Part shown: positions 1 through 64,000 of the stretch, one piece after another
Layout: every line of letters begins with the position of its first letter
Numbering within the stretch: the first letter of the stretch is position 1
DNA from: Candidatus Atribacteria bacterium
Lineage (GTDB): Bacteria; Atribacterota; Phoenicimicrobiia; Phoenicimicrobiales; Stramentimicrobiaceae
Assembly: GCA_029553585.1 (NCBI GenBank)
Contig: JAKPKS010000167.1
Location: forward strand, 1 to 64,000
Reading direction: 5' to 3'
Length of the DNA: 64,000 nt
Notes under the pieces: generated by a model
The model's input: the letters and a program-made list of their open reading frames with translations, nothing else
The model's database searches: none
What the model was told of the DNA's origin: nothing
Translations under genes and position numbers: made by a program

Positions 1-1
1 G

Positions 2-604
2 GCTATCATGGGTACCAGAGCAGGGGATCATGATGCTGCTTTAGACTTTTATGTAATGCAAAAAGAAGGCTATACACCTCAGGAGATTGATAATATTTTG
101 AATAAAAAAAGTGGATTATTGGGAATTACTGGAAAATATATTGACAGAAGGGATGTTCTTAATGCCGCTGAAAAAGGGGAAGAAAGAGCCAATTTAGCTA
201 TAGAAATGGAAGTCTATAGATTGAAAAAATATATTGGTGCCTATGCCGCTGTTTTGGGCCGGCTGGATGCTCTTATTTTTACGGCAGGTGTAGGGGAAAT
301 GAGTGATATAATTCGAGCTAAAGTACTGGATGGGCTTGATATTATAGGAATTAGATATGATTCTGAAAAGAATAGATTAGCTAAAACGCGCAATAAAGAA
401 TCTGATATCTCATCACCAGATTCCCCGGTAAAGGTGCTGGTAATTCCCACTGATGAAGAGCTGGTCTTTGTGGAGGATGTGGTAGCACTTATTGAAGGTA
501 CCTATGATATTCATACTAATTTCAAATATAGTTTTCAGAAAAAAGAATACAAGAATTTGATGAGAGAAAAAGAATTCTGCAAAGAGCAGCAGAAGAAATC
601 TTAA
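2..604 (+). CDS. ackA: Acetate kinase, C-terminal part (cut by window edge)
   Basis: Acetate kinase interconverts acetyl phosphate plus ADP and acetate plus ATP in the cytoplasm. The frame is open from the window edge, so the N-terminal part lies outside. Family signatures are visible: MGTRAGDHD at the start of the visible part, [10 protein letters not shown], and the FTAGVGE nucleotide-binding motif. The family's usual end corresponds to the stretch with IPTDEEL and a short helix after it. This protein carries about 30 further charged residues (ending KEQQKKS), an unusual tail. The next gene starts about 115 bp later. I am confident of the family; nothing can be said about its promoter. Confidence 0.93.
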
Positions 605-720
605 AAACGATTTAGCAACAATAACGGGTAGCACAGTAGACTTGAAGATAAATGATTATAAATAATATCAATAATAAAAAACATTTCCATTTAATGAAAG
701 AAAAGAGAGGGTGAACCAAT

Positions 721-1791
721 ATGAAAGCAATCCTCCTTTGTGCCGGGAAGGGTACTCGTTTAAAACCATTGACCCATACCAGCGCCAAACACTTGATTCC
801 TCTGGCTAACAAGCCTGCTTTAGAATATGGTATTGAAAAGATCATAGAATGCGGGATTGAAGAAATTGGACTGATCATTGGAGAAGAAACCGGGGAGGAT
901 ATAAGACAGGCTATAGGTGATGGACAGAGATGGGGTATTAAGATAAGCTATATTCTGCAATCAAAGCCGCTCGGCCTGGCTCATGCCGTAACAACTGCCC
1001 GGGATTTTCTACAGGATGATGCTTTTTTAATGTTTTTGGGTGATAATTTATTGAAAAACAGCATCTTACCTTATCGTCAGAAATTCGAAAAAGGTAAAAC
1101 AAAGGCCTTTGTATTACTAACACCTGTAGAGAACCCTGAACAATTTGGAGTGGTTGAACTGAAAGGGGATAAAATTGTTCGCATGGTAGAAAAACCTAAA
1201 GTGCCCATCTCTGATTTGGCTTTAATTGGTGTTTATTTTTTTGATAAGATCATACATAAGGCTATTGAAAATATTAAGCCTTCTGCCCGGGGTGAATTAG
1301 AAATAACTGATGCCATTCAATGGCTTCTTAATAACCATTACGATGTTGCTGCTGAGATAATTGAGGGCTGGTGGAAAGATACCGGAAAACCAGATGACAT
1401 TCTGGAGGCTAATAGACTGGTACTGGAAGATATTCAACGAGACCTGGGAGAAACAAAGATTGAACAAAAATCCAGAATCTTAGGAAGAGTCAATTTAGCC
1501 CCTGGTGTTGAGATTATTAATTCAACCATATTGGGGCCGGTAGTGATAGGCGAAAAGGTTAAAATAGTTAATTCCTATGTAGGACCTTTTACTTCCCTAT
1601 CTGACAGGGTGGAAATTGAAAATAGCGAGATTGAATATAGTGTGGTTATGGCCAATACTCATATCAAGGATGTCAAATACCGTATGCAAAATTGCCTTAT
1701 TGGCAAAGATGTTCATATCTATCGTTCAGCAGGCTTGCCATTGGTATATGAATTTATCTTAGCAGATGATAGTAATATACGTTTAATGTAA
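721..1791 (+). CDS. Glucose-1-phosphate thymidylyltransferase, long form
   Basis: This is a sugar nucleotidyltransferase of the RmlA long-form type, which makes dTDP-glucose or a related activated sugar for surface polysaccharides or antibiotic-like sugars. The N-terminal half (about residues 1-235) is the nucleotidyltransferase fold, with the LCAGKGTRLKPLT signature at the start, the FLGDNL metal/nucleotide motif near residue 105 and VEKPK near 158. The C-terminal part (about 250-350) has the hexapeptide-like repeats of a left-handed beta-helix, as in long RmlA proteins. A GAGGGTGA Shine-Dalgarno sequence lies just before the ATG. The exact sugar and nucleotide cannot be fixed from sequence. 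It converges with the minus-strand gene downstream. Confidence 0.85.
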   Translation: MKAILLCAGKGTRLKPLTHTSAKHLIPLANKPALEYGIEKIIECGIEEIGLIIGEETGEDIRQAIGDGQRWGIKISYILQSKPLGLAHAVTTARDFLQDDAFLMFLGDNLLKNSILPYRQKFEKGKTKAFVLLTPVENPEQFGVVELKGDKIVRMVEKPKVPISDLALIGVYFFDKIIHKAIENIKPSARGELEITDAIQWLLNNHYDVAAEIIEGWWKDTGKPDDILEANRLVLEDIQRDLGETKIEQKSRILGRVNLAPGVEIINSTILGPVVIGEKVKIVNSYVGPFTSLSDRVEIENSEIEYSVVMANTHIKDVKYRMQNCLIGKDVHIYRSAGLPLVYEFILADDSNIRLM

Positions 1792-1875
1792 GATAAGAGA
1801 AAGACAAGTCAGTTTAATTTATTGAGACATAGAAAAGATAATAAACCTATATGGATTTCTGGTGATAGTCTTAGT

Positions 1876-4800
1876 TTAAAAGGAAAGGCCTATCCGTCCA
1901 TAAAAACGGGCTGGTAGGGGTTCACTAATTGCTTTACCAATTCCCAGAGATAATAGCAAGGGTTCTGTATATCTTAGTTTTAAAGTAAATACAATCTCTC
2001 CACCCATGGAAATCTTAATATCCTCAAAAGAGGGCAACAATGTCTCATTCCAGACCTGTCCAGCCTCTAAAAACAGTGTTCCTGAAACTTGTTCTAAAAA
2101 GACAGATACCGCATGGAAACCAATTTTACGTTCTGGTTTTTTTAGCGGAAAGCGATACTCCAATGAGCCAAGCAAAAGATTATTACCTGCAAAAGAGGAA
2201 GAGGGGAACCCTCTTAAAGAAAAATTTTTGGTATTTACTGAGCTAAGGTTTTGAGCCGAAATACTTCCACCTAAACTGAATTGTCTTTCTTCATTTTCCT
2301 GGTTGGAAAGATGGCCAGCTACCAGCCGTAAAGCTACAACCTGGTGGGAATGAGGCAGTGAGAAATATTTACGGCTATCAAAGAGGAATTTGTGAAAGGT
2401 AGTCTCAGAATCTGGGAATGGTAATCCATATTGATAGCTGAGAGAATAAGAATTACCTAATTCGGGACTGGAAGACCATTGATATTTTTCGGTATCATTG
2501 TAAGCATATCTTAACAACAAAGAATTAATCAGGGTAGAGTCTTTTAGTGGAAGCTCAGCCTGTGGCTCCTGGTTTGCCCATAAATATTCACTCTGTACCC
2601 CTATAGAAAAATTTCTGGAGAAAAGGCGGCCAGAATCTCCCTGAGAAGTATAACCACTATCATTAAATCTTAAGGTTAATTGGAACTCGGTGTAAGAAGA
2701 GGTTTCGCCCTCCCATGATAATGATAAAGATGGTTCATTAATATAGCTATAAAGCTGGCAGCTATAAAATAAGGAATCATAAAAAGGGCTATAAGCAATA
2801 GTAGCCGGGATCTGGTAAAATTCCAGATAGTCCTGAGCCTGAGCGGAAAGACCCAGGTAAAGGTTATTTTCAATGATACCGAAATAAGGAACCCAGTAAG
2901 TGGGAAGAATGCTATTCCTGGGTGAGTATTTTTTTAAGGTATAGCCGGGGTCGTATCTGGAAGTGATTTTAGCTAATTTTGAGCGGGTATTTTCTTCATT
3001 ATTCATAGGCTGCATTTCAGGAAAATAGACCTTATCATTTTTTAGAGCCGGGAGAATGATAGAGGGGGTTATCTCAGGTTTTTCCACTGATTCCCAGAGC
3101 AAATCATCGCTTTTTACCAAATGCAATTCATAGCCAGAAGAATGGTATTGTATATAAGCCAGGTCTTTGCTATCTGGAGCGATAGCAGGTTCAAAGGCAC
3201 CGGTAACTACATTGGTTAACTGGAAGAGTTTTTCATCTGCTAAAGAATAAGCATAAATATTATATATACCACTGCGGTCAGAACAAAAATAAAGGTATTT
3301 ACCATCACCTGACCAGCAAGGGTTAATATCTGTATATCGATCAATTGCAATTGGTCTGATAGATTGTATGGTAAAGTAATTATCAAAGGTAATTATATAA
3401 ATATCCTGGTATCCTTTGTGCCACAAAGAAAGAGCAAGCTGGTTACCCCGGGGCGACCAGACCGGTTGAGAGATTTGAGTTCCATCGTTAAAATCGGTTA
3501 GATAAATAAGATCAGAAGAGGTAATTATTTCTGGCTGATCGAATTTTCCGTCCAGTAAAGGGGTTTTTAGAGAAAATAAGACCAGGTTATTGGTGCCAGC
3601 CTGATTGATAATGGCAGCTGCTCTGCCTGCGGCAGGGTCAGGATACCAGGACGGGTCTTTGATCCTCAACTTTTCGGTAAGCTGGAATTGCTTACCACTA
3701 TTTAAATGATACAAGAATAGGTCCTGGTAGGAATAATACTGGTCATACTGGACCAGCTTGCTATAAAGAAGGTATTGGGAGTCTGGTGAAAAAGAGTAAG
3801 AGGTACCAAGTCCCGCTGTCCGTTTTACAACAACACTTTCTTTTTGAGAGTTCAGGTTATATTTACGAATAGTGGGATAAAGATGTGGAGTAAAAACTTT
3901 ATAAACCAGAAAGGTATTCTGAAGGGTATTATCTACTATCCAGGAAGGTTTCTCAACCCAGTATCGATGGTTGGTAATTTGCTGTGATTCTGTAATTTTA
4001 TGAGCAGAAATAATTTGTTCAATTTGTTGGTTAAAGTAATGCTCTTTTTCCTCCTGCCATTGCTGATATAGTTCTTCCTGAGTGATGCCTAATATCTTTT
4101 TTAAAGCCCAATCCATCCCTGATAGGGGAAATGAGGAAAACTGTTCACTGATAGCAATTAATTTTTCTTCTCCATAGTGGCTGGCAATATAATGAACCAG
4201 TGATTGCCCATAAATATAGGGTATATTCCCTCCTGGCCAGGAGACCAGGTAACTTCCCTCTAACAGTGCGGGGTTTTTTATACTGTTTTCCATAAAATCA
4301 GTTCTGAGGTACATCTCATATCTGTTATCTGTGAGGCGGCCACCGGTATTCAGTCTACTCTCATTATAAATAGCCAATCCTTCAATAGACCAGAGAGGCT
4401 GTAAAGCATTGGGGGTTATAATCTGACCTAAAAAAAAGTGCAGAAATGTGGTTATTTTATCAGTCATATCAAAATGAGCCAAGTGCGTATATTCATGTGC
4501 TAACAAGATTCTGAGCCAGCTTTCAAACTTTGTATCAAAAATTTCCGGTCCGGGTACAGTCAGATTCACTCTGATGAGACGATGAGGCATGGTAGTGGCA
4601 AAACCATAGGCAGAATCACTGAAATCTTCCAAAATAATGGTAAATCTCTTATTTTTGTGGAAAGGTTCTCCAAACTGCGGGGTTATCTGGGAATATACCT
4701 CATCAGCTAAGTTAGCAATATGAAGGGCAATATGATCATAGGTTGTATCATAATCAATTAAAATACCTGCTGGAAAGATTACTGAACAATACCTGCCATC

Positions 4801-4965
4801 CAACACTGTCCAGTCAAGTGATGTGTCATAATTTTTACTGTGAGCAACATTTGGTGAAAAATTATTAAAAACCAGGCCTGATAGCGCATAGAATAGTAGC
4901 AGGGAGAAGAAGAAAACAAGGAATAAAAAAACCTTCTTTTTAAAGAATCTTTTAAAATTTCCCAT
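1876..4965 (-). CDS. Secreted zinc metallopeptidase with beta-propeller and C-terminal outer-membrane barrel
   Basis: This 1029-residue protein has three parts. A signal peptide (residues 1-30, hydrophobic) is followed by a gluzincin-type peptidase domain with HEYTH at residues 157-161 and WSIEG with Glu195 as probable third zinc ligand. Residues about 330-660 carry TolB/PD40-type propeller repeats, such as PCWSGDGKYLYFCSDRSG. The last 350 residues alternate as expected for beta-strands and end in RIGLSF, with a terminal Phe as in outer-membrane barrels of the bacterial surface antigen (Omp85-like) type. It probably acts at the outer membrane; the substrate is unknown. A GAGGT Shine-Dalgarno precedes the ATG and a strong promoter lies 28-56 bp upstream. 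Domain names are by pattern only; the barrel is the least certain part. Confidence 0.8.
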   Translation of the reverse strand: MGNFKRFFKKKVFLFLVFFFSLLLFYALSGLVFNNFSPNVAHSKNYDTSLDWTVLDGRYCSVIFPAGILIDYDTTYDHIALHIANLADEVYSQITPQFGEPFHKNKRFTIILEDFSDSAYGFATTMPHRLIRVNLTVPGPEIFDTKFESWLRILLAHEYTHLAHFDMTDKITTFLHFFLGQIITPNALQPLWSIEGLAIYNESRLNTGGRLTDNRYEMYLRTDFMENSIKNPALLEGSYLVSWPGGNIPYIYGQSLVHYIASHYGEEKLIAISEQFSSFPLSGMDWALKKILGITQEELYQQWQEEKEHYFNQQIEQIISAHKITESQQITNHRYWVEKPSWIVDNTLQNTFLVYKVFTPHLYPTIRKYNLNSQKESVVVKRTAGLGTSYSFSPDSQYLLYSKLVQYDQYYSYQDLFLYHLNSGKQFQLTEKLRIKDPSWYPDPAAGRAAAIINQAGTNNLVLFSLKTPLLDGKFDQPEIITSSDLIYLTDFNDGTQISQPVWSPRGNQLALSLWHKGYQDIYIITFDNYFTIQSIRPIAIDRYTDINPCWSGDGKYLYFCSDRSGIYNIYAYSLADEKLFQLTNVVTGAFEPAIAPDSKDLAYIQYHSSGYELHLVKSDDLLWESVEKPEITPSIILPALKNDKVYFPEMQPMNNEENTRSKLAKITSRYDPGYTLKKYSPRNSILPTYWVPYFGIIENNLYLGLSAQAQDYLEFYQIPATIAYSPFYDSLFYSCQLYSYINEPSLSLSWEGETSSYTEFQLTLRFNDSGYTSQGDSGRLFSRNFSIGVQSEYLWANQEPQAELPLKDSTLINSLLLRYAYNDTEKYQWSSSPELGNSYSLSYQYGLPFPDSETTFHKFLFDSRKYFSLPHSHQVVALRLVAGHLSNQENEERQFSLGGSISAQNLSSVNTKNFSLRGFPSSSFAGNNLLLGSLEYRFPLKKPERKIGFHAVSVFLEQVSGTLFLEAGQVWNETLLPSFEDIKISMGGEIVFTLKLRYTEPLLLSLGIGKAISEPLPARFYGRIGLSF

Positions 4966-4992
4966 TATTACCTCAAAATTTTATACTTATCC

Positions 4993-5021
4993 ATTATATC
5001 TTTTTTTTAAAACTGTTACAA
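4993..5021 (-). promoter_or_regulatory. Sigma-70-type promoter for the metallopeptidase gene
   Basis: Read on the minus strand, TTGTAA and TATAAT are separated by exactly 17 bases, and the expected start of transcription is some 20 bases before the ATG at 4965. The -10 hexamer is a perfect match to consensus. Confidence 0.7.
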
Positions 5022-5157
5022 TAAAGTAGTTATAAAGCAAGTTTTAGATATCTTTAAGTACCCCAGTAAATTTTACACTAACGTAATATTTCAGTAATTA
5101 TATTATTCAGATAAAATAAAAAAAGTTACTAAACAGAATGGAGTCAATGGTAGTTAG

Positions 5158-6288
5158 ATGGTAAAAAAAGAAAAAATAAAAAAGAAAAAAATTACATCAA
5201 AAAAGAAATGGTTTGACCTTATTTTTTATACGGTCAGTGCCATTATTATTGTGATATTGCTGTTTATTGGTTTGAGACAGAGGGGCCTTTTGCCATTGTG
5301 GATAGATAATCAGCCTTCTGCTCAGGTAGGCAGACTTACAGAAGAGGTTAGAGCCAGGCGGCAAAATTTTAATATTATCAATGCCCATGAACATGTGCAA
5401 AATGAAGAATGCCTGCCGCTTTTGAGAAAAGCTATGGGGGATTGTCAGGTTCAGAAAATGGTAATGCTGGGGACCCCTGATTTTACCTTTTTCCTTAAAA
5501 CTGAATACGGTTTTACCGGATATGAAAAGAACAACGATTTTATCGTCAAACTAAGCCAGGATTACCCTAATGAATTCGCTGCCCTGGCGACCTTAGACCC
5601 CCTGGATGATCATAAGACTGAAAAATTAAGAAAGTATAAAGAAGAAGGGATAGCTGGTGTTAAGCTCTATAATGGTCATGGCACCTTTTATGATTTATTC
5701 TTTAAAATGTCTTTGATTGATGCAGGAATGATGGAAATATATGCATTTTGTGAACAGGAACAACTACCCATACTTTATCATATCAATGCAGGACGTTTTT
5801 TGACTGATTTTGAACATATTTTACAGGAATTTCCCAATTTAATTATTATAGCTCCTCATTTTATGATGTCTACCAGCAATCTGAACCGTTTAGACCGTTT
5901 TATGAGAGAATACCCCCAACTATATCTAGACATCAGTTTCGGCCATCCCGACTTTTTAGTAGCTGGTTTTGACCGAATTTCTAATTTCCATAAGGATTTT
6001 CGTGATTTTGTAATAAAATACCGGGACAGAATAACCTATGGTACCGACTTAGTAGTAACTACCTACCTGGCAAAAAGCAGGGCTTATATTGATGATGTAC
6101 AGTTAGCTTATATGGATTTATTGGAGAAAGAAGAGTTTAAATTACCACCTAGTATATATAATATGATGTCTCGAGGAGCTGCTAAAAATATAGATATCAA
6201 CAGGATTTACCATGGCTTAAATTTAGATGAAGAGACTTTAAAAATGATTTATCATGACAATGCAGAGAAGCTATTCTTTAAAGGATAA
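5158..6288 (+). CDS. Membrane-anchored amidohydrolase (amidohydrolase-2 type)
   Basis: A very lysine-rich N-terminus (residues 1-18) is followed by one membrane segment (about 20-39), so the catalytic domain is probably anchored on the outer face of the inner membrane. The rest fits the metal-dependent amidohydrolase-2 (TIM barrel) family: HEH at 77-79, Lys169 in GVKLYNG, His208 in LYHINAG, His234 in APHFM and Asp297 in YGTDLV are the expected metal ligands and catalytic residues in order. The substrate is unknown; relatives include decarboxylases and hydrolases. It is transcribed divergently from the metallopeptidase gene. A possible weak promoter (TTTACA at 5072, 17-base spacer) lies in between. 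The start has only a weak Shine-Dalgarno. Confidence 0.75.
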   Translation: MVKKEKIKKKKITSKKKWFDLIFYTVSAIIIVILLFIGLRQRGLLPLWIDNQPSAQVGRLTEEVRARRQNFNIINAHEHVQNEECLPLLRKAMGDCQVQKMVMLGTPDFTFFLKTEYGFTGYEKNNDFIVKLSQDYPNEFAALATLDPLDDHKTEKLRKYKEEGIAGVKLYNGHGTFYDLFFKMSLIDAGMMEIYAFCEQEQLPILYHINAGRFLTDFEHILQEFPNLIIIAPHFMMSTSNLNRLDRFMREYPQLYLDISFGHPDFLVAGFDRISNFHKDFRDFVIKYRDRITYGTDLVVTTYLAKSRAYIDDVQLAYMDLLEKEEFKLPPSIYNMMSRGAAKNIDINRIYHGLNLDEETLKMIYHDNAEKLFFKG

Positions 6289-6346
6289 TTCTTAAAAATA
6301 TTACTTAAAATAATTTCATCAGCAGTACAAAATCATAGAGATTTGA

Positions 6347-6355
6347 TGGTATAAT
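6347..6355 (+). promoter_or_regulatory. Extended -10 promoter for the polysaccharide cluster
   Basis: TGGTATAAT gives a perfect -10 hexamer with the TG extension. No good -35 is seen upstream, which is usual for extended -10 promoters. It lies about 70 bases before the WecA-like gene. Confidence 0.5.
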
Positions 6356-6426
6356 TTAAACCATAATATAGTTAATTTAGTTTTAGATAAAAGAATTTCA
6401 GAAGGAAAAAGGAGAAACAGCCCGCC

Positions 6427-7371
6427 TTGGTCTTTTTTTTAACGGCTTTAGTGGCTTTTTTTATTTCCTATATTATAACCCCATTTATTGCCAGATTAGC
6501 AAAAAAACAGGAGCTGGTGGATAAACCCGGCTATCGCAAAATACATAATGATGCAATCCCTAATCTGGGGGGTATAGTAATCTTTTTTGGGTTTTTGGTT
6601 AGTATTTTTTTGTTTGTATTACTTAGTAGGCAAGTACAGGCCTTAATTGCCGGCTGTATTATCATTTTATTATTGGGAATAATAGATGATATTGCCGACT
6701 TAAAACCCCTCCGGAAATTCACCATTCAGATGATACCAGCCCTACTATTCCTGGTTTATCATCATGAGACAATTAATCAATTTATAGTACAGAAACTCGC
6801 TTTTTTAAATATGGCAGGGTATCTTCTTTACCCAATATTGTTATTATGGATGGTCGGTATTACCAATTCTATTAATCTTATCGATGGTTTGGATGGGTTG
6901 GCTTCGGGAATATCTATAATCTCCTTGATTACATTTCTAATAATTGGATTTTCAGTCAATAAGGAATATATGCCTTATAATTTATTAAATGCTGCACTAT
7001 TAGGAAGTATGGTAGCTTTGTTCCGCTATAACTTCTATCCAGCTCAGATATTTTTAGGAGATTCGGGCAGCACGTTTTCTGGATTTTTGTTATCTGCTAC
7101 TACGATTTTATTGGTAATATGGTCTGGAAAATTATTATTCCTAACAGTTCCGGTCCTAGTTTTAGCACTACCCATAACAGATACTCTTTTTGCTATCTGG
7201 CGCAGATACCGAAGTCATAAATCAATTTTTCAGGCAGATCAGGGACATTTACACCATCGTCTACTGAATCGTGGTATTAATCACCGTAATGTCGTTTTAA
7301 TCTTATTGTCTATCAGTGGGGTTTTTAGTTTGCTGGCGTTAGGTATAGCTGTAGTGCTTTTAAAACACTGA
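6427..7371 (+). CDS. Undecaprenyl-phosphate sugar-1-phosphate transferase (MraY/WecA/TagO family)
   Basis: Integral membrane enzyme that puts a phospho-sugar (in WecA/TagO, GlcNAc-1-P) onto undecaprenyl phosphate, the first step in making surface polysaccharide or teichoic-acid-like polymers. Visible family motifs are RKIHNDAIPNLGG near residue 37, IIDDIADL near 84, NLIDGLDG near 150, FLGDSGS near 212 and GHLHHRLLNRG near 278, with about ten hydrophobic segments. The histidine motif HLHHR is of the WecA rather than the MraY type. The start is a TTG 12 bases after GGAG. An epimerase and a WecG-type transferase follow, consistent with one lipid-linked glycan pathway. Confidence 0.88.
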   Translation: MVFFLTALVAFFISYIITPFIARLAKKQELVDKPGYRKIHNDAIPNLGGIVIFFGFLVSIFLFVLLSRQVQALIAGCIIILLLGIIDDIADLKPLRKFTIQMIPALLFLVYHHETINQFIVQKLAFLNMAGYLLYPILLLWMVGITNSINLIDGLDGLASGISIISLITFLIIGFSVNKEYMPYNLLNAALLGSMVALFRYNFYPAQIFLGDSGSTFSGFLLSATTILLVIWSGKLLFLTVPVLVLALPITDTLFAIWRRYRSHKSIFQADQGHLHHRLLNRGINHRNVVLILLSISGVFSLLALGIAVVLLKH

Positions 7372-7413
7372 TTAATATTATAAATAGCATTTTTATAAAA
7401 TAAGGAAAAAACA

Positions 7414-8403
7414 ATGGAGCGGAAAAAAAAGGAAAAGGTGCTGGTTACCGGAGGAGCTGGATTTATTGGATCACATATCGTGGATCTCTTAATTCAGCAG
7501 GGGTATGAGCTGATAATTATTGATGATCTATCCTCAGGAAAAAAGGAAAATATTAATCCCCAAGCCCGATTTTACCAGATAAACATCAATGATTCTGCCT
7601 TACAGGAAGTTTTCAACATGGTAAAACCGGATTATGTTTGTCATCAAGCTGCTCAAATAAGCGTTTCATATTCAGTTGCTCATCCCAGGTCAGATGCACA
7701 GGTTAATATTGTAGGATTGTTAAGCTTGTTAGAGATTGCATTTAAAAATAAGGTAAAGGGTTTTGTCTTTGCCTCCAGTGGCGGTACTGTTTATGGAGAA
7801 CAACAAACATTTCCAATTACCGAAAACAGCCCACTACACCCTGCTTCTCCTTATGGTATTTCCAAGATGACCTCTGAGTTTTATTTAAATTTTTTTTATC
7901 AAACCCACAGGTTGAACTATATTTCTCTACGCTACGGTAATGTTTTTGGGCCAAGACAGGATCCCTCGGGAGAAGCGGGGGTTGTTGCTATTTTTATTGG
8001 GAAAATGCTGAAAGGAGAGACTCCCACCATCAATGGAGATGGTGAATATATCAGGGATTATGTTTATGTAAAAGATGTTGCCCGGGCTTGTTTACTCAGT
8101 ATAAAAAATATGGTAGAATTAGCAGAGTTAAAAAAAATAAAAAGGTTGAATCAAGCTTTTCAGGCTGTCAATATTGGGACCGGTAGGGGAGTATCGGTAA
8201 ATCAACTATATTCCTATTTGCAGGATATACTCGGATTTCCCCAAGAGGCACATTACGGTCCTCCTCGTGTCGGTGATTTAAGGAAAAATATCCTGGATAG
8301 CCATCTGGCAGAACAAGTTCTGGGATGGAAAGCGCAGTATGGTTTGGCAGAGGGGTTACGGGAAACGGCACAATGGTTAAAGCAAATAGAACAGCTTAAT
8401 TAG
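7414..8403 (+). CDS. NAD-dependent sugar epimerase (GalE-like)
   Basis: Extended short-chain dehydrogenase/reductase of the UDP-glucose 4-epimerase type. The Rossmann motif GGAGFIGSHIVD lies at about residue 13, the dinucleotide-contact region IIDDLSSGK near 36, SSGGTVYG near 122 and the catalytic YGISK near 148. At 329 residues the length is normal. It probably makes the nucleotide sugar (UDP-galactose or UDP-GalNAc/GlcNAc type) used by the flanking glycosyltransferases; the actual substrate cannot be told from sequence. It lies 42 bases after the WecA-like gene and 79 bases before the WecG fusion. Confidence 0.83.
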   Translation: MERKKKEKVLVTGGAGFIGSHIVDLLIQQGYELIIIDDLSSGKKENINPQARFYQININDSALQEVFNMVKPDYVCHQAAQISVSYSVAHPRSDAQVNIVGLLSLLEIAFKNKVKGFVFASSGGTVYGEQQTFPITENSPLHPASPYGISKMTSEFYLNFFYQTHRLNYISLRYGNVFGPRQDPSGEAGVVAIFIGKMLKGETPTINGDGEYIRDYVYVKDVARACLLSIKNMVELAELKKIKRLNQAFQAVNIGTGRGVSVNQLYSYLQDILGFPQEAHYGPPRVGDLRKNILDSHLAEQVLGWKAQYGLAEGLRETAQWLKQIEQLN

Positions 8404-8482
8404 AACTGAGTATTTTAATTAAATTTTCCAGTAAAAAAACATTCTATCTCTATTCTTTATTTAAAATATTGGGGAGGGGCTT

Positions 8483-10117
8483 TTGGCTGAGTGGATTAAT
8501 TCTCTTATTAAAATAATAAGCATCATGTTTGCTGGCCTTTTAATGATATTTTTAGGAAAGTATAATCAGAAGAGTAAAATTGCTCCCTGGTTAAAACTTT
8601 TTTGTCAGGTTGTTATTGTTTCTATAGCTATCACAGCTGGTGTAAGAATAGAATTCTTAAGAAACTATTCCGGTGGTTACTGGTACCTTAGTTACCTCTC
8701 CATACCAGTCACTGTTATCTGGTTGCTCACTATCACCAACTCTATTGGACAAACTGATGAGTCAGGTGATACCACTCCAATAACTGTTCTTATTGCCGCC
8801 CTGACTTTTTTTATTGTTTCTGTTTTTCAGAGACAGGGCCTCTTGATTGCCGAAGTTTTATCTTTATTTTTGATTGTTTTTTCTTCAATAATTATTTTTG
8901 AAAAGAAAAAAAGTAAAGCTGATCGAAACAATTATTTTTCTATTTATTATATGTTTTTTGGATATTTACTGGCTGTTATTGCCATTGTGGGAGTATTAAA
9001 GAGTACTGCTGCTTTAACTCTATTGACACCACTTTTAATTCTGGGATTTCCCATTATAGATACTTCCTATTCTTTTATTGCCAACTACTTAAGGGATGAT
9101 TATTTAGGAAATGTGAATGAAAGTAAATTAAAACAACAATTGATGGAACATGGCTTTTCCTGGAAAGGTGCCAATCTGATTATTGTTTCAGCCTGTTTTT
9201 ATTTAAGTTTTGTGGCGATAATTATATCTATTAAAGAGAATATATATTTATTTACCACAATGATTGGGGTGGGATATCTTGCCTATTACTGGTTGAGGCA
9301 AAGGATCTTAAAGGGAGAGGCCATCATAAATTATAACCAGTTTAAAGAAAAACTGGAATTGTTTGGAGTGCCAATTGATCGCCTTAATTTACAGCAAGCC
9401 TTGGAACGAATTGATTATTTTGTCAGGGGAGAAAGAGCTCGCCTGGTAATAACGCCTGATACTCTGGCCGTTATGAGAGCCCGGACAGACCGACAATATT
9501 TAGAGATAACCAAACAAGCCGATTTAGTAACTCCTGATGGGGCTGGTTTATTATGGGCTGCTGCTTTCCTGGAGAAACCGCTCCCGGAACGTATCACCGG
9601 AATTGATTTGATTAATCACATCTGTGAGCTGGCAGTCAAAAAAGGTTACCGATTATATCTGTTAGGAGCAGAAGAAAAAGTTATTAAAAAGGCTGTTCAG
9701 AATTTAAAAGAAAAATACCCTGGCCTTCAAATTGTGGGCTACCACCATGGTTATTTTGATGATAATGATGATTCAGAAGCCCCTGAAGGATTAAGAATAA
9801 ATGATATTATCAATGATATAACAGAAAAAAAACCTGATTTTTTGCTGGTCGGAATGGGCGTTCCTAAACAGGAAATATGGATATCCAATTATAAAGATAG
9901 ATTAGGTGTTCCCGTCTGCATAGGCATTGGGGGAAGTTTTGATGTTCTTTCTGGTAAAATACCACGAGCTCCTTTATGGATGCAAAGCCATGGAATGGAA
10001 TGGGTCTTCCGTATAATTAAAGAACCAAAAAGAATTATTCGAATGATCCAACTACCTTCTTTCATCTGGCTCGTTTTTTTAGGTAAAATTGATCTATTAT
10101 TTCGTGTTGAGAAATAA
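8483..10117 (+). CDS. Degenerate WecA-like membrane domain fused to WecG/TagA/CpsF glycosyltransferase
   Basis: The C-terminal half (about residues 285-544) is a WecG/TagA/CpsF glycosyltransferase, which adds a sugar such as N-acetylmannosamine to an undecaprenyl-linked acceptor: VITPDTLAVM, VTPDGAGLLWAA, YLLGAEE, GYHHGYF and VGMGVPKQE are all in place. The N-terminal 270 residues are hydrophobic and align by eye with the WecA-like protein two genes upstream (TNSI near 85, FPIIDT near 189, EHG near 222), but its catalytic motifs are lost: NLIDGLDG has become GQTDESGD, GDSGS is absent and HLHHR is changed to LKQQL. It is probably a membrane scaffold or lipid-substrate binder. Start is TTG behind GGGGAGGGG. 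Confidence 0.82.
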   Translation: MAEWINSLIKIISIMFAGLLMIFLGKYNQKSKIAPWLKLFCQVVIVSIAITAGVRIEFLRNYSGGYWYLSYLSIPVTVIWLLTITNSIGQTDESGDTTPITVLIAALTFFIVSVFQRQGLLIAEVLSLFLIVFSSIIIFEKKKSKADRNNYFSIYYMFFGYLLAVIAIVGVLKSTAALTLLTPLLILGFPIIDTSYSFIANYLRDDYLGNVNESKLKQQLMEHGFSWKGANLIIVSACFYLSFVAIIISIKENIYLFTTMIGVGYLAYYWLRQRILKGEAIINYNQFKEKLELFGVPIDRLNLQQALERIDYFVRGERARLVITPDTLAVMRARTDRQYLEITKQADLVTPDGAGLLWAAAFLEKPLPERITGIDLINHICELAVKKGYRLYLLGAEEKVIKKAVQNLKEKYPGLQIVGYHHGYFDDNDDSEAPEGLRINDIINDITEKKPDFLLVGMGVPKQEIWISNYKDRLGVPVCIGIGGSFDVLSGKIPRAPLWMQSHGMEWVFRIIKEPKRIIRMIQLPSFIWLVFLGKIDLLFRVEK

Positions 10118-10500
10118 ATTATTTTACAGCCGAAAAATATTCGAAATTAAATACAATACAAACCCAGAATTTTATTGAAAAAGTTTATAGATCACCTTAT
10201 TCCAAAAACTAAAAATAAATAAGGCCTAATTAGTAATTGAAATACCCAATTTCCCACCTTTACATAGCAAAAATTAAAAATTATCTACAGGCAATACTTG
10301 TTATACTGTTATTAGATATGGTTTGCTTAATTAGAAGGATTTAATCAGGCACTCACCTATCCGGGAAAGATAGTAGGTAGTTTAACATTTGCTGGTTTTA
10401 AAATATTCTCTCCGTATTTTACTCAGATTACCGGACAAGACTATAAAGATTAGCCATTAATTATATTAAATAATTAGAATAAATAATCCTGGTTTATAAG
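10118..10500 (+). other. Intergenic stretch without a recognised gene
   Basis: This AT-rich stretch lies between the polysaccharide cluster and mreD. A stretch at about 10338-10453 is open in one frame and reads protein-like (TYPGKIVGSL, then KIFSPYF) but has no start codon and no Shine-Dalgarno, so it may be a gene remnant or chance. A short hairpin (CTATC/GATAG) sits in the same part. A weak promoter-like pair, TTTACA with TATCTA 17 bases on, starts near 10260. Confidence 0.35.
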
Positions 10501-11007
10501 TTGGTATTAAAAATGAAAATATGGATAAAGTTTGGAATAATAATTATTACCTTGGCTTTAGAGCTTTTGTTTGCCAATATAGTGACTTTTGATGCCATAA
10601 AACCAGATTTAGTGCTAATAATAGTTATTTGTCTATCCTTTATGTATGGTTCTGAAGATGGAATTATTATTGGTTTTGCCGGAGGGTTACTAAAAGATAT
10701 TTTTTCAATCAATTTACTGGGCACCAATGCATTGGTAAAGACCATAATTGGATATATATCGGGAACAATCAGAGAAAGAATTTTCCAGCAATATCTATTA
10801 TGGATAGTGGCCTTAGCAACCTTCTTTTTTACTATCCTAAATAACACTTTTGTTTATTATCTATTAGGTTTGTTCCACACTAATTATGATTTTATGGAAA
10901 TTTTAAAAAGATATCTATTAACACAGGCGCTGGTCAATAGTGTATTATCCCCATTTATTTTTATTGGTATTAGAAAGTTATTATCTTATGCGGAACGTTG
11001 GAGTTAG
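10501..11007 (+). CDS. mreD: Rod shape-determining protein MreD
   Basis: Small inner-membrane protein of the elongasome that helps guide side-wall peptidoglycan synthesis. The 168 residues contain about five membrane segments and the family pattern IKPDLVLIIV near residue 36, then GFAGGLLKDIFS and LLGTNALVKTIIGY. The following genes encode the elongasome penicillin-binding protein and RodA, supporting the call. Two starts are possible: the TTG used here or an ATG four codons on, neither with a good Shine-Dalgarno. mreC and mreB, which usually precede mreD, are not upstream; an mreB lies 21 kb further on. Confidence 0.85.
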   Translation: MVLKMKIWIKFGIIIITLALELLFANIVTFDAIKPDLVLIIVICLSFMYGSEDGIIIGFAGGLLKDIFSINLLGTNALVKTIIGYISGTIRERIFQQYLLWIVALATFFFTILNNTFVYYLLGLFHTNYDFMEILKRYLLTQALVNSVLSPFIFIGIRKLLSYAERWS

Positions 11008-11017
11008 ATCATAAGTT

Positions 11018-12808
11018 ATGTTTAGCCAAAAAAACAAGAAAAAAAGCAAAGAAATAATCAAAAAAAGGTTAAATGATTTTTTTATTTTAATAACCCTTTG
11101 TTTCGTCATTATATTATTAAATCTCTGGTATTTACAGATAATCAGGGGAAAAGAGTTTGAACAAAGAGCTATTAATAATTGTATCAGAGCTTTGGTGGAA
11201 GAGGCTCCCAGAGGAGAAATATATGACCAGCAGGGCAATATACTGGTTACTAACCGGCCAGCTGTAAATTTTTCGGTAATACCGGCTGAAATAAGTAATT
11301 ATCAAACTCTGACCGATGACCTTAGTTCAATTATTCCCATCGATTCCGCCAGCTTTCTTAGCAAACTAAAGAATCTTAAACAAAATCCCTTTCAGGCACT
11401 TACCATAAAAAGAGATTTGGAAAAAGATAAGATAGTAGCTATTGAAGAACAGAAATATAAATTTAAAGGTACCCTCTTAACAGTGCAGCCAGAAAGGAAA
11501 TATCTTTATCATAATTTTGCTGCACATCTTCTGGGCTATGTTAATGAAGTTAGTGAAGAAGAACTGAAGTCTACCACTTTTGATAATTTAATCGGTGGTG
11601 ATATGGTTGGAAAATCAGGGCTGGAACGTTATTATGATTCTTTTTTGAGAGGTGAAAAAGGGAGAAAAGAGGTAGAAATAGATGCCCTTGGCCGGGAAGT
11701 TACTATCCTTAAATCACAGAAGCCAGTAGCCGGAAACGATATTTATTTAACACTAAATAGTGAGCTACAAAGGTTTATTGAAGAGCAGATGAACGGGAAA
11801 AAGGGTGCCATAATCCTGAGCGAGCCACATACTGGTAAGATATTAGCTATGGTTAGCTATCCAGATTATGACCCCAATATATTTACCCAGCAGATTACCT
11901 TAAAACAGTGGCAGGAAATTGCCCAAAATAAAGATAATATTTTATGCAATCGCACTATCCAAAGCGTTTATCCACCCGGTTCTGTTTTTAAGCTTGTAAC
12001 TGCCATTGCGGCCCTGGAGGAAGGAATCATAGATATAAATAGTAGCGTTTACTGTCCAGGGTATTACAAGGTTGGAGATGTAACATTCAGATGCTGGAAG
12101 GAAACCGGGCATGGAAGTAGAGCTATAGTTGATGCTATTGCAAATTCCTGCAATGTATTTTTCTATACTATGGGGCATAGGTTGGGAATTGATAGATTAA
12201 GCCATTATGCAAAATTGATGGGGTTTGGTGAAAGTACAGGAATTAGTTTACCAGCAGAGCAGGTAGGGTTAGTGCCTTCCCAGGAATGGAAAAGGAAAAC
12301 CTTTAATCAGTCCTGGTATCCTGGAGATTCTGTTAACATGTCTATCGGACAAGGGTTTTTACTGGTTACACCTCTACAAGTTCATAATATGCTCTGCTTA
12401 ATTGTTAATGATGGATGTTATTATAAGCCCTACTATGTGGAGAGGATTGTTTCTCCCTCAGGAGAAATAATGGAACAATTTGAACCGGAAATAGTAAAAG
12501 AGATAGACGTGGCTAAAGATACCTTCAGAATTATTAAAGAAGGTATGAGAAGGGTAGTGGAAAGTGGAACTGGCTATTTAGCAAATATTGAAGAAATGAA
12601 AATTGCTGGTAAAACCGGTACGGCTCAAAATCCACAAGGGGAAAATCATGCTTGGTTTATTGGATTTGCCCCTTTTGAACATCCTGAAGTTTGTATAACC
12701 GTATTTATTGAACATGGGGGAGACGGAAGTGCTACCGCGGCTCCAATTGCTGGCAATATTATACGAAAATATTTTCAACTTAAATATTTGCAAATAGTGA
12801 AAGGTTGA
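11018..12808 (+). CDS. mrdA: Penicillin-binding protein 2 (elongation transpeptidase)
   Basis: Class B penicillin-binding protein that cross-links peptidoglycan during cell elongation together with RodA. After a short lysine-rich cytoplasmic start there is one membrane anchor (about residues 22-42), then the non-catalytic dimerisation domain beginning PRGEIYDQQGN near 69, and the transpeptidase domain with YPPGSVFK (active serine and lysine, SxxK) near 318, NSCN (SxN) near 378 and KTGTAQ near 531. The 596-residue length is normal. It begins 10 bases after mreD and is followed by rodA, the standard arrangement. Confidence 0.93.
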   Translation: MFSQKNKKKSKEIIKKRLNDFFILITLCFVIILLNLWYLQIIRGKEFEQRAINNCIRALVEEAPRGEIYDQQGNILVTNRPAVNFSVIPAEISNYQTLTDDLSSIIPIDSASFLSKLKNLKQNPFQALTIKRDLEKDKIVAIEEQKYKFKGTLLTVQPERKYLYHNFAAHLLGYVNEVSEEELKSTTFDNLIGGDMVGKSGLERYYDSFLRGEKGRKEVEIDALGREVTILKSQKPVAGNDIYLTLNSELQRFIEEQMNGKKGAIILSEPHTGKILAMVSYPDYDPNIFTQQITLKQWQEIAQNKDNILCNRTIQSVYPPGSVFKLVTAIAALEEGIIDINSSVYCPGYYKVGDVTFRCWKETGHGSRAIVDAIANSCNVFFYTMGHRLGIDRLSHYAKLMGFGESTGISLPAEQVGLVPSQEWKRKTFNQSWYPGDSVNMSIGQGFLLVTPLQVHNMLCLIVNDGCYYKPYYVERIVSPSGEIMEQFEPEIVKEIDVAKDTFRIIKEGMRRVVESGTGYLANIEEMKIAGKTGTAQNPQGENHAWFIGFAPFEHPEVCITVFIEHGGDGSATAAPIAGNIIRKYFQLKYLQIVKG

Positions 12809-12838
12809 AATTATTTAAACAGATCAAATGAGGTTATA

Positions 12839-13990
12839 ATGTCAAATAATATAAATTCGTCGCGGTTGATATCAGGTAAGTCATTTTTTAATCGCTATTT
12901 TCGTTTGGTAAAACATATTGATTATAGTATAGTTTTTTTAGCTTTAGGCCTCTGTATTTTAGGTCTGTTGATTATTTACAGCAGTACACATCAGGAAATT
13001 ATGGCTGATGGAACCACACAATTTGCTAAAAGGCAATTAATTTCAATCCTGTCTAGCTTACTAATCTGTTTTTTGATAACTATGATTGACTACCATGAAG
13101 TTGCCAAAATAGCTATTCCTGGTTATATCCTGTCCATAATACTATTAATCTATGTAATTTATTTTGGAAAAGAAATCGGCGGAGCAAGGCGCTGGATTCA
13201 ATTAGCGGGACGGGAGTTTCAACCTGCAGAGTTTGCCAAAATTGCCCTGATTATCTTTTTATCAGATTTTTTAAGCCGACAAAAGGATAAGTTACCCGAT
13301 TTGGTATATTTTTCTCTACCACTACTGTTTGCCGGAATTTTAATGTTATTAAGCTATAAACAACCTGATTTAGGTACCGCTATAGTCTTTTTTGCCATAA
13401 CCTTGCTCATAGTTTTTATTGCGGGAATCAGATGGCAGTATATCATAATAGTTTTTTTAACAATTTTATCTTTATTTCCTATTACCTGGTCCTTACTTAA
13501 GGATTACCAAAGAAATAGACTGATACTTTTTTTAAATCCCGAAAGGGATCCTCTGGGTGCCGGTTACAATATTATTCAATCAAAAGTTGCCATTGGCTCT
13601 GGTGGTTTTTTAGGTAAAGGATTATTTAGTGGAATTCAGAGTCAACTAAAATTTTTACCCTCCCAGCATACCGATTTTGTCTTTGCTGTTTTAGGGGAGG
13701 AGTTAGGATTTATTGGCGCTTTGCTACTATTAACATTCTTTATACTGCTCTTATGGAAAGGTATTAGAATTGCCCAGGAAGCACCAGATTTATTTGGTTC
13801 CTTTCTTGCTGCTGGCGTTACTTCTTTTCTGTTTGTTCAGATTTTTATTAATATTGGTATGTCTATGGGGCTGATGCCGGCAACAGGATTGCCCTTGCCT
13901 TTTATTAGCTATGGTGGGACCTTTATGGTTTCCAACTTTATTGGTATAGGTCTATTGCTAAATATTCATGTAAGAAGTATATTTGTTTAA
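12839..13990 (+). CDS. rodA: Peptidoglycan glycosyltransferase RodA
   Basis: SEDS-family polytopic membrane protein that polymerises glycan strands from lipid II in the elongasome, paired with PBP2. Family landmarks are GGARRWIQLAGREFQPAEFAK near residue 116, KQPDLGTA near 176, the loop QRNRLILFLNPERDPLGAGY near 229, PSQHTDFVFAVLGEELG near 279 and the ending LPLPFISYGGT. About ten membrane segments are evident. Its TAA stop is in frame with the radical SAM gene downstream, which matters for that gene's start. FtsW and SpoVE are close relatives, but the mrdA neighbour favours RodA. Confidence 0.92.
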   Translation: MSNNINSSRLISGKSFFNRYFRLVKHIDYSIVFLALGLCILGLLIIYSSTHQEIMADGTTQFAKRQLISILSSLLICFLITMIDYHEVAKIAIPGYILSIILLIYVIYFGKEIGGARRWIQLAGREFQPAEFAKIALIIFLSDFLSRQKDKLPDLVYFSLPLLFAGILMLLSYKQPDLGTAIVFFAITLLIVFIAGIRWQYIIIVFLTILSLFPITWSLLKDYQRNRLILFLNPERDPLGAGYNIIQSKVAIGSGGFLGKGLFSGIQSQLKFLPSQHTDFVFAVLGEELGFIGALLLLTFFILLLWKGIRIAQEAPDLFGSFLAAGVTSFLFVQIFINIGMSMGLMPATGLPLPFISYGGTFMVSNFIGIGLLLNIHVRSIFV

Positions 13991-14017
13991 TTCTGTAAAT
14001 TAAAGAGAGGTATTTAT

Positions 14018-15901
14018 ATAAATAGAGAGCAAGTAAAAAGAAAGTCAAATAAGGAAGCTATATATAGAATATTAGAAAAGGTAGAAAAACCGGGTCGTTA
14101 TACGGGAAAAGAGTATAATGAGATCATTAAAAAAAACGATGAAAAACTGATTAAAATTGCACTGGTTTTTCCTGATTTATATGAAATAGGAATGAGTCAT
14201 TTAGGGCTTAAAATTCTCTATGATATTATAAACAGAAGAGATGATTCGTGGGCAGAAAGGGTTTACGCTCCTGCAGCCGATCTGGAAAACTATTTACGAA
14301 ATGAAGGAATTACTCTATTTTCTCTGGAAAGTTTCAGACCTTTAGATGAGTTTGATATTATCGGTTTTAGCCTGCAGTATGAATTGAGCTATACCAATGT
14401 TTTGAATATACTCAATTTGGGGAAAATACCTTTACGGGCTAGCGATAGAGACTCAGCCAGACCTTTAATAATTGCCGGAGGACCCACTGCTTTTAATCCA
14501 GAACCTTTAGCTGAATTTATAGATTTATTTGTGATAGGTGACGGGGAAGAAATTATTAATGAAATTATCGATGTTTACAAAGAATGGTCCACCAAAAAAG
14601 AAAGAAATGGTAAACAGAAACTTTTTAAAAAATTGCTGCAGATCAATACTGGCATTTATATCCCCAGTTTTTATCAGGTAGAATATCATATGAGCGGCAA
14701 GGTAAAATCATACCAGAAGACTGTACCAGAAGCCCCTTTAAGGATAAAAAAAGGAATTGTGAAAAACCTGGATCAAGCTCCTTTTCCCATTATGCCTATA
14801 GTGCCCAATATTGATATCATACATAATAGGATTACTTTAGAAATATTTCGGGGTTGTACCCGTGGCTGCCGATTTTGTCAGGCTGGTATTATCTATAGGC
14901 CGGTGAGAGAACGTTCAGTAGATTGCTTGCTAGAATTAGCGGAAAAGAGCATTCGACAGACCGGATATGAAGAAATCTCCCTCTCTTCCTTAAGTTCCAG
15001 TGATTATAGCCATATAGATGAGATAACAAAAATATTGGTAGACCGTTATCAAAAAAAGGGAGTTGGAATCTCTTTACCATCCTTAAGAATAGATAGCTTT
15101 TCCTTGTTTTTGGCTGAACAGACTCAGAGGGTAAGGAAAACAGGTTTAACTTTTGCACCCGAGGTAGGGTCTGAACGTATGAGCAAAATAATCAATAAAA
15201 ACGTTAATGCCCAGGATTTATATAAGACTGTGCAAAATGCTCTAGAAATGGGCTGGAGGAGGATGAAGCTTTATTTTATGATAGGACTGCCTTGTGAAAC
15301 CTGGGATGATATTGAAGATATTGTTAAGCTGATAAAAAAAGTAGAAATAATGGGGAGGGAAAGAGCAGGGAAAAAATTTTCGTTAAATATCAGCATCAAT
15401 GCATTGGTGCCCAAGCCCCATACCCCATTTCAATGGGTTGCTCAGGAAAAAGAAGATCAGCTGTTAAAAAAGTTTAATCATATTGTTAAGGCTGTAAGAA
15501 GTAGAAATGTTTCCTGTCGTTTTCCTGATACCAGGCTACTCTTACTGGAGGCTGTTTTTTCCCGTGGCGATAGGCGATTAGGAGATGTAATAGAGGAGGC
15601 TTTTCGCAAGGGATGCAAATTTGATTCCTGGCAGGATTATTTTAATTTTGAGAGCTGGCAGGAATCTTTCCAAAAACATAATCTAACTATGTCTTTCTAT
15701 GCCCACCGCGAAAGAGAAAAAGATGAAATTATGCCCTGGGATTTGATAGATTGTGGTGTGGAAAGGCAATATCTGTGGAGAGAATGGGAGAAAGCTTTAC
15801 AGGGAATTAGTACCGATGATTGTCGTTTGATAAAATGTCAGGGCTGTGGTTTGGAAAGCGTATGTGCCGATACAGGGTTTTCAGGTAATGAAAAAATATA
15901 G
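14018..15901 (+). CDS. Radical SAM protein with cobalamin-type N-terminal region (TIGR03960 type), probable ATA start
   Basis: Radical SAM enzyme of unknown substrate, of the family always found next to the TIGR03936-type protein that follows. The cluster-binding motif is CTRGCRFCQAG (CxxxCxxC), about 65 kb-style family residues after the GDGEEI segment of the N-terminal B12-like domain. The first ATG is at 14192 (MSHLGLKILY), but the conserved N-terminal part (KVEKPGRYTGKEYNEI, then ALVFPDLYEIG) lies upstream in the same open frame. Between the rodA stop at 13988 and 14192 there is no ATG, GTG or TTG. The Shine-Dalgarno-like AAAGAGAGG (14002-14010) is 7 bases before an ATA at 14018, taken here as start; ATT at 14012 is too close. 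Confidence is high for the gene, moderate for this start. Confidence 0.8.
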   Translation: MNREQVKRKSNKEAIYRILEKVEKPGRYTGKEYNEIIKKNDEKLIKIALVFPDLYEIGMSHLGLKILYDIINRRDDSWAERVYAPAADLENYLRNEGITLFSLESFRPLDEFDIIGFSLQYELSYTNVLNILNLGKIPLRASDRDSARPLIIAGGPTAFNPEPLAEFIDLFVIGDGEEIINEIIDVYKEWSTKKERNGKQKLFKKLLQINTGIYIPSFYQVEYHMSGKVKSYQKTVPEAPLRIKKGIVKNLDQAPFPIMPIVPNIDIIHNRITLEIFRGCTRGCRFCQAGIIYRPVRERSVDCLLELAEKSIRQTGYEEISLSSLSSSDYSHIDEITKILVDRYQKKGVGISLPSLRIDSFSLFLAEQTQRVRKTGLTFAPEVGSERMSKIINKNVNAQDLYKTVQNALEMGWRRMKLYFMIGLPCETWDDIEDIVKLIKKVEIMGRERAGKKFSLNISINALVPKPHTPFQWVAQEKEDQLLKKFNHIVKAVRSRNVSCRFPDTRLLLLEAVFSRGDRRLGDVIEEAFRKGCKFDSWQDYFNFESWQESFQKHNLTMSFYAHREREKDEIMPWDLIDCGVERQYLWREWEKALQGISTDDCRLIKCQGCGLESVCADTGFSGNEKI

Positions 15902-15937
15902 AATTTCACCAGTGTAAATTGAAAGAAATGTGTATTT

Positions 15938-16636
15938 ATGTCCTATCTATATCGCATAAAATACAAAAAGAATGGTTCTTTGAGGTTCATCTCTCATCTG
16001 GATCTAAACTCTTTATGGCGGAGGGTGCTATTACGGGCAGAGATACCGGTAGAATTGTCCGAGGGATTTAATCCCAGAATGAAGGTTTCCTTTGGTCCCG
16101 CTTTACCCCTTGGTCTGGAGGGATGGCAGGAAATAATGGAATTATCCCTAATTGAACCATTAATCAGTGAGGTATTAATAGATAAAATTAACAAGGCTGC
16201 CCCCTCTGGCTTTAAAGTAATAGAGGTAAAACCGATATTTTCACAAAAGGAAAAAATCTCTTTGGGTAAACTATTAAAGGGTTTTTCCTATTTAGTTTAT
16301 TTGAGATTTCAGAACACTATCCTAAAAAGTAAGAAAAGAGCTATTCAGGATAGGATAGAACTATTTATTAATGATTTGTTGAAGCAAAAAGAAATTATAA
16401 TAGCCGCAAAAACAAAAAAAGGGATAACAGAATTAGATTTACGTCCCTTTATTCAGGAAATAAATATTATATGCAGAAGCGATAGCCGGTTAATTATCCG
16501 TTTAATACTCAGTATGGAACAGGGGAGATCTCTAAATCCCCGTTTAATTATTGGCAAATTACTGACCGGTCTCGAGGAATCTGTTATTATAGAAAAAATA
16601 GTAAGGGAGAAATTCTTAATAGATTCTACTGCATAA
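15938..16636 (+). CDS. Radical SAM-associated protein (TIGR03936/DUF2344 type)
   Basis: Companion of the preceding radical SAM protein; in many Firmicutes the two are adjacent or fused, between rodA and rng. The role is not established. The family start is clear: YRIKYKKNGSLRFISHLDL, then RRAL-like RRVLLRAEIPVELSEGFNPR and SFGPALPLGLEG. The protein is 232 residues, normal length, with no membrane segments. It lies 36 bases after the radical SAM gene and about 120 bases before the RNase gene. No Shine-Dalgarno stands out at the ATG. Confidence 0.82.
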   Translation: MSYLYRIKYKKNGSLRFISHLDLNSLWRRVLLRAEIPVELSEGFNPRMKVSFGPALPLGLEGWQEIMELSLIEPLISEVLIDKINKAAPSGFKVIEVKPIFSQKEKISLGKLLKGFSYLVYLRFQNTILKSKKRAIQDRIELFINDLLKQKEIIIAAKTKKGITELDLRPFIQEINIICRSDSRLIIRLILSMEQGRSLNPRLIIGKLLTGLEESVIIEKIVREKFLIDSTA

Positions 16637-16756
16637 TTAAGAATTGTGTTATACAATAATTCTATGGAATCCCATAAGAAGTAATTTGTAAATAAAAATA
16701 TTAATTGATTTAACAGGTTATACAACCAAGAACTAAGAGGAAGGTGGCTCCTGGAT

Positions 16757-18259
16757 ATGGAGTATAGAGCTAAACAAGTAATAATTGATAGCGGTTTGAG
16801 CGAAGAAAGGATTGCTATCTTAGAGAATAATAAATTAGTAGAGATCTACATTGAAAGATTGGAAGATAAAAAAATCATTGGCAATATTTATAAAGGAAGG
16901 GTTATGAATGTTTTGCCGGGAATAGAGGCTGCATTTATTGACATAGGTATCGATAGAAATGCCTTTTTACACTTAAATGATGTTCTGCAAGCCTTTGGCC
17001 GCAAGGATGGCAAGAACACTGATGTCAATAAATTAATTAAAGTAGGGCAGGAGATTGATGTGCAGGTAGTTAAGGAAGCCATTATACCTAAGGGAGCAAA
17101 GGTTACCACCAATATAAGTTTACCAGGTCGCTATCTGGTTTTAATGCCCAATAATAATACTGTTGCGGTTTCTAGAAGAATTGCACAGGAAGAAGAAAGG
17201 GAGAAACTCAAAAAAATAGTTCAAAACATCAGGAAAAATGATTATGGGTTTATTGTGAGAACTGCTGCTATAGGTAAAGGCGAAGAGGACTTGCTGCCTG
17301 ATATGGATTTTCTGGTCCGTTTATGGGACAAAATACAGAAGCGAAGCCGTCGGGTCAAGACCCCGCTTTTGCTACATGAAGACCTAAGCCTGACTTATCG
17401 GGTTATCAGAGACCTGTTTACTGAAGAAATTGATGAATTTGTGGTTAATTCTGAAACAGAATATGAAAAAATAATTAATTATCTGGATACGCTTTTTTTA
17501 TTGGAATTAAAACCCAGGGTTTCGTATTATGATGGAGATAAGCCAATATTTGAAGCTTATAATATAGAAAAAGAAATTAGCAAGGCTTTAGAGAAAAAGG
17601 TTTGGCTCAAATGTGGAGGCTATCTTGTTTTTGATGAAGTTGAAGCACTTACCGTTGTTGATGTGAATACGGGAAAATATGTGGGTGGTAAAAAAATGCG
17701 TAATACCATTTTGAAAACTAATCTACAGGCTGCTGAAGAGATTGCCCGGCAATTAAGGTTAAGAGATATTGGCGGCATTATTATCATTGATTTTATCGAT
17801 ATGGATAATAAGGAAGATCAGGAGAAGGTAATAAAAACCTTAGAAGGGGAATTAAAAAAAGATAGAACACGATCAAATATTGTACAAACGAGTGAATTAG
17901 GTTTGGTGGAGATGACCAGAAAGCGTTCCAAGAGAGACCTGGATTCCTTATTACGTACTGCCTGCCCCTATTGTTCGGGTAATGGACGTATTCTCTCACC
18001 GGAAACAATTAGTAATCTGGTATTACAAAAATTAGAGGATTTAGGTAAAAACTCTAAAGCAGAAGCAATCCTGCTAGGTGTAAACCACAAAGTGGAAGAA
18101 GCACTTTCTGGAGGAAAGATGTTACTCATAAAACAGTTGGAGCGGGATTATGAGAAGAGTATATATATTAAAGCATTGACAGATCTTCATATTGAAAAGA
18201 TAAAGGTTATCGCGGTTGGAAAGAAGAAGGATATCAAAAAGATTTTAAAGGTGATGTGA
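16757..18259 (+). CDS. rng: Ribonuclease G/E family endoribonuclease
   Basis: Single-strand endoribonuclease for rRNA maturation and mRNA decay. The S1 RNA-binding domain is at residues about 35-130 (GNIYKGRVMNVLPGIEAAF), followed by the RNase H-like/DNase I-like catalytic region with VVDVNTGKYVGG near 297 and IIIIDFIDMDN near 341, which hold the metal-binding aspartates. The zinc-link CPYCSGNG lies near 408. At 500 residues it has no long C-terminal scaffold, so RNase G type is more likely than full RNase E. GGAAGGTGG lies upstream of the ATG. The order before rplU-rpmA-obgE is conserved in Firmicutes. Confidence 0.9.
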   Translation: MEYRAKQVIIDSGLSEERIAILENNKLVEIYIERLEDKKIIGNIYKGRVMNVLPGIEAAFIDIGIDRNAFLHLNDVLQAFGRKDGKNTDVNKLIKVGQEIDVQVVKEAIIPKGAKVTTNISLPGRYLVLMPNNNTVAVSRRIAQEEEREKLKKIVQNIRKNDYGFIVRTAAIGKGEEDLLPDMDFLVRLWDKIQKRSRRVKTPLLLHEDLSLTYRVIRDLFTEEIDEFVVNSETEYEKIINYLDTLFLLELKPRVSYYDGDKPIFEAYNIEKEISKALEKKVWLKCGGYLVFDEVEALTVVDVNTGKYVGGKKMRNTILKTNLQAAEEIARQLRLRDIGGIIIIDFIDMDNKEDQEKVIKTLEGELKKDRTRSNIVQTSELGLVEMTRKRSKRDLDSLLRTACPYCSGNGRILSPETISNLVLQKLEDLGKNSKAEAILLGVNHKVEEALSGGKMLLIKQLERDYEKSIYIKALTDLHIEKIKVIAVGKKKDIKKILKVM

Positions 18260-18324
18260 GAGCAAAAGATAATTTATAATACCGGATAGATATTAAAGAA
18301 AATAAACCTACTTTTAAAAATAAT

Positions 18325-18353
18325 TTGACAGGGCTACTCTGATGTGCTAAATT
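18325..18353 (+). promoter_or_regulatory. Promoter for rplU-rpmA
   Basis: TTGACA and TAAATT are separated by 17 bases, 80-110 bases before the rplU start. The -35 is a perfect match; the -10 matches at four of six positions. Confidence 0.55.
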
Positions 18354-18371
18354 TTATAAGCCAAGTACGCA

Positions 18372-18405
18372 CTGGGAAGGTTTTAAAGCTAAGCTGCCTT
18401 TCCAG
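18372..18405 (+). promoter_or_regulatory. Hairpin in the rplU leader (possible L21 leader)
   Basis: CTGGGAAGG and CCTTTCCAG pair with one central mismatch around a 16-base loop that contains AGCT/AGCT. It sits between the promoter and the rplU Shine-Dalgarno, the place where an autoregulatory L21 leader is known in Firmicutes. The assignment rests on position and pairing only. Confidence 0.4.
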
Positions 18406-18436
18406 GCGATTTATTTAAGCAGGAGGAATTAACAGG

Positions 18437-18748
18437 ATGTATGCCATAATTGCCACAGGTGGCAAGCAATATCTCGTTAAAGAAGGGGATGTTGTCAAGA
18501 TAGAGAAATTAGAACAACAGGAAGGGGAGAACATCAAATTTGAACAGGTCTTGATGCTGGAGAAAGATGGCAAATATAGCTTTGGCCAACCCTTGCTCGA
18601 AAATTGTTTTGTGGAGGGTAAAATAGTGAGACACGGCAAGGGGAAAAAGATTGTAGTGTTGAAATATAAACCAAAAAAAAGGTATGAAAAGAAAATAGGG
18701 CATCGACAGTTGTTTACCGAAATAAAAATTGAAAAGATAAGTAGCTGA
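18437..18748 (+). CDS. rplU: Large-subunit ribosomal protein L21
   Basis: Binds 23S rRNA in the large ribosomal subunit. The family signature MYAIIATGGKQYLVKEGD opens the protein, and the C-terminal GHRQLFTEIKIEKI is typical. It is 103 residues, normal length. A strong AGGAGG lies before the ATG. In many Firmicutes a small gene for the cysteine protease Prp lies between L21 and L27; here only about 50 bases separate them and no such gene fits. Confidence 0.95.
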   Translation: MYAIIATGGKQYLVKEGDVVKIEKLEQQEGENIKFEQVLMLEKDGKYSFGQPLLENCFVEGKIVRHGKGKKIVVLKYKPKKRYEKKIGHRQLFTEIKIEKISS

Positions 18749-18802
18749 TGAAAAGTAATAAATAGAATTTTCCTGACTGGCAGGTTAGCGAGGTGAGGTT
18801 TT

Positions 18803-19069
18803 ATGGCTCATAAAAAAGGACAGGGTTCAGCGAAAAATGGTCGTGACAGCATTTCAAAGCGGCTGGGTGTAAAAAGATATGATGGACAGTATGTGCTAAG
18901 CGGAAATATAATTGTCAGACAAAGGGGAACTAAAATACTGCCTGGTAAGAATGTTGGTAGGGGCAGAGATGATACACTATTTGCTCTTGTTGATGGCTAT
19001 GTTACCTTTGGAACAACCGTAAAAAGAAGAAAGCAAGTTTCTATTAATACTGAAACTACAGATGTTTAG
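18803..19069 (+). CDS. rpmA: Large-subunit ribosomal protein L27
   Basis: L27 reaches the peptidyl transferase centre with its N-terminus. The start [16 protein letters not shown] is of the direct type; the cleavable leader of many Firmicutes L27 proteins (ending in a FASKKG-like site) is absent, which agrees with the lack of a Prp protease gene next to it. It is 88 residues, normal length. GAGGTGAGG lies before the ATG and a terminator follows directly. Confidence 0.95.
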
Positions 19070-19084
19070 GTTTTTTACTATAAG

Positions 19085-19128
19085 ATAAAGGCCCTGATTT
19101 TTCTGGAAAGCCCAGGGCCTTTATTTAA
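19085..19128 (+). terminator. Intrinsic terminator after rpmA
   Basis: A 12-base stem (19085-19096, ATAAAGGCCCTG, with 19113-19124) and a 16-base loop are followed by a T/A-rich tail starting TTTAATT. It ends the rplU-rpmA transcript. Confidence 0.75.
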
Positions 19129-19574
19129 TTACGCACGGTATTATATTCAATTATTTTACTTCTCTAAAATAAGTGCACATCAGATATGTTATGGTAATTG
19201 TCTCTATATAACTCTTAATCTTTATTTATGAAGTTTTGCATTGCTTTATATTCATTATCGGGAAAATATTTTAAGACTATGAACCAGTCTTATTCCTTAA
19301 TTTTCCAATGAATCTAATCACCTCACATGGAACCCTGATACAAATTTTCATCTCTACCCCTATTCAGAATATTGATGAGAAGAGAGTTTGAAGACTTTAG
19401 TGGTCTACCATGGGTACAGGGGGGGGGTAAGCCTCTATCCTTTATTTCAATAATTTTCAAGATAAAAATCCGCTGGGTTAATCAGTAAAGCAAAGTAAAC
19501 AGAATTATTATCTTATTTCAGTTTAAACAGTCACGCCGGAAAACCAAATAAAGGTAATAATAGTTAAAGATCAA
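19129..19574. other. Intergenic stretch with possible decayed coding sequence and a G9 tract
   Basis: About 450 bases hold no intact gene. On the minus strand one frame reads protein-like in pieces between stops (for example KYFPDNEYKAMQNF, then ELYRDNYHNISD), and another frame has a 24-codon ORF (start MKICIRV) at about 19358-19284. These could be relics of a dead gene, but none is recognised. A run of nine G at 19419-19427 stands out in this AT-rich DNA. A small hairpin AAGACT/AGTCTT lies near 19274-19292. Confidence 0.3.
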
Positions 19575-19603
19575 TTGTCAAATGATCTAAACTAATTTAT
19601 AAT
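19575..19603 (+). promoter_or_regulatory. Promoter for obgE
   Basis: TTGTCA and a perfect TATAAT are separated by exactly 17 bases, about 65 bases before the obgE start, after the rpmA terminator. This gives obgE its own transcript. Confidence 0.7.
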
Positions 19604-19667
19604 TACGTGAGATCTCTTTTGCAGGGTTTAGAAAAAAGAATTCGAAATAATTTAAAAAGGTAAATTT

Positions 19668-20945
19668 ATGTTTATTGATGAAATAATTATTCAGGTGAAA
19701 GCTGGTAAAGGCGGTGATGGCTGTGTTAGTTTTCGAAGGGAAAGGTTTATTCCCAAAGGCGGGCCTGATGGAGGTAATGGCGGACGGGGTGGCAGTGTTT
19801 ACCTTCAGGCTGATTTACAGATAAAGACATTGAATGAATATTTTCGTAACCCTCACTTTAAAGCAGAAAACGGTGAAAACGGCAGCGGTCAAAAAAAAAC
19901 GGGCAGGAATGGCAATGATTTATATTTGAAAATCCCGGTAGGAACTATTGTGCAAGATATGAAAGACCATAGGATCCTTGCTGATCTATCTCAGGATGGA
20001 GAAGAAATCTGTGTTGCCTGTGGCGGTTCAGGGGGCAAGGGAAATTATAGTTTTAAAAGATCAGCATTTCAATCACCAAAATTTGCTCAAAGAGGGGAAA
20101 TGGGTGAAGAAAAAACTATTAAGTTAGATTTAAAACTAATTGCAGATGCGGCATTGGTGGGGTGTCCCAATGCGGGTAAATCTACTTTTCTGGCAAGAGT
20201 ATCCCAGGCGAAACCAAAAATTGCTGATTATCCCTTTACTACACTTGACCCTTATCTGGGTGTAGTCACTACGGATGGAGAAAACCAATTTGTATTAGCC
20301 GATATTCCCGGGTTGATAGAGGGAGCTTCTCAGGGTGCTGGATTGGGGACACGTTTTTTAAAGCATATTGAAAGAACTAAAGTTATTATTCATCTCATTG
20401 ATGGAGCCAGGGTTGAGGGGAAAAATATTTTAAAAGATTATTATGCTATAAAGAGTGAGTTGGCTCAGTTCTCGTCTTCATTAAAAAATAAAGAAGAATT
20501 AATTGCAATAAATAAATTCGATTTACTGGAAGTACAACAACATATGGCGGAGATAAGAGAATCATTTGCCAAGGAAGGGAAAAGCATTTTTTTTATTTCA
20601 GCCCTTACCGGCGAGGGTGTGAGGGATTTAATATATCAGATTTTTAGGACGCTCAAATTAGCTGAAAAAAAAGAAGAGTACCTGGCTGTACCGGCTCATA
20701 ATAAGTTAACTCATTATGCTTATCGACAGGCATTCACAATTAAGAAAGAAGGCGGACAATTTGTCATAGATGGAAAAGAGATAAATAAATTAGCTTACCA
20801 ATATGACTTAGATAATCCTCAAGCCCTGCGATATTTTCAAGAAAAATTAAAGAGATGGGGTGTTGAGAAAGCGCTTAAAAAGATGGGTGCTCAAGAGGGG
20901 GATATGGTTAGAATTGGTGAAAAAGAATTTTACTTTTTTCCTTAA
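19668..20945 (+). CDS. obgE: Ribosome-associated GTPase Obg
   Basis: Essential GTPase acting in 50S assembly and stress responses. The glycine-rich Obg fold (residues about 1-157) shows KGGDGCVSFRRERFIPKGG and GGNGGRGGSV. The G domain (about 158-335) has GCPNAGKST (P-loop), DYPFTTLDP, ADIPGLIEGA and NKFD. A C-terminal OCT domain (about 345-425) follows, as in Gram-positive Obg proteins. Length of 425 residues is normal for that type. AAAAAGG precedes the ATG. It follows rpmA as in most Firmicutes but with its own promoter. Confidence 0.95.
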   Translation: MFIDEIIIQVKAGKGGDGCVSFRRERFIPKGGPDGGNGGRGGSVYLQADLQIKTLNEYFRNPHFKAENGENGSGQKKTGRNGNDLYLKIPVGTIVQDMKDHRILADLSQDGEEICVACGGSGGKGNYSFKRSAFQSPKFAQRGEMGEEKTIKLDLKLIADAALVGCPNAGKSTFLARVSQAKPKIADYPFTTLDPYLGVVTTDGENQFVLADIPGLIEGASQGAGLGTRFLKHIERTKVIIHLIDGARVEGKNILKDYYAIKSELAQFSSSLKNKEELIAINKFDLLEVQQHMAEIRESFAKEGKSIFFISALTGEGVRDLIYQIFRTLKLAEKKEEYLAVPAHNKLTHYAYRQAFTIKKEGGQFVIDGKEINKLAYQYDLDNPQALRYFQEKLKRWGVEKALKKMGAQEGDMVRIGEKEFYFFP

Positions 20946-21226
20946 ATAAGATATGATATTATGTAAAATAAACAAAAATATAAGCATTATAAATTTTGTT
21001 AAATCGCTAAAAAACTTTCTCTTTAAGTATTAATTAAATATTAAAATAATTTAGCAACAAAGGTCAAAATAATATAAATATAGTGTAAATAACACTTTTT
21101 TACGATGTTCAAGTTGGAAGTTTTTAAGAATTAATATCTGAGAAAATTCCTAAAATCAATTTCCAGAAATTTAATATTTATCGAAACCTGTAATAACCCC
21201 AAACACATTAAAGGAAGATTTATTTA

Positions 21227-24200
21227 GTGAAAATTAGGTTCATTTTTTTAAACTGGCGGGAAAATAGATTGCAGAATCCCTCTAAAACTTTATTGAATAA
21301 ATTATTATTACATTGCCTATTTTCGATCTGCATCATAATATTATTCTGTACTGCTCTTACCCTTTCTTCCACTGCATCAGAAATAAACAGTTTTGCGGTA
21401 TATTATTTTGACAACCTGACAGGAAAGGATGATTGGGATTGGTTGGAGAGAGGTTTACCTGATATGTTGAGCCATACTTTTTCTCAATCAGAGAAAATAG
21501 ATTTCGTTTCTCTGGAAGAAATAGAAAAATTACCAGAAATCGATTTATACCAAAGATTAACAGTGGGCAGAGACTTAAATCTGTTCGGTTCTCTAAGTGA
21601 TTTATTAAAAACTGACCTACTTTTTACCGGTTATTTTACTCTTGAACAGAGAGACATACTCAAGTTTAATCTGGTTATGTACCAATCTAAGTCTGATCAA
21701 CTATTTGAATTCCGGGAAATGACCATCATACCGGAAGATCTATTCTACTTAAAAGAACATATTGCCCAGACTATTTTACAGGAAACCAATTTATATATTG
21801 ATGAGGATTTAGCTCTTAACCTGAAAAAGAATATTTCCACCTCTTTGGTAGCTTTAAGGTATTACTATCTGTCTCTGGAATTAAAAAACCAGGCTACAAC
21901 CGAATATCAGGGGATAGACTTTCCCAGCAAACCACTCTGGTCTAAGGCCATTGAATATGGAGAAAAAGCTGTAGCCGAGGATCCTCATTTTGCTGAAGCA
22001 TACTATCTGCTATCCCAGATCTACGAAAAGACGAAATGGACCGCCCGTGAAATAGTGAGCCTGGAAAATTTTATTGAAGTTGCTCAAAATAATAGCAATA
22101 TTAAAATAAGTTATCGAAGACTTTCAGAAGCTCTCTATCGCTTAGCCTATTCAAATTATGAGCAGGGAAAGACTGCTTCTACTATTCAAAACCTTACTGA
22201 TTCTGTTTTTTATCAGCCAAATAACATTAAAGCTAGAATCTTGCTGATGAGAATTTATTATGAATCAGGGCAGACTGACAAAGCACTGGAACAGGGAGAA
22301 GAAATAAAAAAGATAGAGCCAGACCGGGATATTGATTGGGTGGTGAGTCAGTATCAACAGGCTGAAATATATGGCAGAGAAGCTTATGAACTGTATGTCA
22401 CAGGGTATAATGCCTATAGTAACAAAAAGTGGCCGGAAGCTATTGAATTCTTTAAATTAGCTATAAACCTCAGTAAGGATTTCAAGGGGGCCAATTATTT
22501 TTTAGGATTGAGCTATTATCATGCGGGGGATTTAAATAACTCTATTAAATATCTGGAAGCCACGGTCCGTTTAGACCCTTTTGACAATAATGCCCGCATA
22601 TATTTGAATAAAGCGATGGAAGAAAAAGAATTTGGCAGAGAAGCAGTCTGGATTTTTAACCAGGGTTATAAATATTATACTGAGGGAGAATATCAGGATG
22701 CCTTACTGAAGTTTAAAGAATCGGTTCAAATAAACCCCAATTTTGAAAAAACCAGGATCTACTTAATGCGTACTTACTACCATCTAAATCAGATGGAGGA
22801 ATACCTGGCAGAAAGAGAGCGAATAGGCGGGGATCAGGCCTTTGATGTCGATTGGGAGAAGGAATATTATCAGTTAGCTTATAACTTTTATTCTCTGGGC
22901 GAATATGCAAAAGCCCTGGAAAAATTGAGAGAAGTGCTGGCAATCAATCCTGATTTTTTAGAAGCCAGATTCCTTATGGCTGAAACTGCCTATGAATTGG
23001 GAGATTATGGAGAAGCAAATCAACATTATCAATATATAATAGATAATTACGGAGAGAGCCAGTATTATGAAAATTCCTTATTAGGTAATGGCTGGACCGC
23101 TTATTTATTGGGAAATTATCAACAGGCTGAAATCGATTTAGAGTTACTAATTAAAAACTTTCCCAGAAGTACCCTTTATTTAGAGGGAGTTTATAAATTA
23201 GGAAGAATATATTTTGCACAGAAGAAGTATTCCCAGACTATTAACCTTTATGAAAATCTATCAACTGTTGATCCTCTGAAATTTGATAAATTTGAAATTG
23301 AATACATCTTAGGACAATCCTACTTCTGGGAAGGTTTGTATGATAAAGCTAAGGGTTATTTTACAGATATTATGAATAACAACCCTTCCTTTGAATTAAT
23401 TAATGAAACTAAGTATCATTATAGTTTTACACTATTTAAAGAGGGTAAATATCAAGAAGCAATGGTAATTCTGGAGGAATTGGCCAAAAAGGAAAGCCAG
23501 GTTAAGGTGGAAGCCCAATATCTGTTAGCCAGGGTATTGTTAGAACAAAAAGATTATGACCGGGTAATTGACATTGACAGTTCCTTAGCTGAACAGAACA
23601 TCGATGGTAGTATATTGGAAAAGGTGTTGTTTGATTTAGGTTTGGCTTACGCTAGAAAAGGTCAGGACCAGGAAGCATCCGCTTATTTTGAAAGGGTTGT
23701 CCGTCAGTTTCCGGCAGGAGAGCTCTCAACCATTGCTACTCAGGAACTGGCTCAAAGTTACTATCAGCTGACACAATATCAGGATGTATTGAATATATTG
23801 GAAAACATTAACAGTCAGGAAGCAATAGAACTTAAGATTGAGGCAGCCCGAAAAATAAATAATGAGGAAAAGTTGCTTTCTCTCTATCAGGATTTAACCG
23901 AGCAAACAGCAGATGATGCTATGGTCAGGGAGGGCTATTTCAGCTTGGCTAAAGATAAATATGAGAAAGGGGCCTATCAGGAAGCCGCAGACCTTTTTAA
24001 AAAGGTAGAGAATACTGTTAACACTGATAAGATGAGACAAGAGATTAATTACTGGCAGGGCCTCTGTTATTATCGTTTGGCTGATTATTTCCAGGCTGAA
24101 GAGTATTTCCATAGTATTAATTATTTTGCTGGTGATGAGGTAGCCATAAGAGCTTTATATATGTTAGGGGAAACTTACTATAAACAAGATAAATATTCAG

Positions 24201-24838
24201 AAGCAATACACTATTACCAGGAATTTCTTAAATATTATAGTTCCCATTCTTTAGCTGCGCATGTACAGTACAGCGTGAGCTGGAGCTATCTGAATCTTCG
24301 CGATTATCCCTTAGCTTTGGAATCATTTGGCAGGCTCGTTCAGGATTATTCTGAGAGTCAGTTTTCAGAGGAAGGTAACTATCTCTTGGGTAAGATACAG
24401 TTTTTAGTAAAAAATTATAATGAAGCCAGAGCAAAAATACAGGATTTTGTAAAGAATCATCCTATGAGTCAATTTGCTGAAGAGGGCATTTATATTTTGG
24501 CACAGATTGACCTGGAAGAGCAGGAATGGTTTGATAGTATTATAAATTTTGAAAAATTATTGGATCGTTTCCCCGATAGTAAATATATTCCAAATTCTTT
24601 ATATGGACTTTGCCTGAGTTACTTTAAAAAAGGGGAATATGAAAAAGCGGTACAGGTCGGAGACAGATATCTGAAAGACATTCCTACCGGCGTATTGGTA
24701 TGTGATATCTTATATATTACTGCTCTGTGCCAGGAAGAGCTAGGTAATGAACTACAGGCAAATCAAAAATATGAAATGATTATCAAAAACTGTCCTGAAT
24801 CATCTTATGCAGATTTTGCCAGAAAGAAATCAGAATAA
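21227..24838 (+). CDS. Giant secreted TPR protein with CsgG/FlgO-like N-terminal domain
   Basis: A 1203-residue protein with a membrane segment or signal peptide at about residues 26-48, then a domain with FAVYYFDNLTG near 57 and FTGYF near 138, resembling the CsgG/FlgO-type nucleoside-binding-like periplasmic fold, and after residue about 215 a very long run of tetratricopeptide repeats (patterns such as AEAYYLLSQIYEK, ANYFLGLSYYHAGDL, YYRLADYFQAEEYF). It probably works as a periplasmic or outer-membrane scaffold. ExbB, ExbD and a TonB-like protein follow, suggesting a joint envelope machine, similar in layout to Tol-Pal with its TPR protein CpoB. GTG start, with AAAGGAAG upstream. Function is inferred from context. 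Confidence 0.72.
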   Translation: MKIRFIFLNWRENRLQNPSKTLLNKLLLHCLFSICIIILFCTALTLSSTASEINSFAVYYFDNLTGKDDWDWLERGLPDMLSHTFSQSEKIDFVSLEEIEKLPEIDLYQRLTVGRDLNLFGSLSDLLKTDLLFTGYFTLEQRDILKFNLVMYQSKSDQLFEFREMTIIPEDLFYLKEHIAQTILQETNLYIDEDLALNLKKNISTSLVALRYYYLSLELKNQATTEYQGIDFPSKPLWSKAIEYGEKAVAEDPHFAEAYYLLSQIYEKTKWTAREIVSLENFIEVAQNNSNIKISYRRLSEALYRLAYSNYEQGKTASTIQNLTDSVFYQPNNIKARILLMRIYYESGQTDKALEQGEEIKKIEPDRDIDWVVSQYQQAEIYGREAYELYVTGYNAYSNKKWPEAIEFFKLAINLSKDFKGANYFLGLSYYHAGDLNNSIKYLEATVRLDPFDNNARIYLNKAMEEKEFGREAVWIFNQGYKYYTEGEYQDALLKFKESVQINPNFEKTRIYLMRTYYHLNQMEEYLAERERIGGDQAFDVDWEKEYYQLAYNFYSLGEYAKALEKLREVLAINPDFLEARFLMAETAYELGDYGEANQHYQYIIDNYGESQYYENSLLGNGWTAYLLGNYQQAEIDLELLIKNFPRSTLYLEGVYKLGRIYFAQKKYSQTINLYENLSTVDPLKFDKFEIEYILGQSYFWEGLYDKAKGYFTDIMNNNPSFELINETKYHYSFTLFKEGKYQEAMVILEELAKKESQVKVEAQYLLARVLLEQKDYDRVIDIDSSLAEQNIDGSILEKVLFDLGLAYARKGQDQEASAYFERVVRQFPAGELSTIATQELAQSYYQLTQYQDVLNILENINSQEAIELKIEAARKINNEEKLLSLYQDLTEQTADDAMVREGYFSLAKDKYEKGAYQEAADLFKKVENTVNTDKMRQEINYWQGLCYYRLADYFQAEEYFHSINYFAGDEVAIRALYMLGETYYKQDKYSEAIHYYQEFLKYYSSHSLAAHVQYSVSWSYLNLRDYPLALESFGRLVQDYSESQFSEEGNYLLGKIQFLVKNYNEARAKIQDFVKNHPMSQFAEEGIYILAQIDLEEQEWFDSIINFEKLLDRFPDSKYIPNSLYGLCLSYFKKGEYEKAVQVGDRYLKDIPTGVLVCDILYITALCQEELGNELQANQKYEMIIKNCPESSYADFARKKSE

Positions 24839-24973
24839 ACCCAGACAAGTCAGAAAGAATATAAACTAAATAAAATTTTTAGAGAATGAACTATAAATAT
24901 ATAGATTATTAACAAGATATAATATAATTAAAAGTTAAAGAAATCTTATAACTTTAGAGGAGGCAACTGGTTA

Positions 24974-25645
24974 ATGTTTGAAATGTTTTATAAAGGCGGT
25001 TTTTTAATGTACCCCATTTTTTTCTGCTCCTTGCTGGCTATTGCCATTTTCTTTGAAAGAATGTTTTATCTTAGGAGCATTAAAACTTCTACCCGCAAAT
25101 TTAGCAGTCGTATTAGTGACCTGATCAGGAAAGGAAATATTAATTATGCGATTACTGCCTGCCGTAAAAATTATTCCCCTATCTCTCAAATAATTTTGGC
25201 AGCTTTATTGAAATATGGCAGTTCCAGAGATGAAATCAAAGAAGCAATCGAAGATACTGCCAACCAGGAGATAGCTGTTTTGGAAAAAAATTTGCCAATA
25301 CTGGCTACTGTGGGGAATATTGCCCCTCTATTGGGATTATTAGGTACCGTTTTCGGTATGATAAAAGGATTCCAGGTAATTTCTATAGTGGGTGTTGGTA
25401 ATCCTGAAGCTCTGGCTGGTGCTATTTCTGAGGCATTATTAACTACTGCTTTTGGTCTTTCGGTAGCTATTCCCACCATAGTTGCTTACAATTATCTCAA
25501 CAACAGGGTGGAGAGACAGGTCAAAGAGATGGAGGCAACCAGTATAGAAATATTAGATCTTTTATCATCAAAAAGAGAAATTAAAGAGGAGGATGTAAAA
25601 ATAGATGAAATTTTATCATCCCAATACCAAGACTCTGAAATTTGA
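24974..25645 (+). CDS. exbB: MotA/TolQ/ExbB proton channel protein
   Basis: Inner-membrane proton channel subunit that, with ExbD, uses the proton gradient to drive a TonB- or TolA-like protein. There is a membrane segment at residues about 12-30, a cytoplasmic loop, and two more segments (about 110-135 and 155-180). The family motif LPILATVGNIAPLLGLLGTV runs near residues 104-123, and FGLSVAIPTIVAYNYL near 167. At 223 residues the length is normal. GGAGG lies before the ATG. The end overlaps the start of exbD by 41 bases, implying translational coupling. Confidence 0.9.
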   Translation: MFEMFYKGGFLMYPIFFCSLLAIAIFFERMFYLRSIKTSTRKFSSRISDLIRKGNINYAITACRKNYSPISQIILAALLKYGSSRDEIKEAIEDTANQEIAVLEKNLPILATVGNIAPLLGLLGTVFGMIKGFQVISIVGVGNPEALAGAISEALLTTAFGLSVAIPTIVAYNYLNNRVERQVKEMEATSIEILDLLSSKREIKEEDVKIDEILSSQYQDSEI

Positions 25646-26012
25646 TTTAACTCCCTTAGTTGATGTTGTGTTTCAACTACTCCTTTTTTTCATGTTAACC
25701 ACTACCTTCATAAATGTGGAGAGTGGTGTTAAAGTTGATCTGCCCAGTGGCGATTTTGCTGCAGTAAAAGAACAGAAAAATGTAGTGGTTACTATTACTG
25801 AAAATAATGTACTTTATATCAATAATCACTTAATAGATCCTAATTCTTTATCTGAAAAGATAAAAGAAGAGATTAAGAATAATACCAATTCTTTAGTTGT
25901 TTTGGAAGCAGATCAAAATATAACCCATGGGAAAGTGGTTAGAGTTATGGACCTGATTAAAAAAGGTGGGGCAGAAAGGATTGCCATAGCTACAAAGCCC
26001 AGGGAAAATTGA
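25605..26012 (+). CDS. exbD: ExbD/TolR family protein
   Basis: Partner of ExbB in the proton-driven channel. Residues 14-22 carry FDLTPLVDVVFQLL with the conserved membrane aspartate (Asp20) that takes up protons, within the single membrane segment; the remaining 90 residues form the periplasmic domain (VVVTITENNVLYINN). At 135 residues the length is normal. The start lies inside the end of exbB with GAGGATG upstream. It is followed by the TonB-like gene. Confidence 0.9.
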   Translation: MKFYHPNTKTLKFDLTPLVDVVFQLLLFFMLTTTFINVESGVKVDLPSGDFAAVKEQKNVVVTITENNVLYINNHLIDPNSLSEKIKEEIKNNTNSLVVLEADQNITHGKVVRVMDLIKKGGAERIAIATKPREN

Positions 26013-26055
26013 CTTGTACAAATTAAAATAGTTTATAAGGTGATTAAAAGCAATA

Positions 26056-27540
26056 ATGACAGGATATAGAGCACAAAGAAAAAAGTTACGTTCAAAAGGG
26101 TTTTTAGGGCGTTCATTTCTAATTTCCATAATTCTTAATATAATATTCATACTGGTTTTTAATAATCTCATTTCTTTTGAACTTATTAATATTCCAGAAC
26201 TGGAAGATATTATTATGGTAACTATGGTTGAACTGCCTTCTATAAAAAATCCCACTACGGTAAGGCCTGAGATTACCAGAGAAGAACCAGTTGCCGAGAC
26301 CAGTGTCAGGCCGAGAGTGGAACCCGCCTTACCAGAGCCGGCTAGAATACAAGAAACTGAAACAAAGCCATTGGTAGAAAAAAAAGAGATGGTAGTAGAA
26401 AGCAGTCCCAGGGTAGAAGTTAAAATGCCTGAAATTGATATTCCAGCCAAAGAGGAAGTAGCTCAAATTAAAGAGGAGATATCCATCATACCTGATGTAC
26501 AAATTGCCGCCCGAGACTTAACCCCCAGTATTGCCAGCAGGAGAGAGATAGAAGGAGAGGTGCTGGAAAGAGGCGAATTTGAAATACAGGCCAGACTGGG
26601 CTTAGCGGGACAAGAGCGAATTGAATCTACCTATGGAACCATCGTTACCCCAGGGGAATTAAGTACTTTACCAAGGACTGCAGAAAAAGAATCTCCTTTT
26701 GACCAGAGGCCATTAGCTATTATGATTGATAATGCTAATAATTCCCGGCCACAAAGTGGACTGGACAAGGCCAATATTGTTTATGAAGTACTGGCAGAAG
26801 GTGGTATAACACGTTTTTTAGCCATTTTTGCTACCCAGGATGCTGGCAAAGTTGGTCCTATCCGTAGTGCCAGACCCTATTTCATTACTAAAGCCCTGGA
26901 ACACAATGCTATTTACGTGCATGCCGGAGAAAGTCCTGATGCCGCCATATTTATAAAAGAAGAAAGAATAGATGATATCAATGAACTGGTTCATTATCAA
27001 CCTTTCTGGAGAATTCCGGAGCGAAAACCTCCCCATAATCTATATGCTTCTACTGAACAGCTTAGAGGGGAAGCAAAAAGGCTGGGGTATATTGAAATGG
27101 TTAATAGGGGTGATTATCAATTTGAAATTGACTCCAAAGAACAATTAACAGGCAAAGAAGTTCAAAAGATAGATATCAGATACAATGCTAATTACACTGT
27201 CAGTTATAAATACAATCCTGAGATTCAGAGATATATTCGTTTTATCAATAATGAGCCTCATATTGATCAGGAAACTGGTCAGCAGTTGCAAGTTAAGAAT
27301 CTTGTAATCCAGCACAGTGACAAAAAGATACTGGATAGTGAAGGCAGGCTGGCAGTTGATTTTATCGGCAAGGGAACGGGAATAATTATTTATAATGGCA
27401 GATCAGAAGAAATAACCTGGTCTAAGGAGTCTTTGAGATCAAAAACCTTCTTTTATAACAAAGAAGGCAATAGATTAGCTATACAACCTGGTAATGTTTG
27501 GATACAGGTAATACATCCTGATACTGAAGTTAATTATTAA
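26056..27540 (+). CDS. TonB-like N-terminus fused to YerB (DUF3048) domain
   Basis: Residues 1-16 are basic, followed by a membrane segment (about 20-40) and a proline/glutamate-rich stalk (about 60-145), the layout of TonB or TolA. From residue about 213 the protein is a DUF3048 (YerB) domain: RPLAIMIDNANNSRPQSG, VYEVLAEGGITRFLA and GPIRSARPYF are clear, and the C-terminal YerB half runs to the end. YerB is a lipoprotein in Bacillus of unknown function; I know of no described TonB-YerB fusion. No TonB C-terminal domain is present. It lies 43 bases after exbD, so the pair should energise it. Family recognition is firm; role is inferred. Confidence 0.78.
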   Translation: MTGYRAQRKKLRSKGFLGRSFLISIILNIIFILVFNNLISFELINIPELEDIIMVTMVELPSIKNPTTVRPEITREEPVAETSVRPRVEPALPEPARIQETETKPLVEKKEMVVESSPRVEVKMPEIDIPAKEEVAQIKEEISIIPDVQIAARDLTPSIASRREIEGEVLERGEFEIQARLGLAGQERIESTYGTIVTPGELSTLPRTAEKESPFDQRPLAIMIDNANNSRPQSGLDKANIVYEVLAEGGITRFLAIFATQDAGKVGPIRSARPYFITKALEHNAIYVHAGESPDAAIFIKEERIDDINELVHYQPFWRIPERKPPHNLYASTEQLRGEAKRLGYIEMVNRGDYQFEIDSKEQLTGKEVQKIDIRYNANYTVSYKYNPEIQRYIRFINNEPHIDQETGQQLQVKNLVIQHSDKKILDSEGRLAVDFIGKGTGIIIYNGRSEEITWSKESLRSKTFFYNKEGNRLAIQPGNVWIQVIHPDTEVNY

Positions 27541-27576
27541 TCTTTAATACTATTATTAATGTAAGTATCAATATAT

Positions 27577-28500
27577 ATGAATGTTAAAATTAATGCAGAA
27601 AACAATAATCAGCAAAAGGATTTAATAGAATACTTTTTAGAATACCTAACTCTGGAAAGAGGTCTATCATTTAATACAGTTACTTCCTATCGTTTTGATT
27701 TATTAAAATACTATGAATTTGTTGTTCTCAAAAAACAACTTACTTTTCAGGAAGTTGACCGGGAAATCATTGCTCAATATTACCATTATTTAAACCAGAT
27801 AAAATTAGCCATTAATTCTATTTTTCGCAATCTGGTGGCTCTAAAAATGTTTTATCGCTTTTTACTATCAGAAAGATATATAGAGAATGATTTAGCTCTA
27901 TATATCGAATTCCCTAAATTAACTAAGAAGTTACCGGAAGTATTGAATTTGAAAGAATTGGATAAATTATTAGCGGAAAAAAATTTTAAGGGATTGATTG
28001 GCAAAAGAGACCAGGCTATAATTGAGCTTTTATATGCCACCGGAATCAGGGTAACCGAATTGATTAATTTGAAAAGAAATGATATTAATCTTGACCATCA
28101 ATTATTAAAGTGTATCGGCAAGGGAAATAAGGAAAGGTGGATTCCATTTACCGAAAGAGTGCAGAAAGTTTTACTCGATTACCTGCAAACAATCAGACCA
28201 AAATTTAAAAAAAGAAAAGAAACAGATCGATTGTTTTTAAACAATCAAGGTCAGCCAATCAGCAGACAGTCCATTTTTTATTTAGTTAAAAAATATGCTC
28301 AGGAATCGGGAATCAGAAAAAATGTGACGCCACATACCCTAAGGCATACTCTGGCAACTCATTTAATAGAAAATGGAGCAGACCTGAGAACAGTGCAGGA
28401 AATGTTAGGACATTCGGATATCTCTACCACTCAGATATATACCCACGTTAGTAGAAAATGGATTAAAGATGAATATTTTAAAGCTTTTCCCAGAATATAG
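27577..28500 (+). CDS. xerD: Tyrosine recombinase XerC/XerD
   Basis: Site-specific recombinase that resolves chromosome dimers at dif. The SAM-like N-terminal DNA-binding domain (residues about 13-100) precedes the catalytic domain with all expected residues: Arg158 in YATGIRVTEL, Lys182, His253 and Arg256 in TPHTLRHTLA, His279 in LGHSDIS and the nucleophile Tyr288 in TTQIYTHV. At 307 residues the length is normal. No mobile-element features flank it, and it lies directly before punA, so a chromosomal Xer rather than an integrase is likely. XerC versus XerD cannot be settled by eye. Confidence 0.88.
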   Translation: MNVKINAENNNQQKDLIEYFLEYLTLERGLSFNTVTSYRFDLLKYYEFVVLKKQLTFQEVDREIIAQYYHYLNQIKLAINSIFRNLVALKMFYRFLLSERYIENDLALYIEFPKLTKKLPEVLNLKELDKLLAEKNFKGLIGKRDQAIIELLYATGIRVTELINLKRNDINLDHQLLKCIGKGNKERWIPFTERVQKVLLDYLQTIRPKFKKRKETDRLFLNNQGQPISRQSIFYLVKKYAQESGIRKNVTPHTLRHTLATHLIENGADLRTVQEMLGHSDISTTQIYTHVSRKWIKDEYFKAFPRI

Positions 28501-28548
28501 ATAGTATAAATGTTTAACTGAGGAAAGAAATAAGAAAGGAAGATCATA

Positions 28549-29376
28549 ATGAGCGCTATTTTAGAGCGAATTACCGAAAGTAACAGAGTGATAAGAGGTT
28601 ACACCGATCAAAAACCAGATATAGCTATTATACTTGGTACCGGTTTGGGTAAACTTGCTGAAGATATCAAAAATAGTGTGGTAATACCTTATGAAAAAAT
28701 AAAAAATTTTCCTGTTTCCACCGTTCCCGGACACGGTGGCAACTTAGTGATAGGTCAGCTGGGAGAGAAGTCAGTTATTGCCATGCAGGGAAGGTTTCAC
28801 TATTATGAGGGCTACAGTATGCAGGAAATTACCTTTCCCTTAAGGGTGATGAAAGAATTGGGAGCAAAGGTAATTATTATATCCAATGCTGCCGGAGGGA
28901 TGAATCGTTTCTTCCACAGGGGGGATTTGATGCTAATCTATGACCATATTAACCTAATGGGTGATAATCCTTTGATTGGGCCAAATGAAGAAAAAATGGG
29001 TCCACGTTTTCCCGATATGTCCCAACCTTATGATAAGGAACTGATTTTACTGACAGAGAAAATTGCTCTGGAAGATGGTATAAGATTGCATAAAGGAATA
29101 TATGCCGGATTAACCGGACCTATGCTGGAAACCCCGGCAGAGTATAGAATGCTTATTAAAATCGGTGCAGATGCTGTGGGGATGTCCACTGTGCCGGAAG
29201 TAATTGCAGCAAATCATATGGGAATGCGGGTATTGGGTATTTCCTGTATCACTGATTTAGCCATTGATGGAATAGTAGAAAAGGTGCATTTTCAGGAGAT
29301 CCTGGATGCAGCAGCACGTTCAGAACCAATAATGACTCATCTTATAAAAAAGGTAATCCAAAATATTGATATCTAA
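28549..29376 (+). CDS. punA: Purine nucleoside phosphorylase (class II, trimeric type)
   Basis: Splits purine nucleosides with phosphate into base and ribose 1-phosphate. Landmarks: IILGTGLGKLAEDI near residue 27, VPGHGGNL near 60 (phosphate site), QGRFHYYEGYS near 80, YAGLTGPMLETPAEYR near 185 and VGMSTVPEVIAANHMG near 209. At 275 residues it has the length of class II enzymes. GGAAGATC precedes the ATG. mtnA lies two genes on, so the enzyme may act on methylthioadenosine as well as inosine and guanosine; that is inference. Confidence 0.88.
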   Translation: MSAILERITESNRVIRGYTDQKPDIAIILGTGLGKLAEDIKNSVVIPYEKIKNFPVSTVPGHGGNLVIGQLGEKSVIAMQGRFHYYEGYSMQEITFPLRVMKELGAKVIIISNAAGGMNRFFHRGDLMLIYDHINLMGDNPLIGPNEEKMGPRFPDMSQPYDKELILLTEKIALEDGIRLHKGIYAGLTGPMLETPAEYRMLIKIGADAVGMSTVPEVIAANHMGMRVLGISCITDLAIDGIVEKVHFQEILDAAARSEPIMTHLIKKVIQNIDI

Positions 29377-29824
29377 TTTGATTAAAGTAGCTTTTTTAGC
29401 GGCGTTGCCTGTAACAGAATTAAGAGGAGCTATACCTGTGGGTTTAAATTTATACAATTTACCAGTATTACCCACTTTTCTGTTTGCGGTACTGGGGAAT
29501 ATAGTGCCAGCCCTATTATTATTACGATATCTGAAGCCATTTTCTGATTTGTTAAAAAGATGGTCTGCCTTTGACCTGTTCTTTTCCTGGCTGTTTAAAC
29601 GAACCCGAAAATATGAAGAAAAATATGAAAAATATGGTGCATTATTTTTGTTATTCTTTGTAGCTGTGCCTCTTCCCGGCACAGGAGTTTGGACAGCTTC
29701 GGTGGCGGCTTTTTTGTTTGGGATACGTTTTAGCTATGCCTTTTTTATGATGTCAGCTGGTGTATTTATTGCTGGAGTGATAGTAACCTTAGCCGATATT
29801 GGACTGATTAGTATTTTTGTTTAA
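29366..29824 (+). CDS. Small multidrug export-type membrane protein (COG2426)
   Basis: Short polytopic membrane protein of the family named after small multidrug export proteins; its true transport role is not established. The family patterns are FLAALPVTELRGAIPVGL near residue 8 and VAVPLPGTGVWTASVAAFLFG near 99, with four or so membrane segments and a basic stretch between them (about 65-90). The TTG start used lies inside the end of punA, behind AAAGGT; a second TTG four codons on is possible. 152 residues. Confidence 0.75.
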   Translation: MISNLIKVAFLAALPVTELRGAIPVGLNLYNLPVLPTFLFAVLGNIVPALLLLRYLKPFSDLLKRWSAFDLFFSWLFKRTRKYEEKYEKYGALFLLFFVAVPLPGTGVWTASVAAFLFGIRFSYAFFMMSAGVFIAGVIVTLADIGLISIFV

Positions 29825-29871
29825 TAACAATTTTTATTATTGCCGAATTAAAATAAAAAAATAAACTTATT

Positions 29872-30915
29872 ATGAATGATATAAGAAGAACTATTAAGTG
29901 GGAAGATAATAAAGTGGTCATGATTGACCAGAGAAAATTGCCACACAAATTAGAAATGTTAACCTGCACTTCTCATTATGAAGTTATAGAAGCTATTAAA
30001 AATATGGCTATCAGAGGTGCCCCCGCTTTAGGTGTAGCTGCAGCTTTTGGTATGGCTCTGGCTGCCAGGAATATAAAACCTAAAAATAAAGCCGATTTTC
30101 TTGCTAAATTAAAAGAGGCCAAAGATGAATTATCAAATTCCAGACCAACCGCTATTAATCTATTCTGGGCACTGGATGAGATATGGAATGAAGTGGCTAA
30201 CTCACAGGAAACTATAGATAGTTTAAGAGAAATAATACTGGATAAAGCCAATTTACTAGCAGAACAGGATATCAAGACTAATTACCTGATTGGGGAGAAT
30301 GGTGTAAGTCTTTTTAATGATGGTGACACTATTTTAACACACTGTAATACCGGGTCTCTGGCAACTGTTTCCTATGGAACTGCTCTTGGAGTAATCAGAT
30401 CAGTTTATAAAAAAAAGAAGAACATTAGAGTTTATGTAAATGAGACACGGCCTGTCTTGCAAGGGGCAAGACTGACTGCCTGGGAACTTAAAGATGATAA
30501 AATACCTTTCACGCTTATCTGCGATTCAACGGCAGGATTTTTAATGTATCAGAAAAAAATCAATAAAGTAGTGGTAGGGGCTGATCGGATTGCTGTCAAT
30601 GGTGATGTAGTAAATAAGATTGGCAGTTACAGTATTTCAGTATTAGCCAAAACACATAATATTCCTTTCTTTGTTGCTGCACCTCTATCAACTATTGATT
30701 TTGCTATTGCCAGTGGTATAGATATACCCATTGAGCAAAGAGACCCCCGGGAAGTCACTTTTATAATGAATAAAAAAATTGCACCAGACCATATTGAGGT
30801 TTATAATCCGGCTTTTGATATAATTCCCCATGAGAATATAACAGCAATAATTACTGAACATGGTGTTCTGGTACCTCCATACGAAAAGACACTGAAGTCT
30901 TTTTTATCTAAATAA
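29872..30915 (+). CDS. mtnA: S-methyl-5-thioribose-1-phosphate isomerase
   Basis: Converts methylthioribose 1-phosphate to methylthioribulose 1-phosphate in methionine salvage; the fold is shared with eIF2B subunits. Landmarks are MAIRGAPALGVAAAFG near residue 45, THCNTGSLATV near 156 (catalytic Cys), YVNETRPVLQGARLTAWEL near 189, and VVGADRIAVNGDVVNKIG near 235 (catalytic Asp). At 347 residues the length is normal. The genes for the rest of the salvage pathway are not in this window; with punA nearby the substrate may come from phosphorolysis of methylthioadenosine, although ribose-1,5-bisphosphate isomerase-like roles are known for relatives. No Shine-Dalgarno is obvious. Confidence 0.88.
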   Translation: MNDIRRTIKWEDNKVVMIDQRKLPHKLEMLTCTSHYEVIEAIKNMAIRGAPALGVAAAFGMALAARNIKPKNKADFLAKLKEAKDELSNSRPTAINLFWALDEIWNEVANSQETIDSLREIILDKANLLAEQDIKTNYLIGENGVSLFNDGDTILTHCNTGSLATVSYGTALGVIRSVYKKKKNIRVYVNETRPVLQGARLTAWELKDDKIPFTLICDSTAGFLMYQKKINKVVVGADRIAVNGDVVNKIGSYSISVLAKTHNIPFFVAAPLSTIDFAIASGIDIPIEQRDPREVTFIMNKKIAPDHIEVYNPAFDIIPHENITAIITEHGVLVPPYEKTLKSFLSK

Positions 30916-30927
30916 AAAGAAAAAGGA

Positions 30928-32202
30928 TTGGTGAGAGAATTGCAAAATCCAGAAAGGTTTTTTATCACGGGCGGTAAACCGTTACAGGGTACGGTGACAA
31001 TTGATGGTGCTAAAAATTCTGCTCTTTCTATAATGGCAGCTTGCCTTTTAACCAGGGAAATATGTGTTTTAGAAAATGTCCCGCAATTAAAAGATGTCTA
31101 TAGCATGATCGAGGTCATTAAAACCCTGGGGGTAGATGTGGAATGGAAAGATAATAATACCCTGTATATTAATCCTGATGATTTCAATAATTATGAGGCA
31201 CCTTATGAATTAGTTAAAACAATGAGGGCATCTTTTTTGGTGATGGGTCCTTTGCTTGCTCGATTAAAAAAAGCTAAGATTTCTCTTCCTGGAGGTTGTG
31301 CTATAGGTGCCAGACCAGTTGACTTCCATCTGAAAGGCTTCCGGGCTCTTGGGGCAAATATAGTTACCGAAAAAGGCTATATTAAAGCAGAAGTAAAAAA
31401 TTTAAGGGGCAGTGATATTTATTTTGATTTTCCCAGTCTGGGGGCTACTGAAAATATAATGATGGCTGCTACTCTTGCTGAAGGAGTTACTATTATTGAG
31501 AACGCAGCCAAAGATCCTGAGGTTATAGAGCTTGGTGCCTTTTTAAATGCCATGGGTGCTAAAATAGATGGTTTAGGTACTGATATTATAACCATCCAGG
31601 GAGTAAAAGAACTAAAAGGGGTAAATTATCGCATTATACCGGATAGGATTGAAGCAGGTACTTATATGGTGGCAGCGGCTATTACCGGGGGAGTGGTGGA
31701 GATTCAACATATTAACCCTTATTATTTAAAATCATGTATTGTTAAACTGGAAGAAGCAGGTATAAATGTCGATATTAAAGAAGACGATCGGGCTATTATT
31801 TCCAATTCGGGTATTATCAGATCAGTTGATATAAAAACCATGCCTTTTCCTGGATTTCCAACTGATCTGCAAGCCCAGTTTATGTCCTTAATGACTATTG
31901 CCAATGGCACCAGTATTATTACTGAAAATGTTTTTGAAAGTCGTTTTGCTCACGCCGGAGATTTAAGAAGGATGGGAGCTGATATTATCATCGAAGGTAG
32001 GAATAGTATAGTTAAAGGTGTAAAGAAACTTAGTGCCGCTCCGGTTATGGCTTCTGATCTAAGAGGTGGCGCGGCGCTGGTTTTAGCGGGCCTGGCTGCA
32101 GAAGGAACTACAGAAATAAGCAGAGTATACCATATAGATAGAGGTTATGTTAAGATAGAAGAAAAGCTTAGAGGATTGGGTGCAAATATTAGAAGGGAAT
32201 AG
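30928..32202 (+). CDS. murA: UDP-N-acetylglucosamine 1-carboxyvinyltransferase
   Basis: First committed enzyme of peptidoglycan precursor synthesis, adding enolpyruvate from PEP to UDP-GlcNAc; the fosfomycin target. FFITGGKPLQGTVTIDGAKN opens the protein, PGGCAIGARPVDFHLKG near residue 122 contains the catalytic Cys (so fosfomycin-sensitive by residue), and PDRIEAGTYM near 235 and the ending RGYVKIEEKLRGLGA are typical. Three starts are possible within 12 bases (TTG 30928, GTG 30931, TTG 30940), the Shine-Dalgarno-like AAAAGG and GGTGA do not decide. It begins 12 bases after mtnA. Confidence 0.93.
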   Translation: MVRELQNPERFFITGGKPLQGTVTIDGAKNSALSIMAACLLTREICVLENVPQLKDVYSMIEVIKTLGVDVEWKDNNTLYINPDDFNNYEAPYELVKTMRASFLVMGPLLARLKKAKISLPGGCAIGARPVDFHLKGFRALGANIVTEKGYIKAEVKNLRGSDIYFDFPSLGATENIMMAATLAEGVTIIENAAKDPEVIELGAFLNAMGAKIDGLGTDIITIQGVKELKGVNYRIIPDRIEAGTYMVAAAITGGVVEIQHINPYYLKSCIVKLEEAGINVDIKEDDRAIISNSGIIRSVDIKTMPFPGFPTDLQAQFMSLMTIANGTSIITENVFESRFAHAGDLRRMGADIIIEGRNSIVKGVKKLSAAPVMASDLRGGAALVLAGLAAEGTTEISRVYHIDRGYVKIEEKLRGLGANIRRE

Positions 32203-32307
32203 AGCAATAAAATAGTTTATCAGATATTGTGCTATAGATTGTTTATTATTCGTTGGTAAGTTAAACTAAAAAAATCGAGCAATGGAAATTAAAGGAGGAG
32301 CACACCC

Positions 32308-33327
32308 ATGCTGGGAATTGATAAAAGTTTGGGGATAGATTTAGGAACAGTCAGTGTATTGATTTATCAAAAGGGTAAAGGAATTGTATTACAGGAACCT
32401 TCTGTGGTTTCAATATATCGGGATACCGGAAAGGTATTTGCTGTTGGGAAAGAGGCCAAAGAGATGTTAGGTAAAACTCCGGGCAATATCATTGCTTTGG
32501 AACCCTTAAAAGCAGGAGTGATAGCTGATTATGATGTAACCGAGAAAATGTTAACTTATTTCATAAAAAAGGTCTTTTCCAACTCCAGATTATTTCGGCC
32601 ACAGGTGGTAATATGCGTTCCGGCGGGTGGTACTGAGGTGGAGAAAAGAGCAGCCCTGGAAGCAGCAATTCAAGCAGGTGCCAAAAAAGCTTATCTGGTG
32701 GAAGAATCGATCGCTGCTGCAATCGGTGCTGGTTTAGATATTAGTGAACCTTATGGCAATATGGTTGTAGATATAGGAGGGGGAACTACAGATATTGCAG
32801 TCATTTCTTTGGGTGGAATTGTAGAAAGTGAGTCATTGAGGGTAGCCGGCAACAATTTTGACGAGGACATTATAAAATATATAAAAAATAAATATAATCT
32901 GATGATTGGGGAGAAAACCGCTGAAAACCTGAAAGTAGAAATAGGAACAGCGATGCAACCTGAAAATGAAAGATATGCTGAAATTAGGGGAAGAGATTTG
33001 ATTACCGGTTTACCTAAAACCATTGAAGTAGGTTCCTCAGAACTGCTGGAGGCTATTTCTAAGAGTTTGGAAACCATATTGGATGCCATCAGGATGGTTT
33101 TAGAGAGAACTCCGCCAGAATTATCTGCTGATATTGCTGATAAGGGAATGATACTTACCGGTGGAGGGTCGTTATTGGAAAATCTTGATGTACTATTGAC
33201 TAAAGTAAATAAGGTACCTGCTTATGTGGCTGAAAATCCAATTTCATGCGTTGCCCTGGGAGCCGGAAAGGTATTAGACCAGATTCATATCCTGAAACAG
33301 GGTTTAATCAGCAGTGGGCATCGTTAA
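32308..33327 (+). CDS. mreB: Rod shape-determining actin homologue MreB
   Basis: Bacterial actin that forms membrane-bound filaments and guides the elongasome. Actin-family ATPase motifs are present: LGIDLGTVSVLIY near residue 8 (phosphate 1), VVDIGGGTTDIAVIS near 150 (phosphate 2) and GMILTGGGSLLENLD near 285 (adenosine). PAGGTEVEKRAALEAAIQAG near 105 is characteristic. At 339 residues the length fits MreB or Mbl. AAAGGAGGAG precedes the ATG. It stands apart from mreD-mrdA-rodA, and no mreC follows, so Mbl or MreBH is an alternative name. Confidence 0.88.
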   Translation: MLGIDKSLGIDLGTVSVLIYQKGKGIVLQEPSVVSIYRDTGKVFAVGKEAKEMLGKTPGNIIALEPLKAGVIADYDVTEKMLTYFIKKVFSNSRLFRPQVVICVPAGGTEVEKRAALEAAIQAGAKKAYLVEESIAAAIGAGLDISEPYGNMVVDIGGGTTDIAVISLGGIVESESLRVAGNNFDEDIIKYIKNKYNLMIGEKTAENLKVEIGTAMQPENERYAEIRGRDLITGLPKTIEVGSSELLEAISKSLETILDAIRMVLERTPPELSADIADKGMILTGGGSLLENLDVLLTKVNKVPAYVAENPISCVALGAGKVLDQIHILKQGLISSGHR

Positions 33328-33362
33328 AATAATTCCCCACAATATCTAAAAAGAAGGACATT

Positions 33363-35240
33363 ATGATCTTCTATAGAGAGAAACAATTACAAAAAAAAGC
33401 ATTTAAGATATTATTCCCAATTTTGCTGGTTTTTTTTAATTCCATTATTTTAAACCCAATTAGTGCCCTCACTGAGAAGCAGGAAGAACTTATTTCAATT
33501 AATGATATACAGCCTGGAATGAAAGGAATAGGTAAAACTGTTTTTTCAGGTATAAAAATAGAGGAGTTCGCAGTTGAGGTTATAGATATTATTCAAGGTT
33601 CAGAAGTTTCTTATCCCTATATTTTGGTAAAATTGAGTGGAGACCGTATTGATAATAATGGTGGAATTTCGGCTGGTATGAGTGGAAGCCCGGTGTATTT
33701 TGAAGGGAAATTAGCCGGTGCCATATCGCATGCCTGGGAATTGAGCCAGCATAATTTATGCCTTATAACGCCAATACATGTAATGTTAACTCTTTTTGAT
33801 TATATTGACCAGGGAAAGCAAGACAGGACTTCCAACCCAGTGATTGAGGACAGCACTGTCTCCATTTCTATGCCATTTACCGGTATTTTTAAAAAAGATT
33901 TATTGGATTTGATGACCCACCAAACAGCAGATGATCCAAGTTTAAAAAACAATCACCAGCTCATTATTGATTTTCAAAAAATTCAGACACCACTCCTGGC
34001 TAATGGCTTTAAAGGACGAGCGGGCGAATATGTTAAAAATACTCTTCGAAGATTTGGGATTAACTTAATACAAAATATATCAGAATATCAGGATAACGAT
34101 AAGGAATTGAATATTAGTCAGACTACTCAAAAGGTTCAGCCTGGCTCAGCTATTGGTGTACAGTTATCTATGGGGGATGTCAGTGTGATGGGCATAGGGA
34201 CTGCTACTTATTGCCAGGATAATTATGTTCTGGCTTTTGGGCATCCTTTTCTTCATCATGGCTCTGTTTCCTATCTTTTTAGTGCTGTTTATATCTATCA
34301 TAGCTTTCCCAACATCGTTATGCCTTTCAAAATCGGTTCTGCATATCAGTTGTTAGGAGAGGTGATTCAAGACAGGAATGCCGGTATTTTAGCCAGAGTA
34401 AACAAATTTCCCGGCATAGTTTCCTGTAAAATAACGGTAAATGATTTGGACCAAAATATAAAGAAAAATAGTGGGGTAAAAGTAGTTCCCCAGAAAGAAA
34501 TTGTGCAAAGTATTGTACCAGCTCTATTGATGCAGTCCATGGATAATACTCTGGACAGGATAGGTCAGGGTACAGCAAATATTAAGTTTGGCTTTAGAAA
34601 TGCCCATACCGGTGAAATTTTATATTATGAAAATGTTTTTTTTAGTGAAAATGATATAGCAATTGAGGCAAGCAGAGATTTAAACACCCTATTTGATCTG
34701 TTGTACTACAATTTCTGTGAGAAGATTGATTTAAACGAAATAACAATTGAGGTTGCCATTCAGGAACAAAATCGGAGTGCTTTTATTAAAGAAGCCAAAT
34801 TAAATGCTAAAGACTATTATCCGGGGGATAGTTTAGAGGCACAAATCACCATTACTCCATTTAGGTTAGCTGATGAACAAAAAGTGGCTAACATTAAGCT
34901 GCCTGAAGATATTTCTGCTGGAAGTGCCGTATTAATTGTCAGGGGAGGCTCGTCTCAGGAACAGGTGAGCGAAAAGACTATTTCCCAGGACAAACAGGAT
35001 TATTTGCTGAAAGACTGGTCAGGAATCGAAACATATCTGGAGAAAAAGGAAAAAAATAATCAAATAATTGTTGAACTTATTTTATTTAATGAAAATGAAA
35101 AAACTGATTTATCAGAAAGAGCTGAAAAGGATAACCCGAAAGACGATTTAAAGGTTATCCTGGATAGCGATTTTGTGGTAGACGGATATCATGAAATATT
35201 TTTAAATATTAAGAATAAGAATGAAAATGAAACGGAGTAA
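33363..35240 (+). CDS. SpoIVB-type (S55) peptidase domain protein, secreted
   Basis: A signal peptide or membrane anchor (residues about 12-36) precedes a region typical of SpoIVB S55-type proteins: INDIQPGMKGIGKTVFSG at 46-63 and GGISAGMSGSP at 100-110, with Ser107 or Ser109 as candidate nucleophile. The second conserved piece, GIGTATYCQDNYVLAFGHP (His294), comes later, around 278-295, the reverse of the order in SpoIVB where the histidine precedes the serine. The rest (to 625) is unassigned. Such proteins occur in non-spore-formers; the target is unknown. GAGG-type signals are weak at the ATG. It lies 8 bases before ispD. Confidence 0.75.
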   Translation: MIFYREKQLQKKAFKILFPILLVFFNSIILNPISALTEKQEELISINDIQPGMKGIGKTVFSGIKIEEFAVEVIDIIQGSEVSYPYILVKLSGDRIDNNGGISAGMSGSPVYFEGKLAGAISHAWELSQHNLCLITPIHVMLTLFDYIDQGKQDRTSNPVIEDSTVSISMPFTGIFKKDLLDLMTHQTADDPSLKNNHQLIIDFQKIQTPLLANGFKGRAGEYVKNTLRRFGINLIQNISEYQDNDKELNISQTTQKVQPGSAIGVQLSMGDVSVMGIGTATYCQDNYVLAFGHPFLHHGSVSYLFSAVYIYHSFPNIVMPFKIGSAYQLLGEVIQDRNAGILARVNKFPGIVSCKITVNDLDQNIKKNSGVKVVPQKEIVQSIVPALLMQSMDNTLDRIGQGTANIKFGFRNAHTGEILYYENVFFSENDIAIEASRDLNTLFDLLYYNFCEKIDLNEITIEVAIQEQNRSAFIKEAKLNAKDYYPGDSLEAQITITPFRLADEQKVANIKLPEDISAGSAVLIVRGGSSQEQVSEKTISQDKQDYLLKDWSGIETYLEKKEKNNQIIVELILFNENEKTDLSERAEKDNPKDDLKVILDSDFVVDGYHEIFLNIKNKNENETE

Positions 35241-35248
35241 AAATATTC

Positions 35249-35950
35249 ATGAAAAATTTTGCGTTAATTGCTGCAGCTGGGAGCGGGGAAAGGTTACAGA
35301 GCTCCCACAGCAAGATGCTGGTTCAAATTTCAGGTAAGCCACTCCTTTCCTACACTATCGATAAATTTGAAGAATCTGAGCAAATTAATGAGATTATACT
35401 GGTAGTAAGAGCGCAAGATTTGAATAAAATTGAGCAGGAAATAATTAAGAAAAAAAATTACCAAAAAATAAAAAATATTGTCATTGGTGGTTTAACCAGA
35501 CAGGAGTCTGTTTATAATGGGCTGATGGTAATTAAGGAAAATGATGGAATAGTCTGTATTCATGATGGTGCGCGCCCGTTAATACAGAAATGGATGATTG
35601 AAAAACCCTTAGGGATGATTGATAACTATGATGGAGTAATCTTAGCTATGCCAGCCATAGAGACCATTAAGAAGGTGTACTTGCCAGAAATGACGGTAGA
35701 GGAGACAGTGGACCGGAATAAATTCTGGACTATACAGACTCCGCAAATCTTTAAATTAAAGAAGATAAAAGAATATTACCAAAGAGCAAAAAAAGAAAAA
35801 ATTGAAGTTACTGATGATGCCGCTATTTTAGAGCAATATGGAGGAAAAGTAGGTATTCTACGTGGCTCGGAAGAAAATATTAAGGTCACTACAGGAGTAG
35901 ATATACTATTAGCAGAAGTTCTAATAAACAGGTACCATTATAAACCATAA
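35249..35950 (+). CDS. ispD: 2-C-methyl-D-erythritol 4-phosphate cytidylyltransferase
   Basis: Third step of the MEP isoprenoid pathway: CTP plus methylerythritol 4-phosphate gives CDP-ME. The nucleotide motif is AAAGSGERLQSSHSKM near residue 7 (family: AAGSGxRM...K), followed by VIGGLTRQESVYNGL near 78, IHDGARPLI near 100, IQTPQIFKL near 155 and TDDAAILE near 178. At 233 residues the length is normal. ispE follows after 5 bases and ispF soon after, so all three central MEP enzymes are clustered here and probably co-transcribed. Confidence 0.92.
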   Translation: MKNFALIAAAGSGERLQSSHSKMLVQISGKPLLSYTIDKFEESEQINEIILVVRAQDLNKIEQEIIKKKNYQKIKNIVIGGLTRQESVYNGLMVIKENDGIVCIHDGARPLIQKWMIEKPLGMIDNYDGVILAMPAIETIKKVYLPEMTVEETVDRNKFWTIQTPQIFKLKKIKEYYQRAKKEKIEVTDDAAILEQYGGKVGILRGSEENIKVTTGVDILLAEVLINRYHYKP

Positions 35951-35955
35951 ATCAT

Positions 35956-36840
35956 ATGTCACATGTACTTAAATTGAAGAGTTATGCCAAAATAAATTTA
36001 TATTTAGATATTGGCCCAAAATTAGATGATGGTTATCATCGTATTGACACTATTATGCAAACAGTGAATCTATATGATGAATTATTTCTTGAACCGATAA
36101 AAACCCAGGGAATTTTTATTCAGTGTAATGACCGGGAGGTACCTGTTGACAAAAATAGTATAATTTACCGCACAGCCGAAATGCTGCTGGCAAATACTAA
36201 AAAAGGGATAAAAGTTTTCCTTAATAAGCGAATACCAATTGCCTCTGGTTTAGGCGGTGGTTCATCAAATATTGCAACTATTTTAATTGGTATTAACAAA
36301 CTTTTCAAATTGAGTTTAGACAGATCCCACCTCACGGATATAGCTGCTAATTTGGGTATAGATATTCCCTTTTTTATAATTAGAGGAACTGTTTTAGCTC
36401 GGGGCAGAGGAGAACAAATCTTTCCACTTAAGCCTATACATCCTTCACTTCCTTTAATACTGGTCAATCCCGGGATTAAAATTCCAACTAAATGGGCTTA
36501 TCATCTTTATGATCAATCATTTGATAAAAGTAATAAACCGATCAAAAAAATATCACATTATTTAAAAAAGAAGGAAGCAATCAAGCCTATAGAAATTTAT
36601 CAGACTATTTATAATAGTTTTGATTCTGTTATGATTAAAGAATATCCTGTAATTGAACAGATCAAGAACATGCTAAAAGATCTGGGGGCAATAGCTGCTA
36701 CCATATCAGGTAGTGGTTCTACAGTATACGGGGTTTTTGCAGAACGAAAGCAAAGAGATAAATGCTATTCTATAATCAAAGACAAATACCCCTTTGTTTA
36801 TCGCACCCGAACAGTTCAGGCTCGCAATATTATCTTTTGA
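35956..36840 (+). CDS. ispE: 4-diphosphocytidyl-2-C-methyl-D-erythritol kinase
   Basis: Fourth MEP step, phosphorylating CDP-ME with ATP. GHMP-kinase landmarks: KSYAKINLYLDI near residue 7, DGYHRIDTIMQTV near 25, the ATP loop IPIASGLGGGSSN near 93 and ISGSGSTVYGVF near 250. At 294 residues the length is normal. It starts 5 bases after ispD; the following ispF start lies 60 bases on. Confidence 0.93.
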   Translation: MSHVLKLKSYAKINLYLDIGPKLDDGYHRIDTIMQTVNLYDELFLEPIKTQGIFIQCNDREVPVDKNSIIYRTAEMLLANTKKGIKVFLNKRIPIASGLGGGSSNIATILIGINKLFKLSLDRSHLTDIAANLGIDIPFFIIRGTVLARGRGEQIFPLKPIHPSLPLILVNPGIKIPTKWAYHLYDQSFDKSNKPIKKISHYLKKKEAIKPIEIYQTIYNSFDSVMIKEYPVIEQIKNMLKDLGAIAATISGSGSTVYGVFAERKQRDKCYSIIKDKYPFVYRTRTVQARNIIF

Positions 36841-36899
36841 ATGATACAATTTTTAAAAAAATCGTTTTTTAGGTATTTTATTTGTTAACGAGGAATAAC

Positions 36900-37367
36900 A
36901 TGAAGATTGGCTTTGGCTATGATATACATCCCCTAAAAATAGGGGAAAGATTAATCTTGGGTGGCGTGAAAATCAATTCAAAAGCTGGGCTGGTAGGTCA
37001 TTCCGATGCCGATGTAGTTATTCATGCAGTTATTGACTCATTGCTTGGCGCAGCTGGAAAGGGAGATATTGGGGTATTTTTCCCTGATGATCAGGAAGAA
37101 TGGAAAGGAATTTCCAGCCTGATTTTATTAGAAAAGATTAGCAAACTAATTGAGAAAGAAAAATATACAGTTAATAATATTGATATAACTATCATACTGG
37201 AGTACCCTAAGTTATTACCATATTACCCAGAGATGAAAAAAAATATAGCTGGCATCTTAAAAATGAATGAAAAAGAAATTAATATTAAAGCTACCACCAA
37301 TGAAGGAATCGGATTTATCGGCAAAGGAGAAGGCATTGCCGTATTTTGTGTTGCATCATTAGCTTAG
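36900..37367 (+). CDS. ispF: 2-C-methyl-D-erythritol 2,4-cyclodiphosphate synthase
   Basis: Fifth MEP step, cyclising CDP-ME 2-phosphate with release of CMP; zinc-dependent trimer. IGFGYDIHPL carries the zinc ligands Asp and His, GHSDADVVIHAVIDSLLGAAG the third His and the fold core, and GDIGVFFPDD is conserved. The ending IKATTNEGIGFIGKGEGI is typical. An in-frame TTG at 36882 is rejected: the ATG at 36900 has GAGGA 5 bases upstream and gives the normal 155 residues starting MKIGFGYD. Confidence 0.94.
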   Translation: MKIGFGYDIHPLKIGERLILGGVKINSKAGLVGHSDADVVIHAVIDSLLGAAGKGDIGVFFPDDQEEWKGISSLILLEKISKLIEKEKYTVNNIDITIILEYPKLLPYYPEMKKNIAGILKMNEKEINIKATTNEGIGFIGKGEGIAVFCVASLA

Positions 37368-37482
37368 CAATGTGGCTGAGTTTTTTCTGGCTTAAACAAA
37401 CGAGATAAATCAGAATTATAAATGGAATTTTTAGAAACCTGAAAACGGTTTATCTATAAATTTTTAGAAAGGAGTAATACAG

Positions 37483-37836
37483 GTGGAAAATAAAGAAAAT
37501 AAAAATATGGAAAACGGAGAAAATCATAACCAAAAAATCTACCCTCATCAGTTGCCACTGACAACTTTATTTGTCTGGTTTATGGGTATATTAAATGGTA
37601 AGGCCTGGGAAGATTTAGGCTTAATGTCTAATCCTGAGACAAAAGAGGTTAAGCAAGATTTAAAGAAAGCCAAGATATCGATCGACAGTATTGAATTTTT
37701 ACTAACACAAGTTACCAATGAGCTGGATATCGAGGATAAGAAACAGATAGAACACATGTTAGCTAATTTACATATGAATTATGTCGAAAAATATCAAGAA
37801 AGTAAGAAAGAAGTTCAAACAAATAAAAATAATTGA
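37483..37836 (+). CDS. Small DUF1844-type protein
   Basis: A 117-residue protein of unknown function. After a polar start (about 22 residues rich in Asn, Lys and Glu) it reads PLTTLFVWFMGILNGKAWEDLGLM, then NPETKEVKQDLKKAKISIDSIEFL and a helix ending MLANLHMNYVEKY, which matches the DUF1844 pattern (a short hydrophobic segment, then an NPET-like turn and two helices). GTG start with AAAGGAG upstream. It lies between ispF and a TPR gene; neither suggests a role. Confidence 0.7.
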   Translation: MENKENKNMENGENHNQKIYPHQLPLTTLFVWFMGILNGKAWEDLGLMSNPETKEVKQDLKKAKISIDSIEFLLTQVTNELDIEDKKQIEHMLANLHMNYVEKYQESKKEVQTNKNN

Positions 37837-37894
37837 ACAGATAAGTACAAAAATTGTGAATTGTCTAATAATCATTTTCGAAGAGGTGAAAAGT

Positions 37895-38845
37895 ATGATC
37901 ATAAATTGTGAGATTGCCGGTTTCCAAAAAAAAATAAAAAAAATAGCAAAAACAGGGATTATTTTATTTATCTTGTTTTTAGTTTATTTCGGATACAGTA
38001 ATGCACAAGATGCCCAGACTCATTATCAGAATGGGTATCAATATTTCTCGCAAGGTGATTATCAAAAAGCAGAGGAGAATTATAAAAAAGCTATTGAATT
38101 AGATCCAAATTTCGAAAATGCATATTATTGGCTGGGGAAGACCTATAGGCAAACTGGACAATACGATAAGACAATTCCGATTTGGATTGAGGTATTAAAA
38201 ATAAATCCCAGAAATCCTTATGCATTTCGGTATTTGAATGAAAGCTTTCGTGATACTTCCCGGGCAGCAGGGGGAGAGGCTAATAAGTATGTAGTGGAAG
38301 GTTTAAAAATATTAGAAGTCAATGAAAACATTTTTTTAAACGGGAATAGTATGAGTAATAATTCTTTACTATCTGCGATTCCTTATTTTAAAAAGGCTAT
38401 CGATTTAGAAGATAAAACTATAGATGCTCATTATTGGTTGGGAGAAATTTATCAGGCTTTATCCAAAAAAATTAGCTGGCAGTATACTTCTTTAGCTATT
38501 GCCAGTTTTGAAAAAGTTATATCAACTGAAGAAAGCAATAATCCCTTTGCATTCATAAGGCCGTCTGTATATTGGCAGGCCTACCAGGAATTAATGGGAA
38601 TATTTCAACCACTGGGTTTAAATGAAAGAAAAGATAATTTATTAAAACAATTGCAGACAGCAAAAGCAATGCCCTATGAACATGTTTTAAATAATGCAGG
38701 TTATGACAATTTTGGATACCCCGATTCTATTGATATTATTAAAGAAAATTCCAAAGAATTAATGGAAATATGGAAGTATGATGAAGAAAACAGGGCTTTC
38801 AGAGTTGTTAATAAGGAAGTAGTAGGGGAAGAGCCTTTGGAATGA
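37895..38845 (+). CDS. Secreted or membrane-anchored TPR protein
   Basis: A basic start and hydrophobic segment (residues about 14-36, ending GYSNAQDAQ) suggest a signal peptide or anchor. At least two tetratricopeptide repeats follow (YQYFSQGDYQKAEENYKKAI near 46 and AYYWLGKTYRQTGQYDKTI near 72), with a third near 175 (AHYWLGEIYQALSKK). The rest is unassigned. The frame stays open back to 37781, but the ATG at 37895 has GAGGTGA just upstream and gives the signal peptide at the right place. 316 residues. Partner unknown. Confidence 0.72.
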   Translation: MIINCEIAGFQKKIKKIAKTGIILFILFLVYFGYSNAQDAQTHYQNGYQYFSQGDYQKAEENYKKAIELDPNFENAYYWLGKTYRQTGQYDKTIPIWIEVLKINPRNPYAFRYLNESFRDTSRAAGGEANKYVVEGLKILEVNENIFLNGNSMSNNSLLSAIPYFKKAIDLEDKTIDAHYWLGEIYQALSKKISWQYTSLAIASFEKVISTEESNNPFAFIRPSVYWQAYQELMGIFQPLGLNERKDNLLKQLQTAKAMPYEHVLNNAGYDNFGYPDSIDIIKENSKELMEIWKYDEENRAFRVVNKEVVGEEPLE

Positions 38846-38901
38846 AATTATGCCAAGTATAACACAATTATGGCTTAGTATTAGAAATAAAGTTAACAAA
38901 G

Positions 38902-39534
38902 ATGAATAACAATAAACCCGAAAAAATTAAAACTGATAAGAGCAAGAAAGACTTGAGACTGGGAGTAATGGGTGGAGTTTTTGATCCCATCCATATAGGG
39001 CATTTGTTCACAGCAGAGGAAGCGCGAACAAAGTTTAATTTATGTAAAGTGATTTTTGTGCCCTGTTTGCAACCCACTCACAAGAGAAATGACCAGATAA
39101 CTAATATTAAACACCGCTTAAAGATGACTTACCTGGCAACTCAAGGTAATCCCTATTTCGAAGTATCTGAAATAGAAGTCCATCGTCCAGGACCATCCTA
39201 TACTATCGACACCATTAAAGAATTTAGGAAAATTCATGGCTGGCAGACTGACATTTTTTTTATTACTGGTGCAGACGCCTTTTTAGAGATCGATACCTGG
39301 TATAAAAGAGATGAACTGCTAACACTATGCCAGTTTGTGGCAGCAACCAGGCCGGGATATGATCTCAATAAACTGCATGATAATTTTAAAAAAGTATTGA
39401 AAATTATGGAAATTCCCGCCCTGGCTATTTCCTCCACCGACATCAGATACAGAGTAAAAAATAATTTAAGTATTAAGTATATTGTTTTAGAGGAAATAAG
39501 AGAATATATCTATAAACATAAATTATACATCTAA
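38902..39534 (+). CDS. nadD: Nicotinate-nucleotide adenylyltransferase
   Basis: Makes deamido-NAD from nicotinate mononucleotide and ATP. After a polar 20-residue start comes the nucleotidyltransferase motif GVMGGVFDPIHIGHL (HxGH), then FVPCLQPTHK, GPSYTIDTI, FITGADAFLEIDTWY and the ISSTDIR motif near residue 180. The 210 residues are normal apart from the extended N-terminus. yqeK, an LCP gene and rsfS follow, the conserved nadD-yqeK-(lytR)-rsfS neighbourhood of Firmicutes. Confidence 0.92.
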   Translation: MNNNKPEKIKTDKSKKDLRLGVMGGVFDPIHIGHLFTAEEARTKFNLCKVIFVPCLQPTHKRNDQITNIKHRLKMTYLATQGNPYFEVSEIEVHRPGPSYTIDTIKEFRKIHGWQTDIFFITGADAFLEIDTWYKRDELLTLCQFVAATRPGYDLNKLHDNFKKVLKIMEIPALAISSTDIRYRVKNNLSIKYIVLEEIREYIYKHKLYI

Positions 39535-39586
39535 CTTAAAATACAAAAAATTACTATAGCATTATAGGATATGGTATATAATAAAA

Positions 39587-40156
39587 ATGGATTTCGAACA
39601 GATTCAAAATGAATTAAAAAAAACGATGAAAAAGAACAGGTACCAACACGTTTGCCGGGTGAGTGCAGTAGCTGAACAAATTGCAGAGTATTATCATTTA
39701 CCGGTTGAAAATATTAAAATTGCAGGATTAATTCATGATTGTGCTAAAGACTATACTTTTGCCCAACTAAACAGCCTGATAAATAAATATAAAATCAGCC
39801 TTAATGAGGTAGAAAGGCATATCCCCAAGATATGGCATGCTTATGTGGGGGCTGAGATGGCTAAAGATATTTTTCAAATTGATAATCAGGAAATACTGGA
39901 TGCTATAAGGTATCATAGTACTGCTTCTGTTAGATTAGGTTTAATGGGAAAAGTTATATATATAGCTGATAAGATAGAACCAAATAGGAAATCAATAAAA
40001 ACAAAGGAGTTATGGCAATTAATTTGGAAGGATATAGATATGGCGATGTTAGAACTGCTTGATAGAGAACTCAGATATCTGATTTTGAAAAAATTAGTTA
40101 TACACCCTGACACTCTGGAAGTCAGGAATAAAATTATAATCGATAGGGATTTTTAA
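39587..40156 (+). CDS. yqeK: HD-domain hydrolase YqeK (diadenosine tetraphosphatase type)
   Basis: HD-superfamily phosphohydrolase; relatives cut Ap4A symmetrically to two ADP. HVCRVSAVAEQIA near residue 22 gives the first His, AGLIHDCAKDY near 46 the HD pair, and IWHAYVGAEMA and IRYHSTAS the later His residues; YIADKIEPNR near 126 is characteristic of the family. At 189 residues the length is normal. It has no clear Shine-Dalgarno; a TATAAT-like box lies just before the ATG. It ends 3 bases before the LCP gene. Confidence 0.85.
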   Translation: MDFEQIQNELKKTMKKNRYQHVCRVSAVAEQIAEYYHLPVENIKIAGLIHDCAKDYTFAQLNSLINKYKISLNEVERHIPKIWHAYVGAEMAKDIFQIDNQEILDAIRYHSTASVRLGLMGKVIYIADKIEPNRKSIKTKELWQLIWKDIDMAMLELLDRELRYLILKKLVIHPDTLEVRNKIIIDRDF

Positions 40157-40159
40157 TCA

Positions 40160-41317
40160 ATGGTAAGATCTGAAAGACACGATAAAGCAAAAAACAGAAG
40201 AAAAAAAGTTATCCAAATCTTGTTTTTGGGTCTTTTGTTAATTACATGTCTGACTTTAATGTATTTTTTTAATGTTTTCCCATTTCATTCAGCAATATTA
40301 GCCTATGATAGATTAAACATATTAGCAGTTGGTACAGATAGTGTTGATACTAAAGGAAGGGCTGATACTATTTTAATTTTAAGTGTAGCTCCCAAAACTA
40401 AGGATACTATATTGTTTTCAATACCCAGAGATATGAGGGTGGTAATTCCGGATAGGGGAATGGATAAGATTAATCACGCTTTTGCTTATGGTGGAATTGA
40501 TTTGCTTGAAAGAACGGTAGAAGAGTTTATGGGCATACCGATTCATTATTACGGGGTGGTTGATTTTGAAAGTTTCCGATACATTATTGATGCACTTGAT
40601 GGAGTAAATATTTTTGTGGAAAAAGATATGCATTACATCGACCGCGCAGGTTCCTTAAAAATTAACTTGTATCAAGGCCAACAGATTTTGAATGGCGAAA
40701 AAGCTTTGGAATATGTCAGATTTCGCTCTGATGCATTAGGCGATTTAGGTAGAATACAGAGGCAACAGAAATTAATTAACGCAGTAATTGACAAGGTCTT
40801 GAATTTTGAAAGTTTGACTAAGATACCTGCTTTAATCAATAATCTAGGCGAGTATATTAATACCAATATAAATCCAAATGATTTAGTATCCCTGGCCAGA
40901 ATTATGAGTGATATAGATAGAAATAAAATATGGGTAGAAACGATTAAAGGTGAACCACAATATATAGGTGGTGTAAGTTTTTTAGTTTCAGATGCTCAAG
41001 AGGTAAAAAAACGCGTTCAGAACTTATTAGACAACAAGTATAGAGGGTGTAAAATAGAAGTGTTAAATGGTAATCGTATTCCTGGTATAGCACATAATGT
41101 TGCCAATAAAATGAAAGAGCTTGGTTTTAATGTTGTTAACATAGATAATGCTGACCACTTTGATTATCAAAAAACAGTGCTTATTTTGTATTCAAATGAT
41201 GCCAGACTGGAAGAATATGTAACTAATTTTTTAAAAGATATACAAATAGTTCACAAAGAACAGCCCAGTAATGGTATAGATATGACTATAATAGTAGGGA
41301 AAAATATGGTATACTAA
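40160..41317 (+). CDS. LytR-CpsA-Psr (LCP) family protein with LytR_C domain
   Basis: Membrane-anchored phosphotransferase family that attaches lipid-linked polymers to peptidoglycan. Membrane segment at residues about 17-36, then the LCP domain: NILAVGTDSVDTKGRADTI near 53, FSIPRDMRVVIPDRG near 83, DKINHAFAYGG near 100 and LNGEKALEYVRFRSD near 176 with the conserved Arg residues. The last 90 residues fit the LytR_C domain (IEVLNGNRIPGIAHNVANKM). It may take the product of the WecA/WecG cluster at 6-10 kb; that link is inference. Confidence 0.87.
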   Translation: MVRSERHDKAKNRRKKVIQILFLGLLLITCLTLMYFFNVFPFHSAILAYDRLNILAVGTDSVDTKGRADTILILSVAPKTKDTILFSIPRDMRVVIPDRGMDKINHAFAYGGIDLLERTVEEFMGIPIHYYGVVDFESFRYIIDALDGVNIFVEKDMHYIDRAGSLKINLYQGQQILNGEKALEYVRFRSDALGDLGRIQRQQKLINAVIDKVLNFESLTKIPALINNLGEYINTNINPNDLVSLARIMSDIDRNKIWVETIKGEPQYIGGVSFLVSDAQEVKKRVQNLLDNKYRGCKIEVLNGNRIPGIAHNVANKMKELGFNVVNIDNADHFDYQKTVLILYSNDARLEEYVTNFLKDIQIVHKEQPSNGIDMTIIVGKNMVY

Positions 41318-41394
41318 AAAAAATTTAGATTTGACTGAACGTTATGAGTTTTCCTTATTTCACAGTAATAAACAGGTTTTAAGGAGAGTTGTAT

Positions 41395-41748
41395 TTGATT
41401 GATAATTCCCAAGAAATTGCTCTATACTTGGCATGGGCACTGGAAGAAAAAAAAGCTAAAGATACAATTATCCTTGATATTAAACAGATTTCTATTATTG
41501 CCGATTATTTTATTATCTCAACAGCTCTGTCTACTGCACATTTAAAAACTTTAATTACTACCCTGATAGAAAAAATAAAAGAGAATGAGATTAATCGCAA
41601 TTTGAGTTATGAAGGTAATGAATATACTGGGTGGGTGCTGCTGGACTGTGGGGATATAGTTATACACCTTTTTTCCGAGGAAAAGAGAAATTTTTATCAT
41701 CTGGAACAACTCTGGCAGGATGCAAAACAAATTCATTTCAAAATATAA
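41395..41748 (+). CDS. rsfS: Ribosomal silencing factor RsfS
   Basis: Binds L14 of the large subunit and blocks subunit joining in slow growth. Landmarks: AWALEEKKAKDTIILDI near residue 12, ADYFIISTALSTAHL near 35 and EYTGWVLLDCGDIVIHLF near 75. Two TTG starts exist; the one at 41395 is 6-7 bases behind AAGGAGAG while 41389 abuts it, so 41395 is taken, giving 117 residues. The place after nadD-yqeK is conserved. Confidence 0.9.
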   Translation: MIDNSQEIALYLAWALEEKKAKDTIILDIKQISIIADYFIISTALSTAHLKTLITTLIEKIKENEINRNLSYEGNEYTGWVLLDCGDIVIHLFSEEKRNFYHLEQLWQDAKQIHFKI

Positions 41749-41812
41749 GTAAGATTTAATGAAAATATATAAAATGAAATATTTTTTAAATAAATTAGGA
41801 GGTGAATAAAAG

Positions 41813-42214
41813 GTGAAGACTCAGAGGAAAAACTTTGGTCAATGGTTGGTAGGGATAATAATATTATTGATAGGCATTGTTTTTTTAATTGAAAACTTCT
41901 ATGGAATTGAAATTTGGGAAAATGTCTGGCTTTTTTGGCCGGTAATATTTATTCTCTGGGGTCTGGTAGAATTATTACCAAGAAAATCCATCTTTTTTGG
42001 GTTAATCCTTTTGGCCATTGGAATCATATTTTTATTAAAAAATTTAGAATTATACCAATGGCCTGATTATATTTGGAAATATTGGCCGGTAATTATTATT
42101 GCTCTTGGCATTGATCAGCTAATGTTGGGACCTGAATCAGTATCAACAAAACCAATTCAAACTAATGGGAAAGTAACCAAGAAAATGCTTGTTCAAGATG
42201 ATGAAATAATATGA
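41813..42214 (+). CDS. LiaI/LiaF-like (DUF5668) membrane protein
   Basis: A 133-residue membrane protein with four hydrophobic stretches in two repeats, each ending in a WPVI turn (FWPVIFILWGLVELL and YWPVIIIALGIDQLM), typical of the LiaI-LiaF-like transmembrane region. No soluble sensor domain follows. Role unknown; relatives act in cell-envelope stress sensing. GTG start with AGGAGGTGA upstream, the strongest ribosome-binding site in this part. Confidence 0.68.
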   Translation: MKTQRKNFGQWLVGIIILLIGIVFLIENFYGIEIWENVWLFWPVIFILWGLVELLPRKSIFFGLILLAIGIIFLLKNLELYQWPDYIWKYWPVIIIALGIDQLMLGPESVSTKPIQTNGKVTKKMLVQDDEII

Positions 42215-42236
42215 TATTCAATACTGGTGAGGCAGA

Positions 42237-42935
42237 ATGATAGGCACTATCACTAATACGGTCACTATAATTATTGGTTGTATTATTGGGCTAATCCTGA
42301 AGGACCATTTCCCCAAAAAAATAAGCATCATTCTTTTTCAGGGAATAGGTCTTTTCTCTTTGGTTTTAGGAATACAAATGGCTATTCGCGCCCAGGAAAT
42401 ACTATTGATTATTTTATCTCTGGTTATAGGTGGCATTATCGGTGAGTTAATAAATATCGAAATGAATCTGGAAAAAACAGGAGAAAAAATAAAGTCATTT
42501 TTTAAACATCAGGAAGGGAAAGATAAGTTTACTGAAGGGTTTGTTACCACCAGTTTACTTTTTTGTGTAGGCTCTATGGCTATCATGGGAGCAGTTGAAG
42601 AAGGCCTTACCGGTAATCCCCACATTCTAATGGCAAAATCGGTTCTGGACGGGATCTCTTCTATCATTTTTGCTGCTTCTCTCGGAATCAGTGTATTATT
42701 CTCAGCAATCCCGGTTTTTTTATACCAGGGATTAATTGCTAAGATTGCTTTTTTGGTAAAAAACTGGATAACATTAGATATTATCAATGAAATGAATGCA
42801 GTGGGGGGAATACTCATTATAGGATTAGCCATGGGAATTTTAGATATTAAAAAGATTAAGGTAGCTAACCTGTTGCCATCTTTAGTTATAATTATTATTT
42901 TAACAACTATCAAAAAAGCCATTATTCCTGACTAA
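42237..42935 (+). CDS. DUF554 family membrane protein
   Basis: Polytopic membrane protein of unknown function. It opens MIGTITNTVTIIIGCIIGLIL, as DUF554 members do, and carries GGIIGELINIE near residue 62, FCVGSMAIMGAVEEGLTGN near 105 and AVGGILIIGLAMGIL near 185. At 232 residues the length is normal, with about six membrane segments. It starts 22 bases after the LiaI-like gene, behind GGTGAGG. Confidence 0.82.
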   Translation: MIGTITNTVTIIIGCIIGLILKDHFPKKISIILFQGIGLFSLVLGIQMAIRAQEILLIILSLVIGGIIGELINIEMNLEKTGEKIKSFFKHQEGKDKFTEGFVTTSLLFCVGSMAIMGAVEEGLTGNPHILMAKSVLDGISSIIFAASLGISVLFSAIPVFLYQGLIAKIAFLVKNWITLDIINEMNAVGGILIIGLAMGILDIKKIKVANLLPSLVIIIILTTIKKAIIPD

Positions 42936-43018
42936 GCACCCATCAGCATTTTTAAAAATACGGAAAAATATTTTATCATATCTGAAATATTAATATATAA
43001 AAATAAAGAAAGACATTT

Positions 43019-44227
43019 ATGATGAAAAGTCCATCTTTGGCAATAGTGGAAGATCTAAATAGGGATGCTCTGTATAAAAAGAGAGTGCTGGTCAGGGTAG
43101 ACTTTAATGTTCCTTTAAGTGAGACTTTACAGGTTGAAGATGACACCAGAATAAGGGCAACCCTGGATACTATTAACTTCCTATTATCTAATAATTGTAT
43201 AGTTGTTCTAATGAGTCATCTGGGAAGGCCTAAAGGTAACATTGTAGAAAAATTGAGAATGGATCCCATAGCTCACAGATTAGGAGATATTCTTCAGAAA
43301 AAAATAATCAAATTAGATGATTGTGTGGGTGATTATGTTCGTAAAGTAGTCGCAGGTTTGGTCCCTGGAGAAATTGCTTTACTGGAAAATTTGCGTTTTC
43401 ATAAAGAAGAGGAAAGCAATGATCCCTTTTTTGCCCATCAATTGGCTTCACTGGCGGATATCTACGTAAATGATGCCTTTGGCGCTGCCCATAGAGCCCA
43501 TGCCTCTACCACAGGAATAGCTACATACTTACCTTCTTATGCAGGGTTTTTAATGGCAAGAGAGATCAGGTCATTGGATCAACTGGTAGAAAACCCGGTC
43601 AGACCCTTTGTTTCCATAATCGGAGGGGCTAAAGTATCCGGGAAAATAGAGATATTGGAAAGATTAACCGGAATTAGTGATAAAGTTTTGATAGGGGGAG
43701 GAATGGCCTATACTTTTATAGCTGCCCGGGGCTTTGAAGTAGGGAGATCTATCTTAGAGCCAAATCAGATGGACTATGTAAGAAGATTGATGACCAAATC
43801 AAAAAAAGGATGTAAAAAAATAATTATCCCGGTAGATATCCATGCGGCTTACGACTTTAGTGAAAATTCGGAAAGTCAAAATGTCATTATAGAAAATATT
43901 GATAAAAATATGATGGGTATGGACATCGGGGAAAATACCATTGTCTTATTTAAAGAGATTATAGATGATGCTAAAACTATCTTCTGGAATGGACCCTTAG
44001 GTGTCTTTGAGATGTCTAAATTTGCCTGTGGTACCAATGAAATTGCCAGAAAAATCGCCAGTTTAAAGGGTAGGGTGTTTTCAGTAGTGGGAGGTGGAGA
44101 CTCTATCTCTGCCATCAATAAACTCGGTCTGGATAATTGTTTCTCACATATCTCCACAGGTGGTGGAGCATCCCTGGAGTATGTTGCCGGCAGGAAGCTT
44201 CCCGGAATTGAGGTTTTAAGGAAATAG
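43019..44227 (+). CDS. pgk: Phosphoglycerate kinase
   Basis: Glycolytic enzyme transferring phosphate from 1,3-bisphosphoglycerate to ADP. RVLVRVDFNVPLSE near residue 22, VLMSHLGRPKG near 65, LLENLRFHKEEE near 120, NDAFGAAHRAHAST near 150, GGAKVSGKIEILE near 202, WNGPLGVFEM near 325 and VVGGGDSI near 360 are all in place. At 402 residues the length is normal. No gap or tpi neighbours are present; a separate gene here is unusual compared with the common gap-pgk-tpi order. The next gene has its own promoter. Confidence 0.94.
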   Translation: MMKSPSLAIVEDLNRDALYKKRVLVRVDFNVPLSETLQVEDDTRIRATLDTINFLLSNNCIVVLMSHLGRPKGNIVEKLRMDPIAHRLGDILQKKIIKLDDCVGDYVRKVVAGLVPGEIALLENLRFHKEEESNDPFFAHQLASLADIYVNDAFGAAHRAHASTTGIATYLPSYAGFLMAREIRSLDQLVENPVRPFVSIIGGAKVSGKIEILERLTGISDKVLIGGGMAYTFIAARGFEVGRSILEPNQMDYVRRLMTKSKKGCKKIIIPVDIHAAYDFSENSESQNVIIENIDKNMMGMDIGENTIVLFKEIIDDAKTIFWNGPLGVFEMSKFACGTNEIARKIASLKGRVFSVVGGGDSISAINKLGLDNCFSHISTGGGASLEYVAGRKLPGIEVLRK

Positions 44228-44425
44228 TTCTTCAGCAATATATCTGTACGATAAAAAACTTCTAAATACAATCCCATTTTAAGTTTAATCCCTAAAATTT
44301 AGTGCCACCAGCTCTGAAAATATTATGGTATTCTAACAGAAAAAATTTTCTTCAGGAAGGTTTTCTTTATAACTTTTAATTAAATTATCTGCAAGATATT
44401 TTCAGTTACCTCACCTCTTTTTCTA

Positions 44426-44453
44426 TTGACAAAAATAGATTTAGAGTTATAAT
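44426..44453 (+). promoter_or_regulatory. Promoter of the csoR-like/mcsA/mcsB/clpC operon
   Basis: Perfect TTGACA and perfect TATAAT, 16 bases apart, about 50 bases before the csoR-like start. This is the best promoter match in the window. Confidence 0.8.
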
Positions 44454-44457
44454 ATTA

Positions 44458-44474
44458 ATACCCTAGGGGGGTAT
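44458..44474 (+). promoter_or_regulatory. CsoR-type operator overlapping the transcription start
   Basis: ATACCCTAGGGGGGTAT is an inverted repeat with the C-run/G-run pattern (TACCC...GGGTA) known for CsoR/RcnR-family operators. It starts four bases after the -10 box, so a bound repressor would cover the transcription start. Autoregulation by the gene directly downstream is the natural reading. Confidence 0.7.
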
Positions 44475-44504
44475 ACTTAGCATAAAGGAATCAGCAAAAG
44501 GATA

Positions 44505-44777
44505 ATGGATATTGATGAAATAAACAAACTTAAAATATTGCATCGGCTAAAAAAGGTAGAAGGACAAATTCGAGGAATTCAAAGTATGCTTATAGACAAT
44601 AGATCCTGTGCCGATATTTTAGCACAGGTATCTGCAGTCCATTCTGCCTTGAACAGGATCAAGAAATTGCTATTAGAAGAAAAAATTAATGCCTTTTTTA
44701 GTTTTGCTGAGGATGATTTTGAATACCAGAATTCTTTAGATGAAATTATCGAACTTATTATAAAGTTTATAAAATAG
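44505..44777 (+). CDS. CsoR/RcnR-family transcriptional repressor
   Basis: Four-helix repressor family (formerly DUF156) that answers copper, nickel, formaldehyde or persulfide. RLKKVEGQIRGIQSML near residue 14 and CADILAQVSAVHSALNRIKKLL at 35 onward are the family core. Cys35 corresponds to the first metal or sulfur ligand; 25 and 29 residues on, where copper CsoR has His and Cys, there are Lys60 and Phe64. So canonical copper binding (and the two-Cys persulfide switch) is not supported. It lies behind a strong promoter and matching operator, and heads mcsA-mcsB-clpC in the place of ctsR. 90 residues. Ligand unknown. Confidence 0.85.
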   Translation: MDIDEINKLKILHRLKKVEGQIRGIQSMLIDNRSCADILAQVSAVHSALNRIKKLLLEEKINAFFSFAEDDFEYQNSLDEIIELIIKFIK

Positions 44778-44799
44778 GTTCAGGAAGCCAGGCTCATTT

Positions 44800-45339
44800 A
44801 TGTTTTGTCAGATATGTAATAAGAATAAGGCAACTATCACCATAGTTAAAATTGTTGGAGATAGTAAAACCGAATTGAAAGTATGCCCTGAATGTGCCAA
44901 TTCTCTTTTGGGCAATTCTATATCCTGTCTTTCTTTTTCTCAGAACGATATAAAAGAATTACTGGATAGTCTCTTAAGCACATTTTTATCAGATCAGGAA
45001 GGAAAAAGAACTACCAGTTTTCCTCCTGAGATTTTCTGCCCTAACTGCGGATATACTTATAATGAATTTATACAAACAGGTAAATTAGGTTGTAGCCAAT
45101 GTTACGAATGTTTCCGGGGTCAATTGAATCCACTCTTGCATAGACTGCATGGTCATTCACAGCATATAGGAATAGTACCACTCGCATTTCAAGAACATTT
45201 AAACAGTTTAAAAAAAATTGAGGAAATAAAGAAAGAGCTACAACAGGCAGTTATAAAAGAAGAATATGAAAAAGCAGCCCAACTGAGAGATATGATTAGA
45301 GAAGAAGAAAAGAGAGAAAAAAATGGAGATAGTAAATAA
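44800..45339 (+). CDS. mcsA: McsA, zinc-finger/UVR activator of arginine kinase
   Basis: Partner and activator of McsB. Cysteine pairs MFCQICNKN and VCPECAN at the start, then FCPNCGYTY and CSQCYECF near residue 83, form the metal sites; the C-terminal UVR helix pair is EELQ-type (KKELQQAVIKEEYEKAAQL near 144). 179 residues, normal length. It is 22 bases after the csoR-like gene and overlaps mcsB by 17 bases. In Bacillus McsA binds metals and links thiol/metal stress to McsB, which may be relevant to the CsoR-type regulator. Confidence 0.9.
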   Translation: MFCQICNKNKATITIVKIVGDSKTELKVCPECANSLLGNSISCLSFSQNDIKELLDSLLSTFLSDQEGKRTTSFPPEIFCPNCGYTYNEFIQTGKLGCSQCYECFRGQLNPLLHRLHGHSQHIGIVPLAFQEHLNSLKKIEEIKKELQQAVIKEEYEKAAQLRDMIREEEKREKNGDSK

Positions 45340-46411
45340 TAAAGAGGCTATACTGTTACGTGAATTAAGGAACAATACAGCCCGATGGGTTAAAGGGGAA
45401 GGACCTTTAAATCACATTGTGATTAGCACCAGAATTCGATTAGCCAGAAACTTAAAAAATATTCCATTTCCATTTAAAGCAAGTGATAGACAACGGGAAC
45501 AGGTATTGATGAAGATTGAAAGCCTGTTGAAAGATAGTAAACTATTGAACAATTTTAAATTAATTAACATAAATAATTTAGAAGAGAGAGATATTCAATT
45601 TTTAGTAGAAAAACGTCTGATTAGTTTAGCATTAGCTCATTTAAATTATTCCTCCCGTGCCCTTATCTATGGACCGGATGAAGTAATGAGTTTGCTGGTG
45701 AATGAGGAGGATCACTTTAGATTACAAAGCCTGTTACCGGGATACCAATTGAAAAAAGTTTGGGAAATTATTAACTGTTACGATAGAGAGATGATGAATA
45801 AAATTGATTATGCCTTTAATGAAAAGGAAGGGTTTTTAACCTGTTGCCCTACCAATTTGGGAACCGGATTGAGGGCCTCTGTTATGCTGCATTTGCCGGC
45901 ATTGATAATAATGAACAAGTTGAGTGATCTGATAGCACCTATTACTAAAAAAGGCTTTGCTATCAGGGGGTTTTATGGAGAAGGCTCCAGTTTCCAGGGA
46001 AATCTATTTCAGGTCTCCAATCAGACTACCTTAGGCTTTACTGAAGGGGAAATATTGGAAAATTTAGAGATAGAAACTAAAAAGCTGATTGAGGAAGAAG
46101 AAAAAACCAGGGAAGAGTTAATATTAAATCATAGAACCTTAATGGAGGATCAGATTATGCGGGCTTATGGCATCTTAACCAATGCCAGAATTATTTCTAC
46201 CAGTGAAGCATTTAATCTATTGTCTAAGGTAAGATTTGGAATTGAGTTAGGAATGTTAACTAAAATAGGTTATGATACCATTAACCGATTAATGCTAATT
46301 ATTCAGCCGGGGTTTATACAGCTTTTAAAAAATCAGGAAATGAAAAAAGAGGAAAGGGATTTGTTTAGAGCAGGGTTAATACAAGAATTATTGCCCTATA
46401 AGGCAGGTTAG
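45323..46411 (+). CDS. mcsB: Protein arginine kinase McsB
   Basis: Phosphorylates arginine in misfolded proteins to mark them for ClpCP. The guanido-kinase fold shows HIVISTRIRLARNLKNIPFP near residue 31, RALIYGPDEVMSLLVNEEDH near 110 and the catalytic-loop pattern LTCCPTNLGTGLRASVMLHL near 172. At 362 residues the length is normal. It starts inside mcsA (17-base overlap), so the two are translationally coupled. clpC follows after 62 bases. Confidence 0.92.
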   Translation: MEIVNNKEAILLRELRNNTARWVKGEGPLNHIVISTRIRLARNLKNIPFPFKASDRQREQVLMKIESLLKDSKLLNNFKLININNLEERDIQFLVEKRLISLALAHLNYSSRALIYGPDEVMSLLVNEEDHFRLQSLLPGYQLKKVWEIINCYDREMMNKIDYAFNEKEGFLTCCPTNLGTGLRASVMLHLPALIIMNKLSDLIAPITKKGFAIRGFYGEGSSFQGNLFQVSNQTTLGFTEGEILENLEIETKKLIEEEEKTREELILNHRTLMEDQIMRAYGILTNARIISTSEAFNLLSKVRFGIELGMLTKIGYDTINRLMLIIQPGFIQLLKNQEMKKEERDLFRAGLIQELLPYKAG

Positions 46412-46473
46412 AATAGATGGGGAAGAGATAAAATTTAAAATATTATAAAATATAAATTGGAGAAGAAGGTAAG

Positions 46474-48915
46474 ATGTTTAAGCGATACACTGAAAAAGTC
46501 AGAAAAGTGATTATGATGGCTCAGGAAGAGGCAGTCAATCTTAATCATAACTATATTGGAACCGAACATATCTTGGTTGGTTTAGTAAAGGAAAGTGAAG
46601 GAATTGCCGGGAAAGTCCTGCGTAACTTAGGTATTGAGGCAGATCGGGTTCTGGAAGATATCGAAAAAATAGTGGGGAGAGGAAAATATCAGGAAGTAAG
46701 TGAGATTACTTTTACACCGAGAGCCAAGAAAGTGCTGGAATTAGCCTCTCAGGAAGCCAGTCGGCTGGGACAAAATTATATTGGTACTGAACACATCCTT
46801 TTAGGACTGATAAAAGAAGGTAGTGGAGTTGCAACCAGAATTTTAACTGAAATGGGTATTGATCTGGAAAATATATATTCTCAGATTATGAAGTTACTGA
46901 TGGAAAGTGACCATCCCGAAACTGCTGCCAGTGGCATTAGAAAGGAAAGTAAAGTACCAGCCCTGGATGAATTTGGCAGAGATTTAACAGAATTAGCCCG
47001 GGAAGAAAAGCTGGATCCGGTAGTTGGTAGGAATAACGAGATTCAAAGAGTAATACAGATATTAAGCCGAAGAAAGAAAAACAACCCCTGTTTAATTGGT
47101 GAAGCGGGTGTTGGGAAAACGGCCATAGTGGAAGGTTTGGCTCAAAAAATAGCAAATAATGATGTCCCGGAAATACTAAAAAATAAAAGAATAATCTCCC
47201 TTGATCTTGCTTTAATTGTAGCTGGTACCAAATATAGAGGCGAATTTGAAAAACGTCTTAAAAAAATAGTCAAAGAAGTACAGAGTTCAAACGATATAAT
47301 CCTGTTTATTGACGAGCTTCATACTTTGGTTGGGGCAGGAGCTGCCGAGGGGGCTATCGACGCCTCTAATATATTAAAACCAGCCTTAGCCAGAGGTGAG
47401 ATTCAGGCAATAGGTGCTACTACCACAGATGAATATAGAAAATATATAGAAAAAGATAAAGCGCTGGAAAGGCGTTTTCAACCTATTTCTGTTCCTGAAC
47501 CTACTATCGAAGAGGCAATACAAATTCTGAGGGGGCTAAGAGACAGGTATGAAGCTCACCATAAATTAACTATAACTGATGAATCATTGACAGCCGCCGT
47601 AAAATTAGCAGCAAGGTATGTCTCGGGTAGATTCTTGCCTGATAAAGCCATTGATGTAATTGATGAGGCAGCATCGCGGGTTAAATTAAAAAATACGGTC
47701 TTTCCGCCAGATGTAAAAGAGGTAGAAGAACAGTTGTTAAAGGTAAGAAAAGAAAAAGAGGCTGCAGTTAGAATGCAGGAATTTGAAAAAGCGGCAAAGC
47801 TGAGAGATAAAGAGAGAAAATTTGAAGAAAAGTATGATGAGATTAAGAAGGAATGGGAAACAGGAAAAACTAAAGATAAAATAGAAGTAACTGTGGAAGA
47901 TGTTGCTGAAGTTGTTTCCAGTTGGAGTGGTGTCCCGGTATACTCCTTAAAGGAAGAAGAAGCTCTGAAACTAATTCGGATGGAAGATGAATTACATAAA
48001 CGGATTGTTGGGCAGGACGATGCCATTAAGGCAATATCGAGGGCCGTTCGGAGAGCCAGAGCTGGCATGAAAGATCCTAAAAGACCTATCGGTTCATTTG
48101 TTTTTTTAGGCCCCACCGGGGTAGGAAAAACTGAACTGGCTAGAAGTTTAGCAGAGTTTTTATTCGGTGATGAAAATGCCATGATCAGTCTCGATATGTC
48201 CGAGTATATGGAAAAATTTGCCGTTTCCAGATTAGTTGGCGCTCCACCGGGCTATGTCGGATATGAAGAAGGGGGCCAGTTAACTGAAAAGGTAAGAAGG
48301 CGTCCCTATTCTGTGGTATTGTTAGACGAAATTGAGAAAGCGCACCCGGATGTCTTTAATATTCTACTACAGATATTTGAGGATGGTAGATTGACTGACG
48401 CACAGGGCAGGGTGGTCGATTTTAAAAACACTGTCATAATTATGACCTCAAATGTGGGCGCTACCCTAATTAAGAAGGGAACCTCTTTAGGGTTTAGAAG
48501 TGTTCAGGAACCTGAACATATGGCTTATAAAGATATTAAAGATAGTGTAATGGGAGAGTTAAATAAAACATTCAGACCAGAATTCCTAAATAGAATTGAT
48601 GAAGTGATAGTCTTTAAGAGCCTTACCCAGAATGAAATCAGACAGATTGCTGATTTATTATTAAATGAGGTTAAGGAATTGTTGGCAGAACAAAATATAA
48701 CTTTTCAGGTTAGCAAGAGTGCCAAAGATATTTTGGCCAAAGAGGGTTATGATCCTAACTTTGGGGCAAGACCATTAAGAAGAACTATTGAAAGATTAGT
48801 GGAAAATCCAATATCGGAAAAAATACTTTCTGGTGAATTTAAAGAGGGAAGTAATATCGCCATTACAGCTAAAAAAGGAAAAATATTCTTTCATAAAAGC
48901 AAGATTTGCTCTTAA
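46474..48915 (+). CDS. clpC: ATP-dependent unfoldase ClpC
   Basis: Hsp100 unfoldase feeding ClpP. Two Clp N-terminal repeats (residues about 1-145, [12 protein letters not shown] and [12 protein letters not shown]), AAA module 1 with Walker A GEAGVGKT near 209 and [13 protein letters not shown] before it, the M-domain/UVR helix with [17 protein letters not shown] near 431, and AAA module 2 with Walker [15 protein letters not shown] near 548 and [17 protein letters not shown]. The M-domain and UVR motif identify ClpC rather than ClpA or ClpB. At 813 residues the length is normal. No clpP is in the window. Confidence 0.95.
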
Positions 48916-48999
48916 TAAAAGGATAAACGGAAATATTACTACAACTAATTGATGTTTCTATTCTATCTTTGTTAAAAGGTTTAGATTTGTATTTAAAAC

Positions 49000-50370
49000 A
49001 TGAAAAATAGTAAGAAATATTATCTTTGTGAAAATTGTAATTTCGAAACATCTCAATGGTTAGGGCGCTGTCCTAATTGTGGAGCCTGGAATTCACTTTT
49101 ACCTCTGGATATTTCAGATAAGAGTAAAAAACCAGTAAAAATAGAGAAAGAAGACCTGGCTCAACCATTAGGTGAAGTTAAATTTAATATAGAAGAACAG
49201 CGTTATCAAACGGGACTTACAGAATTTGACCGTGTTTTAGGAGGGGGTGTAGTGCCTGGTTCACTTATCTTAATAGGAGGAGAACCAGGCATTGGGAAGT
49301 CAACTTTAGCCCTGCAAATTGCTCAGCAATTAGCTCAAAGAGTTGGCAAAATATTGTATGTTACTGCAGAAGAATCATTAAATCAGATCTTTCTCAGAGC
49401 CAGTAGACTATCAGTTAATTCCAATCAGATTTACTTGTTAGCAGAAAACGATTTAGAACGTATAATTGGCCAGATGAAACACCTGAATCCAAAGGTTGCC
49501 ATCATTGATTCCATACAGATTATCAGCGATACCAGCATACCATCTGCCCCTGGAAGTGTTAGCCAGGTAAAAAATTGTACATCCAGCTTAATGGAAATAG
49601 CTAAAAAAGGTAATATTTCTCTCATTATTATTGGTCATGTTACCAAAGATGGGGAGATTGCCGGGCCGAAAATTCTGGAACATATAGTAGATACGGTATT
49701 GTATTTGGAAGGGGAAAGATTTCAAACTTACCGGCTGCTTCGGGGAATAAAAAATAGATTTGGGGCTACCAATGAGTTAGGTATTTTTCAGATGGAAAAT
49801 GCCGGCTTGAAAGAAGTTGTGAATCCTTCCAAGATACTGTTATCCTCCCGTTCTCATCCTATTCCCGGCACCATCACCACCATAACTTTTGAAGGAAGTC
49901 GTCCTTTGGCGGTCGAAATTGAGGCTTTAACCAGTTCTTCCTTTTTAAATTACCCTCGACGAGTAACTACCGGCGTTGATTATAATAGAGTTTCTCTAAT
50001 TATTGCTGTTTTGGAAAATAAACTAAAACTACCGTTGCAAAATAAAGATATTTATATTAACACTGCTGGTGGTATTAAGATTAGTGAACCAGCTATTGAT
50101 TTAGGTATTGCAGTAGCTATAGTTAGCAGTTTAAAAGGTATTGCCGTTCCTTTAGATACCGTTGTTTTTGGAGAATTAGGCCTTACAGGGGAGGTGCGAA
50201 CAGTAAGCTTGTGTGAAAGAAGGCTTAAGGAAGCCCAAAATATAGGTTATAAAAAAAGTATCATTCCCTGGGATAATGCCCAGCAAATTACTGCTAACTT
50301 TAAGAATTTAAAGATAGAACCATGGCAAGACATCAGCGATATAACTAATTTTCTTAAAAATAAAAATTAA
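49000..50370 (+). CDS. radA: DNA repair protein RadA
   Basis: RecA-like branch-migration helicase for recombination intermediates. The zinc finger CENCNFETSQWLGRCPNC is at residues 9-26, Walker A GGEPGIGKST near 92, the RadA-specific KNRFG motif near 249 and a C-terminal Lon-like domain (about 285-456; DLGIAVAIVSSL). At 456 residues the length is normal. It follows clpC as in Firmicutes. No Shine-Dalgarno is evident at the ATG. Confidence 0.94.
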   Translation: MKNSKKYYLCENCNFETSQWLGRCPNCGAWNSLLPLDISDKSKKPVKIEKEDLAQPLGEVKFNIEEQRYQTGLTEFDRVLGGGVVPGSLILIGGEPGIGKSTLALQIAQQLAQRVGKILYVTAEESLNQIFLRASRLSVNSNQIYLLAENDLERIIGQMKHLNPKVAIIDSIQIISDTSIPSAPGSVSQVKNCTSSLMEIAKKGNISLIIIGHVTKDGEIAGPKILEHIVDTVLYLEGERFQTYRLLRGIKNRFGATNELGIFQMENAGLKEVVNPSKILLSSRSHPIPGTITTITFEGSRPLAVEIEALTSSSFLNYPRRVTTGVDYNRVSLIIAVLENKLKLPLQNKDIYINTAGGIKISEPAIDLGIAVAIVSSLKGIAVPLDTVVFGELGLTGEVRTVSLCERRLKEAQNIGYKKSIIPWDNAQQITANFKNLKIEPWQDISDITNFLKNKN

Positions 50371-50395
50371 AATAGCATACTAATATATTGTTTTG

Positions 50396-50424
50396 TTTAC
50401 ACCAATATGGGCTAATGATATAAT
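50396..50424 (+). promoter_or_regulatory. Promoter for the PIN/TRAM-cysS-sigH genes
   Basis: TTTACA and a perfect TATAAT with a 17-base spacer, in the 176-base gap after radA and about 120 bases before the next start. Confidence 0.65.
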
Positions 50425-50546
50425 TTAAAATATTAATAATTCATTAATCATCAGTTCCATTTTCTGATCTTGAGAAGAGGGGGTGTTTCAAAAAGGTCTA
50501 GATAGTAGCTAATATTAGCTAAAACTGAATAGAGGAGGTAGTAGAT

Positions 50547-51683
50547 TTGTCAGATTTAGCCAAAAAAATTATCTGTGCATTATTTGTTCTGGCAGGTGGA
50601 ATATTTGGTTATAATTTTTTCCCTGGTCTAAAAGCATTTACTCGCTTAGATTTGTTTCTACAACAAAGATGGCTAATTCCAGTTGTTTCCTTAATTATTG
50701 GTGGTTTATTTGGTATTATTCTATTTTATCTTAGTTATAGTAAGTTAAGTTATATTGGTAGAAAAATTGTAACCTTTTTTCTAAAAATCCCTGCTCAAAA
50801 GATACTTTCCGGTGTTGTAGGGCTAATTATCGGATTAATAATTGCCAATCTGTTAGCATATTCCTTATCTTTTATTCCCTATGTGGGTAATTATCTGCCT
50901 ATTATTCTAAATGTCACTCTGGGTATATTAGGGATTATTCTTGGTTTACACAAAAGGGATGAGACAGTTGGTTTTTATAAAAAAAATATTGAAAAATTAA
51001 AAAAAAGAGATAAAAGTTTACATTACCAGTTAAAGGTGTTAGATACCAGTGTTATTATTGATGGTAGAATTGCGGATATTACTCAGACGGATTTTTTAGA
51101 AGGAAAACTGATTATTCCCCGTTTTGTATTAAATGAATTACAAGCCATTGCCGATTCCTCTGAGCCTTTGAAGAGAAATAGAGGCAGACGAGGTTTAGAT
51201 ATTTTAAACAAAATTAATAAAATTCAGAGTAATAAAATAAAAATTATTAATCGGGATTATCCGGAATTAAAGACTGTTGATACTAAATTGATAAAATTAG
51301 CGAAAGAACTGGATGCCAAGGTTTTAACCAATGATTATAATTTAAATAAATTGGCTCAGTTAGAGAATGTAACAGTATTAAACATCAATGATTTAGCTAA
51401 TGCCTTGAAATCTATTATTTTACCGGGAGAAGAGTTGGTTACTCAGATAATCAAGGAAGGAAAAGAATCAGGGCAGGGATTGGCTTATCTGGATGACGGC
51501 ACTATGATTGTGATAGAAGATGGCATTAATAATATAGGTGAAAAAGTTAAAGTAACCGTAACCAGTATTTTACAAACGCCGGCAGGCAGAATGATATTCG
51601 GTCGAATTAAAGAAAGGTTAAGCAAAAAGTATCCTGAAAATAATAGTGTAAAGAAAACCAAATCTAATTTTAACAAACGTTAA
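50547..51683 (+). CDS. Membrane protein with PIN and TRAM domains (YacL type)
   Basis: Four membrane segments (residues about 8-130), then a PIN nuclease domain starting [14 protein letters not shown] near 165 with the acidic residues of the family (Asp at 166 and 172, [10 protein letters not shown] near 191, [10 protein letters not shown] near 262), and a C-terminal TRAM RNA-binding domain (about 300-365; [18 protein letters not shown]). The same architecture is found in YacL of Bacillus, next to radA. TTG start behind AGAGGAGGTAG. The target RNA is unknown. 378 residues. Confidence 0.87.
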
Positions 51684-51722
51684 TAAAATTAAAAATAATT
51701 GAAGAAAAGCGAGGTAACGGAA

Positions 51723-53150
51723 TTGAGCCTGAAATTATACAACACCTTAACCGGAAAGAAAGAAGATTTTATACCTTTGAAGGATAGACAGGTTGGTATG
51801 TATGTTTGCGGCCCCACAGTATATAACTTCTTTCATATTGGTAATGCAAGACCTTTCTTAGTTTTCGAGGTATTCAGGCGCTATCTGAAATATAAAGGAT
51901 ATGATGTGAAGTATGTGTCCAATTTTACTGATATTGATGACAAGGTAATTAATAAAGCCAGAGAACTGGGAACCACTTATCTCGAAGTTGCGAGAAAGTT
52001 CATCAAAGAGTATTTTCAGGATGCTGATTATTTAAATATCGGAAGGGCCGATGTTTACCCCAGGGCTACTGAACATATAGCCGAGATAATTGAGCTTATC
52101 AAAAAATTAGAAGACAAAGGTTATACCTATGTAGCTGAGGGAGATGTCTTTTTTAATGTGAATAGATTTAAAGAATATGGAAAATTATCCAAGCAAAATT
52201 TGGATGAGATACAAATCGGAGCAAGAATTGAAGTAGACGAACGAAAGAAAAATCCTTATGATTTTGTGCTCTGGAAACAAGCAAAAGAAGGAGAACCAAA
52301 ATGGGATAGCCCCTGGGGTGCGGGGCGTCCTGGCTGGCATATTGAATGTTCAGCAATGTCTACTAAATATTTAGGAGAGAGTATAGATATACATGCCGGT
52401 GGGGAAGACTTAATTTTTCCACATCATGAAAATGAAATAGCACAGAGCGAAGCGGCTAGCGGAAAGGTATTTGCCAAGTATTGGATGCACAATGGTTATT
52501 TAAAGATGGATAATAAAAAAATGTCAAAATCATTGGGAAACATCTTGACTGTAAGAGAATTGTCTCAAAAATATGATGGTTCGGTCATGAGACATTTTTT
52601 GCTTTCCGCTCACTACAGGAGTCCACTGAATTATTCTTTAGAACAGATTGAACAATCCCAGAGGAGTATGGAAACATTAAGCAATACTGTATATAATCTG
52701 AATTTTATACTAGAAAAAAGCCAGCTGAATCATACTGTGGATATAAAAAGTAAAAAGCTTACGAAAATAGTGGGTCAAATGAAGGAAAAATTTATTAACG
52801 CTATGGATGACGATTTTAATACTCCTGTTGCTTTGAGTACCTTATTTCTGTTAGCTAAAGAAGCCAATGTTTATTTAAATGAGACAGGTAGTAAAAATAA
52901 AGAAACGGTGGAACAAGTATTGCAGTTTTATGAAGAATTCGGTACCGGTATTTTAGGTTTGAAATACTTTTCTCAATTAATTGAGTCAGAACAAATACTC
53001 AGAGAGGAAATTGAAGAATTAATCACAGAAAGAGAAGCAGCCAGAAAGAATAGAGATTGGAAGACCGCCGATCAAATCAGGAATAAATTGAATAACATGG
53101 GCATTATAATCGAAGATACCATAGAAGGGGTTCGTTGGAAAAAATCTTAA
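51723..53150 (+). CDS. cysS: Cysteinyl-tRNA synthetase
   Basis: Class I synthetase charging tRNA(Cys). [17 protein letters not shown] contains the HIGH-type motif and first zinc Cys, HIECSAM and [11 protein letters not shown] the other zinc ligands, and KMSKSLGN the KMSKS loop. The frame runs back to a TTG at 51699, but the TTG at 51723 has GAGGT 7 bases before it and gives the family's usual start ([13 protein letters not shown]), so that is used: 475 residues. The tail ends with the anticodon-binding domain. Confidence 0.94.
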
Positions 53151-53187
53151 CCAAATATTTATTAATCAAATTGGGGCTCAGAAAGAT

Positions 53188-53823
53188 ATGGCTCTGAAAG
53201 AAAGAGTTTTTAAAAATTACCAGAATTGTGATGACAGGTATTTAATAAGTTTGGCGCAGAGTGGCAATGCTATCGCTGAATACCGTTTAATCAACCGATA
53301 TAAAAAAATCGTAAAGATGAAAGCTAGGGCATATTTTTTAATTGGAGCAGATACTGAAGATATTATTCAGGAGGGAATGATCGGATTGTATAAAGCCCTA
53401 AGAAGTTTTGATAATACCAAATCAGCTTCTTTCAGAGTGTTTGCTGAAATATGTATTAACAGACAGATAATAACTGCCATAAAAATGGCTTCTCGGAAAA
53501 AGCATATACCCCTTAATTACGGTATTTCTTTGAATCAGCCAATAGATCATATTGAGAGTGATAACAGAACACTGATAGATATCGTTGATGATTTAAATAT
53601 AAATGACCCTATGGATATATTTCTTACCAGGGAAAGTTTGCAAGAGTTAAAAATAAAATTAAATAATATTCTTTCCGTTTTGGAAAGAAAGATGCTAAAA
53701 GCATATCTGGAAGGAAAAACATATCAGGAAATTGCCCTGGAAATCAAAAAAAGTCCTAAAAGTGTAGACAATGGTATGCAAAGAATTAAGAGAAAATTGG
53801 ATTTACTTGGCAAACATGATTGA
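53188..53823 (+). CDS. sigH: RNA polymerase sigma factor, SigH type
   Basis: Sigma-70 family factor without region 1. Region 2 reads FLIGADTEDIIQEGMIGLYKALRSFDNTKSA-like around residues 53-82 (region 2.2 DIIQEGMIGLYKA), then ICINRQIITAI, and region 4 near 170-205 (LEGKTYQEIALEIKKSPKSV). SigH lies before rpmG-secE-nusG in Firmicutes too. In spore-formers it starts sporulation; here it may serve stationary-phase or competence genes. At 211 residues the length is normal. The stop codon overlaps the -35 of the tRNA promoter. Confidence 0.87.
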   Translation: MALKERVFKNYQNCDDRYLISLAQSGNAIAEYRLINRYKKIVKMKARAYFLIGADTEDIIQEGMIGLYKALRSFDNTKSASFRVFAEICINRQIITAIKMASRKKHIPLNYGISLNQPIDHIESDNRTLIDIVDDLNINDPMDIFLTRESLQELKIKLNNILSVLERKMLKAYLEGKTYQEIALEIKKSPKSVDNGMQRIKRKLDLLGKHD

Positions 53824-53848
53824 CTTAAATTAAAAAAATAATTATAAT
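53820..53848 (+). promoter_or_regulatory. Promoter of the tRNA-tuf operon
   Basis: TTGACT and TATAAT are 17 bases apart; the expected start of transcription is a few bases before the first tRNA. The -35 overlaps the sigH stop codon. Confidence 0.7.
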
Positions 53849-53858
53849 GTTCTATGTT

Positions 53859-53934
53859 GCCGGTGTAGCTCAGCAGGTAGAGCAGCTGACTTGTAATCAG
53901 CAGGTCATCCGTTCGAATCGGATCATCGGCTCCA
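53859..53934 (+). tRNA. tRNA-Thr (anticodon TGT)
   Basis: Full cloverleaf: acceptor GCCGGTG pairs with CATCGGC (one G-T), anticodon stem GCTGA/TCAGC with loop CTTGTAA, T-loop GTTCGAATC, and encoded CCA. Confidence 0.93.
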
Positions 53935-53954
53935 GGAGATAGTTATCACTTATT

Positions 53955-54041
53955 GGGGAGGTACCAAAGTGGTTAAATGGAGCGGACTGTAGATCCGTTG
54001 GCTGAACGCCTTCGAAGGTTCGAATCCTTCCCTCCCCACCA
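53955..54041 (+). tRNA. tRNA-Tyr (anticodon GTA)
   Basis: Class II tRNA of 87 bases with a long variable arm. Acceptor GGGGAGG pairs with CCTCCCC, the anticodon loop is CTGTAGA, the T-loop is GTTCGAATC, and CCA is encoded. Confidence 0.93.
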
Positions 54042-54044
54042 TTT

Positions 54045-54121
54045 GCCCGCGTAGCTCAGTTGGTTAGAGCGCATCCTTGGTAAGGATGAGGTCACCGGTT
54101 CAACTCCGGTCGTGGGCTCCA
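54045..54121 (+). tRNA. tRNA-Thr (anticodon GGT)
   Basis: Acceptor GCCCGCG pairs with CGTGGGC, anticodon stem CATCC/GGATG with loop TTGGTAA, T-loop GTTCAACTC, CCA encoded. The Thr-Tyr-Thr set upstream of tuf recalls the thrU-tyrU-glyT-thrT-tufB array of enterobacteria. Confidence 0.93.
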
Positions 54122-54150
54122 GGAATAGATAAATTTAATTGGTTAAGAAG

Positions 54151-54184
54151 TTTTGTTAAAAATATCTCCATACTTTTAACAAAA
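54151..54184 (+). repeat. Perfect inverted repeat in the tuf leader
   Basis: TTTTGTTAAAA (54151-54161) and TTTTAACAAAA (54174-54184) form a perfect 11-base inverted repeat around 12 bases, between the last tRNA and tuf. No T-run follows on this strand, so it is not a usual terminator; it may be a processing hairpin or protein site. Confidence 0.55.
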
Positions 54185-54247
54185 AGTATATATAAACTAA
54201 AATTTAAGTAAATTTGAATAAGCAACCTTTTAAGGAGGAAAAACAAA

Positions 54248-55450
54248 ATGGCTAAAGAAAAGTTTGTCCGTAGCAAGCCGCATGTCAATATAGGTACTAT
54301 TGGTCATGTCGACCACGGTAAAACAACTCTTACTGCAGCAATTACCAAGTATCTCTCTGGTAAGAAGTTAGCACAGGCCAAAGCCTTTGATGAAATAGAT
54401 CGTGCTCCGGAAGAAAAAGAAAGAGGGATTACCATCTCCGTATTCCATGCCGAATATGAGACCGAAAAGAGGCATTATGCCCATATTGACTGTCCCGGTC
54501 ATGCCGATTATGTGAAGAACATGATTACCGGTGCCGCCCAGATGGATGGAGCTATCCTGGTAGTCTCAGCAGCCGATGGCCCCATGCCTCAGACCCGGGA
54601 ACATATTCTCTTATCCCGCCAGGTAGGGGTACCCTATATCGTGGTCTTTTTGAATAAGGTCGATATGGTAGATGATCCTGAATTGATCGAACTGGTAGAG
54701 ATGGAAGTAAGGGAATTGCTGAGCGAATATGAATTTCCCGGTGATGATATCCCGGTTATCAAAGGTTCAGCCCTGAAGGCCCTGGAAGCCGATCCTGCCA
54801 AGCAGGATGATCCGGCCTATAAGCCTATTCAGGAATTGCTGGATGCCGTTGACAGTTACATACCTACACCTATGCGTGATGTAGATAAACCATTCCTGCT
54901 TTCGGTAGAGGATGTCTTTACCATTACCGGCAGGGGAACAGTGGCTACCGGCCGGGTAGAGCGCGGGGTAGTCAAGGTTGGTGACCCGGTAGAGATAGTA
55001 GGATTAAGTGATAAACCAAAAAAGACCGTAGCAACCGGTGTGGAGATGTTCCGTAAGCTCCTGGATCAGGCCCAAGCTGGTGATAATGTAGGCATACTAC
55101 TGCGTGGTGTAGACAAAAAAGAGATTAAACGTGGACAGGTTATTGCTGCCCCTGGTACCATTACTCCTCATACCAAATTTAAGGGAGAGGTTATTATTCT
55201 TACCAAAGAAGAGGGTGGCAGACATACCCCCATCTTCAGCGGCTACCGTCCCCAGTTCTTTTTCAGAACCACAGACGTAACCGGTAATGTCACTCTGCCC
55301 GAAGGAGTGGAAATGGCTATGCCTGGTGACAACCTGACCATCACCGGTACTCTCATCACCCCCATTGCTATGGAAAAGGGTGTTCGTTTTGCTATCCGGG
55401 AAGGTGGCAGAACTGTGGCAGCAGGAGTGGTTACTGAGGTTGTTGAGTAA
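54248..55450 (+). CDS. tuf: Elongation factor Tu
   Basis: GTPase that brings aminoacyl-tRNA to the ribosome. [18 protein letters not shown] (P-loop) near residue 17, the [12 protein letters not shown] switch 2 near 80, NKVDMV near 135 and domains 2 and 3 with [19 protein letters not shown] and the ending [11 protein letters not shown]. Switch 1 reads [14 protein letters not shown] where most have ITINT(A/S)H, a small variation. Codon use is visibly richer in G/C than the neighbours, as expected for very high expression. Strong AAGGAGG before the ATG. 400 residues. Confidence 0.97.
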
Positions 55451-55493
55451 GTAAAAGATGGTATACTAAAATATTTACTAAAACACTTTTTAT

Positions 55494-55523
55494 AAGACTG
55501 GGATGTAGAGAAAGCCCAGTCTT
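55494..55523 (+). terminator. Hairpin terminator after tuf
   Basis: AAGACTGGG (55494-55502) pairs with CCCAGTCTT (55515-55523); the tail is T-rich but interrupted (AATTATTGTGTTTT). Likely the end of the tRNA-tuf transcript. Confidence 0.6.
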
Positions 55524-55556
55524 AATTATTGTGTTTTGAGAAATAAGATAGCCTGC

Positions 55557-55585
55557 TTGACAGGTATGATAAAATGTGTTAGATT
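55557..55585 (+). promoter_or_regulatory. Promoter for rpmG-tRNA(Trp)-secE-nusG
   Basis: Perfect TTGACA with TAGATT 17 bases on, directly after the tuf terminator and about 35 bases before rpmG. Confidence 0.55.
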
Positions 55586-55621
55586 TAATTTCGTAAATTT
55601 TCTCTGATAGTGAGGAAGAAA

Positions 55622-55771
55622 ATGAGAGACAGAGTAGTATTAGCTTGTTCTGAATGTAATAATCGAAATTATTATAGCTATAAAAATAAGAAAAATACCA
55701 CTGAAAAAATTTCTCTTAAAAAATATTGCAAGTTCTGTCAAAAGCATACCTTGCATAAAGAAAGCAAATAA
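55622..55771 (+). CDS. rpmG: Large-subunit ribosomal protein L33, zinc-binding form
   Basis: A 49-residue protein starting [17 protein letters not shown] and ending [14 protein letters not shown]. Both CxxC pairs are kept, so it is the zinc (C+) form. The place before secE is the usual one. No other L33 copy is seen in the window. A GAGGAAGAAA stretch precedes the ATG. Confidence 0.93.
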
Positions 55772-55814
55772 GGATATTTTTAAAAATATCTTTATAAGTT
55801 GGAGATCAATATGC

Positions 55815-55890
55815 AGGTCCGTAGCTCTAACGGGAGAGCACCGGACTCCAAATCCGGGGGTTGCAGGTTCAAATCCTGCCGGGCCTGCCA
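55815..55890 (+). tRNA. trnW: tRNA-Trp (anticodon CCA)
   Basis: Acceptor AGGTCCG pairs with CGGGCCT (one T-G), anticodon stem CCGGA/TCCGG with loop CTCCAAA, T-loop GTTCAAATC, encoded CCA. Lies between rpmG and secE, as in many bacteria. Confidence 0.94.
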
Positions 55891-55933
55891 GATAATCACA
55901 AAAAATTATAAAATGGTGCTGAAAAGGTGAGAA

Positions 55934-56134
55934 ATGAAAATTAGTCAAGTTTTTCAAAAATTAATTAGCTTTATTAAAGAAGCCAGGGCTGAGCTAAAAA
56001 AAGTTACCTGGCCAAATAGAAAAGAATTAATCAGCAGCACTGTTGTAGTTATGATTACAGTGGTACTGGTTGCTATTTATCTAGGTGTAATTGACCTTTT
56101 CTTTTCTCGAATTGTAACCATGATTTTGCAGTGA
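55934..56134 (+). CDS. secE: Preprotein translocase subunit SecE
   Basis: Small clamp subunit of the SecYEG channel. The cytoplasmic amphipathic part has ARAELKKVTWPNRKELI (family core) near residue 17-33, followed by one membrane segment (about 36-62). At 66 residues it is the short one-helix type. AAAAGGTGAG precedes the ATG. nusG follows. Confidence 0.94.
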   Translation: MKISQVFQKLISFIKEARAELKKVTWPNRKELISSTVVVMITVVLVAIYLGVIDLFFSRIVTMILQ

Positions 56135-56197
56135 ATAGTTTAAGAAGAGCTAAATAAATATATATAATATAATACCCTACCGGGAGGGTGATTTAAG

Positions 56198-56737
56198 ATA
56201 ATAAGAACAGATGAAGATAAGGGATGGTATGTAGTTCATACCTATTCAGGATATGAAAATAAAGTTAAGGTAAACCTGGAGCAGCGGGTTAAATCTATGG
56301 GAATGGAAGACCAGATATTTCAGGTTTTAATACCCACAGAGAGGGTTCTGGAAACAAAATCAGGTAAAAAAAAATATGTACAAAAAAAAGTTTTTCCTGG
56401 TTATGTGGTAGTACAAATGAAATTGAATAACGAATCCTGGTATGCAGTCAGGAATACACCTGGAGTTACCAGGTTTGTTGGTTCAGGTGGTAAGCCTGTT
56501 GCCCTGGCAGAAAATGAAATTAAAAATATCTTAAAGCAAATGGGCAAAGGTGAGAAAAAGCCAAAGATAGATATAGAAATCGGAACAAGTGTTAATATTA
56601 TTAATGGCCCATTTACCGGCTATACTGGAAATGTTAAGGAGATAGATACACAAAGAAGTAAGTTAAAGGTCTTTTTAACTATCTTTGGCAGAGAAACATC
56701 GGTAGAGCTAGAATTTACTGATGTGGAAAGATATTAG
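56198..56737 (+). CDS. nusG: Transcription termination/antitermination factor NusG, probable ATA start
   Basis: Binds RNA polymerase and couples it to the ribosome or Rho. The NGN domain opens with GWYVVHTYSGYENKVK, and FFPGYV-like VFPGYVVVQMKLN, then VRNTPGVTRFVG follow; the KOW domain is near the end (GTSVNIINGPFTGYTGNVKE). The first ATG of the frame is at 56297, which would remove the first third of the NGN domain. Upstream the frame is open only back to a TGA at 56189, with no ATG, GTG or TTG. ATA at 56198 (or the next one) lies suitably behind GGGAGGGTGA and gives 179 residues, the family's length. Gene certain, start codon inferred. Confidence 0.88.
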   Translation: MIRTDEDKGWYVVHTYSGYENKVKVNLEQRVKSMGMEDQIFQVLIPTERVLETKSGKKKYVQKKVFPGYVVVQMKLNNESWYAVRNTPGVTRFVGSGGKPVALAENEIKNILKQMGKGEKKPKIDIEIGTSVNIINGPFTGYTGNVKEIDTQRSKLKVFLTIFGRETSVELEFTDVERY

Positions 56738-56831
56738 AAGTACATCTTTATATTATCATGTTTATAAGTTTTTATATTTATTAACTTGTTAATGTATAAC
56801 CAAATATGTAGCATGAAGAGGTGTAATGAGA

Positions 56832-57254
56832 ATGGCTAAAAAAATAATTGCCAGTATTAAACTGCAAATTCCTGCTGGAGCTGCCAATCCGGCACCCCCT
56901 GTTGGGCCGGCGTTGGGACAACATGCTCTCAATATAATGGAATTTTGTAAAGCATTTAATGAACGAACCAAACAGGATATTGGTACTGTTATACCGGTTG
57001 TTATCACGGTATATCAGGATAGAACTTTCGATTTTATATGCAAAAAGCCACCGGTGTCCTTTTTATTAAAAGAAGCAGCAAAAGTAGAAAAAGGTTCTGC
57101 TGAACCCAATAAAAGTAAAATTGCCAGGATAACAAAAGAAAAAGTAAAAGAAATTGCAGAAATAAAGATGCCTGACCTTAATACTGACCGGCTTGAAAGT
57201 GCTATGAAAATTGTAGAAGGCACAGCCCGTAGCATGGGTATAGAGGTAGGGTAA
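56832..57254 (+). CDS. rplK: Large-subunit ribosomal protein L11
   Basis: Part of the GTPase-associated centre. Opens [20 protein letters not shown], then [21 protein letters not shown] with the usual thiostrepton-region residues. An ATG two codons upstream (56826) is only 2 bases after GAGGTG; the ATG at 56832 has 8 bases spacing and gives the family's normal start and 140 residues. Confidence 0.95.
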
Positions 57255-57313
57255 TTTTTAGGATGTTTCTGATTTTTAAGGATTTAAATAAGAAGGTAAT
57301 GCTGAGTTAATAC

Positions 57314-57341
57314 GTGGGAGGAAATTATCCATTTTTACCAC
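57314..57341 (+). promoter_or_regulatory. Hairpin before rplA, possible L1 autoregulatory site
   Basis: GTGG (57314) and CCAC (57338) enclose a GGA/TCC pair just before the rplA Shine-Dalgarno. Many bacteria have an L1-binding hairpin in this operon; the match here is by position and pairing only. Confidence 0.3.
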
Positions 57342-57356
57342 AAGGAGGAAAATGTA

Positions 57357-58067
57357 TTGAAAAACAGAGGTAAGAAATTTTTAGAAACTACAAAGAAATA
57401 TGATAAAGCCAAACTGTATACTATAAAAGAAGCAGTAACCTTAGTAAAAGAATTAAGCTGGGTTAATTTTACTGAAACAGTCGATATAGCAATACGTTTG
57501 GGCGTTAACACTCGTCGTTCAGAAGAACAGGTTAGAGGAGCAGTTGAGCTGCCACACGGAACCGGCAAACAGAGTAGAGTCTTAGTATTCGCAGAAGCTG
57601 AAAAAGCAAAAGAAGCAGAAGAAGCCGGCGCAGATTTTATTGGAGGAAATGATTTAGCGGAAAAAGTTCAAAGTGGATGGACTGATTTTGATTCAGTTAT
57701 CGCTACACCGGATATGATGAAAGTTGTAGGGAAATTAGGACGAGTTTTAGGCCCCCGGGGTTTGATGCCCAATCCTAAACTTGGCTCGGTAACCTTTGAT
57801 ATTAAAAATGCAGTATTATCGGTTAAAAAGGGAAAAGTAGAATACAGAGCCGATCGCTTTGGAATTGTTCATGCTATTATCGGTAAGATAAATTTTTTGG
57901 ATGAACAGCTTATTGATAATTTTTACGCTATTTTAGAGGCAGTTTTAAAAGCAAAACCACCTACTTCCAAAGGTCGCTATATGCTGAGCATCACCATTTC
58001 TTCTACCATGGGTCCCGGGGTTAGATTGGATGTTTTAAAAACTCTGAGTGAGGTTGAAAAGAGATAA
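57357..58067 (+). CDS. rplA: Large-subunit ribosomal protein L1
   Basis: L1-stalk protein that helps release deacylated tRNA and represses its own operon. Opens MKNRGKKFLETTKKYDK and carries GADFIGGNDLAEKVQSGW, LGRVLGPRGLMPNPKLG and the ending GPGVRLDV. TTG start with AAGGAGG upstream. A two-codon reading frame (ATG TAT TGA) overlaps the TTG in another frame. 236 residues, normal. Confidence 0.95.
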   Translation: MKNRGKKFLETTKKYDKAKLYTIKEAVTLVKELSWVNFTETVDIAIRLGVNTRRSEEQVRGAVELPHGTGKQSRVLVFAEAEKAKEAEEAGADFIGGNDLAEKVQSGWTDFDSVIATPDMMKVVGKLGRVLGPRGLMPNPKLGSVTFDIKNAVLSVKKGKVEYRADRFGIVHAIIGKINFLDEQLIDNFYAILEAVLKAKPPTSKGRYMLSITISSTMGPGVRLDVLKTLSEVEKR

Positions 58068-58099
58068 GAAAAAAACTAATTTAATACAATATTATACTA

Positions 58100-58227
58100 T
58101 TAATCCTTAGATCACCGGTACCAATAAACTGTTCAATTGAGACAGAAGGGATAATTGGTTGAAAACCAGCCTGTGTAGGAATTCGAGAAAAAATCCTTCC
58201 TTACATACATCTAAGGCAGGATTTTTT
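58100..58227 (+). promoter_or_regulatory. rplJ leader with attenuator hairpin (L10 leader)
   Basis: The 200-base rplA-rplJ gap holds no gene. Its last part is a classic intrinsic terminator: AAAAAATCCT (58188-58197) and CCTTA pair with TAAGG and AGGATTTTTT (58218-58227). Upstream sequence can form further short helices (ACCGGT near 58115, GGTTGAAAACC near 58157). An L10(L12)-binding leader controlling L10-L12 synthesis by attenuation is known at this place in Firmicutes. The terminator is clear; the L10-binding fold is inferred. Confidence 0.65.
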
Positions 58228-58270
58228 AGTTTATGCAAAAAGCAGAACAACATAGAAAGGAGGGAGCTAA

Positions 58271-58798
58271 TTGCCATTACCTAGAGAAAAAAAAGAAGTA
58301 ATTATTCAGGAATTGAAAGAAGAACTGGAAAAATCTCCCAGTATTATTTTGGCCGACTTCCAAGGTCTTAATGCAAAAAGTATTGCTCAACTCAGAAATA
58401 CCTTAAGAGATAATGATATTAAATTCAAGGTATACAAGAACACCTTAATAAAAAAAGCTGTTCAGAAAATGGGTTTAGAGAGATTAACCACTAATTTAGC
58501 AGGTTGCACTGGTATTGCTTTTGCTAAGGATGATTCACTGTTACCCGTTAGATTGCTTTACCGGTATTCCCTGGATAGCCAGAATTTATTTAAATTGAAG
58601 ATTGCATTACTGGAAGAAAAAGTTTTCCTGGAAGAAGAACTGCAAAGAGTTGCCTTATTACCTGACAAAGAAGAGTTATTAGTAAAAATGCTCGGTAATA
58701 TGAAAGGTCCCATCAGTTCATTTGTTTATATGGTAAGGTCACCGCTGTCAGGATTGATTAATGTCTTGGAGCAAATTCGAAAAAGAAAATCAGAGTAG
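58271..58798 (+). CDS. rplJ: Large-subunit ribosomal protein L10
   Basis: Base of the L7/L12 stalk. Opens LPREKKEVIIQELKEEL, then IILADFQGLNAKSIAQLRNTLR and FKVYKNTLIKKA. TTG start behind AAAGGAGGGAG. 175 residues, normal. The C-terminal helix that holds L7/L12 dimers is present (SGLINVLEQIRKR). Confidence 0.94.
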   Translation: MPLPREKKEVIIQELKEELEKSPSIILADFQGLNAKSIAQLRNTLRDNDIKFKVYKNTLIKKAVQKMGLERLTTNLAGCTGIAFAKDDSLLPVRLLYRYSLDSQNLFKLKIALLEEKVFLEEELQRVALLPDKEELLVKMLGNMKGPISSFVYMVRSPLSGLINVLEQIRKRKSE

Positions 58799-58853
58799 TA
58801 AAATAAAAAAGAATTTAATAAGTTTTAAAAATGAATGAGAGGAGGCGGAATTC

Positions 58854-59369
58854 TTGAAAGAAAAGGCAGAGATAAAGGATGAAACTATGACAGAAAAAGA
58901 AAACGATGAAAAATTATTAAAAAAAGAGATTAAAAAAGAAATTCTTAATGAAAAAGAGGTAAAAATGTCTGAGGAAAAAGATAGTAACAAAAATATTCAG
59001 GAAATTATGGAAAAATTGGAGAAATTAACTGTATTAGAATTGGCTGATTTAGTTAAAGCGTTGGAAGATAAGTTTGGAGTTAGTGCAGCTGTACCGATGG
59101 CTGCCCAAGCTGTAGTAGCTACTCAGGGAGATGCTTCTACAGCCAAGGAAGAAGAGCAAACAGAATTTGATGTTGTTTTAAAAGAGGTAGGTGCTAATAA
59201 AATCCAGGTAATTAAGGAGGTTAGAGCTGCAACCGGCTTGGGTTTAAAGGAATCAAAGGAATTGGTAGAAGGAGCTCCTAAGAATGTTAAAGAAAAAATT
59301 GAATTGAAAGAAGCCCAGGCTTTGAAAGAAAAATTGGAAGCAGTTGGTGCAACTGTAGAAATAAAGTAA
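58854..59369 (+). CDS. rplL: Large-subunit ribosomal protein L7/L12, with N-terminal extension
   Basis: Stalk protein that recruits translation GTPases. The normal protein starts around [18 protein letters not shown], with the N-terminal dimer domain, a hinge rich in Ala (VAATQGDAS) and the C-terminal domain [15 protein letters not shown]. From the TTG at 58854 (behind GAGAGGAGGCGG) there are 37 further residues, mostly Lys and Glu. An internal ATG at 58965 has AAAGAGGT 4-5 bases before it and would give a 134-residue protein of usual length. Both starts have good ribosome-binding sites. Which is used is unsettled. Confidence 0.9.
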
Positions 59370-59504
59370 ATTTTTTCTAACTAACTGTAAATTTACTGGT
59401 AATATTTTCATAATAGAAAATCAACTAGAGCTATTTATTTGGATTAAATAGAAATAAGAGTTTTCATTAATCTAAATAATGGCTTAAATAATTATGACAA
59501 AATG

Positions 59505-59549
59505 AAGAAGATATCCGTCTAAAAAATGGATATCTTCTTGACTTTTTTT
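59505..59549 (+). terminator. Intrinsic terminator between rplL and rpoB
   Basis: A perfect 12-base stem, AAGAAGATATCC (59505-59516) with GGATATCTTCTT (59528-59539), an 11-base loop and a run of seven T. It should lower readthrough into rpoB, a known type of attenuation here. Confidence 0.85.
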
Positions 59550-59607
59550 ATTAATAATGATAAACTTTATATTTGCAATAAATTCCCAAAAAGGTTGGTG
59601 TTCAGAA

Positions 59608-62600
59608 GTGCAGAACCGTAAATTAAATATTTTGGATTACTCCAAAATAAAAAATTATATTGACCCTCCCGATTTTCTTGATGTTCAAAAACAATCTTTT
59701 CAAAAATTTATTCAAAAAGATATTCTTCCAGAAAAACGGCTGAATATTGGCTTGCAAAAAGTATTTAAAGATGTTTTTCCTATTCAGGATTTTACCGGAA
59801 ATCTTGTTTTGGAATATATGGGCTATACTATTAAAGAACCAAAATATACTCCCCTGGAATGCTGGGCAAGAGGTAGTACTTACTCAGCACCGCTTGAGGT
59901 AAGAATTAGTCTGCATAACAAAAAAAATGGTGAAATAAAAGAAACGGATGTTTTTATGGGAGAAATCCCATTGATGACTGATAGTGGTAGTTTTATTATT
60001 AATGGGGCCGAAAGGGTCGTTGTTAACCAATTAATACGTTCTCCGGGCATTTATTATGGCAGTGAAGAGTATGGTGAGAGTAAAACCTTATATAATTTTA
60101 GAATCATTCCTAATAGAGGTTCCTGGTTGGAATTTGGCTTTGACAGTAATAATATGATTTATGTCAGAATCGATAAAAAGAGAAAAATACCTGCCACCAC
60201 TCTTTTACGGGCTCTTGGTTATGAAAGTAATGAGCAAATATTAGATTTATTTGATAATATGGGAATTATAGAGGAGACTTTAGCAAAAGACAATACTACC
60301 AATAAGAATGATGCATTGGTGGAAATCTTTAGAAGGCTGAGACCTAGCGAACCACCTACTGATAGAAATACCCGACAATTATTAGAAAGATTATTATTCG
60401 ATCCCAAAAGGTATGACCTGGCGGATGTTGGCAGATATAAAGTAAACCAAAAATTAAATATTCAAAAAAGGATTTTGGATAAAACTACTGCAAAAAATAT
60501 TAATGACCCGGATACTGATAAACTACTGATCAAGAAAAATGTTCTTATTAACAAAAAAAATGCTGAATTAATTAATCAATCCGGTGTTGAGAAGATCTAT
60601 GTTTATAATGATAATGATGAAGAGATTGCAGTTTATAACGAAAAAAACCAGACCACAGTTAACTTATATGATTCTGAGGAAGGCATTTTAAATGAGAATA
60701 TCATTGGGTTAGAGCTATTGGAAGATATTGCTGATCCAGAGACTGGCGCCCTGATTGCTAAAAATGGTCAAACACTTGATAAGAAAATAATCAATAAAGT
60801 CGGTCAGGCAAATCCTACGGTAACAGTAAAAAAGGGGAATGCTTTAACCAAAGATGATCTGGTCGCCTCCCTGAGATATTTGGTTAACCTTTATTATGGA
60901 GTAGGTAATATTGATGATATAGACCATTTAGGAAATAGAAGGGTAAAAACTATCGGAGAATTATTATTGGATCAATTTTACATCGGTCTGGTTAGGATGG
61001 AAAGAGTAATTAAGGAAAGAATGACCATACAGCCAGATCTTTCTTCAGTAACTGCGCAGGCATTAATAAATATAAGACCACTGGTTGCCTCTATAAAGCA
61101 ATTTTTTGGAAGCAGTCAATTATCCCAATTTATGGACCAAACCAATCCTCTTTCTGAGATCACTCATAAAAGAAGATTATCTGCACTTGGCCCTGGTGGT
61201 TTAACCAGAGAAAGAGCAGGTTTTGAAGTCCGTGATGTTCATTATAGTCATTATGGCAGAATTTGTCCTATCGAAACACCTGAAGGACCAAACATTGGGC
61301 TAATAGGTTCCTTAAGCATCTATGCCAGAATCAATGATTTCGGTTTTATTGAAACTCCCTACCGGAAAGTTGAAGATGGTTATGTTACCGATAAAATTAT
61401 TTATCTTGCCGCAGATGAAGAAGACCAGTATAAAATAGCTCAAATAAATATAAAAATTGATGAAAAGCAAAAAATTATTCAGGAGGAGATTCCCTGCAGA
61501 TACCGAGATGTCTATTTAACAGTTTCTCCAGCTGAGGTCGATTTTATAGATGTGGCACCGAATCAGATGGTTAGTATCTCTGCCAGTTTAATTCCCTTTT
61601 TAGATCACGATGATGCCAACAGGGCGTTAATGGGAACTAATATGCAAAGACAATCTGTACCAGTAATAAAAACAGAAATGCCTTTAGTAATGACTGGTAT
61701 GGAAAATAAAGTTGCTCGTGACTCAGGAACAATTACTATATCAGAAGAAGATGGGGTAGTGGAAAAGGTAGATGCAAAAAGAATTGTTATTAAAAGCAAT
61801 CAGGGCAATAGCAAAGAGTATTCTTTAAAAAAGTTTCATCGTTCAAATCAGGGAACCTGCATTAACCAGATGCCGATAGTTGAGGAGGGTCAGAAAATAG
61901 CTAAAAATACTGCCATCGCTGATGGGCCCAATACCGATCAGGGATATCTATCATTGGGGAGAAATGTGCTGGTAGCTTATATGTCCTGGGAAGGATATAA
62001 CTTTGAAGATGCCATAGTGATAAGTGAGAAATTAGTTCAGGAAGACACTTTTTCCTCTATTCATATAAGTGAACACCAATGCGATGCCCGTGACACCAAA
62101 TTAGGACCGGAAGAGATAACTGCGGATATACCTAATATTGGTGAAAGTAGTTTAGCAAATTTGGATGAAGATGGGATTATTCGTGTTGGAACAGAAGTAG
62201 AAGCGGGTGATATTTTAGTTGGTAAAGTTACTCCTAAAGGGGAAACAGAACTGGGACCTGAAGAAAGATTATTGAGGGCAATATTTGGAGAGAAAGCTCG
62301 AGAGGTCAGAGATACCTCCCTGAGAGTACCGCATGGAGACCGTGGAAAAGTAATAGATGTGAAAGTATTTTCCCGGGAGAGCGGTGATGAAATTCCACCC
62401 GGTGTGAATAAGATAGTTAAGGTATTTATTGCCCAAAAACGTAAAATATCAGAAGGTGATAAAATATCGGGACGACATGGTAATAAAGGTGTTATAGCTA
62501 AGATATTACCCATAAATGACATGCCGTTTTTACCTGATGGTACTCCGGTTGATATTGTTTTAAACCCTCTGGGAGTTCCTTCCAGGATGAATGTGGGACA

Positions 62601-63213
62601 AATACTAGAACTCCATTTAGGATGGGTAGCCAAAACCCTGGGTCTTAATATAATTACTCCAGTTTTTAACGGAGCTACCGAAGATGATATAGTAAAAGCA
62701 TTAACTGATGCTGGCTTACCCAGCGATGGCAAGAGTGTTTTGTATGATGGAAGGACGGGGTTACCCTTTAATCAAAAAGTTAGTGTTGGCTACAGTTATA
62801 TACTGAAACTAATTCATCTAGTAGATGATAAAATTCATGCTCGTTCTACCGGACCTTATTCCTTAGTTACTCAGCAACCACTGGGAGGGAAGGCGCAATT
62901 CGGAGGGCAAAGATTTGGAGAAATGGAAGTGTGGGCTTTAGAGGGATATGGAGCAGCTTATAATTTACAGGAAATGTTAACTGTTAAATCAGATGATGTC
63001 ACAGGAAGGATAAAAACCTACGAATCTATCGTTAAGGGCGAGAATATCCCGGTTCCCGGAACACCAGAGTCATTCAAGGTATTGATAAGAGAGTTAAGAA
63101 GTCTCTGTTTGAATATTAAAATAATGGATCGTGATGGTAAAGAAATTGAAATTAAAGAAGACCTTGATTCCAAAGAAAGAATTGATCAGGATTTTATAGA
63201 CTATCAGACTTAA
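59608..63213 (+). CDS. rpoB: RNA polymerase subunit beta
   Basis: Catalytic core subunit. Opens [14 protein letters not shown]; the rifampicin pocket [20 protein letters not shown] is of wild-type, sensitive form, followed by [22 protein letters not shown] and the ending [20 protein letters not shown] with the switch region. The frame extends to an ATG at 59557, but this lies right behind a terminator; the GTG at 59608 has AAGGTTGGTG upstream and the normal length (1201 residues). No large lineage-specific insert is obvious. Confidence 0.96.
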
Positions 63214-63305
63214 TCAGACACAAGTTTTCAGTCTTGTTTTAGCCATGATCGTAAAAATTTAAGTATATTTAATTACCTAAGATTATTAAAATGGAGGTAA
63301 TTTGG

Positions 63306-64000
63306 TTGGATATTTCTAAAAGAATTAACGCTATAACAATAGGATTAGCTTCGCCAGAGAATATTCGGAAATGGTCCTATGGGGAAGTTAAAAAGCCCGA
63401 AACTATTAATTACAGAACTCTTAAACCAGAGAAAGACGGTTTATTCTGTGAACGAATATTTGGTCCGGTAAAGGATTGGGAATGTAGCTGTGGAAAATAT
63501 AAGAGGATTAGATACAAGGGGGTTATATGTGACCGCTGTGGTGTCGAGGTAACAAAGTCGATTACCCGGCGTGAGAGAATGGGACATATTGATTTAGCCT
63601 GTCCCGTTTCACATGTCTGGTATTTTAAGGGTATTCCCAGCCCGTTGGCATTATTGTTAAATATTTCACCAAGAAGTTTGGAGAAAATCCTCTATTTTGC
63701 CCCAGATAGAAGGAGAGAACAGCTTTATGAGATTCAAAAAATGGATGATGATTCGGAAAATGCGGGTAGAATATTTTTTGAAAATGAAGTTATAACTGAA
63801 ACTGAATACAAGATTCATAAAATGTATAACCCTGATTTCAATGCTGAATTGTTGTATAGGATTAAACAGACCAAAATATTTTCCCATAAAGTGGGAGATA
63901 TCATCAACAAAGATAGATTGCTGGAACTTCAGGAAATATTTGGAAAATTGTTTTTTACTGTAGAACAAAATTTGCCATATGATTTAACTCGGCAAGAAGC
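63306..64000 (+). CDS. rpoC: RNA polymerase subunit beta-prime (N-terminal part, cut by window edge)
   Basis: The other catalytic subunit. TTG start at 63306 behind ATGGAGG; it reads [20 protein letters not shown], then the clamp region [19 protein letters not shown] and the zinc ribbon CSCGKYK...CDRCG. The frame is open to the end of the window (about 231 residues seen). The catalytic NADFDGD motif lies beyond. Confidence 0.95.

Follow-up and report, generated by a model that had tools for sequence, protein, structure and literature searches.

A candidate proton-driven envelope machine with a TonB-type anchor and a YerB (DUF3048) domain in Atribacterota

What might a bacterium of the phylum Atribacterota achieve with an ExbB/ExbD proton channel encoded next to a protein that begins like a TonB transducer but ends in a YerB (DUF3048) domain? 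This question is raised by four genes in the 64,000-nucleotide stretch of DNA analysed here (the window; positions 1 to 64,000 of contig JAKPKS010000167.1), in which an earlier note, made from the sequence alone, had suspected an envelope machine. Taken as a whole, the best explanation is that the four genes encode one trans-envelope machine driven by the proton motive force, a reading considered probable and whose parts are of unequal strength, as detailed below.

Gene layout and conservation of the cluster

The four consecutive open reading frames, at positions 21227-27540 of the forward strand, are all where the earlier note had placed them (Table 1). Pfam matches the MotA_ExbB, ExbD, DUF3048, DUF3048_C and TPR families in the window proteins, and the two genes read at first sight as a proton channel pair are indeed an exbB and an exbD, the latter overlapping the former by 41 bp. 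The xerC/xerD-type recombinase gene found downstream is not considered part of the machine. Promoter and terminator scans returned numbers close to the shuffled expectation (45 found vs. 37.8 and 4 found vs. 7.2, respectively) and were left unused.

Table 1. Features of the YerB transducer cluster, in window coordinates
Feature	Position	Strand	Details
Giant CsgG/FlgO-like and TPR protein, read as secreted	21227..24838	+	1203 aa; ORF, Pfam
CsgG/FlgO-like domain of the TPR protein	21380..21811	+	About residues 52-195; hhalign
Shine-Dalgarno-like AGAGGAGG	about 24956-24963	+	Just upstream of exbB
ExbB/TolQ-type proton-channel subunit	24974..25645	+	223 aa; MotA_ExbB 7.4e-36
ExbD/TolR-type stator	25605..26012	+	135 aa; ExbD 7.9e-30
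Essential transmembrane Asp of ExbD (Asp20)	25662-25664	+	Invariant in relatives; aligned to solved ExbD 7ajq/6tyi
YerB-type force transducer (predicted)	26056..27540	+	494 aa; Pfam
Transmembrane anchor of the transducer	26101..26181	+	About residues 16-42
Transducer S24	26125-26127	+	Ser position of the TonB SHLS motif
Transducer N28	26137-26139	+	His position of the TonB SHLS motif
D-box IMVTMVE of the transducer	26212..26232	+	Residues 53-59; prolines P47 and P61 on either side; peptide NIPELEDIIMVTMVELPSIK
Pro/Glu-rich periplasmic stalk	26239..26670	+	About residues 62-205
DUF3048 N-terminal domain	26686..27090	+	Residues 211-345; Pfam 8.5e-47, 159.5 bits, cut-off 25
DUF3048 C-terminal domain (DUF3048_C)	27169..27504	+	Residues 372-483; Pfam 1.1e-30, 106.8 bits, cut-off 25
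xerC/xerD-type tyrosine recombinase	27577..28500	+	Conserved downstream neighbour, 36 bp from the transducer

The host metagenome-assembled genome (MAG) has a completeness of 89% and a contamination of 6.65%, the latter being of no concern here because the cluster sits on a 72-kb contig and relatives show an identical gene order. The closest public record to the window is a Candidatus Atribacteria MAG, the transducer of which is 83% identical. Across the phylum, a fusion-type DUF3048 protein is present in 44 of 50 genomes, one of these open frames being only 324 aa long; in other words, the loss of the cluster from close relatives, which had been named as an outcome that would tell against the proposal, did not occur. 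The six genomes missing the fusion comprise five that are 60-80% complete and one that is 90% complete. An exbD gene lies immediately upstream of the fusion in 38 of the 44 genomes, the other six fusions being at contig ends, i.e. in 38/38 assessable cases. The order TPR-exbB-exbD-transducer is constant across the examined phylum loci and, in complete relatives, the gene upstream of exbB encodes a TPR orthologue of 1159-1248 aa. Further upstream, one half of the phylum has rplU-rpmA-obgE, and the other has pst-type phosphate transporter genes; most loci of this second half also have lgt following. Because the order is kept despite these differing neighbours, the four genes can be regarded as one unit, and the cluster being kept across Atribacterota argues against a chance arrangement.

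The transducer anchor and its motor

In TonB as in TolA, the transmembrane helix carries a Ser-x3-His motif, both residues of which touch ExbB/TolQ in cryo-EM, the contacts being TonB Ser16/His20 to ExbB Ser34/Trp38 (PMC12215075). Periplasmic to this helix, the D-box, 45-ISVTMVT-51 in E. coli TonB, is an alternating hydrophobic/hydrophilic and proline-flanked strand through which two ExbD periplasmic domains hold TonB between them (PMC12215075; PMC10907165). The YerB transducer has no lipobox and instead exhibits a transmembrane helix with S-x3-N, followed by a D-box at the same distance from the Ser as in E. coli TonB (29 residues in both). Among 30 transducers from six families of the phylum, the window's included and with identities down to about 33-38%, the Ser is invariant, position 28 is Asn in 29 and His in one, and the Ser to D-box distance spans 28-31 residues, 21 of the 30 having 29; neither the Leu nor the second Ser of SHLS is retained. 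Regarding the Asn, the title of Swayne & Postle 2011, as cited in PMC8928145, reports TonB with His20 replaced by Asn to be fully functional.

Profile-profile comparison by hhalign matched the transducer N-termini to TonB N-termini at 81% (E 1.2e-5), whereas three control sets of N-terminal membrane segments reached 0.1-0.4%; the aligned stretches had the Ser-x3-N/H motif at their centre, which raises the score somewhat, and the D-box was outside this selection. The TonB-like N-terminus proposed at the outset thus holds. The simpler possibility of a plain signal peptide followed by a stalk is ruled out by the S-x3-N/H motif, the D-box and the TonB profile match, both TonB motor contacts being present. 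On sequence grounds, the anchor qualifies as a genuine motor coupler of the TonB type.

The transducer could also merely anchor YerB to the inner membrane as a passive tether, the nearby exbBD serving another partner. Outside the phylum, YerB is mostly a plain lipoprotein, for which anchoring alone could suffice, and this lends the explanation some substance. It is nevertheless judged very improbable, since Ser24, Asn28/His and the D-box are conserved in the 30 transducers while the remaining helix and the stalk drift, exbD adjoins the transducer gene wherever this can be assessed, and the Ton-type operon has a separate ExbB lineage of its own.

Regarding the motor, alignment of the window ExbB to the sequences of solved TolQ and ExbB structures places the channel threonines at T125 and T158; both, together with Ser19 in TM1 and Pro167 in TM3, are invariant in 28 relatives, the TM1 residues being assigned by motif position rather than structure. 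At the ExbB Trp38 position there is Ile/Leu here, as there is in the Ton-type ExbB that these genomes carry. Against curated models, ExbB and ExbD score best with tolQ and tolR, below cut-off. Some genomes of the phylum also carry an ordinary Ton operon encoding a TonB-dependent receptor, TonB, ExbB and ExbD, in which the canonical TonB keeps the His and has a TonB_C domain, and in the tree the Ton-type ExbB forms a separate clade (100/100), the monophyly of all YerB-type ExbB not being resolved there. Because these ordinary operons have their own TonB and their own ExbB clade, the YerB cluster has a dedicated motor.

From these elements, ExbB and ExbD would constitute a proton-driven motor, of the 5:2 type by homology. 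The transducer helix would dock on ExbB, with Ser24/Asn28 standing where TonB has Ser16/His20, and the ExbD dimer would grip the transducer through the D-box strand. Proton flow would then turn or pull ExbD, and the Pro/Glu stalk would transmit the force into the periplasm. Jointly, motor, coupling and force transfer are held to be very likely, the first two from conserved sequence features and the generation of force by homology with known motors.

The YerB domain, the TPR partner and their putative role

Beyond the anchor, the stalk (8-11% Pro and 14-21% Glu in sampled relatives) leads to a conserved patch near residues 181-214 and to complete DUF3048 and DUF3048_C domains, both above the Pfam cut-off, as had been proposed from the translation. 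DUF3048 scored 8.9e-48 in the genome search, and the domain matches PDB 2psb (YerB) with an E-value of 3.2e-44. Pfam finds only DUF3048 and DUF3048_C in the transducer, which confirms that DUF3048 takes the place of a TonB C-terminal domain; a PF03544 search of the genome itself locates TonB_C solely at a separate Ton locus. Of the 73 YerB-domain residues invariant among the fusions, 39 also reach 80% conservation or more in a set of ten standalone DUF3048 proteins, mostly lipoproteins of genomes outside the phylum. A common ligand site is suggested by conserved segments, among them RPQSGL, E-x3-EGG-x-TR, GP-x-RSAR, H-x-G-x-S and PPHNLY.

An AlphaFold2 model of the YerB domain, built with three sequences, had a mean pLDDT of 49.6, with the C-terminal half alone confident, and so lends a peptidoglycan target no structural support; Foldseek returned 2psb as the sole significant match to the YerB-domain model, with no new functional analogue. 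A scan of viral contigs for DUF3048 relatives found none, and a literature search on DUF3048/YerB yielded one lipoproteome paper, which assigns no function. As read from the sequence, short DUF3048 paralogues are neighboured by genes for hemolysin/CBS-type membrane proteins, a TRAP transporter and cytidine deaminase, and by recO and glyQS; these neighbourhoods gave no hint of a ligand.

DUF3048 is found in monoderm bacteria as well (B. subtilis), and these have no outer membrane and hence no outer-membrane receptor. A wall component or membrane-proximal periplasmic partner is thus likelier as a target than a dedicated outer-membrane receptor, and we favour, as the putative target, peptidoglycan or a wall-associated partner, within a role akin to that of Tol-Pal.

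The same observation weighs against a Ton-like importer, in which the YerB transducer would open an outer-membrane transporter or secretin through a YerB domain acting on its periplasmic face. The TonB-type coupling module would fit such an importer, as would the fact that most phylum genomes have no other recognised transducer. This explanation is nonetheless unlikely: no receptor gene lies beside the cluster in any locus examined, and the TonB-dependent receptors, in the loci examined, are paired with their own TonB, ExbB and ExbD.

The 1203-residue protein was described initially as a CsgG/FlgO-like and TPR scaffold, of which the TPR part is borne out by Pfam (families up to 2.6e-59, running to the C-terminal end). 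The CsgG-like part is not detected by Pfam in the window protein; it emerges from an hhalign match of CsgG proteins to the N-terminus (97.8%, E 7.7e-13; controls 0.1%), the match to TolB_N being weaker (60.7%), and from the orthologues, two of 19 matching Pfam CsgG (best 1.2e-4; one clears the CsgG cut-off in the genome search) and two of 19 TolB_N (best 0.0078). A single hydrophobic N-terminal segment, residues 20-53, is read as a signal peptide. The best curated match of the C-terminus is YbgF/CpoB of Tol-Pal (TIGR02795, 204 bits, cut-off 90), a score summed over seven repeat stretches and inflated by the repeats.

The CsgG-like domain also lends itself to a secretion or motility motor, in which the ExbBD-transducer assembly would drive a surface system via the TPR protein, as in AglRQS or type IX motors. 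Force transducers with a vWA domain and the same gene order have been tentatively tied to gliding (PMC12204202), which points the same way. Such a motor seems quite unlikely, given that no gliding or secretion genes adjoin the cluster in the loci examined and that the cluster, a near-universal single locus with housekeeping genes next to it, points to a core role in the envelope.

In the preferred reading of a machine acting on the wall, the YerB domain would be the grip, its target being common with standalone membrane-anchored YerB and most likely a peptidoglycan- or wall-associated component. The secreted CsgG-like/TPR protein may serve as a dedicated periplasmic scaffold or receiver, and the whole may ensure outer-membrane and wall upkeep, substituting for Tol-Pal, which the phylum appears to lack. 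Together, this grip, scaffold and upkeep are put forward tentatively, at somewhat less than even chances.

Concerning the history of the fusion, DUF3048 was found in nine of 336 genomes of other phyla (one per species; most genomes of the whole analysis are MAGs), mostly in lipoproteins, and tblastn detected no ExbB/ExbD near it in any of these nine. A neighbourhood survey had been suggested along with the original idea, and its outcome indicates that the coupler replaced a lipid anchor, DUF3048 being, in this sample of other phyla, mostly a lipoprotein domain and never beside ExbB/ExbD. Most parsimoniously, the coupler would have been acquired in the atribacterial stem by an ancestral YerB that was lipid-anchored. 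TonB_C occurs in only 10 of the 50 phylum genomes, in a separate Ton operon with S-x3-H. TolB_N is found in 0/50, having been detected in positive controls and in 6/11 outgroups, and an OmpA domain is present in 27/50, so that a Pal-like protein is possible.

The YerB cluster is a candidate core envelope machine of a phylum where TolB was not detected and TonB is rare. Going further, the YerB transducer could take over the function of Tol-Pal across the phylum, as a proton-driven machine whose direct pull on the wall is exerted by a domain known elsewhere mainly from lipoproteins of the cytoplasmic membrane, and may help to organise the multilayer envelope of Atribacter laminatus; this extension is possible and rather doubtful. 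In A. laminatus, which is in culture, three membrane-like layers are seen whose identity is disputed (PMC7736352); localisation of the transducer would help to assign them, since the transducer should mark the energised cytoplasmic membrane. More broadly, Atribacterota are poorly known deep-sediment bacteria, for which the cluster suggests an unstudied mode of applying force to the envelope, and the YerB family, with a structure solved since 2007, gains a mechanistic context.

Comparison with known systems

With the YerB/DUF3048 lipoproteins (PDB 2psb), the transducer shares the complete two-domain DUF3048, but the lipid anchor is exchanged for a TonB-type motor-coupled anchor and a long stalk. 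With Tol-Pal (TolQ-TolR-TolA-TolB-Pal-CpoB), the cluster has in common a motor, a periplasm-spanning transducer and a TPR protein; it differs in having no TolA/TonB C-terminal domain, no TolB and no Pal in the locus, none being found beside the motor in the phylum loci examined. The earlier note's likening of the gene order to Tol-Pal needs refining: the order of the vWA transducers fits better, and none of the 50 phylum genomes has TolB_N. The resemblance to the Ton system extends to the channel Thr of ExbB and the transmembrane Asp of ExbD, the Ser-x3-(His/Asn) helix, the D-box pattern and spacing, and a Pro-rich stalk (PMC12215075, PMC10907165). In contrast with TonB, which ends in TonB_C, the YerB transducer ends in DUF3048, the His is usually Asn, and the cluster comprises a giant TPR partner and no nearby receptor gene. 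As judged from its protein sequences, the YerB cluster would work like TonB, yet it is not TonB, for it has no TonB_C, and not Tol-Pal, for its locus has neither TolB nor Pal.

The closest known kind is that of the vWA force transducers (Williams-Jones et al. 2025), encoded in the order TPR-TolQ-TolR-transducer (PMC12204202). In that study, Atribacteria are listed only among taxa with TonB and YerB/DUF3048 is not mentioned. The vWA fold there contrasts with DUF3048 throughout the YerB transducers, for which 2psb is the one significant structural match, and two TolR-like genes are often present there, compared with one ExbD in the YerB cluster (PMC12204202). Both kinds share the gene order, an SHLS-type transmembrane helix, a motor box, a disordered stalk and a non-TonB C-terminal domain (PMC12204202). 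The YerB transducer extends the non-TonB C-terminal domains known from TonB-type transducers by one more class and indicates that the motor-coupling module (Ser-x3-His/Asn and D-box) is a portable unit attachable to unrelated grips.

Duplicated exbB-exbD pairs in family f5

Family f5 of the Atribacterota carries two exbB-exbD pairs, identical letter for letter, on either side of the TPR gene, so that the cluster reads exbB-exbD-tpr-exbB-exbD-yerB. Either gene conversion took place recently or the duplicate is an artefact of assembly; in two genomes (G026 and G027) ExbD fragments lie at contig ends, which suggests that the repeat is real.

Features of the window and of compared loci
Feature	Location	Strand	Remark
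Duplicated exbB-exbD pair	L048 (G029) 3660-4807		copy at +4748
Duplicated exbB-exbD pair	L056 (G034) 1897-2969		copy at +4692
Secreted protein, 1029 aa	window 1876-4965	(-)	Peptidase_MA-like and PD40 matches
ExbB, ExbD and TonB-like transducer	L140 (G051) 4177-6168	(-)	distant genome
Secreted DUF3048 protein, 619 aa	L097 (G168) 6546-8405		genome outside the phylum
Classical Ton operon	L104 (G000:C199) 701-6046		host genome, apart from the YerB cluster

Further DUF3048 proteins

Some genomes that encode the long fusion also have, at another locus, a short second DUF3048 protein of 311-340 aa (loci L059-L068 of genomes G001, G003, G010-G013, G018-G020 and G022). This short protein has an N-terminal hydrophobic segment, lacks both stalk and ExbBD, and adjoins cytidine deaminase, recO, CBS-domain membrane proteins or a TRAP transporter. 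The G168 protein, with its long Pro/Ala/Val-rich stalk and no ExbBD nearby, is another stalked YerB.

Ton and TolB-like components

The host Ton operon comprises a receptor (632 aa), TonB, ExbB and ExbD; a transposase-like gene (352 aa) comes after it. Only 10 of the 50 phylum genomes have TonB_C, which may mean that this operon is mobile or often lost. The G051 transducer (305 aa) displays the S-x3-H motif, no TonB_C match was found in it, and it is a further candidate for having a divergent C-terminal domain. In the 1029-aa window protein, the PD40 match corresponds to a TolB-type propeller and the C-terminus may form an outer-membrane barrel; this is possibly one of the OMP-TolB-like proteins, the proposed ancestors of TolB (PMC12204202).

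Follow-up and report, generated by a model that had tools for sequence, protein, structure and literature searches.

Where does the translation of nusG begin when its reading frame offers no ATG, GTG or TTG ahead of the conserved NGN domain? The question arises in a stretch of 64,000 nucleotides, hereafter the window, which is contig 198 of a 2.06-Mb Atribacterota metagenome-assembled genome (304 contigs, genome G000) and which carries tuf, rpmG, tRNA-Trp, secE, nusG, rplK, rplA, rplJ, rplL and rpoB, as named by eye. The gene upstream of nusG is a 66-aa ORF (55934..56134, + strand) identified as secE by eye from its SecE-like sequence and its position; the gene downstream is a 142-aa ORF with an ATG start (56826..57254, + strand) and an L11-like sequence, rplK. 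Between secE and nusG lies a promoter-like TTAAGA-17-TATAAT box (56140-56168) with 10 of 12 consensus matches; it was rejected as a nusG promoter, as an AT-rich stretch would yield boxes of this kind by chance.

The nusG reading frame and its first codon

The nusG coding sequence is read here as an AUA-started frame of 179 aa (56198..56737 including the stop, + strand), a reading based on the open frame, Pfam, PDB homologues and the conservation of the first codon. Upstream, the frame is bounded by an in-frame TGA (56189..56191, + strand), read directly from the window sequence and overlapping the Shine-Dalgarno (SD) sequence, after which come the codons TTT AAG ATA (56198) ATA (56201) AGA ACA GAT GAA GAT AAG GGA TGG. 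No ATG, GTG or TTG occurs in frame between this TGA and the first in-frame ATG (56297..56299, + strand). The product has the NGN and KOW architecture of NusG: the Pfam NusG family (PF02357) matches above its cut-off (8.4e-31) from residue 9 of the ATA-started frame, E. coli NusG and the solved PDB NusG chains align from query residue 7, and the C-terminal part aligns with NusG structures up to residue 178, the KOW matches being weak and below the Pfam cut-off. The ATG at 56297 corresponds to residue 34, inside the NGN domain; initiation there would therefore remove about 25 residues of this domain, and the residues upstream of it are conserved in all relatives aligned. A frameshift or a stop read-through from an upstream GTG or ATG could be envisaged instead, given that such triplets are present in other frames in some species, but they are unconserved, and in the window the GTG is followed at once by a stop (GTG ATT TAA, by eye). 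We consider both the internal ATG and these detours very unlikely.

The AUA initiation codon (56198..56200, + strand) is preceded by a strong, extended SD, GGGAGGGTGA (56182..56191, + strand), recognised from the strength of its pairing with the 3' end of 16S rRNA and from its conserved motif. The calculated energy of this duplex, -12.8 kcal/mol, is stronger than that of ~90% of 209 canonical-start genes, and the nusG SD falls within the strongest 4-21% in the nine family species compared, most of which have a GGAG(N)GTGA-like motif before nusG. The anti-SD is canonical in all 16S genes read, from one genome of the family (G002, GGATCACCTCCTTT) and three of the sister family. Folding of the nusG leaders gave no support for an SD-sequestering hairpin with a covarying stem, the z-scores being near 0 and the pairing no better than in shuffled sequences; the pairs ACCCT/AGGGT and ACACT/AGTGT, which had been attractive by eye, were rejected on this basis.

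The nine species comprise that of the window and eight others of its family, which come from independent metagenome projects. The first nusG codon is ATA in eight of them and ATT in the ninth (G001), at a gapless, fixed distance from GGAG in all nine, and the second codon varies among ATA, ATC, ATT and AAT. From ATA to Trp the frame shows synonymous changes and no indels among relatives, and an in-frame stop at or near the position of the TGA is also found in G001, G008, G009, G006 and G005. These comparisons bear out the earlier note, which had proposed from the window that nusG starts at ATA, had placed GGAGG about 10 bases before the first ATA, as the sequence indeed reads, and had called for an alignment of related nusG 5' ends: an AUH codon occupies the position in every family species, and never AUG, GUG or UUG. 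The main alternative of that note was a one-base sequencing or assembly error hiding an ATG or GTG, for instance through a surplus T that would otherwise leave GTG ATT in phase with nusG. The fragmented state of the assembly would make such an error conceivable, but the same anatomy without an indel in eight further species refutes it, and we attach a negligible probability to it. We are thus highly confident, from the comparison of sequences, that AUA is the true nusG start in the family of the window.

This property is confined to a single family, to which all the nusG frames devoid of any canonical codon belong (110 loci examined, one further locus ending at a contig edge); the sister-family genes start with ATG and those read in families f4-f7 with ATG or GTG. 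Both A and G occur at the third base in 29 of 33 invariant Lys, Glu or Gln columns of nusG in the seven species scored; third-base A/G transitions are saturated, and the absence of AUG is therefore not due to a lack of time. A possible exception is G005, in whose nusG a TTG follows GGAG by 5 bases and precedes the ATA by two codons; this TTG may serve as the start and represent a return to a canonical codon. In G002 and G003 the in-frame TTG sits only upstream of the SD.

AUH starts in infC and in other genes

The best-known gene with this class of start is infC, which encodes IF3 and begins with AUU, AUA or AUC; it is autoregulated in E. coli and starts with AUA in S. aureus. In the genomes considered here, infC starts with ATA in 8/8 members of the window's family in which it was found, with ATT in 12/12 sister-family genomes, and with ATC, ATA or ATT, mostly ATC, in the remaining phylum. 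An AUH start of infC throughout the phylum and of nusG in one family only suggests that the former is probably ancestral and the latter derived, so that nusG would have acquired an infC-type start. The IF3 sequences encoded by these genomes look ordinary, no unusual feature being seen by eye, and thus offer no independent tie to nusG.

A census of about 337 orthologous genes in three genomes, scored for coding conservation that extends 5' of the first canonical codon, retained only nusG, infC, cvpA and glgE (identities by Pfam) as genes with AUH-type starts. It can be concluded from these sequence comparisons that AUH starts are rare and gene-specific in these genomes, since only four genes are affected. 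In cvpA, 10/10 family members have ATT or ATA just before an Asn codon, and some of them (G000, G005) also carry a canonical codon a few triplets further upstream; the sister-family genes start with ATG or GTG. The cvpA gene of G005 also has a TTG upstream of its start, which hints at reversion in that genus. For glgE, most genomes of both families have an apparent ATT or ATC start, which in G002 stands two codons downstream of a TAA; G000 has an ATG instead, three codons upstream of the usual position.

The initiator tRNA

Initiator tRNAs have in their anticodon stem three G-C pairs that are highly conserved in all domains (PMC7949028) and that contact 16S positions 1338/1339, and changing one of them alters start-codon discrimination (PMC11497404). 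The lineage departs from this rule: A29-U41/G30-C40/G31-C39 was found in every initiator tRNA read in the window's family (8/8; in the window genome at G000:C303:2564-2640) and in the sister family (11/11), and the three G-C pairs are intact in families f4, f5 and f6. In these sequences, A29-U41 replaces G29-C41 throughout the order. A-U variants of this pair also occur in some mycoplasmas and rhizobia. The molecule is otherwise typical, with a 1 x 72 mismatch and a CAU anticodon, and no compensating 16S change was found at 1338, G1338 and A1339 being unchanged in four genomes (one of the family and three of the sister family). Several family members have A1 x A72 in place of C1 x A72. In addition, G005 has a divergent initiator-type tRNA with intact G-C pairs beside a large recombinase-like ORF, with no match in G004; it may be foreign, as a tRNA-integrated mobile element, or belong to a contaminant contig, and was set aside in the analysis.

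The A29-U41 tRNA could shift start-codon discrimination in either direction. It might be argued that it lowers discrimination throughout the lineage, so that AUH codons become nearly neutral and drift in. This proposition agrees with the distribution of the variant, present in the two families and absent from f4, f5 and f6, which keep three G-C pairs, with the apparent AUU start of glgE in both families, and with the altered discrimination caused by another change of the anticodon stem, C30-G40 (PMC11497404). However, a general relaxation should reach further than the ~1% of compared genes affected, and it does not account for the family-wide retention of AUH in nusG, cvpA and infC, nor for the ATG-started nusG of the sister family, which has the same tRNA. 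Moreover, infC has AUH starts with either type of tRNA, including in the families with three G-C pairs. We regard relaxed selection as improbable. The lineage provides a natural test of how start-codon choice and the initiator tRNA's anticodon stem evolve together.

A possible coupling of NusG synthesis to IF3

The reading that we favour, and hold to be fairly probable, is that nusG translation is capped by an AUA start that IF3 discriminates against and that the strong SD offsets; we infer the repression by IF3 and its physiological purpose. The strong SD, at its fixed distance, would place the 30S subunit on the AUA, which the ordinary CAU initiator tRNA would read (AUU in one species) with a third-position mismatch. 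IF3 would reject such codons and keep nusG output low, and output would increase whenever IF3 runs short with respect to 30S subunits. This scheme is consistent with the destabilisation by IF3 of initiation at codons other than AUG, GUG and UUG, which controls infC in E. coli and sigR in Streptomyces (PMC5472188). A dependence of the nusG start on IF3 is likely in our analysis, and the idea gains support from the AUA start that infC, too, has in these genomes and from the exchange of AUA and AUU in both genes without passing to AUG. As infC uses the same codon class, here AUA, NusG may follow the level of IF3. Part of the NusG of E. coli sits on free 30S subunits (PMC7618293), and a common scale for the two proteins would therefore make sense. 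Taken together, the start suggests a deliberate restraint on NusG production, exerted by start-codon proofreading.

A simpler view is that the AUA is real but sets no more than a low constitutive rate, which balances the secE-nusG-rplK cluster, IF3 varying too little to regulate. A weak start would indeed be an easy means of reducing the yield of a single gene placed between secE and rplK, and the AUU-started cvfC1 of S. aureus gives a constant low output with no effect of the medium (PMC13009471). On the other hand, GUG, UUG or a weak SD would do equally well, yet the nusG SD is strong, and the codon class common to nusG and infC is left unexplained, although it is compatible with chance. We judge this view unlikely, while granting it more weight than relaxed selection. 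Of similarly limited likelihood, in our opinion, is a broader version of IF3-dependent control, in which infC and glgE, with nusG and cvpA in the window's family, would form a regulon read by IF3 and enabled or tuned by the A29-U41 initiator tRNA, transcription elongation capacity being set by translation-initiation proofreading.

The kind of start described here is already known from infC, sigR and ccpN, whereas the gene, nusG, and the lineage are new; no published AUA-started nusG in such a lineage was found in the openly licensed literature. To our knowledge, established natural AUA-started genes are very few and, apart from infC, hardly any of them is a core gene. With infC, nusG shares the codon class, the strong and suitably spaced SD, the lack of a usable canonical codon (G005 possibly excepted) and the conservation of a non-canonical start across species. 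In contrast to infC, its product is NusG and not IF3, so that the control would act on a second gene and would not be autogenous, the codon class alone being common to the two in this respect. Streptomyces sigR likewise encodes a transcription factor and has kept a start outside the canonical set, but it is another gene with another codon (GTC), and repression by IF3 has been demonstrated experimentally for sigR (PMC5472188), whereas for nusG it is what we infer. In S. aureus, AUA or AUU starts are found in ccpN (AUA), cvfC1 (AUU) and citZ (AUA), and such starts with an extended SD yield ~10% of AUG expression, as for ccpN and cvfC1, the extended SD being conserved at several of these genes, ccpN and cvfC1 among them (PMC13009471). 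These are specialised or metabolic genes, whereas nusG encodes a universal elongation factor and its start is conserved across the genera of the family. A family-wide AUA or AUU start in such a gene would tie transcription elongation, and the bridge between transcription and translation, to start-codon proofreading. At a more practical level, an annotation restricted to ATG, GTG and TTG starts would truncate NusG here.
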